Positions 1-64,000 of a DNA stretch of 64,000 nt are shown piece by piece. The notes beneath the pieces are model-generated. The model saw only the letters and a list, made by a program, of their open reading frames with translations. It searched no databases and was not told the DNA's origin. The stretch is from Arcuatula senhousia (taxonomy: Eukaryota; Mollusca; Bivalvia; Mytilida; Mytilidae). A program made the position numbers and the translations under genes. Position 1 is the first letter of the stretch. Every line of letters begins with the position of its first letter. The stretch spans positions 27,196,602 through 27,260,601 of the forward strand of contig OZ020313.1 of NCBI GenBank assembly GCA_963971305.1. Direction: 5' to 3'.

Positions 1-544
1 ATGCCTTTTTCCAGGCATGAAACACGACCAACGATGACTACTGATTCACGTTAAAAATTGCACATAAATGTAAATCGAAAGAAGTTTCTTCGACAAAACA
101 GAAACCGCTGATGTGCTAAGGTTTACCATCCCAAAACAATAAAAGCACTTTCTTAAAAATGGTTTATCTAATATTATGTTTAGCTTTTCATTAATTTAAT
201 TCGATTCTGTGTGATTTATTTCTCTAATGAGCTGTGATTTACGTGATATAAGAGTTATATTGCAATCATCTGTGGCTAAGACACCTAAGAGAAAAGATGA
301 CATGGAATAAAAAGTAACATAAAAGATTTGATTTGTTATCTTACTTTCTATGTCGCAACAAATTTTAAATGGATCCTTTTGAAATTATTGAACCTCAAAC
401 GAAATAACACAAAAATCTTCGACAAAAAAAAAAAACAAAAAAAAAACAATATTACCGGGCCACCACAACGAGTAAAAAGAATAAAATATACAAATTTGCA
501 CATTTCTTATAGGGCCCTTCAAAATTATTTTGAACACCAGAGGT
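1..544. other. AT-rich non-coding DNA
   Basis: No supportable gene is seen. The stretch has homopolymer A runs near 427-450 and short open frames without codon structure or splice signals. It ends at the left terminus of the inverted-repeat element that starts at 545. Confidence 0.5.
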
Positions 545-720
545 CACCCGGGTTAACCCGTGATCGTGAAGTCGGTGGTTATCGTGAACTCGGTTAGGCA
601 AAAATGTAAACAAACGAGAATTGACCAATGGGAAAAGAGAAATTTTGACTAAATTGTTGTCGTTAACGCGGTTAAAAATAAAAATTGTTATCGTTTAACT
701 CGGTTTATGTTATCGTCAAA
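545..720 (+). repeat. Left terminal inverted repeat
   Basis: Begins CACCCGGGTTAACCCG, itself containing the palindrome CGGGTTAACCCG. It pairs over about 175 bases with 3400-3572. Confidence 0.7.
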
Positions 721-2143
721 ACAACATGGTTACGTATGTCTTCAACGGTAACTTCTAATTTTAAAACATATTGCATATGTTGTAATGACACTTTCCTGTT
801 GAGATATACTAAAACAAAAGGTGACAATGAACGTTTTGGAACATAATTCCTAGATTTGTGCAGTAACGATTTATGAAGCATTTGCTCTATGACCATTTAA
901 AAAATATGTATAAAAAGGTATTTCCTTAATAGTTGTTAACACCCTTTAAAATAATAAACGGAGTGTGCAGATTCATACAATATACAAATTGTTGTGACCA
1001 AAAAAAAAAGAATTTAAAATCACAAAGTATTTTTATATGATTTTAACAGCATACTTTTGCACAGTATTTAAGTGTACAACCATTTCCAAAAAAAACAAAA
1101 AAAAAACCCCAAAACATGATAAATCTTTTTTTCTATCAAAAATATGTTTTGACAGCACAGGTTTAGAAAAAAAAAACATTGAAAAGGATTTCTGCTATAT
1201 AAAGAATCTTGAAGGCTTTCAATAGAAATTGGGCATGTATTTCCTGTAAAATGTTTTTTTTTTTCGCACGGAGCCAAGGTTGCTTGTTTGATATTGGTTT
1301 AATGTCAATTCAACATTTTTTCAATCATAATCAGGACAAGAACTAATTGAAACAAAGAATTGAATCGTGACTCAAGACGCAGCATCCATAGCACAGCCTC
1401 ATGTATGCCATGCAAAAAGGGCTAATGTACGGTACGACAATAAACGAGAAGGAAAACGAACCAACTCACAAGACAGGCTGATGTACCCCCAATGCACCCG
1501 CATAGGCCAATGTACACAGAAAATTACAAAACCCTTCCCTCAAAAATCGCATTATCTTGAACTTTAACCTATGGTGACTGACAATGAAGAACCCTTACCT
1601 GAAATGAGGTCATATACTAGTTGGAACACTTTACAGTGTGGGGTATAGCCAATCCTTTACCAGATTCACATAGGCAACCCTTATCTGTCGAAAATACAAT
1701 ACTGAATCATTGTTGAACCTACACACACTCAGCAAGAAAAAAAGGGGTTGGTGTGGGCAACAAAAGAACTGTAAATTTTGAAGTACACAGGAAAAAGGGC
1801 GAGGTGGGTAGGGGCGAAAAATTTGGCCTATATATGTGATCACCTACTTGGCGATCTTCAAAGGGGTCTTTTACGTGCATGAAGCGTGACTAATCAAAGG
1901 TGGGTTAAGGACCGGCGTGCCGCGGGCGCATGCCCTCCCGTTTGACAGGAAAATTTGGCAAGGAACTGTATTAGATAAGAAGTTGCAAAGACTTTTTATA
2001 ATTGCGCGCCCTCCCCTTTCAAAATTTCTGGATCAGTCACAGGCCCCACCTTGGTCCACTATGGTTTGCGGTAAGGTTTTTCGAATTATAGCATGATGAC
2101 TCCTGTATTCATTATGACAGGGATGCCCATTCAACCACCTTAA

Positions 2144-2414
2144 GGGGGTACCCAACATAAAGCTAAAATAAAATTGGGTCGTTTAATTTTCATGAAAATT
2201 TGCATAAATATGCGCTTTATTCATATAAATTTAATTGTCAAATCTTAAGAAAATTGAACCATAGGTTTCTTGTGAAATTTTTCATTGAATATAATGGAAT
2301 TGCAACATTTCAATTTTTTATCATTTAGAAGCTTCATTTCTTTGAATAATTGTGCCTGATTAAAACGTTAAAGTGATATTTAAGAGTTAATTCCCTTAGG
2401 TGTTCTGTACCCCC
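2144..2414. mobile_element. 271-bp MITE with TTAA target duplication (copy 1)
   Basis: Starts GGGGGTAC and ends GTACCCCC, with TTAA immediately outside both ends (2140-2143 and 2415-2418). TTAA duplications are typical of piggyBac-group transposons. A second copy in the opposite orientation is at 52921-53197 and can be followed through the whole body, so the boundaries are supported by two insertions. There is no coding capacity. Confidence 0.8.
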
Positions 2415-3399
2415 TTAAGCACATACCCCAGTCGTTTTATGGGCTAAGCGAACGGATCCATTGTCAGGCGTTTCTGAGCGCTCCTAAGTGGACATCTTCG
2501 AACAAACAAGTTTAGTGCCTTTGTGGGTCTTTTCGCCTACCGTCGTAACCAAGCGAAGCCCTCTTCTGTGCATAACTGTCATAAGATTGATAATTAATTA
2601 TAAAGGTCAATAATATGATTAAGGGTCGCAAATGTCCCTCTTTCTGCTGGATTCCCGACGCAGTAAAAATTCCGGTTTATAAAATGACAGTGAAAGAAGT
2701 CGTAACAATTATCTTAACAACTACTTATCGCAGCCTTTTGGTATTTGGTATGCAGCATAAGTGTTGGAATTGATTTTAGGTCTGTCGCTCTCGACTTCGT
2801 GTATCAGAAAAAGACGGTCATTTTGTCTTGACATGGTTAATTTTTTTTTATATTTAAAAAAAATAATTGGTAGGTGCCAATATTAAATAAGCGGTGGGAT
2901 TATTTTGTTAATGATATCTATTCGTGTCCGTGTGTCTGTCCGTCCAAGGATTTTGTTAACTTTTTTGCTTTTAAATTTAACCCGAATTCGAAGTTGCAAT
3001 TTGCCATACCGTTTATATACAGTTCCAAGATTTTGGACCACGACCAAAACAATTAAACCCAGTTGTTATGGAAAAGTAAATTTAAAAAAAGGTAATATTA
3101 ATCTTTATAAAGTACTTTAAGAGGGCCAGAAATAAATAATCGGACGCATGTATAAACCCCAAGTTTCCCAAACACCGGCTGTAATTAATTAGTGGTAAAT
3201 TGCATATGGTTGATAACCTTATAGTGCGGTTATTACCTATATTTATCCTTTTTGGTTTCTTTCCTAAATGAGATACTCTTTAATTGTAAAGACCAAAAAT
3301 TAATTTGTTACACTAACAAAGGTTTCAAACATCTGAACTAACACTATTTGATAAGAGAAAGAAGATTTGGGTACATATTACATTATAGAAATTCGCAGT

Positions 3400-3572
3400 T
3401 CACGATAACAGTAAAAAGGAACGAACCGGTTTGAACGATAACATTAACCGCGTTTACGACTACATTTTAGTCGAAATTTCTTATCCCATTGGTCAATTCT
3501 TGTTTTGTTTACATTTTGCCTAACCGAGTTCACGATAACCACCGACTTCACGATCACGGGTTAACCCGGGTG
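3400..3572 (-). repeat. Right terminal inverted repeat
   Basis: Reverse complement of 545-720 with scattered differences. The outermost 24 bases match exactly. Confidence 0.7.
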
Positions 3573-5592
3573 GAAGTGGTTACTGATTCTTTAAATGGTT
3601 GCTTGCAATAAAATGAAAAGTCATATAGTTTAAATGTTTAGTTAGTTAATAAGTTACTTATATACTTCCAAGAATCACAAATTCGGTTTATCGGGGTGAG
3701 AACATGTATAGTGATAATCAACTAAACATTTAAATGAAGATCAAATGAAATACAGAAACTTGGCGAATAGGGTTAACTAGTTCAGTATAACACTGGAAAA
3801 TAGGGTATAAATTTGGTTTAGCCATTTTGGCTACTGTTAAAATCCGACGGTCCTGTCTTACATCAGCAGCAGTGTTCTAGCTTGACCAGCAAGGTAGTTC
3901 GAGTTTCCCCATACTGCGCATATCAAAGGTTTATGGTAAAGTTTTCAATATTGTGAACTATCCACCAAGGTGTCAAGCGGATGCCAGTGTTACCCAACTC
4001 AACCATCTGTGTAGCTTTTCCAGTCACTCAGTTTAAGGCGACCGTTAATACACTGAGCGATCTTTCGCCGACTCTTCACACGAAGTGTATAGGTAGAACT
4101 GATGTCAATCGATTCTTCACTCGGAACCCGGAAAATATGACTTATGTAACTAATAATGACATAGATTATTAAAAAAAGATAAAGTCCTTTTCATACAAAA
4201 AACACGATTGAGGTTCGGTTAACCGAAAATAAATAAAGTAGAATTTAACATTTGATTTATTTGGAACCACACGCTGTTAATTATAAATCCTTATTAGATT
4301 AAATCGATTCATTCAGATTTCATTTTCATTACGCCATATTACGTCCAAGCATACATAAATGAAAGCATTGACAATGCAAAAACAAATTGACAAAATGCAC
4401 AATTTTGTACATAACTAACAACTTTGTAATTAACTTCAATTTTAATTAAGATTGTCAATTTTAGTTTCTTTTTTCACATTTCAAAGGCAACCTTGAAGCA
4501 GTATTTTAAATATTTTACATAAACACCGAATGTGGCTAAACTACATGTACCATGGATTAGCATAAAGTTTCGTTAATCCGAACGCTTTGTATTCTCAAAC
4601 TTTTATGGCTAGAAACCACAATTTTCCTTTGCGATCTGAGGGTCCAGTGACACAAATAACAACGCAGCTTTGTGAAATGGTATGAATAGCGAAGTAATCT
4701 CAGATTAAAAAAAAACACAAACATAAAAAATACCTTTCCTTCTCTGCAAATGTTAAAATGAATAACAAAAAATATTTTAACTGCTAGCAAATTTTACCTT
4801 CTCAGACGAAAATCCCTTCGATATATGTGGCATTCAGTTATCAAATCCCGTTTGTTCCGCTGAACATTTTTTGTATCTTTTTTTTGTATTAAATAATATA
4901 CCAATTAGGTATATTTTTTGTATTTTTTACATATTTCGATACACAAAAAAGCGCCTAAGAAGCCTACAGAGACTTTTCTCTCGGAGATTTGAGATTGATA
5001 TTCCAAATTGGGTAGTTTTGTTGAATGCCCGTGTTTACCATTCCTCTGTGAGTTATATAAACAGTGCATACATGTTGTGTCGTGTTCAATTCGTTTATGT
5101 CTGATTTGGAGAAAAAGTATTGATGTAAAACAGAGCTAAAACGCTATCAATTAATCTATAATGTTCGTTACATTGTAATAATTATTTGGGAGATATTTTA
5201 ATAGCAAAAATGCTTAGCAAGTAGAAGTGCTACATTATTTGAGTTATCCTATTAATAACCTACTGTAGATTGACGAACTTCAACAACATACATTACAATA
5301 GACAAGATAATTAAAGTAGTCTTTTATCTATTATCAGCTCTTGGGTCTATTTCAAATAGATCATAGCAGTTAATTGCAGTTAAAACAAGTTTAAGCTTAT
5401 TCTTTTTCGAAGTAAGAAAAAAATTCAGAGTCCAAAGAACCCAGTTTGTCGCATATTATATGTAGCATCGTATTTAGTTCTTCGTGAATTCATTTTACTT
5501 TCATGTTGGATTTAAGCTTTGCTCAAATGTTTAAACTCACATGCACCTTTTTCATACACCGCGACGAAAAAAGAAAGAACACTTCAGAGTAA
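3573..5592. other. Non-coding DNA, no recognised feature
   Basis: AT-rich sequence. Small open frames (for example 3981-4172 plus, 4557-4790 minus) show no recognisable domain. On the minus strand near 4755 an acceptor-like and a donor-like sequence flank about ten bases, which is not enough to call an exon. Confidence 0.4.
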
Positions 5593-5612
5593 TCAATTAA
5601 AAAAATATTTAC

Positions 5613-5811
5613 CTGCAATAGTTGAAATAACTAGTCCAGTCAGATTCCATATACTTGTAATAAGCTGTGAAACAAGCAACAGTCGTATCATTTTCTTTAG
5701 AATCACATCATTGTAGACTGTAAAACTTTTGAAGACACATACAAACAAACCAACAACCACTATTATCCATAAAGTAAAAACGCTTATACCTTTCAAAATC
5801 TCGTTTGACAT
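5613..5811 (-). CDS. Possible first coding exon of a multi-pass membrane protein
   Basis: Reading on the minus strand, an ATG at 5811 opens 66 codons ending at a good splice donor (GCAG followed by GTAAAT, boundary at 5613). The peptide has a short polar N-terminus (MSNEIL), a strong hydrophobic segment at residues 12-28 (WIIVVVGLFVCVF), a basic loop (LKKMIRLL) and a second hydrophobic stretch at 44-66. Hydrophobic helix, basic loop, second helix is what the start of a 3- or 4-helix membrane protein looks like. No family signature is visible and no following exon was located. The frame opens slightly upstream of the ATG, but only through a non-ATG codon. Host exon is inference; a chance AT-rich hydrophobic frame remains possible. 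Confidence 0.3.
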
Positions 5812-5823
5812 TTTGCAGTGCAC

Positions 5824-6875
5824 AAATTCAGTTTATGAAATAATCATGGAAAATTGCTGTTATAAACCAAAGCATCAAGGTATATGTTCACAGTAGAAAA
5901 GTCGGCAAAGCAAGGCTTATCGATGTAAAGTTAATTAACTACTTGAAACCAACGTGGCCTTTCATTTTCATTTTTCAATTATAAATATGAAATCATATCG
6001 CGAGGACAACTAAACGTTACTCTAAGCACTTTGGTTATGGAAGTGGAATAATCTACTACAGCTTTAAGACTTCTTTTATTTAACTCTATATTGATTTGCC
6101 AATCTATGACTGCTCGCAACATATTTCCATCGTATGACAAAGGGATGGATAGGACTCTTATAAGTCTTCCATAAAAGACTATGCCTTATCTAATAAATTA
6201 TAGTAGATTTTTAAACAAGTGCTTAACATTCTTCTTGTTAATCTGTAGAAATTCCATGTAAGTAAATCAAACCAGTTCTAAAAAATCTGAACTGCGCTTC
6301 AAAAGTACAAAGTGTATTCATTAAGATTTATTTTAGACCAGTTGACACTGTAGCGAATACATCGTTATTTTAACTGCAATAAATAAGAGCACTGGACCAA
6401 AAGGAATCAAGCAAAACAAAGTTAACAGTATTGGTTGATTAGAAAAAAAATTGACAGAGTCACTGGAAACTTATAAAGGTTTAAATTTGGTAAGTCGTCA
6501 GCTGTGATTACTAATATAATGGTTTATACAAAACATAACGAACGGGAATTAAGAGAGCTAATTTCGGTCAAATGTTAAAAAAATATCTTACCTTAAGCTT
6601 TCAAAAAGAGAATTTGCCTTCAGTTAATAACTTATTGCTAACCAATATCTTGAAAAAGTTAACAGATATTTTTCCATCTTACGGCACTGATGCGCGACAT
6701 ATTTTTTGTTACATTTCGTAGCCGTCTTCTTTCAATACATCACCAACTCTAAAATCTTATTCCTATCAGTAATGCACATGGTTTTCATAAACCTGATCAA
6801 TCCACTTCCGGCAACTGGTTTGCATAAAGAACGTTTTAATGACTTTCTGTAACGTTTTCTGTAATTTTTGACAAA
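5824..6875. other. Non-coding DNA, no recognised feature
   Basis: AT-rich, no repeat family recognised within this window and no supportable reading frame. Confidence 0.4.
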
Positions 6876-7140
6876 GAAGCGAAGGAGTACCAGAGAGGCA
6901 TTCAAATATCGTAAGAACGAAAAAGTGAACACAAGCTCTGAATATGCAATTAAAACTAAAACGTGCAACATAACACAATTAATCATACAAACAACCAAAT
7001 TACAATAATCAAGTCGAACTAAAATGGAAGTCAGAGTGAACTCGGGTGCTCGAGAAGGGTGATCAGTTGAGGTCAGTATTGGTAAGGGACGACATATAAA
7101 AAAACTCTACAACAAAGCAACATCTTTACTCATCTTTCAC
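6876..7140 (-). mobile_element. Penelope-like element 3' fragment (degenerate)
   Basis: Read on the minus strand, this matches the 3' non-coding tail shared by many copies in the window. It runs from just after the RT C-terminus (7140, 'caacaaagcaacatc' in plus orientation) through the GAGTGAACTC segment near 7035 to the common end near 6880 (TGGTACTCCTTCGCTTCTTT). Heavily mutated. A small open frame over it is not a gene. Confidence 0.6.
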
Positions 7141-7500
7141 CAAACTACATTTTTGTCAACGTCTTCTGAAAATGTGCCCATTTAACTAGCCTAAATATTT
7201 AAAGAATAAGTTTCAGCAGAATCGACTAAACAGACATTGCTACCTGAGCGTTCCGTTTAATTTGAATTAACTACGATTAATAAACTGCGTCAATCGAGAT
7301 TTAAGGTAATTGCATAATTGTCAGGTATTGAGAATTAGTGTTAAGAAATCAAATATTCTAATGTTATAACAAGTGAAAATACAAAAACAGTTGTCCTTAT
7401 ATGAATCAAAGACACTCAAAACGTTGTTCAGAAAACGGTAAACGCTATACCATCTATACGTAGATTCGTACACAATGTGGCACATACAAATAAACTCATT

Positions 7501-7820
7501 TGGTGGAGTGGTATTCACCGAGGCTTGCCTGCTTCGGCATCAACACTTTTGTGTTGAGAAACACATTAAGATTATAAACTATCCATTTCAAATTCAAAAT
7601 TATCTAAACCCGAAAGTTCTGCGTACCCCAGACATAGGTTAGCCTTAGTCATGATTTTGTTTCCCTGGTCGATATTGTTTTTGGTTTTATTGTTAAAGCT
7701 CTGACTTCATATTCTGGATAGAGTGTTTGGCTTTTTCAATATTTTGAAGAGCGCCTCGGGTGAGTTTTGAATAGTCATAGCAAAATATATTTTCTGGAAC
7801 TTTATTGTATTTTATTGATA
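7501..7820 (+). repeat. Hammerhead-unit family 1, old relic copy
   Basis: Corresponds along its length to the unit at 63080-63412, in the same order. The shared landmarks are the CCGAGG block (7518-7524), the CAACACTTTTG-like block, the CCCCAGACATAGGTT block (near 7626) and the end TTCTGGAACTTTATTG. At 7751-7785 the ribozyme has lost the GAAA-to-cleavage-site segment, so it cannot fold as a hammerhead. Confidence 0.7.
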
Positions 7821-7830
7821 ATAATTAACA

Positions 7831-9935
7831 TTTCCGGGAATTCCCCACTTCAAAGGCAGGAATTTTTATTGCAATCATACTGTAATACCCCTTAACACTT
7901 TGTTAAAGGATTTTTTTATTAGATTGTACTGAAAGGATTGATTTCAAATTTGTTAGACAGGCAGCTTCGGTATGGTGGGTTAAAATTTGCTCACCTTGTC
8001 AGTTTAGTCGTTAATCTTCCGAATAGCCGATAGGAGTTTACTAAGCACTATGTATAGCACAATCTCTCGTTATGGTTATGATTTAAAAACCAATGAACAA
8101 GAGTAGGTTATGGGGTATTACAATGCCTATTAAAATGCATGCAAATGGTCATATTCTCTACATTTAGCATAGGAAAGCTCATTGAAACGGCATCAGATGG
8201 TTAAAATTACCTTAAACTCCTTAATTTACCGTTTGACAACGTGAGTTTGCGTTGTTATTTGCTGTTAAATGTAATGTGTTTTGTTATGTCTTTGTTGTTT
8301 TGTTTGTCAAGTTTTTTCGTGAAATTTTTTGATATCTGAAAATGGATAGTCCCATTGATACGTTATATATGTACTTCTTTCGTGCTAAAAAGAAAATAAC
8401 GAGATGTGAAATAAGAATACGTGACACAGCTTTTTCTTGCGAACGCCTCAAAATTAAATACCTTTATCTAGTCTATCTTATCTTATATTTGTTGATTTTT
8501 TTTAAACTGGTGTCTAATAGAGGAGATTCAAACCATTTCCATTACTGATTGTGTTCTGTTAATTTTTTTCGTCATTTTCTGAATCTCTGGGCTACTGATT
8601 CCCGTCCATTTAACATTGAAAAAAAAAAAGGTATTCGATTAAAAAAAATTACAAATTTCAAAAACTGTTCTAATTTTTTATTTACAATCTATGGTTGAAA
8701 ATTGTGATCCTACATGAAATAAATGTTTTTATGTTAATTGTTGAACTGTTGTTGGTTCAGTCCCGATTTCATTGCGTGAGGTCATTTTAGCGTCATAATT
8801 TACATTTCGTCTCCGGTCAGAACAATTTCCGGACTAAATATGAATCTTACGAATTGGTACTTAGATTCTCTAAACTTGAGAATAAAAAAGGAGCAAAGTG
8901 GGTACCAACAAATGGTTAATTCTGGGTCCGAATCCAGCTCACACCCTGTTATATTTTCCAATGTTATGTGCAGTACAAAGACTTGGAGTAATACTGTCAA
9001 ACAAAACAAACGTTCCAGTTTGAAGCTGTACCCTACCATATCAATTATCTATTTCACATGTTTATCAAGCTACGTGCCACTCTTTTATCTTGATTCTGTT
9101 TCACTGTATATGCATATTTAGTGGAATAAGCTCTCATCAGCTTTTGCCTGAAAGGTTTATTTTTATAACGTACTGCAAAATAGTACACGTCATTATTTTT
9201 CTAATACAAAGTGACATATTGAAATGATATAAAATAAATTTCGCATTTTGCACTTAATATTTGGGTGTTCAGTTAAATTATACTGAAACGAACAAAACAG
9301 GATATGAAGGACATAAAACGTACGTAGCAAATAAATTCGGTCAATTGTAAGGCCAGACATACTGGTTGGTCTGAATTATCAGATTCTTATACCAGACTCT
9401 TGTCGTGTCAAGACAAAATGATTACCTAGAAATATCGTTAATTGAAATCATTGATTTAAAAGGACAACGCTTGTGTTTTTGACACGCAAAACATCTCTTG
9501 GATACTGATACAGTAATAGTTCTATATTTAAGGATCCATTGATCAAAACTTGGACAATATCTGAAAGCAGTCTCTTATGAGACAAAGTGTTTGAAAAAAA
9601 AAACCGACCGAAGATCTGACAGGAACAGAAAAGTTTTACTCGAAACATTTGTTTTTGAAATTTAAAAGTAAAACGTAAAAAGGAAGCTATTGCAATAGAA
9701 ATCCTTTGAGTAATCCGTTATAATGGTAACATCAAGTAGAGATATAGCAATATTCTATATAACATAACTTTCTATTCTTGAAAGACTACTGTCAAAAAGA
9801 CCCGGGTTAATAATAAAACTGATTCTATTAATAAAAAAACTAAAGGGTCACATTAATATGAAATGTTCACCTGATTTCTACACGCTTTTGGGGGGATTGA
9901 ACGACATATTTGACATTATTGATGGTCATTCCTGA
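7831..9935. other. Non-coding DNA, no recognised feature
   Basis: AT-rich. Overlapping open frames on both strands at 8800-9121 show no domain and neither is preferred. No other structure was recognised. Confidence 0.4.
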
Positions 9936-9939
9936 ATTT

Positions 9940-10080
9940 TTTTTTGTGTGATGGAAATGATAGATAACCTGCCTCTTAACGAAATGGCAAAAAGAAAACT
10001 ATAGGTCCGTGTGGTCATTTCCGAGATATTTGACGTCAAAAATTTGGGCGGGAAATCAGACTCCTCTAGATATTACATAA
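9940..10080 (+). repeat. Dispersed repeat, copy 1
   Basis: Contains a block (ATAGGTCCGTGTG, TTTGACGTCAAAAATTTGG and GGGAAATCAGACTCCTCTAG, 10001-10070) that recurs as the reverse complement at 52385-52475. Internal match only; ends and class are unknown. Confidence 0.5.
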
Positions 10081-10099
10081 CTTTACCGTTATGACGATT

Positions 10100-11035
10100 T
10101 GGGCCTTTAAAACAAAAAGTTGTATCAAGAATTTCAGGAAATTGTATACATTTGAGTTTTAAGGTCTATATAATTAGAAAAAGCCATCAAAAGTAGGGGT
10201 CAGTTTGCAAAAAAAATCAGTATTTAAAAGTATAGTCTAGAGGAGTTTCGAAATTTGAATGAGATTCTAACATGAGGAGTGACCATCCTTAAATAGCCAA
10301 AATTAAAACACCCTTAAAAACAAGTTAACAATAGTACAAAGCTTTCAGTGAAGATTTTTCAGAAGCCAATCATAAATTAACAAAAGGGAAAACCTACTTA
10401 ACAGTTCAGCAAACAATTTTGATCTTAATTTATTTTTGTAGATCTTACGACCCTTAACCATTGAAAATGTTAAGGAACAGGTTCGAAAAATGGAAAACTG
10501 GTCATGCAAAAAAGAGAGCGATATCAATGAGCATTTCAATGTCTTACGTTTGAAAGGACAAACACAAAATCAGTTGACGCAAAAGAGAACAGCAAGAAGA
10601 AAAAGACAACACGGAACGCAGAACAATAATTGTCACAAACAATTTTAACTTTTGTCGTTTTTACGATTTTTGCTTGGAGGAGTTGTTGTACAACTATAAT
10701 TATGAAAAGTGTTAATACATCTGGTGATACTAAAGAAGAAGAATATTATATTTTTATCGTATTTCTTTCCAGGGTTAATGACATTTCATTTGATGTTTCT
10801 TGTGTATAACTCTACAACAACAACTAGAAATAAAGTCACTTTGACCTTTATTTTAAACACATTAACGACTTTTAAGATCCATATTTTAAAATCCACAGGT
10901 AGGGGGTCGATGACGTTCCACTGCATGCTGTATCAAGGGTCACTGGACATTAAGTCAGTACGAGCCATATTCTAGTGTGTGTGTCGTGCCTTTTTGTATT
11001 GTGTTTATTGTATCTGACTGTTTTGTCTGCTTTTA
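10100..11035. other. Non-coding DNA, no recognised feature
   Basis: AT-rich sequence. The short frame at 10709-10975 has no recognisable content. The part after about 10980 may already be degraded 5' sequence of the RT copy that becomes readable near 11050. Confidence 0.35.
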
Positions 11036-11049
11036 AACAAATTTACAGA

Positions 11050-11719
11050 AAATCAAATTATTGGCATGCTTACTTTTCTCATCGACAACATTTTTGTTGG
11101 ACGTTTTAAGAAAACAATAGGGATTCCAATGGGCACTTAATGTGCACCTTTGGTTGCTGATTTGTTTTCTCATTTACATGAAAAGCATACTTTTATAATC
11201 TCCTCTGCACAAAAAAAAGATCGTATACTTGCTTTGTCTTTTAACCTCAAGTTCCGTTATATTGATGATGTCCTTTTACTGATCAATTCCCGTTTTCGTC
11301 ACTTTTTCCATCTCATATATCCTAGACAAAAATGACACAACGGATTCAAGGAAGACTGCTTAATATTTAGATCTACGTCTCGAAATAGACTCTCAAGGAA
11401 AACTTTCAACAAAGCTCTATGACAAACATGACTTCAACTTTCCAATCGTCAGCTGTCTCTTCTTATGTAGCAACATTGAGTCCGCTCCAGCTTATGGAGT
11501 TTTCTTATCACAATTAGTGCTTTACTTCAAAGCATGTGGGAATTCCATCGAATTTCTTGGCAAAGCGTCACGCTTGACACATAAATTGCTAACACAGGGT
11601 TATGTTGCACTTCGGTTGCTGTCTTAACTAAAGACATTTTTGGTAGACACCATTCACTTGTAGACAAATACGGAATTTCTATCTCTCAGATTAGTGCAGA
11701 TGTTGGTTTATCATAGAGT
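11050..11719 (+). pseudogene. Reverse transcriptase of a Penelope-like element, copy A (broken)
   Basis: A continuous RT homology can be read by switching frames. Conserved blocks are LIDNIFV (about 11080), the IGIPMGT block at 11118-11137, a CAPLVADLF block, and the catalytic RYIDDVL block (YIDD at 11258-11269). These are followed by the C-terminal SAPAYGVFLSQL block near 11480 and the terminal sequence ending in DVGLS with stop TAG at 11719. Lesions include an in-frame TAA at 11138, between IGIPMGT and CAPL, a frameshift after about 11335, and another stop near 11625. The IPMGT...LADL and YIDD spacing fits Penelope-like RTs. No GIY-YIG endonuclease follows. Certainly non-functional. Confidence 0.8.
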
Positions 11720-11830
11720 TTTGTTGTCTAACTTTACCGGATTTGACACACTGAATATCGAAATAGCAGGTTTGTCGTTGCCCTTTCGGACTTTTGACAC
11801 TCCTATTCCCTATGTGTGCCCTTTTGCTTC
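11720..11830 (+). mobile_element. 3' tail of Penelope-like copy A
   Basis: Continues directly from the RT stop into the tail shared with other copies (ACTTTACCGGATTTGACACA, then CTTTCGGACTTTTGACA). It is internally deleted relative to the copy at 51620-51905. Confidence 0.65.
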
Positions 11831-12949
11831 TGTTTAGACTTTGTACTTTTGTGATTTTTAATCAAAGATTCAGACTCCATTTATTCAATGCAAGTTACTC
11901 TGTCGGACTGAATCATATTGCATCTTTATCATTTTACCCAATTACCATACGGGAAGTATTGAATGTTGCCAAGTACATAAAAAATCCATTTGGATCTTCT
12001 TTATTGATGTCGTTCTGTTTTGATCATATGTCTATTCTTTGGTAGGCAATTCTACGTTTTATGTTCAATGTAGCCTAATGGTTCTTGTATCTACAATTAT
12101 AGTTTTTACTTCTGTATAATAAATGAGTTTTCTTGTGTTTATTAATATAATGTCATGACATTTAAATTTATATTCATGAGCTTAGAGCAAGATGTTTTGA
12201 CCGGTACTTAATTGGTAACGACTATGCATTGCTTGCACTGGAAATAGTTACAGTGCTAGCTTACAATAAATGTAAATGATTTTCCAGTAACTTCAAGAAC
12301 CACATTTACAATTCATGAGAATGTCTAGATTATTATTGACCCATTTTGAGTTTGGCTTTTAAAATCACCGAGTTTTAAGACTTGACATGAAATTAATATA
12401 AAGTCTTTTTCCATCGAAAAGTCATTTTAATTAGTATATTTTTAATGGATACAAAATCATAAAAGATTTCTTTTTACCTCCTTGTAATGTTTCTGATCTT
12501 TATTGGTTTGTTTTTGCTTTAAAATGGTGAAAAACAATTTATAACGTCGAAAGACGTAATCAAGTATCAGATTGATACATCAAATTTTGAAACAAAAGAA
12601 TGTTAACTTTGTTTTTCTATATTTACATTAATTTTCAATACACCAGACAATTGAAGTAAATCAATACAAAAAACATTCAAATAACATTTGGCAGTGGAAT
12701 AACAGTTAAACAGTGTTGCACAAAAAGAACACCGACATAATTTTTTTTCCAAAAATATAAATTATATAACGTATTCAATGCATTTACAAATCTGTGGTTC
12801 TTTAAACTTGAGATAGGGGTGTACATCTTTTCCCTACTACAGCAACTAAGATACCATACAAAGTTTTAATTCCTTTAATAAGCGCTAAGTTGTAATTCAA
12901 CTTGGGTAAAATAGATTAACATGATTTATGGATAAAATAGATAAACCTG

Positions 12950-13096
12950 ATCTTGTTCGCGTTGTTGCTTTCTGTTAAGTTCATTTTGTGTCTTGTGTTA
13001 TTTTGTGTTGTTTTTGTTCGTGTTTACCAGTTTCTTCGTTGCCCTGTTGGACTTTTGATACTTGAATGCCCCATTGGTGCCTCTTTGCATCTATGA
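12950..13096 (+). mobile_element. Penelope-like element 3' terminal fragment
   Basis: Contains the terminal tail landmarks in order (GTGTTTACCAG, TTGCCCTGTTGGACTTTTGA, GAATGCCCCATTGGTGCCTC) and stops at the common 3' end. It lies within block S1. Truncated at its 5' side. Confidence 0.6.
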
Positions 13097-14029
13097 TTAT
13101 ATGAATAAATAGATGAAAAGATATCGTGTATCAAAATAATATGAAAATCATTTTCAAACAACTAAAGTTTTCCTTGTGGTGTTCTGGTATCTAAATTTTC
13201 TTTTATTTATTCAAATCAATCGCACATAATTTGCCCTTATTACTTATTATAGAATGAGATAAAGAACACATGTATTTACTAGGGGAAAAATAGTACCGAT
13301 ACGAAATATAATGTCTAGTGTCGAAAAGATACCGGTTGCCTACACAAAACCGCACAACATAACAATTATACAAACACAACAATCTTATTCAACAACGCAT
13401 ACTTGATTCAAAACGAGAGTGAACTCGGGTTCCCCGGAAGGCCTAAAAGTTCCAGCTTGTTCTAAATTATTCATCATGTCGCCAACAAATCTAAAAAAAT
13501 AATTAGAAAGAGCTTAACAAAAGCAAGTCATAGACTTATTTTGTGGAAAGACTTGTCGCTTGTAAAAGACAAAAAAATTAAAGAGACAGTTTATAGAAGA
13601 AGTCAAACTGGTAGATCTACGATGTTGGCCACTTCTAGCATTGCTAGATTTGTTAAATACTGAAAAGTTTGTGTTTTGTTTTGGTTTCAGATTGTTAATA
13701 TTACGATTGATGTTGTTCTAAAAGAAATACCAATCATGTGGTAAAACTAAAAGGAAACAGGAATACAAAACTACCGATTAAAATTAAAGGAGTAGAAAAT
13801 TTGTATTGCATTTTCGCCTGGTATTTGTTGTGTCAGCATTTATCGGGGACATTATACTTTAAAACCTCTCTTGGTAGTTTCTTAAATGTTATAAAAGTGA
13901 TTTTTTAAGTTGCTTTAAGAAAACAAATGGTTGGTGATATTCGTCTGGAATTTTGGTATTATATTGTTACTATAATATGTTGACGAGAAGTAACACTTTT
14001 ATATTCTTTTCATGATAGACTTGTCATCT

Positions 14030-14210
14030 AGCCAGCACAGTAAATCAATCCCCTTCAATGGACACGATGCAGCGGCTGGTGATTCAATTGTATTGTCTAG
14101 AAAACAGCCATCGATGTTTTGTCCAAATTGACACATTCTGATGAAATAAAACTAGTCTTTGCATTCCATTATACATTCGAGCGGAAAATGACCCTTGGAG
14201 TATTTTCAAA
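14030..14210 (-). other. Conserved block d, possible decayed exon (S1)
   Basis: On the minus strand one frame reads an ECIMECKD-like start, then IRMCQFGQNIDGCFL and a tail with PAAASCP, broken by one stop. The same pattern recurs in blocks S2, S3 and S5. Splice boundaries are not clear. No family is recognised. Confidence 0.25.
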
Positions 14211-16424
14211 AAATGAAAAAAAAATCTTACATTTGATTACGTATTGTTTGATTTGTTTTTTGCAAGCCTGATCTGGAACATTGCAACTCAAAATTTGAAG
14301 CCAGACAAAGTCTTATTCGTTCAATACAATCATAAATCAAAACATATAAAGTACATATAAAAGTATAGAAAGTTGAATATTATTACGATCATTCACTGCT
14401 TGAACATATCGTTTATATAGTAACGTTTGAAAACAAAAAAGTGCTTGTCGTTTCTGGACCACTGAACATGTAATTAGAAACAGACATATAAATCTGATCC
14501 TGAATGTATTATTACTTCCTGGATACGACATGCGTAACTTGAATTACATATTATCGTTGTGACAAAAGTAGGGAAACGACTTTTGATTATATTGAGATAT
14601 TTTTTATTTGGATCCCAACCTATATGCTCTTAGTCTCCTTGGATAGTATATCTTTGTATAATTAGATTTGGTGCACCTAAAGATGTCTTATTTGGTAAAA
14701 CAGCTGCAGTTCAAATGGTTACTTTCACGTCCATTTTACTCGTTGAATTGTGTAGGATGGTTAACTCCACCAGTGGTCTAATTATATTTTCATCCACCAA
14801 TCCATCCCTGAGACCTGAAAAGGGTGTAAATCATCAACGGTGGATATTTTCAATGAAGTGTCTATCATGAAAATTTCAAAAGCAGGTTACATACCTCTTA
14901 GTGACACCCCACCTACCTGAGCACTTTTATTTACATTTAATTTGTTGACCATTAGGAAATAATGTCTACGTCTTTGATTTTTGAAGCAAAGACTCCGACA
15001 CCATCTTGGTTTATGTACATCATTTCAGGCAAGTTTGTTACTATTTCCGAACATATTGCGTCTGTATAATTTACCAGAATACCACACACGGGAAATATCA
15101 AATGTTGCCGGACAAATACAAACATATATTTGGATCTTTTTTTTATTGATGTCATTTCTATTTTCGTCTTTTGTCCATTCCTTACTCGAAGCATGTACGT
15201 TTTATATTCAATTTAGCCAAATGATTATAATTGTATTTGAATGGTTTTCTCCCCCTCTATGATAAATGAATTTTCTCATTTTTATTCATACAATTCATGT
15301 CATAAAAATCATATCAATGAGCCAAGAATAAGTGGTTATGACCCTCCAAAAGATTTGTCACAACTTTTATAAGTATATTTTTATCAGAGACTGGAGCATG
15401 AAAAGAAATATTCCCTTCATAAATTAGTCCACAGAACTTGGTTCTTTAATCTATTTCTGAATTTTATTTTATTTATTGATTCAACATGTTATAAAATTAA
15501 TTTATAACTTCGAAAGGCGCAATTAAGAAGTTAAGATTGATGCATCAAATATCTTAAAAATGTTCAATATGCTAGACATTTTAGGTAAATTGATAAAAAA
15601 CATTCAACAGAATATGAAAATAGCAGCAGATATAAATGGTTTTACACAAGAGGAAAACCGATGTACATTCTATACGACTTTTAAAAAAAAAAATATAACA
15701 CGTAATCGTTGGAATTACTAAATTGTAGTTTTTTACTTGAGTACTGCAGAGCACAGCTTTCACTATCACAAAAAAGATCAAATACAAGATTACATTTGGT
15801 TTTATTAGGCACAAAGTTATTACTGATTTTCAGAGAAAGTATTAAAAAATGATTAATTTACTAATGACATATTTATTTTAAGAACAAATTAAGTGTATTG
15901 AATTAAAACAAATTTCATTTTTCAATAACGACACTTTTCGTTGTGATATACTAGTATACAATTTTTTTATTTGTGTATATATTATCTTTTGATCCCCTGT
16001 TAAGAATTCATAAAATAAACTAAGACAAAGCAAAAATTTATTTAATCTCTGTTGGTGTAATTTGATGGTCATTTCTATTGTATATCAACCACTCATAGTC
16101 AACATTAAAACTTTTTGTTAAACGCAAAGCGCTTGTCGCAATCGTTATAAAGGTCTATAGAGCGAAGAGCAAGAAATCTGGACTAATGCATATAGAAAAA
16201 GTCATCATTGTGTTTCCTTTTTTTTGTGAAAATGATGAAAGATACATAGAACTTTGCAAATTAATCAAAGTTATTTTTTTAAAGTTATGTTTAACTTTTG
16301 TCTTTGGCTTGAGCGTTTAAAGTGAGTAGTAATTTTGAAAGTATAATCTATTGTCGAATTATCTCACTTGAATCAGAAAAGCTAGACAGTTGACAAGTAC
16401 AGGTAATAAATTTTCTTCCATAGA

Positions 16425-16600
16425 CACAATGTTACGGCTACTGATTCGATTGTAGGATTAAGAAAACCACCATCGATGTGTTGTCCAGCTTGACATACTC
16501 TGATAAAATCAAACTCGTCTCTGCAATCCATTGTAGACGTTCGAGCATGGAAATAATCAGGGAAGTATGTACAAAAATTGAAATAATCTTACATTTGAAT
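16425..16600 (-). other. Conserved block d, possible decayed exon (S2)
   Basis: On the minus strand this is the best-conserved reading of block d: a MDCRDEFDFIRVCQAGQ-like segment followed by HIDGGFLNPTIES. Three cysteines and the QxGQxIDGGFL pattern are kept across copies despite third-position changes, hinting at past coding. Exon status is inference. Confidence 0.3.
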
Positions 16601-16789
16601 AAGTATTGTTCGGACGCTTCAGATATTATATTGCTACTTAAAAAACAGAGCCAGACAATTTCCAGGTCATTAACAAAAGCAACCATAACATAACGTACAG
16701 AATATATTTGGAACGTCATAGCCGCAAGTCTATAAAAATAACGGAAGTTAGGATGAACAACTTTGATTGTGTGTTTTATATGTAGCTTT

Positions 16790-17130
16790 GTGCAAGCTTA
16801 TCAATAGGGGGAAGGTTGGATCCAAAAAACTAGTTTAACCCCGCCACATTTTATATGTGCCTGTCCTAAGCCAGGAAACTTTGCCAAAGCCTTTGTTTGT
16901 CCTTGTCATTCTATGTTAACTGTTTTATGTCAAGAATTGAGTCTTTCGTTGATGATTTAGGGATTGGTTTTGATACTTTTGTATTGTATTATAAGTCTTG
17001 GGCCAATGCAAGATGGTAAGCAGTGACCTATGGTCATGTTGAAGACTGCTTGCTGTTTTCCGTTGTGATTTTTTGAATTGCTGTTTGTTTATGTTTGTTG
17101 TGTCGCGTACACTTATTCCACATCTCAATA
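16790..17130 (+). repeat. Dispersed repeat R3, copy 1
   Basis: Aligns by eye to 27680-28010. Shared landmarks are ACTAGTTTAACCCCGCCACA, CTAAGCCAGGAA, AATGCAAGATGG and GTGTCGCGTACACTTATTCC. The last landmark also recurs at 53729-53755. There is no coding capacity and no visible terminal structure. Confidence 0.55.
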
Positions 17131-18579
17131 TCGTATATCTTTTATTCAGTAAACCTAATAACAAAGAAGTACTTGCCAATTTTCCTAAAAGAGTTTGATT
17201 ATTTTGATATTTGCAATTAGCTTCAAAAAGCTAAGAAATAACATTGAAAACCCTGCACAGGAAAAATGATATGAAACTATATTGACCTTATTAGTTATGC
17301 TTCAATATCGGGTTCATTTGTGTTAATGACCACTGTACATGTAAAACCCTTGTCTTTGATAAACCATATCATGGATCTTACCCGACCATGATTTGAGTGA
17401 ATTCACATTAAATAAAATATGTTTTGTAATGAAGTTCAGCTCAGACCTTTTGCAGCTCTTAAAAGATTTGAATCAGATTTAGCATTTTGTAAGAATTTAG
17501 TGCAAAATCACAATTTTGAAAAATGATTAGGTCCAATTATATGTAAGTTATACGTCAAATAACGCGATTAAAACCCGTCAAGGCAATTTAAATACTACAT
17601 TTTACAGACATGATGAATCAATACCTATATAATTCATCCCCAGAAAACTAATTTTGCTGTAAATTTCCAGATTATGTTATTTTTGTCGATAATTAGTTTT
17701 GATTTTTCAACACGGAGAAAATTTTATTTAGTCTGTTGCATTAAACATTTATTAGACCAATAGACATACATATATTTATTTCAACTGTAAAAGTTAAATG
17801 AGAACAAAACAGCATTCAATATAGCACGAAATAATGAATGCATGAGTTCCTGAAACTACTAAAGAAAGAATGGAGATAATTGCCAATAAGAAAACACACT
17901 TAGGGGGAATAGACAATGATAAAAAAATTCATCCTTCTACAGAAGAAGCGGGAATCCCACGCATGCAGCTACAGTAGTATTGCGCTCCAGCGTTCAAGAA
18001 CTATGGTATTTTCCCTTATTTCAAGTTTTCAGTCAGGTTTCTGATCTAATGTCAGATGAACCCTGCATTTACTCCATAAATCCACCTTAAGATTTCGTAA
18101 AAATCCTTCAAGTGAGTACTACATTCTGGCATCACGGCCATGGTACTCGACACGCTTCAATCGACTTTCATGACAAGATTAGTGCAGATGATGATTCTTT
18201 TGTCATATACATTTTATATTATACTGAATATATTTCAAAGTTTTTTTTTGTAATATATATTTTATTCTTGTCTTATATCATCATCATATAACAAACACAC
18301 ATATTTAAAAAATCCAATATTATATTTGTATAGTTCAACAAAACAATTCAAATAATTGTTTTAGCTACATTGAAATAAATAACATCATTTTATTACATTA
18401 TTCACCCTCGTCGTATAAATTTTTAATTAATGCCCATTTTTCTTTAAATTTGTTGATTTTTCCCCAAGCACAAACCATCAGAGGCCATTATCTGTTATAA
18501 AATTTTAACCATTCTATTCCTTCATTAACTAATGGAATTTTATTGAATATATTTCAAATTTTTGTATGTGTAAGAGAGT

Positions 18580-18690
18580 GTCAGGAGTCCGAAAGGGTTA
18601 AGACAAAATCATTAAACACAAACGAGAACAGCACAAAAAAATTGACAAAACAAAAACACACAAAATAACTGAATTACAATCAACAATGCA
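18580..18690 (-). mobile_element. Penelope-like element 3' fragment (degenerate)
   Basis: Minus-strand match to the common tail. In plus orientation: GTCCGAAAGGGTTAAGACAA, then AAACGAGAACAGCACAAAAA and a run ending at CAATCAACAATGC. It lacks the terminal ~20 bases. Confidence 0.5.
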
Positions 18691-18699
18691 AAATTAGTC

Positions 18700-19365
18700 G
18701 TAACGACATTATACTCGCATGCTCTTGGATACATAAACCTCAAAGAAAAGACTCATTTGTTTTAACTGACTGTATATGAAAAACAGTAAAATAACCTGTT
18801 AAAGTGGTATTTCACGGAGTTGACACCCGAGTTTTAGAAAGTTGAATTTGGAGATGCGTGAAAATAATTCGTAGCGGTTTTCTCATTAACTACTAATTAC
18901 AGCCATTTAATATCTAAATGCAAATTATCTTCTATGATGTTTAATTATTGGTTTCTATGTACGTAAAAAGAACTGGTTCGCAGCTTTGAAAAAGAAATAT
19001 CATTTTTTTTTACTGAACAACTGTTTGAAATGGGGGAAAGGACAAGATATAATAAGAAGCAAAATTTGGCCCCCTAATATTTGCATATTTTTCAAATTAG
19101 GAATATTCCATAGTTATTGTCGGCTTTTGCAGTTAAGAAGTCATAGTACATGGGACAGTCATTGATTTTTGTGGAATGAAATCTATTCTTAGAATAGGCA
19201 TGTGCAAAAATAGTCAATTGAAACATTGGTGGTTGAAATTGTGAAGTAAAAAAAATGAGAATAAAGCTAATGCAATAGATATCTTTAGACTAATACAATA
19301 CTGGACTAATCTTCTTTACTGGATCAATACGAATAGCTACGGAAATTCCTGTATCTATTAAAATC
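18700..19365. other. Non-coding DNA, no recognised feature
   Basis: No supportable reading frame or repeat relation was seen. Confidence 0.35.
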
Positions 19366-19510
19366 AAATGACAACAAAGTTCCAGACAATAAATTTTGCT
19401 ACGCCTGACGCGCGTTTAGTCTATTAAAGACTCATCAGAGGTACTCTACCAAAAATATTGAAAATGCCAAACACTATATGATTACGAAAGTCTACGGTCG
19501 AAACCCCTGA
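19365..19510 (-). repeat. Hammerhead-unit family 1, partial copy
   Basis: Minus-strand copy of the unit at 62965-63412. It retains the post-cleavage tail (CAGACAATAAATTTTGCTAC in plus orientation), the ribozyme, and the upstream block with CCAAAAATATTGAAAATGCC. Confidence 0.75.
19401..19444 (-). ncRNA. Hammerhead ribozyme, family 1, inactivated
   Basis: The minus strand shows CTGATGA, a four-pair stem II and the CGCGCGTC cleavage segment. The GAAA box has become TAAA (loss of the essential G12) and stem I has two mismatches. Self-cleavage is not expected. Confidence 0.75.
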
Positions 19511-21529
19511 GTTAAGTGTCAAAGTACATTTTATGTTGTAATAAACGATACCTAAAAAACTTTAAACTTGCATCAGCAGATTTTATCTTATTCTTTAAGA
19601 CTTCAAATTTAATGTGACCCAATGGTACTTTTAAGATTACAAAAGCAAGGACTAAGGCTCGAGTTGGTACCATATATGTTTTGAAAGGTCACGAACATTA
19701 CTCTATCACACTAAAACATATTGCGTATTTATTATTTTACCCAATTACCATACGGAAAAATTAAATGTGCCTAGTACATAAAAACACATTCATTTAGATT
19801 TTTTATTGATGTCATTTCTGTTTTGATCAAATATTCTTTGGATTTATGTTCAATATTAACCTAATGGTTCTTGGTTCAACAATAGTTATTACTTCTGTGT
19901 AATAAATGAGTTTTCTTGTGTTTTATACTTAATTGTCATGACCAGACATTTAAATTTATAGTCATGAGCTTGGAGCAAGATGTTCTGACCGGTACTTAAT
20001 TTGTAACGACTATATTTTGCTTGCACCGGAAACAGTTACAGTGCCTGCTTTCAACTACTCTCAATGACTTGCAAGTAACTTCATAAACAACATTTTATGA
20101 TTCATGAGAATACCTAAAATAGTCTTGACCCTTTTTAAGTATGGCTTATAATTTTAAATCTTCACATGGAATCAATAAAAAATCTTTGTTTGTCTTAAAG
20201 TTATTTAGTAAGCACGTTTTATTAGATACAAAATCATTAAAGATATCTTTTCACATTGATCATTAATCTGATGAAAGTCAACTTCTAGAAATATTTCAGA
20301 ACTTTATGTTCTTTGTTGCTTATAAAATATGGTAAAAATCATTTATAACTTCGAAAGACGTAATCAAGTATCAGATAGATTCGTCAAATATTTGAAAAAA
20401 ATAATATAAATTTTATAAATTTACATTAAATTTTATTACACCAGACAACTGAAGTAAATCAATACCCAAAAAACCTTCAAATAACATTTGCCACTGGCAA
20501 AACAATTGAATAGTGTTGCATAAAAAAATCACCGACATATGACAAACGTGTAAAAAAAAAATTATAAAACGTGTTCGATGCATTATCAAATTTGTGCATC
20601 TTTGAATATGAGATTAAGGTGTACGTTTTCCCCTACGACAGCAACAAAGATCACATACAAGATTAAAATAACTTTAATAAACGCAAAGTTGTAGTTTATT
20701 TTTGGTAAAAAAGATAAAAATCATTATATTAAAAAATAGAGGAATAGATATCTTATATAAAAAAATAATAAATAGCATTTTCAAACAACCAAAGTTTTCC
20801 TTCTGGTGATCTAGTATCTAACTTTTCTTTCATGTATTCAAATTGATCAGACATAATTTGCCCTTATTACTTATTCTATGATCAGATAAAGAACACATGT
20901 ATTTACGAGGGGCAAAGTAGTACCAATACGAAATAAAATTCCTAGTGTCAAAAAGGAAAAACTGGTTGATTTAAGACAGTAAGACACCAAACTGACTAAC
21001 ATAACAATTAAATAAACACAACAATCTTAGTCAGCAACGCATACTCGATTCAAAACGAGAGTGAACTCGGGTTCTCCGGAAGAGTTAGAAGTTCCAGCTT
21101 GTTCTAAATTATTGGTCATGTCGTCAACGAACCTTTCAAAAAATTTAGAAAAAGCTTCAAATAAATCAAGTCATAGAATTGTTTTGTGGAAAAACTGGTC
21201 TCTTAAAAGACAAACAATTAAAGATACAATTTATAGAGACCAAGCTGGAAGATAAACAATGTTGACCACTTCAAGGACTGCTAACTTTGTTAGATTTTGA
21301 AAAGTTTTATTTTGTTTCAAATTGTTAATACTACGATTAATAAAATCATATCATTAACAAAGAAAAAATATCAATCATGAGGTAAAACTAAAAAAATCAT
21401 ATAAAAGTTATTTTTACATGCTTTGGGAAAACAAATGGTTAGTGATATTGGTCTGGAACATTGGTGTTATATTGTTACTATAATCTGTTGTCGAGTATAA
21501 CACTTTTATATCATAATAGACTTGTCAGC

Positions 21530-21715
21530 TAGCCAGCACAATCAATCAATCCACTTCATTGGTCACAATGCAGCGGCTGGTGATTCAATTGTATGGTCTT
21601 CAATTGTATGTCATCGATGTTTTGTCCAAATTGACATATTCTGATGGAATCAAACCAGTCTTTGCATTCCATTGTACATTTGAGCGGGATAATAACCCTT
21701 GGAGTATGTACAAAA
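21530..21715 (-). other. Conserved block d, possible decayed exon (S3)
   Basis: The minus strand is open here for a KCTMECKDWFDSIRICQFGQ-like peptide, then NIDD. A small rearrangement relative to S2 follows (the CAATTGTATG motif is duplicated). Function unknown. Confidence 0.3.
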
Positions 21716-21719
21716 AAAA

Positions 21720-21960
21720 TCTGTCAGTCAAAAAATGACCGGTTTTCGTTAAACAGGAAGTTGGTGAGCAACAGACCTAAAATCAAATCCATCCCACGTC
21801 ATGGGACCACACACTGATGCTGTATACCAAATATCAAGTGGCTGTGATTAGTAATTGCTGAGAAAACTTTTACGAAATTTTTTCCCCGCCCGCACGCCGC
21901 CCGCCCGCCCGACATTCACCATTTTATAACCTGGATTTTTCACTCCGTGAAATCCGGCCA
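21720..21960. mobile_element. Insertion of ~240 bp with CCCGCCCG-rich segment
   Basis: This sequence is absent from the matching positions in S1, S2 and S5, so it is an insertion. It contains a GC-rich run (CCCGCCCGCACGCCGCCCG, around 21886-21910) and ends ACTCCGTGAAATCCGGCC. Its start has ATGACCGGTTTTC, a loose inverted match to its end (GAAATCCGGCC). Class unknown. Confidence 0.45.
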
Positions 21961-22299
21961 AAAATGAGCAAATCTTTCATTTGATTAAGTATTGTTTGAG
22001 CTGTTATTTGTATGAAAGAAGCAAAGGTGTACCAAAGGGGTAATTAGTAATCAGTATGCTTGGTCTGGAATATTGCAACGCAAAATTTGAAGCAGTACGG
22101 AGAAACTCTTGTTCGTTTAATACAACCATAAATCAAAACATATAAAGTTAATTTAAAAGTAGAAAAAAGTTGAATATTATTACGATCATTCTCTGCTTAA
22201 ACATATCATTTATATAGTAACTGTTGGAAACAAAAAGAAGTGCTTGTTGTTTCTGGACGACTGAACATGTAAGAAATAGACGTATAAATCTGATTTTGA

Positions 22300-22765
22300 T
22301 TCACTCTTGTTTCGACTGGAGTTCGCGTTGTTGATTGATATTCAGTTATTTTGTGTTTCCATGTTTTACACGTTGTCTGTTTTTGTCCAGTTCCTGTTGG
22401 TGTTTACTTGTTTTGTCTCTGCCCTTTCGGACTTTTGATATTCGGATACCCCATTGGTACCTCTGCTTCTTTGAATGTATTAATATTTCAGTGTGTGCAG
22501 ATGTTGGTTTGTCGTAGAATTTTGTTTTGTCTTCTTTTACCGGATATGACACTGACTCGGGAATTAGCAACAGGACGGGTGTGATACAGCAGGCAGGAAC
22601 TGCTTACTCTTCCGGAGCACCTGATTTCACTCTTGTTACGACTTGAATTTCAAGTTTTTTTTTGTGCTGTTCTTGTTTGCGTTTACTGGTTTTGTCGTTA
22701 CCCTTTCGGACTTTTGACAATCGAATGACATGCTCCATTGGTCATGTTGGTGTCTCTTTGCTTAT
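22300..22765 (+). mobile_element. Penelope-like element 3' terminal fragment, inserted in S3
   Basis: Comparison with S1 (uninterrupted at 14500-14525) delimits this insertion. It carries the shared tail twice in part: 22305-22470, ending at the CCCCATTGGTACCTCTGCTT terminus, then 22485-22765 restarting in the RT C-terminal region (GTGCAGATGTTGG) and running to a second, degraded terminus. This suggests two copies in tandem or one inserted beside another. Small frames here are tail sequence and not genes. Confidence 0.65.
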
Positions 22766-23944
22766 TGCTTTGATACGACATGCGTAATTTGAATAACATA
22801 TTCTCGTTGTGACATTTGTAGGAAAACGACTTTTGATTATAAAGAGATGTGATTTTATTGGTATCCCAACACATATACTTTAAGTCCCCAAGGAAAGTAG
22901 ATCCATCACCAATACCTGAGAGGGGAAAAATCATCAACGGCTGCAATTTACAATAAAGTGTCCATCATGAGAATGTCAAAAGCATACCATTGAATGACCC
23001 TCAACCTACCTATGCACTTTTATTTACCTTTACTTTGTTGACCATTAGGAAATAACGTCTTTGATTCTTTTAAGCTAAAACTCCAACATCATCTTGGTTT
23101 TATGTACATCTTTTTCTATTTCCTAATTAACATATTGCGTCTTTATCATTTACCAGAATACAACAAGGGAAATATCAAATGTTGCCGGGAAAATAAAAAA
23201 AAATCTATTTAGATCTTTTTTATTGATGTCATTTCTATATTCATCTTTTGTCCATTCTTTACTCGACGCATGTCCATTTAATATTCAATGTAGCCAAATG
23301 ATTCTTATTGTAGTTTTAATTGTTTTCACATCTTTATGATAAATGTGTTTTCTCGTGTTAATTTATATGATTTATATAATTTCATGACGTTGAAATTCAT
23401 AATCATGAGCCTTGGACCCTTCAAAAGATTTGTCACATTTTTTATCAGTATAAATTTACCGGAGACAAGAGCATAAAAACATTTTATTACCTTTATCAAA
23501 TAGTCAAGGGAAATCAATGATTTGACATTTTGCTGAATTTTATGTTCTTTATTGTTTCAGTATGTTATAGAATTAATTTACAACTTTGATAGACGTAATT
23601 CAGTCGTTCAGTTTGATGCATCAAATATTTAAAAAAGCAATATAATAATAGAATATCTGCGCTGTGTGCCTGACATACAAATCACCACGTATTACAAACA
23701 AAGAAATTCAAGAATAATATTTTGCATATTAAACCTACTCAGTTTTTTTTAGTTAGACTACTTATGTTCTAATTCGCTTATGCTCCTAATATTAATTATT
23801 TACTTGCTTATTTGTTCAAAATATCAAAGAAAATACCAAATTCATTTTAATATATTAAACAATAACATAATACAGTCTGTCATATCTGAATTAATCAGTC
23901 CACACTGACAGAAAATAAATATATGCATATACAGCATAACCAAG

Positions 23945-24640
23945 TTATTCGTTTTTGTCTCACCTGCGAAGCAGAGCGGGACATAGGTGTTACTTTACAG
24001 GCGGCGTTAACTTTTGGGTAAGGTTTTATGAGCACATCCAAATCACAAGAACAATAGGTCCTATATTGTTGAAACTTGGTATGCATATGCTCTAGTAGTA
24101 GCTTAGCACAGTTGCATCCCCATCTTTTAACGTTGGCTTTGATTTTCCGGTTGAGTTGCTGACAATTTTCAATATATATGATAGCAAGGGTAAGGTTTTG
24201 CGAGCACCTCCATATCTCAAGAACTATAGACCTAGGTTGATGAAACTTAGTATGCATGTGCCCAAGCACAGTTCGACCTTGACCATGGTTTTCCGGTTGA
24301 GTGACTTTGACACTTTTCAATACATACATGTATAATAGTAATGGATAAGGTTTCGCGAGCACCTCCATATATCAAGAACAATAAGTACTAGGTTGATGAA
24401 ACTTGATATTCATTTGACCCAGTAGTAGTTTAGCACAGTTGCGTCCCTATCTTTTGACATTGAAATTGAGTTTCTGGATAAGTGATTTTTATTATTTCTA
24501 TTGCATAAATTACCAATGTTTAAGTTCTATAAACAGCTTTTGATCTGAGAAATTGAAAACTTTATACTTGCAAAATATAGCGGAAGTGAGAAAGAATTAT
24601 TGTTTCTGATGGTGCCGGGCAGACGAGAACTACTTTAGTG
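23945..24640. repeat. Degenerate tandem repeat, three units of about 160-170 bp
   Basis: The segment GAGCACCTCCATATCTCAAG with following GTTGATGAAACTT recurs near 24030, 24199 and 24358, giving spacings of about 169 and 159. A 157-codon open frame on the minus strand spans it but simply repeats a HMHTKF..R pattern, so it reflects the repeat and is not a gene. Confidence 0.7.
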
Positions 24641-24656
24641 TTAACTCTTGTTATTA

Positions 24657-25066
24657 TATAACCCCGTTTTGGTATTTGTATTTTGAAACCACTGGACCGA
24701 TAACCGCTGTTGTTGGACCAGATTTCCCCGAGGGTAATCACAGACCTGGTCGTCAGACTTGTCTAACACGAATTTCCTAATAAATTTAAATATCCTTCCG
24801 CTGTTGACATTTCTTGTTGTAAAATGGAAAATTGTTTAAAACCCCTGGTTTCTTTTCTTGAACTGCACATGGTCGTTATCCTCGGTGTTGGATTTGGCTT
24901 TCCTATTCGAACTGTTTTGTTTTTGAATACTTTTCGTTCAACACTTTTGGTGCATGACCTTCCAATGCTTTGATTGAAATGCTGCTGATGAGAGGTTACT
25001 CCTTATAAGGTGCATATACAGCATAACAAAGTTAACTGTTTTTATAACCGTTTCGGTTTTGTATAT
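24657..25066 (+). repeat. Hammerhead-unit family 2, copy 1
   Basis: Matches 50398-50770 over its length. Shared landmarks are GATAACCGCTG, TTCCCCGAGGGTAATCACA, GTCAGACTTGTCTAACACGA, GCACATGGTCG, TCCTCGGTGTTGGATTTGGC and the ribozyme. The sequence TATAACC...GTTT.GGT.TTTGTAT is present both just before the unit (24656-24681) and just after the ribozyme (25043-25064), as expected if units were originally head-to-tail. Confidence 0.75.
24979..25024 (+). ncRNA. Hammerhead ribozyme, family 2, inactivated
   Basis: Stem I ATGCTG (24979-24984) pairs perfectly with CAGCAT (25019-25024). CTGATGA and the four-pair stem II are intact, but the GAAA box reads ATAA and stem III is lost. Stem I differs from the 50.7-kb copy by a compensated pair change. 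Confidence 0.75.
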
Positions 25067-25650
25067 ATTTAAAATAGAATAAAAACAAATGTAAGAAAAC
25101 ATATAATAATTAGTTAAAGTACAAACGACTTCGGTAGATGTAATCCAAAGACTATATCAAACAAATATAAAAAAGAACAAATACTTAACTCATCGGCCAG
25201 CCTTCGATACTTAAAAACTGGATGTGCTTACATCGCTCTCTTACATGGATATACCGCTGAAACCGGTTTCCTACAAATATCTCTTATCTAGAACATACTA
25301 TATTTGCGAAGTTTTCGAACGTAACAAAACTAAATATATCCCCTAAGTGTTGGTTTCTAGCTATGTTCTTATAAGAAAGGAAAGTATGCGAAGTCATATG
25401 CTGTGAGGGAAGATACACAATACCAAACGTAATACTGCAAAAGGCAAAGTGAGATGATCATCTCAACCAAAACAAAATAAAACAATCATGAATCATTTCC
25501 TCTGACGTAATTTTGATTTTTCCTATCAGTGGCTTATAACTTTAAAGAAACCTATGAGACGTTTATTTTATTATCTAGGTCTTAGAACCGATCACAGAGA
25601 CAACGGTGTTCAGTAATAATAAACAATTACACCCCAGCTCTATTGTTTAA

Positions 25651-26319
25651 AGGCATATTGTCTACGACAAACTCATTTTTTTACCCCTCAATTTTTTGGT
25701 GTCAATTAGACCGAAATGCAATAAAATAAATATTGAAAAACAAATTTGCTACAAATTTTGCCTCAAAAGTAGTTTATTTTGATCAAAATAGCTCGACAAT
25801 ATTGATTGATATTTTATTTACCTGCACTACGTCACATTGACACAGATTTAGACTGAGTAGTTTTAACACGGACACTAATCGGAATCTCGAGTTTTGTCCC
25901 CGAATACATTGATATGTTGAAAAAATACCGATATTTTTCGTATTTACCATTTAAATAACACTCAAAACTTAATACAGGCAATAATTGTCAGTTTTATTCA
26001 TTAAGTGGCTCTAATATCCGGTTGCCGTTTAAATTTTCTTCCGAGCTAAAACTTCGAGAAACAGATTATGCACCACGTGCAAGAACTATTGAAGTTTTCA
26101 ATCAAAGAAAGTATAGTGCGCATGCTTACAGCTCATCTACATCTCATGAATATGAATTTTTGTAAAGCTTTACAAATATTATTTATTTTTCATTTTTTTA
26201 AGTAATAAAGTACCCTAGTGGTATTTTGAAAGTTTGTATCTTTCTAAATAAACAAAACGAATAGTCTGACGACAATTTTTTGGTTTTACAAAAAATATTT
26301 TTTCGTAGACAATATGCCT
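25651..26319. mobile_element. 669-bp MITE with TTAA target duplication and 17-bp perfect TIRs
   Basis: Left end AGGCATATTGTCTACGA (25651-25667) is the exact reverse complement of 26303-26319. TTAA lies directly outside both ends (25647-25650, 26320-26323). It has no transposase, so it is a non-autonomous element of a TTAA-targeting superfamily (piggyBac or a similar group). Confidence 0.85.
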
Positions 26320-26323
26320 TTAA

Positions 26324-26849
26324 GTCGAACTTTCATTTTCAAAAACTTTCTTTGTGTGAATAACTCTTTTGTTCTAAGAACAATAGGTTTTATTCACAAT
26401 GGCAAAACAAGGGTTTCCAGATAGCCCTGCTTTTGCGCTTGTGAAAACACCTCATGTTCATAGAACTAAAGAGCTACTCGCAGAAAATTTTGTGTCGCAT
26501 AAAAGGTACATGTAAATCCCAGCCCAGCACAAACATTATGAAACTTGATTGACCATATCGGCTACCAAACTTCGATATGAAAGTCATATTTAGTGGTTAC
26601 ATGTAACAGGTACTCGTTGGTTTTATAACATTTTCATCCTTTGTAAGATCCCTGTGTTTGATAAAAAAAAAATCCAAGGATCTAATTTCCCGACTGTTTC
26701 CTTATTACATTGCATGCCCTCGTGTGTCAAATATACGTCTTCAGAAGTCTATAAATTTTGGTTGGTGCAACAAAGGCAGCTTCAGAACATTGCAATGTAG
26801 GAGGAAATTTGCATTAAAATTTCATAATTTTTTTTTGTAATGATGTATC
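26324..26849. other. Non-coding DNA between the MITE and sub-block e
   Basis: No supportable feature. The small frame at 26658-26840 has no recognisable content. Confidence 0.35.
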
Positions 26850-27221
26850 AGTTAAGCTTTTGCAGCTCTTAAGAGATTTGGATTAAGAATGTTCAAACAA
26901 TCCAGACAGAGCATAATTTAGATTTCTGTAAGACATTTTAGACAATTTTGACAAATGATAGCCCTATTATATATAAGTTGTATGTAAAATGACGTGATTA
27001 AAATCTTTATGCAACTCAAATTGATTATTTTACAGACATTGTTAAAAATACTTATATAATTCATCCCTAGGAAACCAATATAGCTGAAAATATTTTTTGA
27101 CATCCATCCATATATTTAATTTTTGTTCGTTAATTAGTTTTGAAATTGCAACACGGAGAATAGGCTATTTAGTTTGATGTCTTTATCAAACCAATAGAAA
27201 TACTTATATTTAATTAGTATT

Positions 27222-27434
27222 TCAACATGGTTGACATTTAAAGTTATCTAGAACAAAACAACACCTAAAATAGCACATAATAATGACTCCATCACTTCCT
27301 GAAATTACTTCAGAAAGAAAGAATACCATTACAGAATAGCCGAGATTCCCACTAAAACAATTGCCATAGTATTCTCCAATGAGCAGGAAAAGTGACGTTA
27401 TTCCATAGATATATTGTACAGTCAGGTTTCTCAA
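27222..27434 (-). other. Small open frame in sub-block f (not recognised)
   Basis: A 70-codon minus-strand frame starting at an ATG (27434). It has a hydrophobic stretch at residues 10-21 (YGITSLFLLIGEYY region) and a cysteine-containing end. The homologous block at 17860-18215 does not keep the frame, so a signal-peptide exon is possible but weakly supported. Confidence 0.15.
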
Positions 27435-27679
27435 TTAATGTCCGATGAACCCTGGAACTACTCCATTAAGCCACCTTAGGCATTCGTCAAAGTTCATTAA
27501 GTGAGCACAGTGGCCGGACATTACAGTCATGGTTCTCGCACTCTTCAGTCTACTTTTGTGACAAGATAAGTGCTGCTAACGATTATTTTGTCATGTTATT
27601 TTATGTTAGAATCAGAGTGTCAAAAGTCCAAAAGGTTAAAGGCAAAATCATTAAACACATCTAATTTAGTGTTCAATGT

Positions 27680-28010
27680 AGCATAAGCCCAAAATACTAG
27701 TTTAACACAGCCACATTTTTAATGTGACTGTCCAAAGCCAGGAATCTTTATCAAAGCTGATGTTTGTATTTCGTCGAATTTATGTTAATTGTTTTTGTCA
27801 AGAAGAGGGTCTTTCCATTGGACTTTAGGATTGGGCTTGAATCATATGCAGTTTATTATCAATCCAGGGCCAATTGCAAGACAGAGACCAGCGACCACTT
27901 GTCACATTGAAAGCTGATGGCTGTTTTCCATTGTGGAACTTTTTAAATTCTCGTTTATATAGTAGGTTGTGTCGCGTTCACTTATTCCACATCTTATTTT
28001 CTTATATTTT
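27680..28010 (+). repeat. Dispersed repeat R3, copy 2
   Basis: Homologous to 16790-17130. Landmarks include ACTAGTTTAACACAGCCACA, AAAGCCAGGAATC and GTGTCGCGTTCACTTATTCC. Confidence 0.55.
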
Positions 28011-28149
28011 TCGAGGGTCATTACAGACTCCGAGGGCCATTATTGCAAACCGAGAAGATATAACAGGGCCATTCTTAAATCATCAATTTCCTAATACTTT
28101 TATTAACCAGCTTAGGTGGGATTCGTGATTTCTGCATTAACTTAGGTAA

Positions 28150-29032
28150 ATTCGTCATAAAAAATTCAAAAATTACTCTCATTTCACTATTTCATTATAC
28201 ACTACCTTGCCACACGAAAAACTAAAATGTCGCCTGAAAAAACTTCTCGAAAAAGCCTTTTCAAACTCTAGGAATTTTGTTGTTTTTGGGTTATAATTCT
28301 ACCTTCTTTTCCAAAACATCTTTCAAAGATAAAATTTGTTACACACTGGAACAAGTTTACAGTATGCTTGATTTCCTCATTGACAACATATTTGTCACCT
28401 TCGGAGGAGAGATTTTTCAACAACAAATCGGCATTCCAATGGGCACAAACTGTGCTCCTCTCCTCGCCGATTTGTTTTTATACTCTTACGAGACTGAATT
28501 TCTTCAGGGACTCGTAAAGAACAAGAAGATGAAAGAGGCAAGGTCATTTAATCTTACATTCAGATATATTGATGATGTCCTTTCTGTCAATAACACTTCA
28601 TTTGGTAGATGGATTCCTCCAATATATCCTCCGGAATTGGAGATTAAAGAGACCACCGAATCAAATTGCTTCACGTCTTTCTTGGATTTGCACCTCGAAT
28701 TTGACCCAGGTGGTCATCTCAGTACAAAAATTTACGATAAACGAGACGATTTTAATTTTCAAATAATTAATTTTCCTAATCTACAGAGCAATATACCTAC
28801 TTCTCCTGCATACGGTGTTTATATTTCACAACTTATTCGATATGCCAGAGCTTGCACACATTTCACAGATTTTTTTATCAGACACCGATTTCTTCGTGAC
28901 CGACTTTTGGAGCAGGGCTATAAGAAAATACGTCTCATACAATCACTAAAAAAATTCTTTCTTCGTTATCAGCCACTAGTAGAAAAGTTAAAAATTGAGT
29001 TAAAAGATATGGTAGTCAATTGTTTTAATTAG
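28150..29032 (+). pseudogene. Penelope-like reverse transcriptase, copy B (best preserved; one frameshift)
   Basis: The main open frame (28277-29032, 251 codons) contains the RT core: LDFLIDNIFV at residues 31-40, IGIPMGTNCAPLLADLF at 51-67, the catalytic YIDD at 97-100 (28565-28576), a DLHLEFDPGG block, and a C-terminal thumb-like region (PAYGVYISQLIRYARA, then SLKKFFLRYQPLVEKL). The N-terminal fingers (SLYTTLPHEKLKCRL, from about 28165) are open in the preceding frame and join through a 1-base shift near 28275, so the copy is slightly broken. The ORF stops shortly after the thumb. No GIY-YIG nuclease or other domain follows within the next kilobase. RNA-templated DNA synthesis is the family role. 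Assignment to the Penelope-like class rests on motif spacing, not on a phylogeny. Confidence 0.8.
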
Positions 29033-29080
29033 TGTTTGACTTGTCTTTTGTACTGAGATGATCACCTCAATATCCCCATT

Positions 29081-29345
29081 GTGTCTCACAGCTATGTTGT
29101 GTTCTATGGTCATTACCGGATCCTAAGATCGCAATGGAAGAGGGAGGTTTGGCGCCATAAAACCTGGTTTTACCCACCATTTCGTTTGAAATGCCTGTAC
29201 CAAGTCAGGACCATTGCAATCCATCAATTATCCGGTATGACTGATTCGTTTTTGTCATTTTCTCTCGACTATGAGATTGATCATTCAAGTTCGGTAGTTT
29301 TGTTATTACCTTTATTCATTTCTGCTCTTTTCAATTTCTTTTTTG
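29081..29345 (+). mobile_element. 3' region of RT copy B, different from the common tail
   Basis: The sequence TGTACCAAGTCAGGACCATT (29198) through AAGTTCGGTAGTTTTGTTAT (29289-29308) recurs at 62605-62720, where no RT is present. It is unlike the tail of the other RT copies, so copy B belongs to a separate subfamily. An open frame of 100 codons here has no protein-like features. Confidence 0.55.
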
Positions 29346-29706
29346 TTCTTACTCTGAAAACCTGTTTGCAAATTATTGTGTAAAGAGAAAACCGACATAT
29401 GACCTTGGATAAAACGTGTTCGGTGCAATTACAAATCTGTGGCTCTTTTTACTTAAAGTAGGGTGTGTACATATTTTTCATTATTACCAAAAAAGATTAG
29501 ATACTAGGTTTTATTTCACTTAATAAGCGAAAAGTTGTAATTCTTTTCGGTTGAAATAATTAAAACGTGGTGATCTAAATATTCAATAAATTTTAAATTA
29601 CTTGTATTAAAATAATGATAAATAGCATCTATCGCTCAAACTTTTCCTTGTGATGTTGAGGTATTTAACTTTTTGTGTTTGCGTATCGATTCTACATAAT
29701 TTGTCC

Positions 29707-30195
29707 CTATTAATTAAAAAAGCAGAGGTACCAATGGGGTATCCGAATGTCTTAAGTCCGAAAGGGCAGAGACAAAACAAGTAAATGCCAACAATAACGG
29801 GACAAAACAGACAACATGTAAAACATGGAAACACAAAATACTGAATATGAATCAACAACGCGAACTCAAGTCGAAACAAGAGTGAACTCAGGTGCTCCGG
29901 AAGAGTAAGCAGTTCCTGCTTGCTATAGCACACCCGTCGCGTTGCCAATAGTCCATTCAGCGTGTAAAATCCGGAAAAGAAAGACAAACCAAAACCCTAT
30001 GACAAACCAGCATCTGCACTCATCAGAGAGATCGAAATCCCATATTTGTCTATAAGTGCATGATGTCTTCCGTAAAATTCTTGAGTGAAGACAGCAAACG
30101 AAGAGCAACATAACCATGTGTGAGCAACTTTTTCGTCAGACGTGTCGCTCTGCTAAGGATATCGATGTGAGTCCTGCATTATTCTGGATTCAAGA
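29707..30195 (-). mobile_element. Penelope-like element, RT C-terminus plus 3' tail
   Basis: On the minus strand from 30195 a broken RT C-terminus reads (YGRHHALIDKYGISIS, then MSADAGLS and stop, near 29997). It is followed by the full tail: the CCGGATTTTACACGCTGAAT region, CTTCCGGAGCACCTGAGTTC and the common terminus near 29710. 5'-truncated. The small frames at 29607-29987 and 29923-30117 are tail or wrong-frame sequence. Confidence 0.75.
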
Positions 30196-30709
30196 CAGAA
30201 AACATGCATTTTCAATAAGAAAAGCAGTAACGATTAGAAATGAAATGTCAAACATCGAAAAGGCAAAAGCTGGTTGACTTTAAGACACCAATCCGCAAAT
30301 CACATAATAAAAATATACCAAAACAACAATTTCATTCAGTAACGAGTCGAAACGAGAATGATTGCAGCTCATACATTCATCACGTCGTCAATGTAACTTG
30401 ACAAAAAATAAGACTGAGCTTTATATAAAGCACGTCAAATACTAGTTGCTTAAAAGACGGAAACTAAAGGGACAATTGATAAAGGATTTCGTTGTTAGCT
30501 GATAAATATATAATGCTGACCACTTCAATCTTGTAAACCGTTGAATTATTTTCATTTTGTTTGAAATTGTTAATATTAAGATATAATAAAGAAAATATCA
30601 GAAGTGAAAAGAATACAAAACTATCGATTAAAAAAAGGATGCAAAAAGGGTAAATTATTTTTATTGCATTAGAGCCTGATACTTGTATCAGTTTTTTTTT
30701 AATCGTGGA

Positions 30710-31640
30710 CATTTCACTTTTTAGCTCAGGCGAGCTATTGCCGTCACTTAGCGTTCGTCGTCCGTCGTCCGCCCGTAAACTTTTTCAAAGCTTAACTCGT
30801 CTGACACCATACATCCAACTTCAACCAAACTTGGCACAGTTGTTGATTAGCACTAGTGTTACAAAACTGTCGTTTGGATTTTTGATTTGTCGAAAAACAT
30901 GGCCGCCGTGGCTAAAAATAAAACATAAATTGCATTTTTATTGCTAATCACTCAAAAACAGTGACAGATATCAAAAGTCTGGCTGATATAAAAGTGTTCA
31001 GTACCTCAAGATCTACTTTCCTTGAAATTTTCAAGAAGATTCAAAAACCAATGTAGGAGGTATTGCCCTTTTTCTTATTTTCAAAACTAAAATCACTTAT
31101 TTAGCCCTATATCTTGATAACTATACAAGATATTTTAAAAATTCAATTGCATATGATTAAGCACATCAAGATCTACATTTCATGTAATAAGGTCAAAGCT
31201 ATAGGACCATTTCTTTTAGAAGTTATGGCCTATAAAGCCCCAAAATTTTCAATTTTCCTTTACCTTTTCCTTGAGTTTCAAAGATTAACTTGTCTGACAC
31301 CATAAGACCAACTGCAAATAAACTATAGTATATATGCTACAATTCTATAGTTCGTATTTTTGATTCGTCAAAAAACATGGCCGCCATGGCTAAAAATAGA
31401 ACATAGGGGTAAATTGCATTTTTTTCTAATAGCTCAAAAATGGTAACAGACATCAAAATTGTGCAAAAATCAAAAGTGATCAGCACCACAAGATCTACCT
31501 GTCCTGAAATTTTGAAAAAGATCTGACTGCTGATGTGGGATTTATTGCTCTTTTCATAATTTGTGTCAAATTTTGCATTAATTTTATTAAGCCCTATATC
31601 TTGAAAACTAAACAAGATATTTCAGAAATTTGAATTGCAT
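30710..31640. repeat. Tandem pair of a non-coding repeat, period about 479 bp
   Basis: AAACATGGCCGCC(G/A)TGGCTAAAAATA occurs at about 30896 and 31374. The surrounding TTGATT(T)GTC, ACTCAAAAA and AAGATCTAC blocks recur in register. The left edge has CGTTCGTCGTCCGTCGTCCG (30745-30767). The MITE at 31646 is inserted just after the second unit, which lets its target site be read. Confidence 0.65.
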
Positions 31641-31645
31641 ATGGT

Positions 31646-32225
31646 CAGTCAGGGATCAACCTTGTAGCAGTGAATTTAATTCACCTATTTAAGTGATACA
31701 AATTCACTTGTTCAAGTAGATAGGATTTCTAAACAATCTAAATTCACTGGTACAAGTGATTTTATGCAAAATGTTTAATGATTGATCATCTGTAATGATG
31801 TTATATCAATTTTTCATGTGGACAGCAGTATTTTTCTTTTATAGATCTAAATTGAAACTTTATATATCAATCAAAATCATCTGGGCGCAGAAGAATTTGA
31901 GTGGGCGCAAAAAATTTGAAAATATGTCCCTTGAGAAATTAAATGGCTATTAATTTGTACTTACTGTGTCTTTGAATAAGAAATTTTATTAATCAGACAA
32001 GCTATATCTATAATGATACTAATGAAGTGTAGAAATTGTAAATTTGTTCTTAAATAAACCAAATAAAAAGAAATTTCGTTTAGTTGCTATATTAATTTGA
32101 TAAATTAAAAGTTCACTGGAACAAGTGAAATTTATTCACGCAAAAATGTGTTCACCTATATCAGTGATTTGATTTCACTTGTTCAAATGAAACAAATTCA
32201 CTTGTATAAGAATGATCCCTGACTG
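31646..32225. mobile_element. 580-bp MITE, 13-bp perfect TIRs, ATGGT duplication, iterated CAAGTGAA motifs
   Basis: Left end CAGTCAGGGATCA (31646-31658) is exactly complementary to the right end (32213-32225). ATGGT is repeated outside both ends (31641-31645, 32226-32230). The host sequence restored by removing one copy (GCATATGGTTAAGCAC) resembles the neighbouring repeat unit at 31149-31164 (GCATATGATTAAGCAC), which confirms insertion. Both ends contain several TTCACTTG/CAAGTGAA motifs, partly as near-palindromes. No coding capacity. Confidence 0.9.
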
Positions 32226-32454
32226 ATGGTTAAGCACAATAATATCCGCAAAATATGATTATCTGTGTAGTTCAGGTAAGCGATTCAGGCTCCTTAGAGC
32301 CTTTTATATATTTTTTCCGGGTAGTCTATTAGATTATGTCAAAGTAAACTTTTTAACGTACTACAAATACGAATGGTGCGTAATATGAGCCTGGAAATTT
32401 GGTTTTAGATTGTTGTCAGATTGTGTTGTCGAGTAGTTCCACTTTAATATCATA

Positions 32455-32670
32455 ACAGACTTGTCAGCTAACCAGCACAGATAATCAAACCCCTTTATTG
32501 GTCACGAAGTAACGGCTTGTGATTCAATTGAATGGTCTAGAAAAAACCGCCGTCGACGTGTTGCCATAACTGACATATTCTGATCAAATCCAACAAAACC
32601 GTCTCTGTATTCCTGTGTGCATTCCAGCGAGATAATAACGGAGAAGAATACACAAAAATGAACAAATTTT
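32455..32670 (-). other. Conserved block d, decayed (S5)
   Basis: Homologous to the other d blocks. The minus strand shows LECTQEYRDGFV, a frame shift in the CQ.GQ region, then FLDHSIES and LCWLADKS. More degraded than S2 or S3. Confidence 0.25.
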
Positions 32671-32864
32671 ACATTTGATTTAACATGAACAGCTATTATA
32701 TGTTCGCTTGGGTTGAAATATTGTTACTTGAAATACGTATCTCATTAACCAAAGCCTTAAATCAAAACCATTGGAACACATTTAAAAGTATTGGAAGTTA
32801 GCATCAATCTGACATGATATCTTAACTTATTCGGGAATAGTCCTAATGCCCAACAAACGAGAGA

Positions 32865-33115
32865 TCATATTCGTTTCTTCGTTTGTCATAAAGTTTTGTT
32901 TTGTCTTTCTTTGCCGGTATTGACACACTGAACTGTAAATTGGCAACACAATAATCAGTTACAACAGGCCGGACCCGCTTCCTCTTCCGGAGCACCAGAG
33001 TTCACTCTTGTAACAACTTGGGTTTGCGTTGCGTTTTGTTTTGTGTTTCCTCGTGCGGCTCTTTTTCGTGTTTACCGGTTTTGACATTCGAATAGTTCCT
33101 CTTTGCTTCTTCTTT
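32865..33115 (+). mobile_element. Penelope-like element 3' fragment
   Basis: Landmarks in order: TTGACACACTGAACTG, CTTCCGGAGCACCAGAGTTC, TTTGTGTTTCCTCGTG, TTTACCGGTTTTGACATTCG. It ends near the common terminus with a short internal deletion. 5'-truncated before the RT. Confidence 0.65.
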
Positions 33116-33119
33116 TGAC

Positions 33120-34155
33120 CATCATTTATTAAAAGATATTTTATGTAAAATCACACATTCCCGGCTAAAAATGGAAAGACTATTCTCAATATACATGTCT
33201 TGATATAAGCATGAACAGTAAAAGTAGTTAACCTGTTGTCTATTTGATCTGGTTAGTCTAATGATATTTTGTCCGTTAAATCCTAACTATATACTGTTCT
33301 ATCATTTTCGTTTTGGTTCGTTATTTTCATTGATACTACACACAAATGAATTCACCTAGTAGGTCAATGCTTTTTGTGACTAGTTAAATGATTGATTTGA
33401 TATTTAATAAATTACTTGCGGTAAATGCTTTGCCTGTTTAGGCAGAACATTATCTACATATCACTAGCTATTACAAACATGTAATTGAAATACATATTTA
33501 ATCAAATCACATTTTGAAAGATTCACCGAATCTGTTATATTTGGTTGTATAGTGGTTATTCATAAGACACCACTGGTCTCCTCGGAGAAAATTTGTAGGA
33601 AGTTTCATAATTTTGCTCCATTTACTTGTACTAGTTATGGCAATGTAGTGGTGTCCGAGAAATATGTTTAAAGGTCATGGTATAGGTATAAAGGTTTGGA
33701 TTACACAACTTCAGTTTGGGAAAAACGACTATTATATCACTTTTGTTTGTTAAGTCCTAAAGCACGAACCATTTTCATACGGTGGGTGGCCTGGGATTTT
33801 GTGATGTGATATTTTTTTTGGGTCCAAATCAAAGTTACAATTTTTTTTTCTACCACAAGCAAAATCATAACTTTTTTTCAGACAAATTCAATGTGTGATA
33901 CAATTTTGGATCAATCGGACTTCCGCTTCCTGATTTCCAAACACCTTTTCCGCCTCCCTCACTCTGTAATCACTCATAGGCCAGTAGCTATTACTCCTGG
34001 GTTGCTATTTTGAATAAAGCGTTAAATGACCATCATTGGAAATCAACTTCAAATGCCGAAAACTTTACATTTAACACAATACATAGCGTTGAAAGCGGGA
34101 GCATAACTAGTGAACATTGGCTCACATATTTCCTGTTTAACTGACTTTATAATGC
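33120..34155. other. Non-coding DNA, no recognised feature
   Basis: AT-rich. No reading frame or repeat relation is supported. Confidence 0.35.
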
Positions 34156-34599
34156 AGTCTTAATTTGTGTTTTAAGCTCAAGCATTAGTAAGCCTTGCAA
34201 GATTTGAATACAAAATGTTTGAACTTCTCAGACAGAACATAATTAAGCATTTAGTAAGAATTTAGTTCAAAATCAAATTTTTGAATATTTGTTAAGCCCA
34301 ATTATATGTAAAGGAAATATCTAGTCATGTAACAAGATGATCAAGAAAACCCGAAGGGCAATTATGGAACATTTTATAGACATGACTAAAAATACTTCTA
34401 AAATTTACCCCTAGGAAACCAATATTTCTGACAATTGTTAGATTTTTTCCATCAATATATATTTTATTTTTGATCGTAAATTAGTTTTTGATTTTGCAAA
34501 AAATGGAGAAATTAGATTTTTGCACAAAGTAGTCTTAGAAGTACTTATGTTTAATAAGCATCTCAATATGGTTGGCAGGTATATTTAATTTAGAACAAG

Positions 34600-35275
34600 A
34601 CATCAATCTACATAGAACGGATTCTAGGAAGTCTGCTTCATATCTAGAAATTGACTACCAAGAAAGACTTTCAACGAAGCTCTTTCACAAACGTGATGAC
34701 TTCTATTTTCCAATTGCAACTTTCCCTTCTTGTGTAGCAAAATTCCGTCTAGTCCTGCGTATGGAGTTTTTCGTATCAAAATTGACTCGTTAATCCAGAG
34801 CTTGCGGAAATTACATCGATTTCCGTGGCAGACCGTCATGTTTGATACAGAATTGCTAACACAGGGTAATGTTGTTCCACGGTTGCTGTCATCACTCAAG
34901 AAATTATATGGAAGATACCGTGCACTCGTAGAAAAATATGGGATATTTTATATAATTACCGTATTCATCTCTCAAATGAGTGCAGATGTTTGTTTATCGT
35001 AGAATTTTGTTTTGTCTTCCATAACCGGGTTTGACACAATGACTTGGAAATTAGCAGTACCAATAGTGTGCTATAGCTGACAGGAACCGCTTACTCTTCC
35101 GGAGTGCATGAGTTCATTCTTGTTACGATTTGAGGTCGCGTTGTTGATTTCCGTTTGGTTGATTTTGTGTTTTGTGTTTTTCGTGCTTTTGTTTGTATTT
35201 ACCGGTTTTGTCGTTGCTCTTTCTGACTTTTGACACTTGAATGCCTCATTGGTGCATTTTTTTGCTTCTTCTTCT
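34600..35275 (+). pseudogene. Penelope-like element copy C: RT C-terminal third plus 3' tail
   Basis: Begins inside the RT at a SRKSASYLEIDYQ block and continues (LSTKLFHKRDDFYFPI) to about 34793. It then shifts frame to give the SLKKLYGRYRALVEKYGI block (near 34930), and after a short insertion ends MSADVCLS with stop TAG (about 35002). The common tail follows to 35275 (GGAGTGCATGAGTTC, then CTTTTGACACTTGAATGCC). 5'-truncated and frameshifted. Its left boundary abuts sub-block e of S5. Confidence 0.75.
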
Positions 35276-35279
35276 ATTA

Positions 35280-35955
35280 TAACGAAATCATAAGTTCCCT
35301 ATGTTCCACTAACTTCAAAAATCAAATTTGATATAAAAAAAATGAATGATGATGTTTAAAAAAGAGGGTTGAGACACGGCCTATAGAGAAACGAGTTTCG
35401 ATTTCGCTACTTGGGATGAAACAAGGCTAAGCAATTAAGCCTACTGCAAAAGATTCAAAGTTACTACACGTACAACTTAGGCAGTATCAAACAGTGTGGG
35501 AGAAACGTTGCATTGTTTCCAGTCGCTCTGCAACACTACGGTTTGCAGTCCGGTTTTAGTATAACGGTCTGTGAAAACTGCAAACAAGGTCTAAGTATAA
35601 CCCCTTTAGTCATCTGATACATTTTAGAGTCCCGAAAGTTGCCACAGCGACTTGAAAACAAGGTCATGATATCCATTACAGTCGTCTAAGCAACATAATT
35701 ATTTTTCTTTTTTTCAATTATTTTGCAAGAATTATAAATATTCAATATATATTTTAGAATTTATTGCATAATACAGAATTACAGATAATAATACATTGCA
35801 TCACAATCATAAGGAAAACATTAATGTTTTGTATATTTTTTAGCATAATTGTTAGTAACGTTGCAGAATAATTTCATTTTTACTGTTTTCTATCAAGTTT
35901 AATTTATTTAGATGAATGTTCTCTGAACAAGCACTATTACTATGGCCATAAAATA
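35280..35955. other. Non-coding DNA, no recognised feature
   Basis: No supportable gene. A somewhat GC-richer stretch at 35480-35680 has no reading frame. Confidence 0.35.
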
Positions 35956-35959
35956 TTTT

Positions 35960-36145
35960 ATTTGTTACGACTAGAGTTCGAGCTGGTGGTTTCTTTTCGG
36001 TTTAATTTGTGTTGTTTTTTTTTTGTGTTTTGTGATTCCTCGTGCTGTTCTTGGTCGTGTGTATCGATAGGTTTTGTCGTTGCCCTTTCGGACTTTTGAC
36101 ACTAGAATGCCACATTGGTTTCTCTTTGCTTCTTTCAATATGAAC
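35960..36145 (+). mobile_element. Penelope-like element 3' terminal fragment
   Basis: Starts in the tail at ACGACTAGAGTTCGAG and runs to the common terminus (GCCCTTTCGGACTTTTGACA, then CACATTGGTTTCTCTTTGCT). 5'-truncated. Confidence 0.6.
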
Positions 36146-36149
36146 CTAA

Positions 36150-36999
36150 ATAAAACATTTTTTATTTATTTTTTTTTCAAAAGGGGAAACGCACATTTTC
36201 AATGTATAGATAATGGCTGTTTGAAATTTAACAAAATATCCAGCTTAGTTTTTCCAGTTTCAGATTACACAAGTAGCCCTATTTCGCAATAGATGTATGA
36301 GGGAACTAAAAATGTTAAAGTTTTATTTCAGAAACCAAAATGATACCTTGTGAAAAAAAGTTTTCAATGTAAAATATTGAGACCTTGTCACAAAAATGGA
36401 CAGGACGTGAAAGTAAGTCACCTATAGCTAGTCACATGTAAGTTAGCAAATGTCTGCTATTATAGATATAAAAAGTCCCCGAAGCGAGATTTTTTTCTTG
36501 TTAAGGATAATAATAAAAACAACCTATTCGGAAAATGTTTGCCAGGACATTGATCCGTAAAAAGATTGTAAGCATATGATTTATTTATATCTTATTCATC
36601 AATGCAATAAGAATGATTTAAAGTCTTTTCTTTTTAGTTTTCCGTGGACGTGAGCTAAATGATATGGATGGTAGAAAGAATGACAATGGGTTAACAACTA
36701 AGCATGGAGCCTCTCAGCTGGTGTTCGGATCCCGTTTGTTTTTAACAAAAAAGGGACTTCCCGAACTGAATGTGATAAGGTTTGTCAGTTACCTGCCCAA
36801 GGTCGGTGGTTTCCTCCGGGTACTCCGTTTCCTCCAACAATAGAACTGACCGCCCTTCATTTTCTTGAAATTATGTGAAAGTAAAAGAAATTTCATTACT
36901 GACTAATATTTTATAAAAGCAATCCAACATGAAGCAGAATTCTGTCCAATGTTAAGAAAAAACAGTACTTATCTGTAAATTAAACTCCTGTACTAACAA
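36150..36999. other. Non-coding DNA with one GC-richer repeat-like segment
   Basis: The segment 36800-36865 (GGTGGTTTCCTCCGGGTACT, then CCGTTTCCTCC) resembles a motif widely scattered in marine invertebrate genomes. I recall this type only generally and cannot confirm it. Nothing else was recognised. Confidence 0.3.
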
Positions 37000-37560
37000 C
37001 ACTGTGTGGGAGCGAAACCGAAACTTGGTACTAGTTGAAGCGAGGATCACCAACTGACAAACGTCACTGGGGTCAAGAAATTTTATTTTATTCTTATTTA
37101 AGCATCTTTCAAAGCTGGAAAAGGAGTCGTTTGAAGCATTAGATAGTTGGGAGAGTGTGTGTCTTTGAGCTAAGTCGTACAAAAGAAAAAAAAAAAAAAT
37201 TTTGCTTTTGTACATGTATTAAAATCATTTCAATATGTGGATCGTGTCTTTTTGGCACATATTCCATATTCTTTCGTTTTTAATATGTTAAAACGAGATG
37301 AAAAAAGTTGACCTAGTACCGGCGAAAAATGAGATTGACAGATCAAACATCATAAAATTCAATGATTTAACGAATATTTGATTGAAAAAATGGTACATTA
37401 TGTTTAATCTGTTTAACTATTAATAAAAATATGAGAAAAGAGGGCCTTGGGTCTGAAATCCCTCTAAAATCTTTGGAAACAAAATCGGATTGGTGTACGG
37501 CAGCTGATTGTTTTGTATAAAATTCGATGTACGGCAGCTTAAAAAATAAAGTATACGGCA
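37000..37560 (+). repeat. Left inverted arm of the 4.3-kb element
   Basis: Outer end CACTGTGTGGGAGC. The inner part contains three GTA(T/C)ACGGCAGCTT-like motifs (37495-37565). Open frames over it are mirrored in the right arm and have no protein features. Confidence 0.7.
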
Positions 37561-38299
37561 GCTTGTTATATGAATAAGTAGAATCTTATCATATTTGCCA
37601 TTTACTGACAATTTACACTGCATATTAGAAAAAAAACATGATAGTACATCTGGGACAAAAGACCCACATGCAACAGTCTTGGTTTTTTTTTCTGTCACAT
37701 GTAGTCGACACGACCAAAAAGATGTTACTACAAGTATTCACTTATCCGTGACATGCTGCAGCATATAGAGTTATCTGATCCGAAAATGTATGGATGCAAA
37801 GGGTTACCAGGTAATACAGGATTCCAACTTGTCTTGAAACAAATATATGTGCAAAAATTTTACATATGAATTTACAATTTCAGCATTCATATAGATGCGT
37901 CTGAACATATCAGTATATATGACTTTTCAGCTTAACATTTACATTAAGAACAGTCGACCCTTATTATTGTTCAATGTTGCCTGTAAAGGGTTCGAGGGCT
38001 GGGTAGGTAGATAAGGATTTCGTTGGGGGATGCAACAAAAAATATATATGCGCTAATACGAGCAGCTTTTAAAGATTGAAAGAGACTCGTCATATCATAT
38101 TGTAGAGCAATTTTATTTGGTGGATGGATGTTTTTTTTTCTTTCTGGATACGTTTTCAGGAAAAAAAATATAAATATACTCACAATTTCAAGACAAATGG
38201 AGTAAAACAAAATTACCGACCGTACATTACTCGACAAAATCATGCAGGTTTAAGACTAACGTAGAATTTTAATCAGCTTTACTTGGAACACATTTTTAT

Positions 38300-38700
38300 G
38301 CCCCATCTATGAAAGTACGGGGGCATATAGTGTTCGGGTCTGTTCGTCCGTCCGTCCCGAATTAGGTTGAAGTTACTTTACTATGAAGGAAGTTTGGTAT
38401 CATCGTAAAACTTTATGCATAAACTTTGTACACATATAAATCAGTATATGAACAAACAAAAATCATCATAAAATTGTACATGTCTCAACATCTTCATGGT
38501 TGACTGATCATGCACAGAAAAAGCGGGCGTTATACTTAGGTTTACCTTAAGTTGAAATTACTTAATCATGAAGGAAGAATGGTATCATAAAACTTTAAAA
38601 ATCAAATTATACTTTTGGAATCAACTTCATGATTTGGTGATTGTGGGGGGGGGGGGGGTCAAATGGTGCGAGATGGGGCATTTTGTCTCATGGACCTATT
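38300..38700 (+). repeat. Dispersed repeat with CGTCCGTCC start and G14 tract
   Basis: Contains GGGGGCATATAGTGTTCGGG and CGTCCGTCCGTCC (38328-38360). The phrase ATGAAGGAAGTTTGGTATCA (38382) recurs at 38569 (ATGAAGGAAGAATGGTATCA), showing an internal duplication of about 187 bp. A run of 14 G at 38645-38658 follows. The 139-codon frame at 38568-38987 crosses this repeat and is not considered a gene. Confidence 0.5.
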
Positions 38701-38809
38701 CTTGTTGTAAATGTAATGGTGGATTAAACCGGCTTTATGGTGCCAACTTTCCACCTCCAATGCTCAAATCAAATAAAATCATAGATATCTACAATACAAC
38801 AAAGTTGCA

Positions 38810-39265
38810 GAGGGTATTATGTTTTTGGGAAGAGCCCTATGTAGTCATAAAACTATCTGATTTTCGCGTTTTTTTATCGTTTAGACAGGGTAAATCAGTC
38901 AAGCAATATTCCTACCAGAAGATCTTTTGTAGAATATCCATCAGGTATGATTGTACCTGTGATATTTATACAGGTTGTCTAAACTAAAATGTACATCTTA
39001 TGTCCCTGTAATAATTACGATATATATCGATACACCGTCGCCAGTCGATGTACACTCAAGCATTGGTGACCTTTTACCGTTGATTTAATCAATACATCAT
39101 AAAAGCTCATGTGCTCGGAGCCAAATTACGGATTTCTTAACAAATGTTTAAGCGGACGGAGAAAACAAACAAAATTGATATGTTTCAAGTTGATTAAAAA
39201 CAGATCGTTTTGTATTTTAGTGCTTAGAGTTAGCTCTGCCTTTTAACGCTTTAGCGCTTTGATTA
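38810..39265 (+). repeat. Dispersed repeat R4, copy 1
   Basis: Reverse-complement homology to 60470-60885. Blocks in order: CCTATGTAGTCATA, GTTTAGACAGGGTAAATC, CCTACCAGAAGATC, TACAGGTTGTCTAA, TCAAGCATTGGTGACC and AAATTACGGATTTCTTAACA. Moderately diverged, ends not defined. Confidence 0.6.
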
Positions 39266-39825
39266 TTTGTCCATTCGTCAGTCCGTCTATGATCACAGTT
39301 TGTAAGCACAACTCCTCTGAAACTACTCAACAGATCATAACGACACTTGGTATGCAAGAAGAATACCATATGTAGTTGTGCATATTATTACATTTTTTAT
39401 TAATGAAATTTTAAAGGCTGATCTAAAGGATATTATGTATAGTCCAATAGTTGAACGCATGGATATGTAAGTGTGCTCACCAACTTAAGGTTCTTTCATG
39501 GAGTATGTTTTTGAATCTAAAAATCTTTTAATAGTGCTCTTTAATTTTGAATGGGCATAATGAAAAAACACAAAATGAAAACGTTTCTGAAGTGGAAAAA
39601 AACATCCAAACAAAAAGGAATTTTTAAATATGCAAAAATTTTCTGCTGTATTTTGCAATTGTAATTATAAGTATCATTACTAAGACGACTAAAAAGTTGA
39701 TTCGGGGTATCACCCAACTATGACACCATATAACATTGTAAAGGTACTTTAGTCATTTAGTTAATGAAAAAATCCTATTTTTGAATAAATACAAAGGCTA
39801 AACCACACTTATATAAAGGAAGCAA

Positions 39826-40303
39826 AGGTACTTATGGGGCATCCGAATGTCAAACGCCCGAAAAGATAAAGAAAAACCAGTCAACGCCAACGAGAGCAGA
39901 ACAAAAAACAGACAACATATAACACAAATATACAAAAATCTTAAAAGCAAGGCAAAACAAAAATCTATCACAGACCACCATCTGCTCTCATCTAAGAGAT
40001 TGAAATCCCATATTTGTCTATGACCGCATGGTGTCTACCATACAATTTCTTGAGTGAAGACAGCAATTGAGGAGCAACACAACCCTGTCTAAGCAATTTT
40101 TGTGTCGGGCGTGACGTTCTGTCTAGGAAATCGATGCAAGTCCTGCTAGCTCTGGAGTAACGAATTAATTGTGATACGTAAACGCCATAAGCTGAAGCGG
40201 GCGAAATGTCGGTACACAAGAATGGAAAGTTGAAGTCTTCACGAAGTTTTCCTTGAGAGTATTTCGAAATAAATCCGTAGTGTCCTTTATCTCAATTCCT
40301 AAA
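39826..40303 (-). mobile_element. Penelope-like element: RT C-terminus (open) plus 3' tail
   Basis: From 40303 on the minus strand an RT C-terminal segment is readable. The frame 40219-39992 gives SPASAYGVYVSQLIRYSRAS, FLDRTSRPTQKLLRQG, and SLKKLYGRHHAVIDKYGISI with no stop. The tail follows down to the common terminus at about 39826, with an internal deletion of the middle tail. It is inserted inside the 4.3-kb TIR element, so it is younger than that element. Confidence 0.75.
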
Positions 40304-40829
40304 TGTTTAGAATAGGAATAAAATGTGAAAAAAGAGTGTATACAGCGGTATCTTCAAAACATTGTTGGTTCTTTCTTCTGAAACAGTAAGGGCCACAACC
40401 TAAAATGCAATGGAAAGCACCATTTAGCGGATATAAATATCATTTTAAAATTTCATAACAAATGCTTGGACACTACAACATTACTAGTATTTGAGTAAAA
40501 CTATTTGTCCAGACAAACTTTGTCGTTTTCGGCCTCTCTGACCCCTAATTCGGTGCTTAAATGGTTAGAGACAATGCAAATCTTTATGAAAAGTGCAGAC
40601 TGGAGAGGGAACTGGGTCTTACATTCTGTTATTAGAAAGGTGGACGGGATTTAGGAACTACATACGGTACAATACTAATTACAACCAATAGCCTTCAGAG
40701 TAGTAAATGGTCTTTTTTCTTGTTATTTACAGACCCAATACACTTATTAACATCTAAGTCGTTTTTTTATCTTGTATGTCACAATGAAATGCGATATATA
40801 ACTAATAACAAAAACATAAATAGTCATCT

Positions 40830-41304
40830 TCACAAGTGCCGTACAGCAAAACATTATACAAATCTGCAAGTACCCGTACACTTGTTTCATAAGCTGCCGT
40901 ATACCAATGCGATTTTGTTTCCAAGATTTTAGAGGGATTTCAGACCCAAGGCCCTCTTTTCTCGTATTTTTATTAACAGTTAAACAGATTAAACACAATT
41001 TACCATTTCGTTCAATCAAATATGCGTTAAATCATTGAATTTATGATGTTTGATCTGTCGATCTTATTTTTCGCCGGTACTAGGTCAACTTTTTTCATCT
41101 TGTTTTAACATATAAACCTTTTGTACGACTTAGCTCAAAGACACACACCTTCTCAACTATCTTATGCTTCAAACGACTCCTTTGCCAACTTGAAAAGGTG
41201 GTTTAAATAAGAATAAAATAAAATTTCTTGACCCCAGTTACGTTTGTCAGCTGGTGATCCTCGCTTCAACTAGTACCAAGTTCCGGTTTCGCTCCCACAC
41301 AGTG
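40830..41304 (-). repeat. Right inverted arm of the 4.3-kb element
   Basis: Reverse complement of 37000-37560, shorter by an internal deletion. Confidence 0.7.
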
Positions 41305-41309
41305 AACAA

Positions 41310-42985
41310 GAACATTACAAAAAAATATGTGCTTTAATAAAAGATGAAGTGTTCCTCTCTAATGCTTTTCTGTGAAACCCAATGGCTCTTCTCTCGCTTA
41401 CTCGTTCGTTGCCCCTGGGGCATTACACATGGAATACCTTGTTTTTGATATTTTGTATCGAGCCTTCTGATTGGCCGCATTACATTTGTCTAATGCAATT
41501 TAAACATGATTCTATATTCAAACTTTATGAAGTACAAGATCAGATACTAAAAGCAAAAAGAACAAATTCATACCAAATGTCCCAGGGGTGATCAATGGGT
41601 AGGCAAGAGAAGAACCCCTGGGTTTCCGACGATGGATAATGTCATAATTCGTTTAATTATTCTGGATTTGCCCCTGGTCAGACAGCTATATATCAAAAGA
41701 TGTATAACAACATAATTATTTACCCTTTTTCACATATGTGTCTATATTATCTCTCACACATCACCATCATTCCATTCAGAAAACTTAGAGTAGTATAAAT
41801 TTACACGCCATCTTTGTTGCTGGGTTCAACAGAATTTGTAGTGTGCCAATTGAACAAAGACAGAAGTTTTCCAATGGAGGTACATACCCACGTGCCTTCT
41901 TGATTTCGATCATTAGCTCCAATCCAGTAAGCTGTACAACAGAGTGATATATTACCATGTCTTTAATGGATGGCTCATCGTGGTTTAAAATCAAAATGTT
42001 AAGGTCATTCAAAATAAATCTAAGCTTCCCGCGTAGTTTTTGTCTAAAATAGATGAGGCACGGTGGCTTCTAACTTATGTTTTATTAGTCCATAAAGTGT
42101 ATGAAGCAACTTAGCACATTGTTAATATGCATAAAAAGTGATGAGTGATGAGGCTGGTAAAAGTGATGAAGCAGGTGCTTTTTTATTTTTATTTTTTTTG
42201 AAAAAAGATAAAAAGGAACAATGAGGCTGCCTTAGAAGAGATAAGCCCAGAGATGAGGCAAGGGCCCAAGAAGCTTATACTTTTTCCATTTTGCTTTACT
42301 CGGGTTCAGAAATAAATTACCGCTACATCACTATTCGTTTAGCCATTTCATACTACAAGTTAAAATGTAAAGAAAACGGACATAAATCTTAATGACGGTA
42401 GATTATAGATAGAAAAGCTGAAAAATTTGACTTGAGATCTGAATGTCATTGACTTTACATAAACAAATTAAAAGTATAATTTTCGTAACCAAAAAAGGGG
42501 TATCAAGCTTTCAAAAATTATTACAGAACGTTGTCAGTAAATGCAGTAAATTGATCGAAACATAAAATGTAGAAATGTGTACTAATGGGGCAAAACAAAA
42601 CGCAGATAATTTGCATTCTTTAAAACTACTGACTATGCTGTTAAAAGTTACAGTCTTTTCAATTTTTTAGTATTACACGTGGAACCAGCTTGAAACTTTT
42701 ACAGTTAATGTGTTTAGGCAATACAGTCATGTTTTGGAACACAATATGAAGCTGGTTCCGCGTGCAAGGCTTTACTTCCGGGAAACTTTCCCATATGAAC
42801 AATGTTTAATCATTTGCGGTGATTTATGTCAAGCACCATTTACTAAAACATAAGTAAGTCTCTAAACTACACACATCCATGTTAAAAAATAGAAACATAT
42901 AGCTTTCCAACATGACATTTTGTGATAGAATTATTTCCTTAAGTTTATTTTTGACTTTAACGGTGGGCTGAAAAGGAGTCTAATC
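41310..42985. other. Non-coding DNA, no recognised feature
   Basis: Short open frames (41382-41591 plus, 41785-42012 minus) lack domains and splice support. The segment 42140-42280 is purine-rich with several GATGAGGC/GATGAAGC words. Confidence 0.35.
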
Positions 42986-42989
42986 GCAA

Positions 42990-44060
42990 CCCATCCTGTT
43001 GTCACAAATATTGTGTGAGAGTTTCATTAATATCTAATTAAAGGTTAAGGTAGATTTGCAAATAAGAGATAGATACCCCATTGTCATCTAACATCTAAGT
43101 CGATGGTTTGCTCTGGGAAACCCAAAAATGAGCCTGATCAATTTTCAAAATAATTATGTAAAAACTGCATGAAAATCATTTGAGAGGTTAAGGTAGAGTT
43201 GTGAATAGGAAATCTTCTAATGGCCATGTTTTGTAATGGAAAACTCCAAATATCAATCTGATCACATTTGAAATAAAAGGTGCATATTTTCATTTTGTCA
43301 AAAAAGATAATATGAACATTTCATGAAAATAACTGAGGTGTTTTTGGGGAGTAGCGGATAAGATATGGGTGACCAGCGGACACCCCTAACACTATATACA
43401 TCCACTTTATAGCGGTATCATAACTATAAGAGCTGTGATTCCAAATAGGACCTCCAAAGTCAGTTTAAAATAAAAGGTGCACATCACATCTGTATTACTT
43501 TACAAACATTCTGTGAAATATTCATGAAAATCCATTCAGCCGATCAGGAAGAGTATCAAATGAGGGAGTAAAAAGTTCATATTTTTGCGTTGTAATTTGA
43601 TATTCAGTATTTTTTTTGTTTCCGTGTATTATATGTTTTTTTGTTTCTGATCTTAAGGACTTTGACATTCGGATGCCCCATTGGTATCTCTGCTTCTTTC
43701 AATGAAAACACTAACAATCAATCTGATCTAATGTAGAAAAGATATGAGATGAATGTCTATATTATGTTTCGAAACCTGTGTTCAAGTTTTATGAAAATAC
43801 ACTTAGTGTTTAAGGAGATGTAGCAGATAAGAGATTGGTAGCCCCTTGTTATCAAATGGCACAAGTCTTATTTTGTGATAGGGAAACCTAAAACGTAAAC
43901 TTTATCAAATTTAAAATAGGTGTACATTTGTATTATGTCATAAACATTGCATGAAATATTTGTGAAAATCCACTTATTTGTTTGGGATTTGTGGGTAGGA
44001 AATGGGTACCCTGAGGTGTAATGGACAGTCCGATACACAGGCGTACAAACTAATCAATTT
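42990..44060. repeat. Degenerate tandem repeat, unit about 150-200 bp
   Basis: A phrase made of TTTCATGAAAAT(A/C), GAGG or AGG, GGTAAGG/GATAAGAGAT, and later TGATCAAATTTGAAATA with AAAGGTGCA.AT recurs near 43042, 43190, 43330, 43520, 43795 and 43970. It is strongly diverged and interrupted by a Penelope-like tail at 43595-43705. Confidence 0.5.
43595..43705 (+). mobile_element. Penelope-like element 3' terminal fragment
   Basis: Very short copy of the tail (TTGATATTCAGTATTTT, TTTCCGTGTATTATATG, GACTTTGACATTCGGATGCC) ending exactly at CCCCATTGGTATCTCTGCTT. It is an extreme 5' truncation. Confidence 0.65.
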
Positions 44061-44099
44061 ATCCCCTAACTTTCAAGACGAAGGTAAACAACAACGGTA

Positions 44100-44900
44100 A
44101 AAAATGCATTCAAAATTCTACTGGTTGATGATAATGATAAGTAGTTGTAAGAATATGGATTCTAAAACATACCAGCGGCAAAACTCTGTGCCTTTGTTCT
44201 TAGAAAATATCTCTGTTTGTGTGTCAGGCTCGGCCAGAACAGCACCTTGTGTTTCACAAATACTCTGCAACAAGATCAATGTAAGTCATTTTTAAAATAC
44301 ATTTTAAAGACTATAGGTTACACTCATTAGATATTGATCAAAAGCAAAAATATTCAATTCGATATGATAAAAATCTGTATCGCATCACTTATAGCTGTAC
44401 ACCTGATTGTGCTGATTTCCCATAAAGGAGATCATGGATATCAATTTTCGCGTTCATTTTTGTTTTATTAATCGAAAATTATGAATTAAACATCCCAACA
44501 AAAACACCCTTTTACATGTAATAGTAACTGTCTATAGAATGATGCTGTATGCAAAATTTCAAGAGAATGGAGAATACAGAGAATATACTGTTTACATGAC
44601 AGTTCATATTGATGAAAGAAATATTACTTATCAATATTGCAATTATGCTGAAACCTAATGTTATCGACTTTAAACATCAGTTTTGCAGCGTTATATATAA
44701 TATAATAAGAATAAAATCTTGTCTTAACACTAGTGCTATCCTCACAAAGAGGGCTTCTTCGACTGATCCGTTATCTACATGACCAGTTTTACGTAAAATC
44801 TAACGATGAAAACCCTGGTAAGGTGAATTTATTGGTCTGGCACAGCCAGTTTTGTGTTCAACTAACGTTGTTTTGGGGAGACCAGTGTTGTTTTGATGTT
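44100..44900. other. Non-coding DNA, no recognised feature
   Basis: The small open frame at 44104-44295 has no recognisable domain. Nothing else is supported. Confidence 0.35.
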
Positions 44901-44904
44901 ACAA

Positions 44905-45140
44905 AATAAAAATGACAAGTTCGAGACAATATATTGTGCTACGCCTGACGCGCGTTTTGTCAATTCAAGACTCATCAGAGGCGCTCTACCAAACACTATA
45001 TGATTATGAACAGCATAACGAAATAAAACCAAAAATACCAAACAGGGGAACCAAATTATTAGATGACCAACCTATGTCTAGAGTAGGAAGAACCTTAGGG
45101 TTCAGACAATTATAAAATTTGAACGGATAATATTTCAATT
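44905..45140 (-). repeat. Hammerhead-unit family 1, partial copy
   Basis: Minus-strand copy. In plus orientation the order is the tail (GACAATATATTGTGCTACGC), the ribozyme, CCAAACACTATATGATTATG, and the ACCTATGTCTAGAGTAGGAA and CAGACAATTATAAAATTTGA blocks, mirroring 63140-63412. Confidence 0.75.
44941..44984 (-). ncRNA. Hammerhead ribozyme, family 1, probably inactive
   Basis: Stem I (ACGCCT/AGGCGC in plus orientation, one wobble), CTGATGA, a shortened stem II (3 pairs) and the GTC cleavage site are kept. The GAAA box reads AAAA, losing G12. Confidence 0.8.
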
Positions 45141-45266
45141 ATGTCATTTAAATATTGAGATCTCGCTTCTAAAATATTTTGGGTAGAAAATATAAAACAT
45201 TTCTTCTCTCCAAAGGATTTTTAGTTCTCAGAATGTGATGGTTAAATACAGTAGTAGACGCAATTG

Positions 45267-45621
45267 GTATAGGTAACTTAACAGGAATTAAGTATTGCGC
45301 AACCGGAAGTCAGACTGTGACAGAGCTTGAAGCTAGATATTAAAACTTTGCTGGACTGTGATTGGATTATAATATCAACACTGGAATATCAATGTATGTT
45401 TTCAAGTTTTTAAATGGATGTAGTTTAATAAAATAAGAATAAAATTTTCCACATGATGGATAATTTTTTTGGTGATTTTTCAAACAAGGATGACATTTCC
45501 ATTAACACCGGAGAAAATTGAATGTAAACATCCGCCAGCTGAACTCGGCATTCAACAGCTCTCTCAAAAGGCGGTCAACATATGATTTGACACAATTTAT
45601 TCAATGGGAAAAAGGTTACAC
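45267..45621 (+). repeat. 355-bp direct repeat, copy 1
   Basis: Nearly identical to 46605-46960; about ten differences were counted by eye. It contains TATTGCGCAACCGGAAGTCA (45291-45310), which joins a C/EBP-type TTGCGCAA palindrome to an ETS-type CCGGAAGT, followed by GTGATTGGATTA (45357), which includes an inverted CCAAT word. This looks like promoter sequence. No reading frame. Confidence 0.75.
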
Positions 45622-45624
45622 AAT

Positions 45625-46600
45625 ATAGATTTAATTTTATTTACATCAAACACTCTTCATGGAAAGGTTGAAAGACTGGAAATAGTTGTTTGAATATAAA
45701 GGGGTAGCAATTACCATCATGTTCCCTATAGCCAAAATTATGTTTCTGTGTTTTCTTAACTCAAGCTTTTTATATCCACTTGTTTTGGTCTTCTTTATTC
45801 ATATCAAGTCTAAATGAAGTCCAGAGTCACACTATCACTTAGTATTTCTGTTTTTGGGCTCAAATAAAACACATTTTGAAAAATACATTGATTTCAATGG
45901 AATTTTATGCCACAGTCACATTATTTGTCTTCTGTGTGTCTCTTCTTATCTAAATTACTTGCCGTACTTTCTGAATAAGTCATTTAGTAAAGCCCTACTC
46001 ACAAAAGCTGAACAAACCTTTCATTGATTTCATTATTTTTTTCAACAGCTATGGACTTAGCACCAGAATCAACATTTGCGCCATGAATGCATAAGAGGGA
46101 AGAAAAATTATGGATCAATGATAGGCTTCAACTATAGTTTATAAAGCATTCTTGCTCATACGCAGGTAAATTTCTATCAAATTCTGTATAACGTGTTGAA
46201 ATATTTATGTTCATTTTTCTTTATTTACATATTGCGACATGGCAGTTAAATATATTTTAGACGGCCAATTTTCTAGGTACACAATTTTCATTCCTTTTCT
46301 CTGTTTAGAATAAATCCCCATTCAACTGCTCAATGTGGAAAATAAGTAGCAATACTATGTATCTTTCCTACTAAAAAGATAAGAATAGAAAACATTGCTT
46401 AAAATTTTGCTTATTTAGACATTGTGTGTTGTTATATTTTGTATGATTTTCATCGTTGGCCGCAGCCGAACAGTAGACATTCTTAAATCACCACAGGAAG
46501 TTAAAAAAGAGGTACAAAGATTTGAAAACTTTTCGTTATTCTTAAAAACAGATTAAAGTACAAGAAAAAAGTGTTTCGCGAACAAATATCATGCAGGCCT
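45625..46600. other. Spacer between the two direct repeats
   Basis: About 980 bp of AT-rich DNA with no reading frame, PBS or polypurine tract, so the flanking repeats do not look like LTRs. Confidence 0.4.
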
Positions 46601-46604
46601 AACA

Positions 46605-46960
46605 GTATAGGTAACATAACAGGAATTAAGTATTGCGCAACCGGAAGTCAGACTGTGACAGAGCTTGAAGCTAGGTATTAAAACTTTGCTGGACTGTGAT
46701 TGGATTATAATATCAACACTGGAATATCAATGTATGTTTTCAAGTTTTTAAATGGATGTAGTTTAATAAAATAAGAATAAAATTTTCCACATGATGAATA
46801 ATTTTTTTTGGTGATTTTTCAAACAAGGATGAAATTTCCATTAACACCGGAGAAAATTGAATGTAAACATCCGCCAGCTGAACTCGGCATTCAACAGCTC
46901 TCTCAAAAGGCGGTCAACATATGATTTGACACCACTTATTCAATGGGAAAAAGGTTACAC
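46605..46960 (+). repeat. 356-bp direct repeat, copy 2
   Basis: Same promoter-like words as copy 1. Homology to copy 1 stops at 46960, one base before the TRIM LTR begins, so the TRIM insertion truncates this copy. Confidence 0.75.
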
Positions 46961-46961
46961 C

Positions 46962-47147
46962 TGTAACGGGGTTGCCCCCCTTCGTACATTAATTAGTAGA
47001 TTTAAATAGCCAGCCTTTATCCCTGAACAAGGGAAGTACTTCTTTGGTTCAGAGGTAGAGCGCCTGACTGTAAACCTAGAGGTCCCGGGATCGAATCCCG
47101 CTCAGGACATGTCGATTTTGTGAAGTAATTCATGCTCTCCGGTTACA
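46962..47147 (+). repeat. 5' LTR of the TRIM
   Basis: Starts TGTAACGGGGTTGCCCC and ends CTCCGGTTACA. The first 74 bp are repeated exactly at 47256-47329. A TTTAAATAG word at 47001-47009 could be a TATA-like element. The 3' half is tRNA-like. Confidence 0.85.
47045..47109 (+). ncRNA. tRNA-like sequence inside the LTR (Pol III A and B boxes)
   Basis: A box TGGTTCAGAGG (47045-47055) and B box GGATCGAATCC (47088-47098; one change from the usual GGTTCGAATCC) have normal tRNA spacing. The D stem (GTTC/GAGC) and T stem pair, the anticodon-loop region reads CTGTAAA, and the 3' acceptor strand TCAGGACA is tRNA-like. The 5' acceptor strand and the 3' half of the anticodon stem no longer pair. It is therefore a degenerate tRNA-derived sequence, not a working tRNA gene. 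It could still recruit TFIIIC. Confidence 0.75.
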
Positions 47148-47148
47148 T

Positions 47149-47159
47149 TGGCGCCCAAC
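47149..47159 (+). promoter_or_regulatory. Primer-binding site, tRNA-Lys type
   Basis: TGGCGCCCAAC starts two bases after the LTR's terminal CA. It is complementary to the last 11 bases (including CCA) of animal tRNA-Lys(CUU), whose 3' end is GTTGGGCGCCA. Pairing does not continue beyond 11 bases. Confidence 0.85.
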
Positions 47160-47242
47160 TAAAAAACCCACAATGGTTAGAACAGGAAAACTAGCCAGGG
47201 TTAGTTGTGTTAAGAGTCATACATGAAGGTATGATGACTCTT

Positions 47243-47255
47243 GAGGAGGGGGAAG
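47243..47255 (+). promoter_or_regulatory. Polypurine tract
   Basis: GAGGAGGGGGAAG lies immediately upstream of the 3' LTR, the standard plus-strand priming position. Confidence 0.85.
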
Positions 47256-47329
47256 TGTAACGGGGTTGCCCCCCTTCGTACATTAATTAGTAGATTTAAA
47301 TAGCCAGCCTTTATCCCTGAACAAGGGAA
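47256..47329 (+). repeat. 3' LTR of the TRIM, truncated
   Basis: Identical to the first 74 bp of the 5' LTR, then diverges abruptly at GGGAA/CCACATC. The tRNA-like part is missing from this end. Confidence 0.85.
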
Positions 47330-47776
47330 CCACATCATTCTGTATAAGTGACAGGTTATTTACGTCAAAAACGTAACTTTTTCTCTTTCGTTGTTGAATC
47401 ACAAAACTATTGTCACTTTCTATTTCTTGGTTGCGCATGGAATCTTGATAATAGAATGAAGGTTCATCCTTTCCTAAATCAATACATGAAATATCAGCTG
47501 AGTCGTTAAAAATTGCATGTTGTTTTGACTCATGCTTAGAAGAAGCCAATATATCCCCTTGTTCTAATTCTAAAAGAGATTCCTGAAAAACTGAGTTTTC
47601 GTCCTGCTCAGAATTTTCAAATGTTTTAAATGCTTCGTTAGATGATTTTTGAAACACTGAGTTTTCGTTCGGTTCGGAAGTGTCAAAACTTGCAAATTGT
47701 ATTGTCTGATTTCCTTCCGAATCCTGATATTCTGATAATTCTGATACATCACTCTCTGATAAGCTCATTTCACAAC
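47330..47776 (-). CDS. Possible internal exon encoding an acidic, serine-rich protein (unrecognised)
   Basis: On the minus strand a strong acceptor (ATTTTTTTTGTTAG, boundary at 47776) is followed by about 148 open codons up to the TRIM junction. The frame then continues 15 codons into the inverted LTR before a stop near 47283. The peptide is rich in Ser, Glu, Asp and Gln. It has an internal repeat (NENSVFQKS and DENSVFQES, each preceded by SE), two cysteines and a basic patch RKRK near the end, resembling a disordered, possibly nuclear, regulatory region. The acceptor, the long frame and the composition unlike its AT-rich surroundings favour a real exon. The truncating junction suggests the gene is broken here. 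No family is recognised. Confidence 0.45.
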
Positions 47777-47964
47777 CTAACAAAAAAAATTACTTATAAT
47801 AAAATAAGTATTAAAATCAACGTCAGTATGCTTTACTAATAGGTTAAAAACAAAGTTAATACTTTTTTATAAAACAACTGTCATAATGTTTGACATACTA
47901 ATTGATTGTCATACAAATGTACCACTTATATATAAACATTTCTCAAAGGAATTTTCCTTTAAAA

Positions 47965-48125
47965 ACCATAGTGGAAGCGAAATCAACCCACCGATGTATG
48001 AGACTACAAGGGAAACGAAACCATCCACGGATGTAGGAGACTGCAAGGGTAGCAAAATCAACCCACGGATGTATGATACTACAGTGGAAGCAAAAACAAC
48101 TCACAGATGTATGACTATGAGAGAC
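47965..48125. repeat. Minisatellite, about four units of 37-39 bp
   Basis: The unit GTGGAAGC(G/A)AAATCAACCC followed by A(C)GGATGTATGA.ACTACA recurs at about 47971, 48010, 48047 and 48084. The open frames on both strands across it are by-products of the repeat. Confidence 0.75.
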
Positions 48126-48140
48126 CACAGTGAAAAAGAA

Positions 48141-48346
48141 TTAACTATGGTGATACAATGGATCTTTGAGTCTAGGATTGGTTCTAATTTTCAACATGTC
48201 AACATTATTCAGATGGATTTTCATCAGATAATGCAGGTTTCCATAAAACAACCTTGCTTCAGCCTTCTTTAAACGTTCCATGGTGACACAGTCACAGATT
48301 CCTGCACAGACCACAACAAATAATTCATGCATGGATTTGCTCATTT
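48141..48346 (-). other. Possible minus-strand exon (unrecognised)
   Basis: A good acceptor (TCCATTTATAG, boundary 48346) is followed by 66 open codons to a stop at 48141: a MSKSMHELFVVVCAGICDCV start, then KKAEARLFYGNLHYLMKIHL. Composition is more protein-like than neighbouring frames. It lies 5' of the 47330-47776 exon on the same strand but ends in a stop, so joining the two would need a donor upstream of it. Confidence 0.25.
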
Positions 48347-48399
48347 CTATAAATGGACTTGATAGGCAGGGTAACACTCATAATAGGTTCGCCTACATG

Positions 48400-48640
48400 T
48401 CAAAAGTAATGTGGTCTAGATAAAATTGGTAAGAAGTACAGACAGACATGTATAGTCATTGATTGACTGAGTGCAGAATTCAGAAGACACTTAGATAGAT
48501 AGACATTATCGTAGAAGATAAGAGCAGATGGCAGTTTGTGATACACTTGAAAACATTTTTCTATGGTATTAGGTTCAACTTCTGGGATCTTAATTCCCTT
48601 CTTTGTCAGAATATACCTGTGAACTGAGCTGTAAACTTTG
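48400..48640 (-). other. Possible minus-strand exon (unrecognised)
   Basis: An open minus-strand frame. A donor-like CACAG/GTATAT (near 48617) and an acceptor-like TTCTGACAAAG (near 48605) fall inside it. Downstream it reads KGIKIPEVEPNTIEKCFQVY, then LPSALIFYDNVYLSKCLL, a plausible but unknown protein. It may belong with the two open blocks at 47330-48346. Confidence 0.2.
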
Positions 48641-48669
48641 CAAACAATTTTGATACAGAATCTCAATCA

Positions 48670-49215
48670 TCTCATATTAAGACATAATTTTTAAACTAAT
48701 GAAATCATGTTGCTATCACTCATCCTGAGTAATTCTAAACAATATATATTTCATATCTTTCTTTAAAGAAATATTTCAGAGATCATCTAAAAATTCTACT
48801 CAAACATTGACCCTTATGTCTCTAGAAGGAATTAGTTTGTTAAGTTTCTCTTACATTTTGAACAACTTATGCTCATGCATTAGCCTCTTTGGAAATTGTA
48901 GATTTATTAAGAAGTTAACTTAGAAGTTGTTGAGTTTTTTTTTTCATTGTCTTTATTCTTTTTATATATCTTCTATGATTATATTGTAGTAAATGTACCT
49001 CATGTTTGCATGTACATATGAATTGTATATCTTGTTTGCATATTTTTAAAAGTTAGTGTTTAGTTGAAGGCATTCCCAATTCTTCCCACATAATTCCTTG
49101 GGGGCACTCAGCTGTTTCACACCTGAGTTTTGGAGCATTTCGAAATTTACCACAGGTGTAATTTCTCCTTTCCCCCAAGTCATTACATTATAATTTCCTC
49201 TCCACTGTCAATATA
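48670..49215. other. Non-coding DNA, no recognised feature
   Basis: AT-rich with no supported feature. Confidence 0.35.
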
Positions 49216-49220
49216 ACCCA

Positions 49221-49362
49221 CTTATCATAGCCATCGGCTATAAGATGGAGCAGCGCTTCATCCCCCTTCATCATAGCCATCGGCTATTCATCGGAGCATC
49301 GCTCCTTTCCCTTTATCATAGCCATCGGCTATTCGATGGAGCAACGCTTCATCCCCCTTTAG
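49221..49362. repeat. Minisatellite, three units of about 45 bp
   Basis: TCATAGCCATCGGCTAT begins units at 49225, 49271 and 49316. Each is followed by a GATGGAGCA.CGCTTCATCC-like segment. The unit includes the short inverted repeat AGCCATCGGCT. Confidence 0.8.
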
Positions 49363-49369
49363 GATCCCC

Positions 49370-50390
49370 GGGTTGATATTGAGAGAGTGTCCGTGTCCAC
49401 GAGGCTTTAGCTAAGTGTCGTCGACAGGGGCCTGGAGCAAAATTCATTAGCTGAGGACTTGGCTTCCAAGGGCAAATTTTATAATTAGTTTATTTTGAAT
49501 AAATATTGATATATAATATTACTTTTGTTTTGTCAGCAGCAGACTCATGACTGATGAATTCATAGTGTATCAAATGGGCAACATAGACTTTGGAAAAGGG
49601 CATTGATATAACTTCTGGTATAAAACTAAGGTCTCAGTGCTCTGGAAGGGATAGTAGTTCCTGGTCTTTGATAGATAAGTCGGTGTTGGTTGTTTGTACA
49701 AGTATTATAATGAAGCCTATACATGGTGAAATATAGGCACTATAACTCATCCCATGACATTTTGCACTTGTATACGGAAGTGTAAGCATAAAGGATGAAA
49801 CTTACTATGCAGATACATGTATATATGAAACTTGGTATGCTAGTACATAATTTACTATAGTATTGCTCACACATAGACACATCAATTTCACACTAGCCTA
49901 TGGGATGAATTGAATAAATAGAAACTTATATAGTGTGATATAAGTGTTGTTTATTCAAGACATATCATAAACATGATAAATATATAAATACTATAATCCC
50001 TAGCATTATCTATAATCCCCCCTCAGGCTCACACACATTCCATCATTGCATGTAATACATGTAAACTTCTTATTTGGTAGTGGACAGTGTGGTTCTTTGT
50101 CTTCTCAAGTTACAAGCACTAGAAGGTTCATCAGTCTGAGTTTAGCTGCTGACTTGAAAAGTTTCTTTTTCAAAATTTTAGCAGTGCTGTTTTAAATTTT
50201 TGTACGGATTTTTGTGAAGTTTAGGTATCCAGTACAAATATGGTAACTCTTTATGTTCCTCTTTCATTGGAATATTGAAAGAGGACATAAAAGAGCTATG
50301 ATTGGCTATGATTTCATCATAAATAAATGTTTATAATGAAAAAAAAAATATTTTGTCGCGACCCGTTTGAAAAAAAATATTTTGTCCGCG
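49370..50390. other. Non-coding DNA, no recognised feature
   Basis: No supported gene. The 49845-49930 region repeats AAACTT.(C/G)TATGC words. The last ~60 bases have two AAAAAATATTTTGTC words just before the hammerhead unit. Confidence 0.35.
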
Positions 50391-50397
50391 CTCTGAA

Positions 50398-50770
50398 AAA
50401 TCGAAATCACTGGGCGATAACCGCTGCTGGTGGACCAGAGGTCCCCGAGGGTAATCACAAGCCTGGTAGTCAGACTTGTCTGACACGAATTACCATAAAA
50501 TTTTTAATATATTGTCGCTGAAATTTCCGATTGTTAAATTCAAAATTTATGAAAACACCAGGTTTCTTTCCTTGTAATGCACATGGTCGATATCCTCGGT
50601 GCTGGATTTGGCTTCCTTGTTCGAACGTTTTGGTTTTGAGTACTTTTCGTTTTCAACTGTTTTGGAATTTGACCTTCCAATGTTTTGGTTTAAATGCTAC
50701 TGATGAGAGGTTACTCCTTGAAATATCGATATATAGCATATCCAAATTAACCGTTTATACCCGCGTTTTG
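50398..50770 (+). repeat. Hammerhead-unit family 2, copy 2 (intact core)
   Basis: Homologous to 24657-25066. It has the shared block GCTGCTGGTGGACC with TCCCCGAGGG (50429-50453), GTCAGACTTGTCTGACACGA (an inverted repeat around CTTGT), GCACATGGTCG, and the ribozyme near its 3' end. Non-coding. Confidence 0.8.
50694..50739 (+). ncRNA. Hammerhead ribozyme, family 2, intact core
   Basis: Stem I is ATGCTA/TAGCAT (50694-50699, 50734-50739, six pairs). The CTGATGA box is at 50700-50706. Stem II is GAGG/CCTT with a five-base loop (50707-50719). The GAAA box is at 50720-50723. Stem III is ATAT/ATAT with a CG loop (50723-50732). The cleavage residue is A50733. All core positions are kept; A at the cleavage site is permitted but less usual than C. 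Activity is a prediction. Confidence 0.85.
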
Positions 50771-50774
50771 GTAT

Positions 50775-51525
50775 CTGTAATTCTGATCAAAACAAAAAAC
50801 CAAGTCCCCCCTTTTCAAGTTAAATGGTCCGTCCCTATAATGTATATTTCTTTTTGAAAAATAATAATCTCTATATCTCATTGCAGATTGTTGATAGTTT
50901 AGTTGTTTTATGTTTGACTTTGTGTGCGTTTGTTTCATATTCGTCATTTGTGTGAACGTGAATTTGAGACTAACGATATTTTAATGCTCCCTTGTCGAGT
51001 AAGTTGGTATTTTACGCCCTTGCAAGACTATATAGGTTGTACATAGACGATCCTTTGGAACTTCTTTGCTGTTTTTGGTATTTTTTTTATGATTTCCTAC
51101 TTCATAATTAGCTAATGTACTAAACTATATTCATAAAAGGTATGCAACTTTATTTTTATTTTTTAAATAAATGATATATAAGAATGTACCTTGGCATCTA
51201 GCCATGTCCTTTCTGAACTGCCGAGTAAGTAACATCAACCCCCATTATTTATCCATCCGATGGCACATGGCGGTGCTACCAATAGAAAATGATGAAATAA
51301 AAAAATAACATGTAGTACTACGAATAAAATCAAACGATTTTGACTCAGAACAGGATAAAACTAGTTTGCCCAACAATCTGCCTCTTAATAACCTGTCAAA
51401 CAAACACAAAAGACAGAAGACAAGGATACTAGAAAGAAGTAAGGCTTTAACAAACACTCGCACACTTTTGATATAATTTTATTTCAACTTCCTGAAATAT
51501 TACATTGTGAATTTTCTCCTGTTTT
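50775..51525. other. Non-coding DNA with a small dispersed repeat
   Basis: CAAGTCCCCCCTTTTCAAGT followed by TAAATGGTC.GTC (50802-50835) recurs as the reverse complement at 62835-62865. Otherwise nothing is recognised; frames here are not supported. Confidence 0.4.
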
Positions 51526-51529
51526 CACT

Positions 51530-51905
51530 CATGAAATTTTTCGGAAGACATCATGCACTTATAGACAAATATGGGATTTCGATCTCTCAGATGAGTGCAG
51601 ATGTTGGTTTGTCATAGGGTGTTGATTTGTCTTCCTTTACCGAATTTGACACGCTGAATGGACTATTGGCAACGCGACGGGTGTGCTATAGCAAACAGGA
51701 ACTGCTTACTCTTCCGGAGCACCTGAGTTCACTCTTGTTTCGACTGGAGTTCGCGTTGTTGATTGATATTCAGTTGTTTTGTGTTTCCATGTTTTACATG
51801 TTGTCTGTTTTTGTCCTGTTCTTGTTGGTGTTTGCTGGTTTTGTCTCTGCCCTTTCGGACTTTTGACATTCGGATACCCCATTGGTATCTCTGCTTCTTT
51901 CTTCT
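51530..51905 (+). mobile_element. Penelope-like element: last RT codons plus complete 3' tail
   Basis: Begins in the RT C-terminus (GRHHALIDKYGISISQMSAD, then VGLS and stop TAG at 51617-51619). It continues through the full tail: TTTACCGAATTTGACACGCT, AACGCGACGGGTGTGCTATA, CTTCCGGAGCACCTGAGTTC, TTCCATGTTTTACATGTTGT. It ends at CCCCATTGGTATCTCTGCTT plus TTCTT. This is the cleanest tail copy in the window and serves as the reference for the others. Confidence 0.8.
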
Positions 51906-51959
51906 TTCGGAATGTTTAAGATGATACATGTACATAAAACAAATGATGGTGAGGGAAGC

Positions 51960-52150
51960 AATTACTCACTCACAAGGCATTTGAATATCGAAAGTGTCAA
52001 GGGCAAACGAAATTCTTTGAAACAACAGATAACACACAAAACATATAACTCCGCAAATCACACATGTACCATAAAACAACAAGCTGCAATCAACAAGGCA
52101 AACTCGTATAGACACAATTGAGCACAGGTGCTTTGGAAGGGTGGACAGTC
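51960..52150 (-). mobile_element. Degenerate Penelope-like 3' fragment
   Basis: Minus-strand resemblance to the tail. In plus orientation AATCAACAAGGCAAACTCGT, then GAGCACAGGTGCTTTGGAAG, corresponding to GAGTGAACTCAGGTGCTCCG elsewhere. It lacks the terminus. Confidence 0.4.
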
Positions 52151-52159
52151 CATCTTAAG

Positions 52160-52915
52160 GAAGGCCAATCTTCATGTTTCAGAATTTCAGTGTGATTTCG
52201 GAACTTTTCTAGACTTTACCTTTATATATTGAAGATTTTTTTTGCACACTGACCCCTTCTTTTTATGTTATTTTCTGATTATATAGATCTTAACAACCAA
52301 CTGTATAAGATTTCTTAAAATTCTTAATACAACTTCAAGGCTCCTAAGGCTAAAACGTCCGAATGTTAACGTAATGTAAATTCTAGATGAATCTGATTCC
52401 CGCCAAATTTTTGACGTCATTTATCTCGAAAATTGGCACACGGACCTATCATTTTCTTATTGGTATTTGATCGAGGAAACAATCGTCTATCGTTTCCACC
52501 ACAAATAATAAAATATTCGATATAAAAAAGTTAAGCAGTGACCTTCCTTAATTGCAACACATCTGTCAAGTAAACAAGAACCAGCATGGTGATAATTATG
52601 TAAAATTCTAAAACGAACCTACTTCAGATATGTGTTAATTTGGGATATATTTTCCTGCATTTGTATACTCGACTACTCAACATGATCCTGTGTAAGTGTG
52701 GAAAACCTTGATATATACCAAAGCCTTATGTACAAATGTAATCTCTATAAGCTTGGGCAAGTTATGTAATTAAACAAGAAGGATGCCAGAACGTAAATTT
52801 GTCAATAAGCATTCTAAAATTTTCTACATGTAAATATGAAGCCAACTTGCTATATGAAATGAAAAATCAATGAGAAGATGACTGGTTAGCAAAATGATAT
52901 AATCATTATAATTAA
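52160..52915. other. Non-coding DNA including dispersed repeat copy (52385-52475)
   Basis: The segment 52385-52475 is the reverse complement of 10000-10075 (CCCGCCAAATTTTTGACGTC and GCACACGGACCTAT). The remainder shows nothing recognisable. Confidence 0.45.
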
Positions 52916-52920
52916 TTTCA

Positions 52921-53197
52921 GGGGGTACAGAACACCTATGGGAAATAACTCTTAAATATCACTTGAACGTTTTAGTTAGGCACAATTATTCAAAGAAATC
53001 AAGCTTCTTGATGATCAAAATATAAAATGTTGAAACTCCATTACATGTATGTTCACTGAAAAAATTCCTAAGAAACTTATGGTTCGATTTTCTTAAGATT
53101 TAAGAATTGATTTATATGACTAAAGTACATATTTTTGCAAATTTTCATGAAAATTAAACGACACAATTTTATTTTAGCCAAAGTGTTGGGTACCCCC
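52921..53197. mobile_element. 277-bp MITE with TTAA duplication (copy 2, inverted)
   Basis: Reverse orientation of 2144-2414. It starts GGGGGTACAGAACACC and ends GGGTACCCCC. TTAA is intact on the right (53198-53201) and mutated to TTCA on the left (52917-52920). Confidence 0.8.
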
Positions 53198-53382
53198 TTA
53201 AGGTAAAAAACATAGTAAAATTAAAAAATATATTAATCTACAAAACTAGAAACTTATAAGCGGAGTTTTTAAAACAGGAAGAAAATACTTCACCAAAAGT
53301 AAACATCGCTAACAGCATAAAATCCATAACTTTCCGGATAGAATGGATGTTTATTATATGAATGAGTCTTACCTACAGTCAG

Positions 53383-54235
53383 ACAGACGTAATAATTAGT
53401 CTTAGATTTTTTTTCAAATTTTTGGTTGTTTTGGCAGGGATTTTGGTGACAGGCATCATTTTCCGGAAATATAAAATTCATTCAAGAGATAAAAACAAAA
53501 AGTTACTCAATACACAATGAAATTGTAAATGGTGGGTTTTTTAATTTTGTAAAATAAAGGTAATGACAAAACCTGAAAAAATCACAATTTCAAAGAAGAA
53601 GATCCAACGATGAAATTATGAAGACACACTGAAGATGCTGAAGATCACAATGGTCCTGAATCGGTAAAGGCATTTTAAATGAGACTGTTATGTTGGATTA
53701 TGATGCAATCTAAGGATCCGGTAGTGACTAAAACACTTATTCCACATCTCATTATTTTCTATGCTTGAAGGTCACAAAAGGTATAGAAGCGTGATCATAT
53801 CAGCATATTGGAAAACCATAATCTAATTTAAACACGGACCAATTATACCCTGTGAAATATTTCTTTTTTTCCCAACATTAAACGGGACATACAAGGAAAA
53901 TAAGATAAAACGTCTTTTAAAAAAGTAACTGTGTATTCAATTCTTACCAAGCTCTACGTGTTTATATACGCAAACAGGTTTTCGGATGAAGCCGTCGAAG
54001 TTCCAATACTCCCAAGAAGCTCACGCATTAGAGTTTCTTCGTTATAGTTGATAGCAGTACAGCTACAACGGTAAAAACATTGGAGGCCACACATCTTTAA
54101 TCCAATCTTATCATATATTGCCAATACTACAGAAGTGATGTCAGAATGAGAAAAATCTCCAATTTGAATTTTTCCATCAATTAAGTGGATGTTTACATAA
54201 AACCAAACTAACAAGATCATCCATGAAATACCCAT
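53383..54235 (-). pseudogene. Broken secreted protein gene with PAN-like and EGF-like parts (two exons)
   Basis: Exon 1 (54235-53948, minus strand) starts with an ATG and a signal peptide (MGISWMILLVWFYVNIHL), then a PAN/apple-like segment (KMCGLQCFYRCSCTAINYNE). It ends at the donor G/GTAAGAAT. Exon 2 (53462-53383) encodes ENDACHQNPCQNN, the start of an EGF-like module, continues to NYYVC and ends at G/GTAAGACT. Three lesions are visible: a one-base shift putting a TAG just before the exon-1 donor, an acceptor AG changed to GG (TATATTTCCGG), and likely loss of EGF and PAN cysteines. Phases at the exon junction agree (G + AA), supporting a former gene. Later exons were not found. Confidence 0.55.
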
Positions 54236-54239
54236 TGTT

Positions 54240-55145
54240 TGCGTACAAAAAAATAAATTGAAGTGTGGATCTTATTTTTAAAAGACGTATTTCATTCCAC
54301 ATTAACAATTTGGTTTTTATGCACTCTAATGATGCAGCTATCACCTTTATTTTTTGTATATGGGTATAAGTATTTGAATTAGAAAATGTAACGGTATTGA
54401 ATTATAATTAGCTACATATATATAGAATGTATGAACAGAATATCATTAATCTTTGTTGCAATAATGTGCATCCTTCAATTCCCCCATTCAAAAGCTTTGT
54501 ATCAATACACTCTAAGTTTATTTACGCAACCTTCCCATCGGCTAATTCTGTATATGGGTATAAATATTAAAATGATGTAACAAAATGGTCTGTTACAAAT
54601 TATCTTAATTAAAATGTTTAAACGATATAATTATTCTTAATTGCAACAATGTGCATTCTATGATCCGACCTGTATGTTATATAAAATAATTTAGATAGTT
54701 TTCAGAAAATGGTAAGTGAATCCTGTGATGTCAATTTTTATACCATTGTGAAAATTCATGAAGCTTTTGATTGCACCTCGTTTCTATAAATTTAATATCT
54801 CCTTTATCCCGATAATATTGATTAAACTATATGGTACGTTTAATACTTATAGAATTGCAATTTCTGTATCTCTCTTCGTCTCCCCACATCTCCTTGCGCG
54901 CGTCTAGTTTATATAGAAAAAGGAGAAGTGTAATATTTTTTATATATATAATTTTCGCATATTAAATGCCTTCCGAAGACAACAAAGCGCATCTCATATA
55001 TCAAGATATCAATAAGCGCTCAAGACGTCCTATGCATTTTTCTACAAAACTTTATAAGTGTGTAGCCCATCAAACCAGAATTGCACATACATTGTATCCA
55101 TATTTCCCGAACTATGCAAGACAACTCATATTTCATATTTCAAGT
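54240..55145. other. Non-coding DNA, no recognised feature
   Basis: AT-rich sequence that would be upstream of the broken PAN/EGF gene. No promoter motif stands out. Confidence 0.35.
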
Positions 55146-55149
55146 ACCT

Positions 55150-55290
55150 GTTGTGTGTTTCGTGTTTTGAACTTCCAAACTACTGGTATTTCCTTTCAAC
55201 AATCATTTTAATTTATCGCTGCAGATGAGAGGTTAATGTCGTAATGCCCACAATTTTACAGCTTACACGTAATAACCAAATTAACTCTGT
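55150..55290 (+). repeat. Hammerhead-unit family 2, relic
   Basis: Retains the order GTGTTTTGAACTTCCAA, GCTGCAGATGAGAGGTTA, CAGCTTACA, CCAAATTAACT seen around the family-2 ribozymes. CTGATGA has become CAGATGA and stem II and GAAA are lost. Confidence 0.5.
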
Positions 55291-55294
55291 TTAT

Positions 55295-57250
55295 TGATGC
55301 CCAATTTGAGACTGATATTTAACTATTTTCCTGTATACATATTGTTTTTTAAAATACAATTTTTTGGAAATATGATACCTAATGACAAACATTTATATTA
55401 TCTTTTCATGAATGATATAACATTTTATTTGAAAAAAAAATTACGTCATTAGACACTGTGTTCATATTTCAAAGAACATAGATTTTTACCATTTTAGTTT
55501 GAGGAAGTTTTCCCATCTATCTCAAAGTAAATAAAAATAGATTTTTATTCTGGTTTTTTTCTCAAATGCCCGACCACCTTTTTCACCCTTTTAGTCCGTT
55601 CTAACGTTATGCTTTATTGAACACCTATCAACCGATCCTTTTAGTAGCCTTAGTTTTTCGTCCTTTTTTACTATCTTTGGATATTTTTTTTTATTTTGGT
55701 TAGAAATATAATTATTTGATAACAGTTATAATGGACTTTTGATTTGTTCAACCTTCCAACGTGTATAACTGCCAAAACGTGACTTGGCTTAACATGTAAA
55801 AGATCCACTTTAAATTACTTGTTGGTATTACGTGTAAATCTGCAGCTTTTATTTCTGGTTAAATTATTTTTGATTTAATATATAATCAATAACAGTTTGT
55901 CATCTTCACAGATTCATTGCACTCCAAAGAATATTGTCCTTTTCAGTTAAGAAATTAATTCCGGGAATGTACGACTCGACTGACATTTTTCGAACACATA
56001 CATGTAATTAATGTCTCAACTGGTTACTCAATCATGGTGCACTTTATCTTACTTGCCTATAATTTATCAAGCTTTACTGTAATTTATTAAAGTATTATGT
56101 AAAAACGCAATGAATAGAACATTTTTGAAAATATATCATGGTATAGTACAGTGGAGTTTTATAAATCAATGGAAAAAGGCTTATAAAATTTTGGCTTGTA
56201 GAATATTTGAACTATTTTTCATGTTATGACTAAGCATGCGAACTCGTGCGAAAAAAAAATCAGAATTGTTTCATGATTAATAAAAATATTTTAATAGATT
56301 TTTATAGTAAAAATTGAACAGAGATTTAAAGAAATCCACGGGAGTATAACATAGTGACCAGGAAGAGCATTTGCTTGATAATCCTTTCAAAGTCTTTTTT
56401 AATCTCCTATTGTTGATCCTTTAAATTATGTTCAGGTAGACCTATACCTGGCTGTTCCGTCAGATTATTTAACACTTTTTTTAAATAAATAAATTGTTTA
56501 CAATTAGGTTGCATTTGTATATGGAAAACTTTTTTGTTTGATAAGAAAAATAAGATAAAATCCTGTTTCTTGTTTTCAGAGTACGTATTAAAAAAATACT
56601 TCTCTTTCTAAAATGAAATTCTATCTAGAGACAAAAAAAATAGATTTTATTTTATTTCTAGAACTCAAATGGACTGTAGCAAAAATTAAGAAAGAGACAT
56701 AACTATATCATGTATGTCAAAAATATCAAAGGTCCTACAAATGTTTAATACAAAAGCGTTTAGTTTATTTATGCTGTATATGCATATGTATATGCATATG
56801 TGCAAGGCGTAACGTCTCACCACAGCATTAAAACAAAAACAAAACAGAAACAAAAACAAACAATTAACCGGTCGAAAATCAGAAGTATCGAAAAAAATCA
56901 TCCATAACACAAAAGGTCGAAAATTTATGCCAATCCCGCATAGATGAAATCAATCATGTGCAGTGTAAGAAACCTGGTGGGTTATTTACGATTTATTACT
57001 GAGACAAATGTTTGATTTATGAAGTTATTTCAGGACATTTGTGTGATACTCACCATGAAGTTTTGGTTTATCAATTCATTAGATAGTTTTTATATATTTA
57101 CATTAAATACATTTAAGTAGTTATTGTAAATTTGATTTTACATGTAATAAATTTATATTTTTGAAAAAAAATCCATCCCGAAGGAAAAAACTGACACAAA
57201 GATCCTAACGGGATTTAAAACAATTTTCTGCAGTCAAGATACAATAACAA
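55295..57250. other. Non-coding DNA, no recognised feature
   Basis: AT-rich. A TATGCATATG palindromic microsatellite lies at 56776-56800. Frames on either strand are not supported. Confidence 0.35.
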
Positions 57251-57254
57251 AAGT

Positions 57255-57460
57255 GGTATAAATAATGGTTTATTTTGTTATGCTGGATATCGATATTTCA
57301 AGAATTAACTTCTCATCAGCAGCATTTGAAGTTCAAAAACCATAAATAATAAATGAAAAGTACTCTAAGCTAAATAGCCAAATCCAACTCCAAGGATATC
57401 GAACATGTGCAGTACAAGGAAAGAAGTCTTGCGTTTTAAACAATTTAGAATTCAACAATT
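57255..57460 (-). repeat. Hammerhead-unit family 2, partial copy
   Basis: Minus-strand copy containing the 3' half of the unit: CTTGTACTGCACATGTTCGA, TATCCTTGGAGTTGGATTTG, GAGTACTTTTCATT, then the ribozyme and the post-cleavage tail. Confidence 0.7.
57280..57325 (-). ncRNA. Hammerhead ribozyme, family 2, core intact, stem II weak
   Basis: Minus strand: stem I ATGCTG/CAGCAT (57325-57320, 57285-57280), CTGATGA (57319-57313), GAAA (57299-57296), stem III ATAT-CG-ATAT and cleavage residue C57286, the canonical base. Stem II (GAAG/TCTT) has one A-C mismatch and two wobbles, so activity may be poor. Confidence 0.8.
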
Positions 57461-57589
57461 TAAGAATCGGAATATCAATAGGATTGTACAGAAAATAACC
57501 AAACCCTGAAATGTTGATTTTCTTCTGTTTCTGTATTACTTGATACGAAATGAAAATTACAAGAAAGTAAAAGGTAATAAATTTTGTAA

Positions 57590-57640
57590 CACTTGTCTTC
57601 AAGACTCATAAGAGGCGCTTTACTTGGAATATTAATAATG
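57590..57640 (-). repeat. Hammerhead-unit family 1, relic
   Basis: The minus strand reads AAAGCGCCTCTTATGAGTCT, the stem I strand and a mutated CTGATGA box (CTTATGA). The GAAA/cleavage part is gone. Confidence 0.55.
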
Positions 57641-57989
57641 CCAAAGACAAACACAAAACTAGTAACCTAAATTATGGCTTAGATTAACATATGCATGTAG
57701 TTGGATGAACAATTGTGAAATTTCATAGCCCTCATGCACATATATATACCATTGCGACCTTCAATCCACTACTGAGTCTTTGTGCCACAAATGTCAGCTT
57801 ATAAGCTTTCGTACACTGTGGATCGTGGAATATAATCTGTCGACTCCGTGAAAAAATTAATTATCAACATTCAAGAACTGGTACTTCTTTCGGAACACAT
57901 GATTTTTTTTAATAGAGTCTAACTGTGCTGCCGATTGTAATTTGGCTGTTAATTGTGCTTTAAATGTTTTTTGTTTCTTTGTATTGTTT

Positions 57990-58290
57990 CTTTTGTATCG
58001 ACTAAATTTGTACATGGCGTTGTCTTCCTTTACCGGATTTGACACGCTGAATGGACTATTAGCAACGCGAAGGGTGTGCTATAGCAAGCAGGAACTGTTT
58101 ACTCTTCCGGAGCACATGAGTTCACTCTTGTTTCGACTGGAGTTCGTTTGTTGATTGATGTTCAGTATTTTGTGTTTCCATGTTTTACATGTTGTCTGTT
58201 TTTGTCCTGTTCTTGTTAGTGTTTAGTTTTGTCTCTGCCCTTTCAGACTTTTGACATTCGGATACCCCATTGGTACCTCTGCTTCTATGA
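57990..58290 (+). mobile_element. Penelope-like element 3' terminal fragment
   Basis: Tail copy from about 58016 (GGCGTTGTCTTCCTTTACCG) through CTTCCGGAGCACATGAGTTC to the terminus CCCCATTGGTACCTCTGCTT at 58264-58283. Very similar to 51620-51905 and therefore young. No RT codons retained. Confidence 0.75.
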
Positions 58291-58294
58291 TTTG

Positions 58295-59140
58295 ACGTCT
58301 GACATTGAGATAACCATAATACTACTTTGCCTTTTTGGCCATTGATGGACAATGACATTGATTTGCTTTCTGCAATCCAAATACATTTTTCATTGGTTTA
58401 ATAAAGCTTACCTGTCTGATACTCGAACGAGTCATTACGAATATTTTGTATTCAGGACTCTATTTGAGAAGTGCAAAAACATTACCTAATATTCAAAGTT
58501 ACATTAGATAGAAGAAGCGTATGATTAAACAAAATCTTATTAATTCCTTTTCTGTATGCACAGATTGTTGTTGATTTAATCAGAGTATGTCAATTGTACA
58601 ATCAAATCTTTTATTATGGATCTACTTGATGATACAAACAATAACTTGCATAAATACCACGGCCATTGCAGAGCATACTAATATTTTCGCTGGTTATTTG
58701 ACAGATATACTTTGACAAGTTAATTTGCTCGATTTAAGTTTCTTATTAATGGCTGTAAATGAATGACATACATTACCTGAACTTTACAACTGTCTGTTTT
58801 AAACTCGTATACCTAACTAGTGGACTGCAATGTGTTCTGTAGTAGTCAAAAGGGTTACACCTTTTATAAAAAAAAATACAGATAAAAAAATCTTGGTAAT
58901 ATGCACAATTTTATGTAGTGTACTTCTTGCAAACCAAGTTTCATTTATTTCTGTTCAGTAGTTTTAGAGGATTTGCGTCCACAAAATATGATTACAGACG
59001 GGTGGGATGGGCTGACGCTCGAGTCAGTTAAAAACAACATTGCATTGTAGGTTATAAAACCGTGATTAACCAAGTTTGTTTAATTAACATTAGCTGTCGA
59101 CTATGGAAATTTTAAATTGGCATGCGACAGTCACAAAACC
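58295..59140. other. Non-coding DNA, no recognised feature
   Basis: No supportable gene. 58935-59030 resembles a widespread noncoding repeat (CCAAGTTTCATTTATTTCTG, then CAGACGGGTGGGATGG). Confidence 0.35.
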
Positions 59141-59146
59141 CCATAA

Positions 59147-59552
59147 ACTGAGCTTATCGACCGTAAACTGTAGTTAGCGGTCGATAAACTGGGTTTATCA
59201 CTCGCTAACTATAGTTAGCTGATGCTAATGATAATTTATGTTGTTTGAAATTTATCTTTAGCGGTCGATAATAGGGTTATCAAATGCTAATTAAGGTTTC
59301 TCGGTGATAACCCGAATTTATCGGTGATAAACTGAATTTATCGGTGATAAACTGATTTTATCAACCGCAAACAATAGTTTACGGTCGTTAAATGCTGTTT
59401 TGCAATGATAAAGTAGCATTTACACCGCGCAAACCAAAGTTACCACTGATAAACTTGGTTTCACAAACGCAAACTATAGGTAGCGTGCGATAAACCCAGT
59501 TTATCAACAGCAAACTATAGCTTGTGGTCGATAAATGTGGTTTATCAGGTTT
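59147..59552. repeat. Palindromic GATAA/TTATC cluster
   Basis: About 19 GATAA or TTATC words occur in 400 bp, many as paired palindromes (GATAAACTGGGTTTATC, GATAAACTGAATTTATC, GATAAACCCAGTTTATC). They alternate with a second motif (GCTAACTATAGTTAGC, GCAAACTATAG) and GGTCG/CGGTC links. Either a locally expanded hairpin-rich repeat or a dense array of GATA-factor-like sites upstream of the exon at 59645. Confidence 0.75.
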
Positions 59553-59644
59553 TTGTTATTATTGCGTGCCATACCTCAGCATTGCTAAAAAGAGTAATAA
59601 GTTAGAAGTTAGTAAGTTATTGTTGTAGCCTAAGAGAGCTCGAA

Positions 59645-59994
59645 ATGAGTCAGTTTAATCTGGTAGATGAATATAAAATAATGACAAAGTGGAGGAAACG
59701 GACCAATCGAATACAAGAGTTTTTACTGCCACGGGAAAAAGGAAGGATTAGTGGGAACGGTTTATTTAGCCACATGCATGGGAATCCAATGGGTAAAACT
59801 CTTATCAAAACTTCAAGTAGGATTACGTGGGAGGGACATGACGTTTGTAGGAACACAGTGCATCACAATGGATTGCTTTCAGGTTTTCTCCGTCACGTTA
59901 TAGCTAAATGGAGTATACTAGACACAATTGATTCATCTTTAATTATAAAAAAGCAATCATCGGATCGTTGGTATGCGATTTCTGACGATACAAA
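59645..59994 (+). CDS. Possible first coding exon (unrecognised protein)
   Basis: An ATG (context CGAAATGAG) opens 116 codons and ends at a consensus donor (ACAAA/GTGAGTAAG, boundary 59994). The peptide has a basic N-terminal half (KWRKRTNRIQEFLLPREKGR), mixed polar composition and few low-complexity residues, unlike the AT-rich junk frames around it. No domain is recognised and no next exon was found in the following 4 kb. The GATAA cluster ends about 90 bp upstream. A lineage-specific gene or a transposon-encoded exon are both possible. Confidence 0.4.
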
Positions 59995-59999
59995 GTGAG

Positions 60000-60465
60000 T
60001 AAGGGTTGAATAAAAAAGTACAAAATTATTGACCCCTTACCAATCAAATTCTTAAAGTAATAGATAATTATTGGGTGCGCATGTTACTGTAAATTTGTGT
60101 TTACCGTTTGGTGAGTTGGAGGTACTAGTATATGCCTAAGTGCATCGATTATGGTACCACGGCGCTGAGATGGAATATAGTGGATAAATGAAACTGATGA
60201 TGATGATAATAATAATGATCTGTTTTTTAGCATACATGACAAACAGTAAAGATGGAAAAACACGGTTCTGTGATACTAGCCTTTTAGTAAAACACCGAAG
60301 TATTACAAGAGAAATAGAATTTTGTTTGAATATGCTTTTTTAATTACGTAATATTCGGAATTCAATCGCTCGCTGTTTTTGGTGCATTTTTTTCAAAAGG
60401 TATTCTAATTATTTCATAATAATATTGATTCATTTACAGATAAAGCATCAATCTACGATTTTGTC
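60000..60465. other. Non-coding DNA with short trinucleotide run
   Basis: A GATGATGATGATAATAATAA microsatellite lies at 60198-60220. No gene features. Confidence 0.4.
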
Positions 60466-60469
60466 GACC

Positions 60470-60885
60470 CATTGAATCTGGATTATTGCAAACATTAAGA
60501 CAGTAAAATCAAAGCGCTAAAGCTTAAACATTTGTTATGAAATCCGTAATTAGGCTCCACCCACTTGAATATATATGATATATTGATTAAATTAAAGGTT
60601 AATGGTCAACAATGCTTAAGAGTACATCAACTTTAGTGTATCAATATGTGAAATGTATTGCATATTTATATCGTATTTATTAAAGGGGTATAAAGATGTA
60701 CCTCTTAGTTAAGACAACCTGTATAACATTTAAAACATTGAAACAATAATTATACACCATGAATATTCTATAACAGATCCTTTGGTAGGAATATTGCCTG
60801 ACCGATTTAACCTGTCTAGACGAAAAACAAACGCGAAAAGCAGATAGCTATATGACTACATAGAGCTCTGCTCAAAAACAAAATG
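60470..60885 (-). repeat. Dispersed repeat R4, copy 2
   Basis: Reverse complement of 38810-39265. Landmarks in plus orientation: TGTTATGAAATCCGTAATTA, GGTCAACAATGCTTAAGAGT, TTAGTTAAGACAACCTGTAT, TTGGTAGGAATATTGC, CCTGTCTAGACGAAAA and ATGACTACATAG. Confidence 0.6.
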
Positions 60886-60889
60886 AATG

Positions 60890-61265
60890 CCATGAGCTAG
60901 CTCACAAAGGGATCCCCCTTCTTGGTGATAAAACCATAACTCCAACTATGACCATTGAAGGATATTTAAGATCAATGAATATTCGTCATATACATCTCAT
61001 TTTGATGCAACTGCTTCATGCATAAAGTTTCATCAAATTGCCTCTACCTGCTACAAGAAAGATGGGCTTATTTATGAAGATTTATGAACAGACATACAAA
61101 CAACACACAACACTTTTAAACTCTGGTTTAAAAGAACGATCAAGTTGGGTATTTATTCCTTATTTTACATTCAAATGTCGAATAAGTAATCATTTCCTTA
61201 TTTAAATTTTGAATGTCGAATAAGTAACTGTTTACTTCATGTAATTCATCGTTTGAATGTCGAAA
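60890..61265. other. Non-coding DNA with a short local repeat
   Basis: GAATGTCGAATAAGTAA-like words occur at 61174-61190, 61209-61226 and 61255-61270. No gene is supported. Confidence 0.4.
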
Positions 61266-61271
61266 AAGGAA

Positions 61272-61772
61272 TAAGGAAAGAAGCAAAGAGGCACCAATGG
61301 GGCATTTAAGTGTCAAGTGCAAAAAGGGCAATGACGAAACCGACAAACACGAATAAAACAGCACGAAGAAACACAAGACACAAATTCAAACGAAAGGTTA
61401 TCAACAACGCGAACTCAAGTCGTGACAAGAGTGAACTCAGGTGCGACGGAAGAGTAAGCGGTTCCTGTCTGCTATAGCACACCCGTCGTCGTGTTGTTAA
61501 TTTGCAATTCAGATTGTCAAATCTGGTAAAGGAAGACAAAACAAATTTCTACGACAAAGCAACATCTGCATTTATTTGAGAGATATATATCTCATATTTG
61601 TCTACGAGTGCAAGGTATTTACCGTAAAATTTCTGGAGTGAAGAAAGCAACCGTGCACCATAACACCGTGTCAGCAATTTCAGTGTCAAACGTGACGCTC
61701 ATCTGCCAAGGAAATCGATGTAATTCCCGCCAGCTCTGGAGTAACAAATCAACTGTGATACGAATAAGTAAC
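61272..61772 (-). mobile_element. Penelope-like element: RT C-terminal relic plus 3' tail
   Basis: On the minus strand a broken RT C-terminus (61772-61560) precedes the tail: CTTCCTTTACCAGATTTGAC, AGCAGACAGGAACCGCTTAC, CTTCCGTCGCACCTGAGTTC. It ends at GCCCCATTGGTGCCTCTTTG near 61280. Small frames here are tail sequence. Confidence 0.7.
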
Positions 61773-61799
61773 AAACTTCACCGTTCTTGGTTTAAACTG

Positions 61800-62595
61800 G
61801 TTATAATTTATTATATTTATCAATAAGATCAACCAATAATGTTTTATTAGAGATTATCGGACAAGAGCCGTATCGTGAGTAATGTTGACATAATGCCGTT
61901 TACCTGTTACGTTCTAATGTCAAATTAGTCGGGCATTAATTCGTGTTATCTCCCTTTTAATTATAATACCTTATATGGCTAAACTGTGAATACTGCTCAC
62001 GAAAAGATTTTTTTTCAAACTTGAATCAATGTATCTTAGAAGGAAGAAAAAAGGGGGAGGGCCCAAGCAAATATTTTGTTTTCGGTTTATACTTTTAGTA
62101 ATTTCGGAGTTTTCCCAGAACATTGGACTTTTTAAACTTTTCGATCAAAACTTTATAATCCGTTAACATCTCCGACCCCATCTGTTAAATAGTGTGTGGG
62201 GTAATGATGTGCAGTACAAATACAAATCATATTGTCCGCCCTCGAAGATTCATCATTTTATTACCTACAAGTAAAAATATTATCAAAGTAATTTTTCGTC
62301 GATCGGCTTTTTGTAAAGCATCCAATCCGAATTCCGTCGATGTATTGTATCCCTATTTTACACGTTCAAATAAAAATTCAAATCATAATTTTATGTCAAA
62401 AATTTTAATCAGGAACATTTAAAATATATTTTAAGTTTCTGCTGTGGCAGATCCAGAGACAGGATGTTCCAAGGGGGTGGGGGGGGGTCGAAACACATCA
62501 TATCCTTTGAAAATTTTGTAATATTTTCGTGCAGATTTTAGGCAAAAATGACCCGGAACCCTAGTTAGTAGACAATAGATGGACCCCCTTTCAAA
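61800..62595. other. Non-coding DNA
   Basis: Includes a G-rich run (GGGGGTGGGGGGGGGTC, about 62474-62490). No supported gene. Confidence 0.35.
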
Positions 62596-62599
62596 ATTC

Positions 62600-62740
62600 A
62601 TGTACCAAGTCAGGACCATTGCAATCTTCAATTTCTATGGTATTTTTACCTTGCTTCGTCTTTTCTCTAGGACAATGAGATTGATCCTCCAAGCTCGGTA
62701 ATTTTGCTATTACCTTTTTTCATCTATCAAAGATTCATTA
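62600..62740 (+). repeat. Copy of the 3' region of RT copy B
   Basis: TGTACCAAGTCAGGACCATT (62601) to AAGCTCGGTAATTTTGCTAT (62692-62711) matches 29198-29308. It is evidence that the copy-B subfamily also leaves 5'-truncated pieces. Confidence 0.55.
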
Positions 62741-62967
62741 AATGCGATTTTTCCAAAAGATTGACAATACCATCATCAAAATCAATGCGACCCCAATACA
62801 AATATAAGCCGCACTTGGACTATTGAAAAAAAAACGACCGACCACTTAACTTGAAAAGGGGGGGGGCTTGGTTTTTTCCCCAAAGATATTTTGGAAATTA
62901 TTTTTGATAGAAAAATATTTTGGCAGCAGAGGGTAACAAATAAGAAAAAAATATTCTGAAGAAGGAT

Positions 62968-63009
62968 TGCCTCTGATGAGTCTTGAATAGACGAAACGCG
63001 CGTCAGGCG
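62968..63009 (+). ncRNA. Hammerhead ribozyme, family 1, intact core (upstream)
   Basis: CTGATGA 62973-62979; stem II GTCT/AGAC with TGAAT loop 62980-62992; GAAA 62993-62996; minimal stem III (A-U, C-G) closing GCGC; cleavage site GTC ending at 63004. Stem I is GCCT/AGGC plus a wobble, slightly shorter than the downstream copy. Confidence 0.85.
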
Positions 63010-63324
63010 TAGCAAAATTTATTGTCTGGAACTTTGTTGTCATTTGTATTTCGAACATACGTGAAGGTTAGCACTGCTGGTGGAGTTTAAATTCCCCGAG
63101 GTTAGCCCGCTCCGGCACCAACACTTTTGAGTTGGAGAATACATCAAAGCTTTAAATTATCCGTCTAAATTTCAAAATTGTCTGAACCCTAAGGTTCTTC
63201 CTACCCCAGACATAGGTTGAATATCTTAGTAATAATTTGGTTCCCCTGTTTGGTATTTTTGGTTATACTGTTCTATGCTCTTCATATTCATACAGTGTTT
63301 GGCATTTTCAATATTTTTGGTAGA

Positions 63325-63368
63325 GCGCCTCTGATGAGTCTTGAATAGACGAAACGCGCGTCAGGCGT
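63325..63368 (+). ncRNA. Hammerhead ribozyme, family 1, intact core (downstream)
   Basis: Stem I GCGCCT (63325-63330) pairs with AGGCGT (63363-63368). CTGATGA is at 63331-63337, stem II GTCT/AGAC with TGAAT loop at 63338-63350, GAAA at 63351-63354, tiny stem III at 63354-63361, cleavage after C63362. All core nucleotides match the hammerhead consensus. Type I hammerheads with very short stem III are described from Penelope-like elements and related animal repeats. Confidence 0.9.
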
Positions 63369-63489
63369 AGCAAAATTTATTGTCTGGAACTTTGTTGTCA
63401 TTTGTATTTCAGCTACATAAGATAATGCAAATAATGAAAAAAATCTGTCGCGATGCCTTCAATTTTTTTTTTAATTCTTTGAAGTTAAA

Positions 63490-63800
63490 TGGCCTGTACC
63501 TTATGTCTGGGGTAGTAAGAACCTTAGCATTTTGACAATTTTGAAATTTAAACGGAGAATTTCATTGCCTTAATGTGTTTGTTTTAAAACAATCTAAGTA
63601 TTGATGCCGGAGAGATTGAAAATACCAAACATGCACTAGATACGAACACAAAAAGCAAAGATTTTAAAAGCAATATATGTCGAGCAAGAACCCAGTTTTG
63701 ACACAAGATCGACCAATAACATCAGATAATTTTGAATTTTAACGGATAATTGTAATTTCATTGCTTTGGTGTGTACGTCATCAGGGTATTTTGACACTCA
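63490..63800 (-). repeat. Hammerhead-unit family 1, relics
   Basis: The plus strand shows the mirrored landmarks TATGTCTGGGGTAGTAAGAA, CCTTAGCATTTTGACAATTT and TTTAAACGGAGAATTTCATT, with part repeated near 63732-63765. No ribozyme remains. Confidence 0.55.
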
Positions 63801-64000
63801 AAGAAATTTTAACTTTCTTTTAGAAAGAAATCTAAGTTTATTTTTAATGAATACTTCAAATATGCATTTACATGGTCAGCTTCAGCTAATTAATGACCGC
63901 TAAAGATTTGATAATTTTAATTTGTGTTCATAATAAATGATCACCAACTGAAAAATGAGGGGTCGATTTTAAATAATAAGTATGAACTTCCAGTATGGTT

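Follow-up and report, generated by a model that had tools for sequence, protein, structure and literature searches.

Our analysis of a 64-kb stretch of DNA, referred to here as the window, revealed a short, non-coding LTR retroelement that we identify, with a probability of roughly 85%, as an inserted Helenus-type TRIM with a truncated 3' end. This identification is based on sequence features, namely the anatomy of the element, a pair of A and B boxes that exceeds chance at the stringency applied, a match to the tRNA model, a primer-binding site (PBS) situated one base past the LTR and a left insertion edge, as well as on the agreement with published Helenus features that is considered below. 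A TRIM whose LTR carries a Pol III-type promoter of tRNA origin, as proposed in the first-pass annotation of this DNA, appears to be the best reading of that anatomy, and in this respect the idea was sound, but the accompanying suggestion that such elements were undescribed in animals does not hold since this kind of element has already been published as Helenus (Kojima 2024, PMC10886601).

The remnant is composed of segments of 186, 108 and 74 bp (Table 1), the second LTR being incomplete, and the full length of this element would have been 480 bp (186 + 108 + 186). The LTR is of the TG...CA type and its termini, TGTAAC and GTTACA, are mirror images of each other. All 74 bases of the 3' LTR fragment are identical to the 5' LTR (74/74), with an E value of 6.4e-34 for the LTR-to-LTR BLAST match in a search within the 64-kb window. 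Comparison of the PBS with tRNA 3' ends gave a shared run of 11 bases for tRNA-Lys(CTT) and of 8 bases for tRNA-Lys(TTT). The LTR, interior, polypurine tract and start of a second LTR annotated in the first pass were all recovered at the positions in Table 1, as was the 11-base match to tRNA-Lys(CTT), whereas the spacer between LTR and PBS, annotated as two bases, measures one. The element thus has the paired LTRs (the second incomplete), the short non-coding interior and the total length below 1000 bp of a TRIM, with a PBS and a polypurine tract at the ends of its interior. No open reading frame of at least 80 aa lies inside the element according to the ORF list, and a single 166-aa minus-strand frame merely overlaps the 3' LTR fragment. 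The interior is predicted to fold into a structure more stable than expected from its composition (z -4.19, with 0 of 200 shuffles as stable), and the 3' half of the interior contains a long hairpin upstream of the purine tract; a role for this hairpin in packaging or dimerisation is only a guess.

Table 1. Positions in the window of the element, its parts and its left-hand flanking repeats.
Feature	Positions	Strand	Description
Repeat copy A	45267..45621	+	Without the element; empty-site-like paralogue of the left flank
Flanking repeat copy B	46605..46960	+	98% identical to 45267-45621; ends one base before the LTR
5' LTR	46962..47147	+	186 bp, ends TGTAAC...GTTACA
Imperfect palindrome	47025..47050		10/13 arm positions match; centre 47037/47038
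A box TGGTTCAGAGG	47045..47055	+	0 mismatches to TRGYNNARNGG
tRNA-like stretch	47045..47101	+	Rfam RF00005, 18.7 bits; model positions 8-63 of 71
B box GGATCGAATCC	47088..47098	+	1 mismatch to GGTTCGANTCC
T4 run	47116..47119	+	Possible Pol III terminator (putative); after the tRNA-like part
Interior	47148..47255	+	108 bp, between 5' LTR and 3' LTR fragment
Primer-binding site TGGCGCCCAAC	47149..47159	+	tRNA-Lys(CTT) type, by comparison with the tRNA 3' end
Polypurine tract	47243..47255	+	Read from the sequence, directly before the second LTR
3' LTR fragment	47256..47329	+	First 74 bp only, equal to the 5' LTR

The LTR also contains a tRNA-like part. The consensus words for the two boxes are TRGYNNARNGG (A box) and GGTTCGANTCC (B box), and the element's boxes, which the initial annotation had placed at tRNA spacing, are indeed spaced as in tRNAs, with 43 bases from the start of one to the start of the other. 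The consensus was scanned only after the boxes had already been pointed out, at a stringency of no mismatch in the A box and at most one in the B box, and at this setting the pair in the element is the sole one in the window on either strand. Chance matches to such a pair are rare: there were none on either strand of 20 random 64-kb sequences generated by a first-order Markov model, and one in 20,000 shuffled LTRs, of which one strand was scanned. Relaxing the scan of the window gave two pairs at one mismatch per box and four at one and two mismatches. One box-like pair with a mismatch in each box is located on the minus strand at 21706/21656, and Rfam returned no match there (21656-21706, minus strand) at E values up to 1.

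The score of the element against the Rfam tRNA model (RF00005), 18.7 bits, is below the gathering score of 29, and its E value of 0.35 over 4227 families becomes about 8e-5 for the tRNA family on its own. Apart from this, only a Y RNA-like model matched at E ≤ 1, on an overlapping stretch (17.2 bits versus a cut-off of 69), and ARAGORN detected no tRNA anywhere in the window. A good T arm is present, in keeping with the first-pass description, but the 3' acceptor strand described with it is not borne out as none of the seven acceptor stem positions pairs (0/7). In addition, the fold of the tRNA-like stretch does not stand out from those of shuffled versions (z -0.85), 40 of 200 of which were as stable. 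Because of the sub-cut-off Rfam score, the ARAGORN miss, the unpaired acceptor stem and the shuffle-like fold, this part is, judged from its sequence, a degenerate, promoter-like relic of a tRNA and not a tRNA gene. The combination of tRNA-like sequence with A and B boxes in the LTR that is characteristic of Helenus is present, though with an Rfam score below the cut-off. It occurs once in the element, as the 3' LTR fragment ends before the corresponding position.

It is likely that Pol III really transcribes intact copies of this element. By analogy to tRNA genes, transcription driven by the internal boxes would begin some 10-20 bases upstream of the A box, at about 47025-47035, and the LTR bases up to the start site would act as U3. 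Pol III would pass the T4 run of the 5' LTR without stopping there, and the resulting genomic RNA would terminate within R of the 3' LTR. That T4 run is the only run of at least four T on the plus strand of the element, and exactly one such run was found in 7933 of 20,000 shuffles, so that having just one is unremarkable at this base composition. Copying would be primed by tRNA-Lys, and both copying and insertion would depend on enzymes supplied by an autonomous element, probably a Gypsy, as Kojima proposes for animal Helenus (PMC10886601).

The strongest competitor to this proposal differs from it on mechanism: a TRIM of the same anatomy may be transcribed by Pol II, leaving the boxes as a functionless relic. 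The degenerate tRNA part, the unpaired acceptor stem and the variant boxes would all suit such an element, and Kojima calls the Pol III promoter function of Helenus unproven (PMC10886601). Nevertheless, the box pair and its spacing have been kept where the acceptor stem has been lost, as expected if only a promoter was retained, although this is the pattern of one sequence, and we regard transcription by Pol II as unlikely, while giving it more weight than any of the other alternatives.

A different origin for the boxes would be a SINE or tRNA pseudogene that inserted, after integration, into one LTR of an ordinary TRIM, in which case the LTR of the family would be without the tRNA-like part. 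The break in the 3' LTR gives this explanation some purchase, as it corresponds to LTR base 47035 (the sequence past 47329 diverges from the 5' LTR), and the sequence shared by the LTRs hence stops three bases before 47038, where the tRNA-like part, itself seen only once, would begin. However, the 5' LTR does not stop at the tRNA-like part but extends to GTTACA, the mirror image of TGTAAC, one base from the PBS, and this terminus is also missing from the second LTR, which must have been truncated whichever explanation applies. Visual inspection showed neither a target duplication nor an A-rich tail flanking the tRNA-like part, and we hold a later SINE insertion to be highly improbable. That a short direct repeat and promoter-like words came together by chance, a reading to which the availability of a single copy leaves some room, is scarcely credible given the 74/74 identical bases, the box pair found in 0 of 20 random 64-kb sequences and the correctly placed PBS. 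The points that do count against the Helenus identity are the tRNA-like part being seen in a single LTR, the Rfam score below cut-off, nearly equalled by the Y RNA-like model, the ARAGORN miss, the shuffle-like fold, the variant boxes, the absence of an observed target duplication or second copy, the ordinary T4 run and the scanning of the box consensus after the fact.

Several observations bear on how the Helenus-type element lost its 3' end. The centre of the imperfect palindrome lies two bases from the position equivalent to the break in the 3' LTR, and centres scoring at least 10 are found at 40 of 63,960 positions in the window. The break also coincides with one end of the range predicted for Pol III initiation. 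Each of these coincidences, break with palindrome and break with start range, is a single one that was noticed after the fact. Our preferred account is that the 3' loss may be a hairpin-driven deletion favoured by the palindrome, and an aborted strand transfer is possible. A more elaborate version, in which Pol III signals divide up the LTR, the start just upstream of the A box and the T4 run beyond the tRNA-like part delimiting an R region of about 85-95 bases, and in which the break at the predicted U3/R border could mark a failed strand transfer and not a random deletion, seems improbable to us. If true, the element would have to ignore its terminator within the 5' LTR but respect the one within the 3' LTR, which would resemble the handling of the poly(A) site by retroviruses. 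Whatever the cause, this copy is probably dead or immobile since its 3' LTR is without R and U5, and its RNA should lack the second R for first-strand transfer.

The breakage of the 3' LTR also means that no target duplication can be read, which in animal Helenus is 4 bp (PMC10886601); the flanking words, GTTACACC on the left and CCACATCA on the right, where the end is truncated, do not match each other. On the left side there is a direct repeat of about 356 bp, whose two copies are 98% identical and 1338 bp apart, start to start. Homology between copies A and B ends one base short of the LTR, and the element is absent from copy A, which supports position 46962 as a true insertion edge, although the repeat on the left may simply end there and mark no such edge. 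We considered whether the sequence downstream of copy A resumes after the break, and the answer was read as no: the best local match between 45622-45720 and 47330-47450 was 17 bases, with a score reached by 91 of 500 shuffles, and the best BLAST match between 45622-46604 and 47330-64000 was 21 bases (E 0.014). The 166-aa minus-strand frame (47283-47783) begins to the right of the break and continues into the LTR fragment. Pfam, on three of the six frames, gave no family at cut-off for it, the sole match right of the break being PF22696 (13.3 bits versus a cut-off of 27, E 0.091), and the portion of the frame outside the LTR had no homolog at E ≤ 0.001 among 23 candidates.

BLAST identified no second copy of the element within the 64-kb window. 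The initial 17 bases of the LTR, searched as an exact word, matched 14 stretches in prokaryotic contigs and two in viral contigs, collections that are uninformative on copy number in the host. These 16 loci were rejected as copies because 17-21 bases of the element matched by BLAST in each and their number does not exceed chance, our own estimate being about 30 chance matches to a 17-mer in 257 billion bases. No match to the LTR-PBS junction was found in viral contigs. Other features were noted elsewhere in the window. A 264-aa open frame at 28238-29032 (plus strand) has a weak match to RVT_1 (E 0.012, below the Pfam cut-off) and looks Penelope-like. Two type I hammerhead ribozyme matches, at 62967-63010 (31.2 bits) and 63325-63368 (36.5 bits), score below and above the cut-off of 34, respectively, are 358 bp apart and overlap an identical 84-bp repeat (62969-63052 and 63327-63410). 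This pair and its repeat resemble the animal retrozymes of PMC7229834.

The element has counterparts of varying closeness among known systems. It shares with Cassandra a Pol III promoter within the LTR of a TRIM, although Cassandra is a plant element whose promoter is derived from 5S rRNA, whereas that proposed here is derived from a tRNA. The biv-TRIM of Satovic et al. (2019, PMC6934838), with repeats of 202-218 bp and an interior of 77-80 bp in the available part of that report, is likewise a bivalve TRIM of similar size, but the same part reports no unambiguous PBS and does not mention a tRNA-like LTR. The conserved interior word given there for biv-TRIM is absent from our element, where the best matches have 5 of 14 mismatches on the plus strand and 6 on the minus strand. 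SINE2 elements, which are tRNA-derived SINEs, have A and B boxes at the same tRNA spacing, but here the boxes are in an LTR accompanied by a PBS and a polypurine tract, and no SINE tail or target duplication is evident by eye.

The closest resemblance is to Helenus, the name given by Kojima (2024, PMC10886601) to TRIMs with tRNA-like LTRs, which together with Cassandra and Ajax constitute TRIMp3. Helenus has been reported from fungi, plants and six animal phyla, including 51 families in five orders of bivalves, with Mytilidae named among the hosts and tRNA-Lys among the primers, and ranges in length from 311 to 1263 bp (PMC10886601). That paper was the only one found in our literature search on tRNA-like LTR TRIMs with Mytilus. 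The tRNA-like LTR, the PBS matching the 3' end of tRNA-Lys, the polypurine tract, the size within range and the Mytilidae host all correspond, and this is the second ground for our identification. The differences lie in the truncated 3' LTR, with the tRNA-like part seen in one LTR, and in the boxes: most Helenus families have TRGCY and YGG in the A box and GGTTC in the B box (PMC10886601), in place of which this element has TGGTT, AGG and GGATC, respectively. The element represents not a new class but one more, damaged, example of LTR elements taking over a tRNA promoter, and it offers a concrete LTR in which the proposed use of Pol III by Helenus could be assayed.
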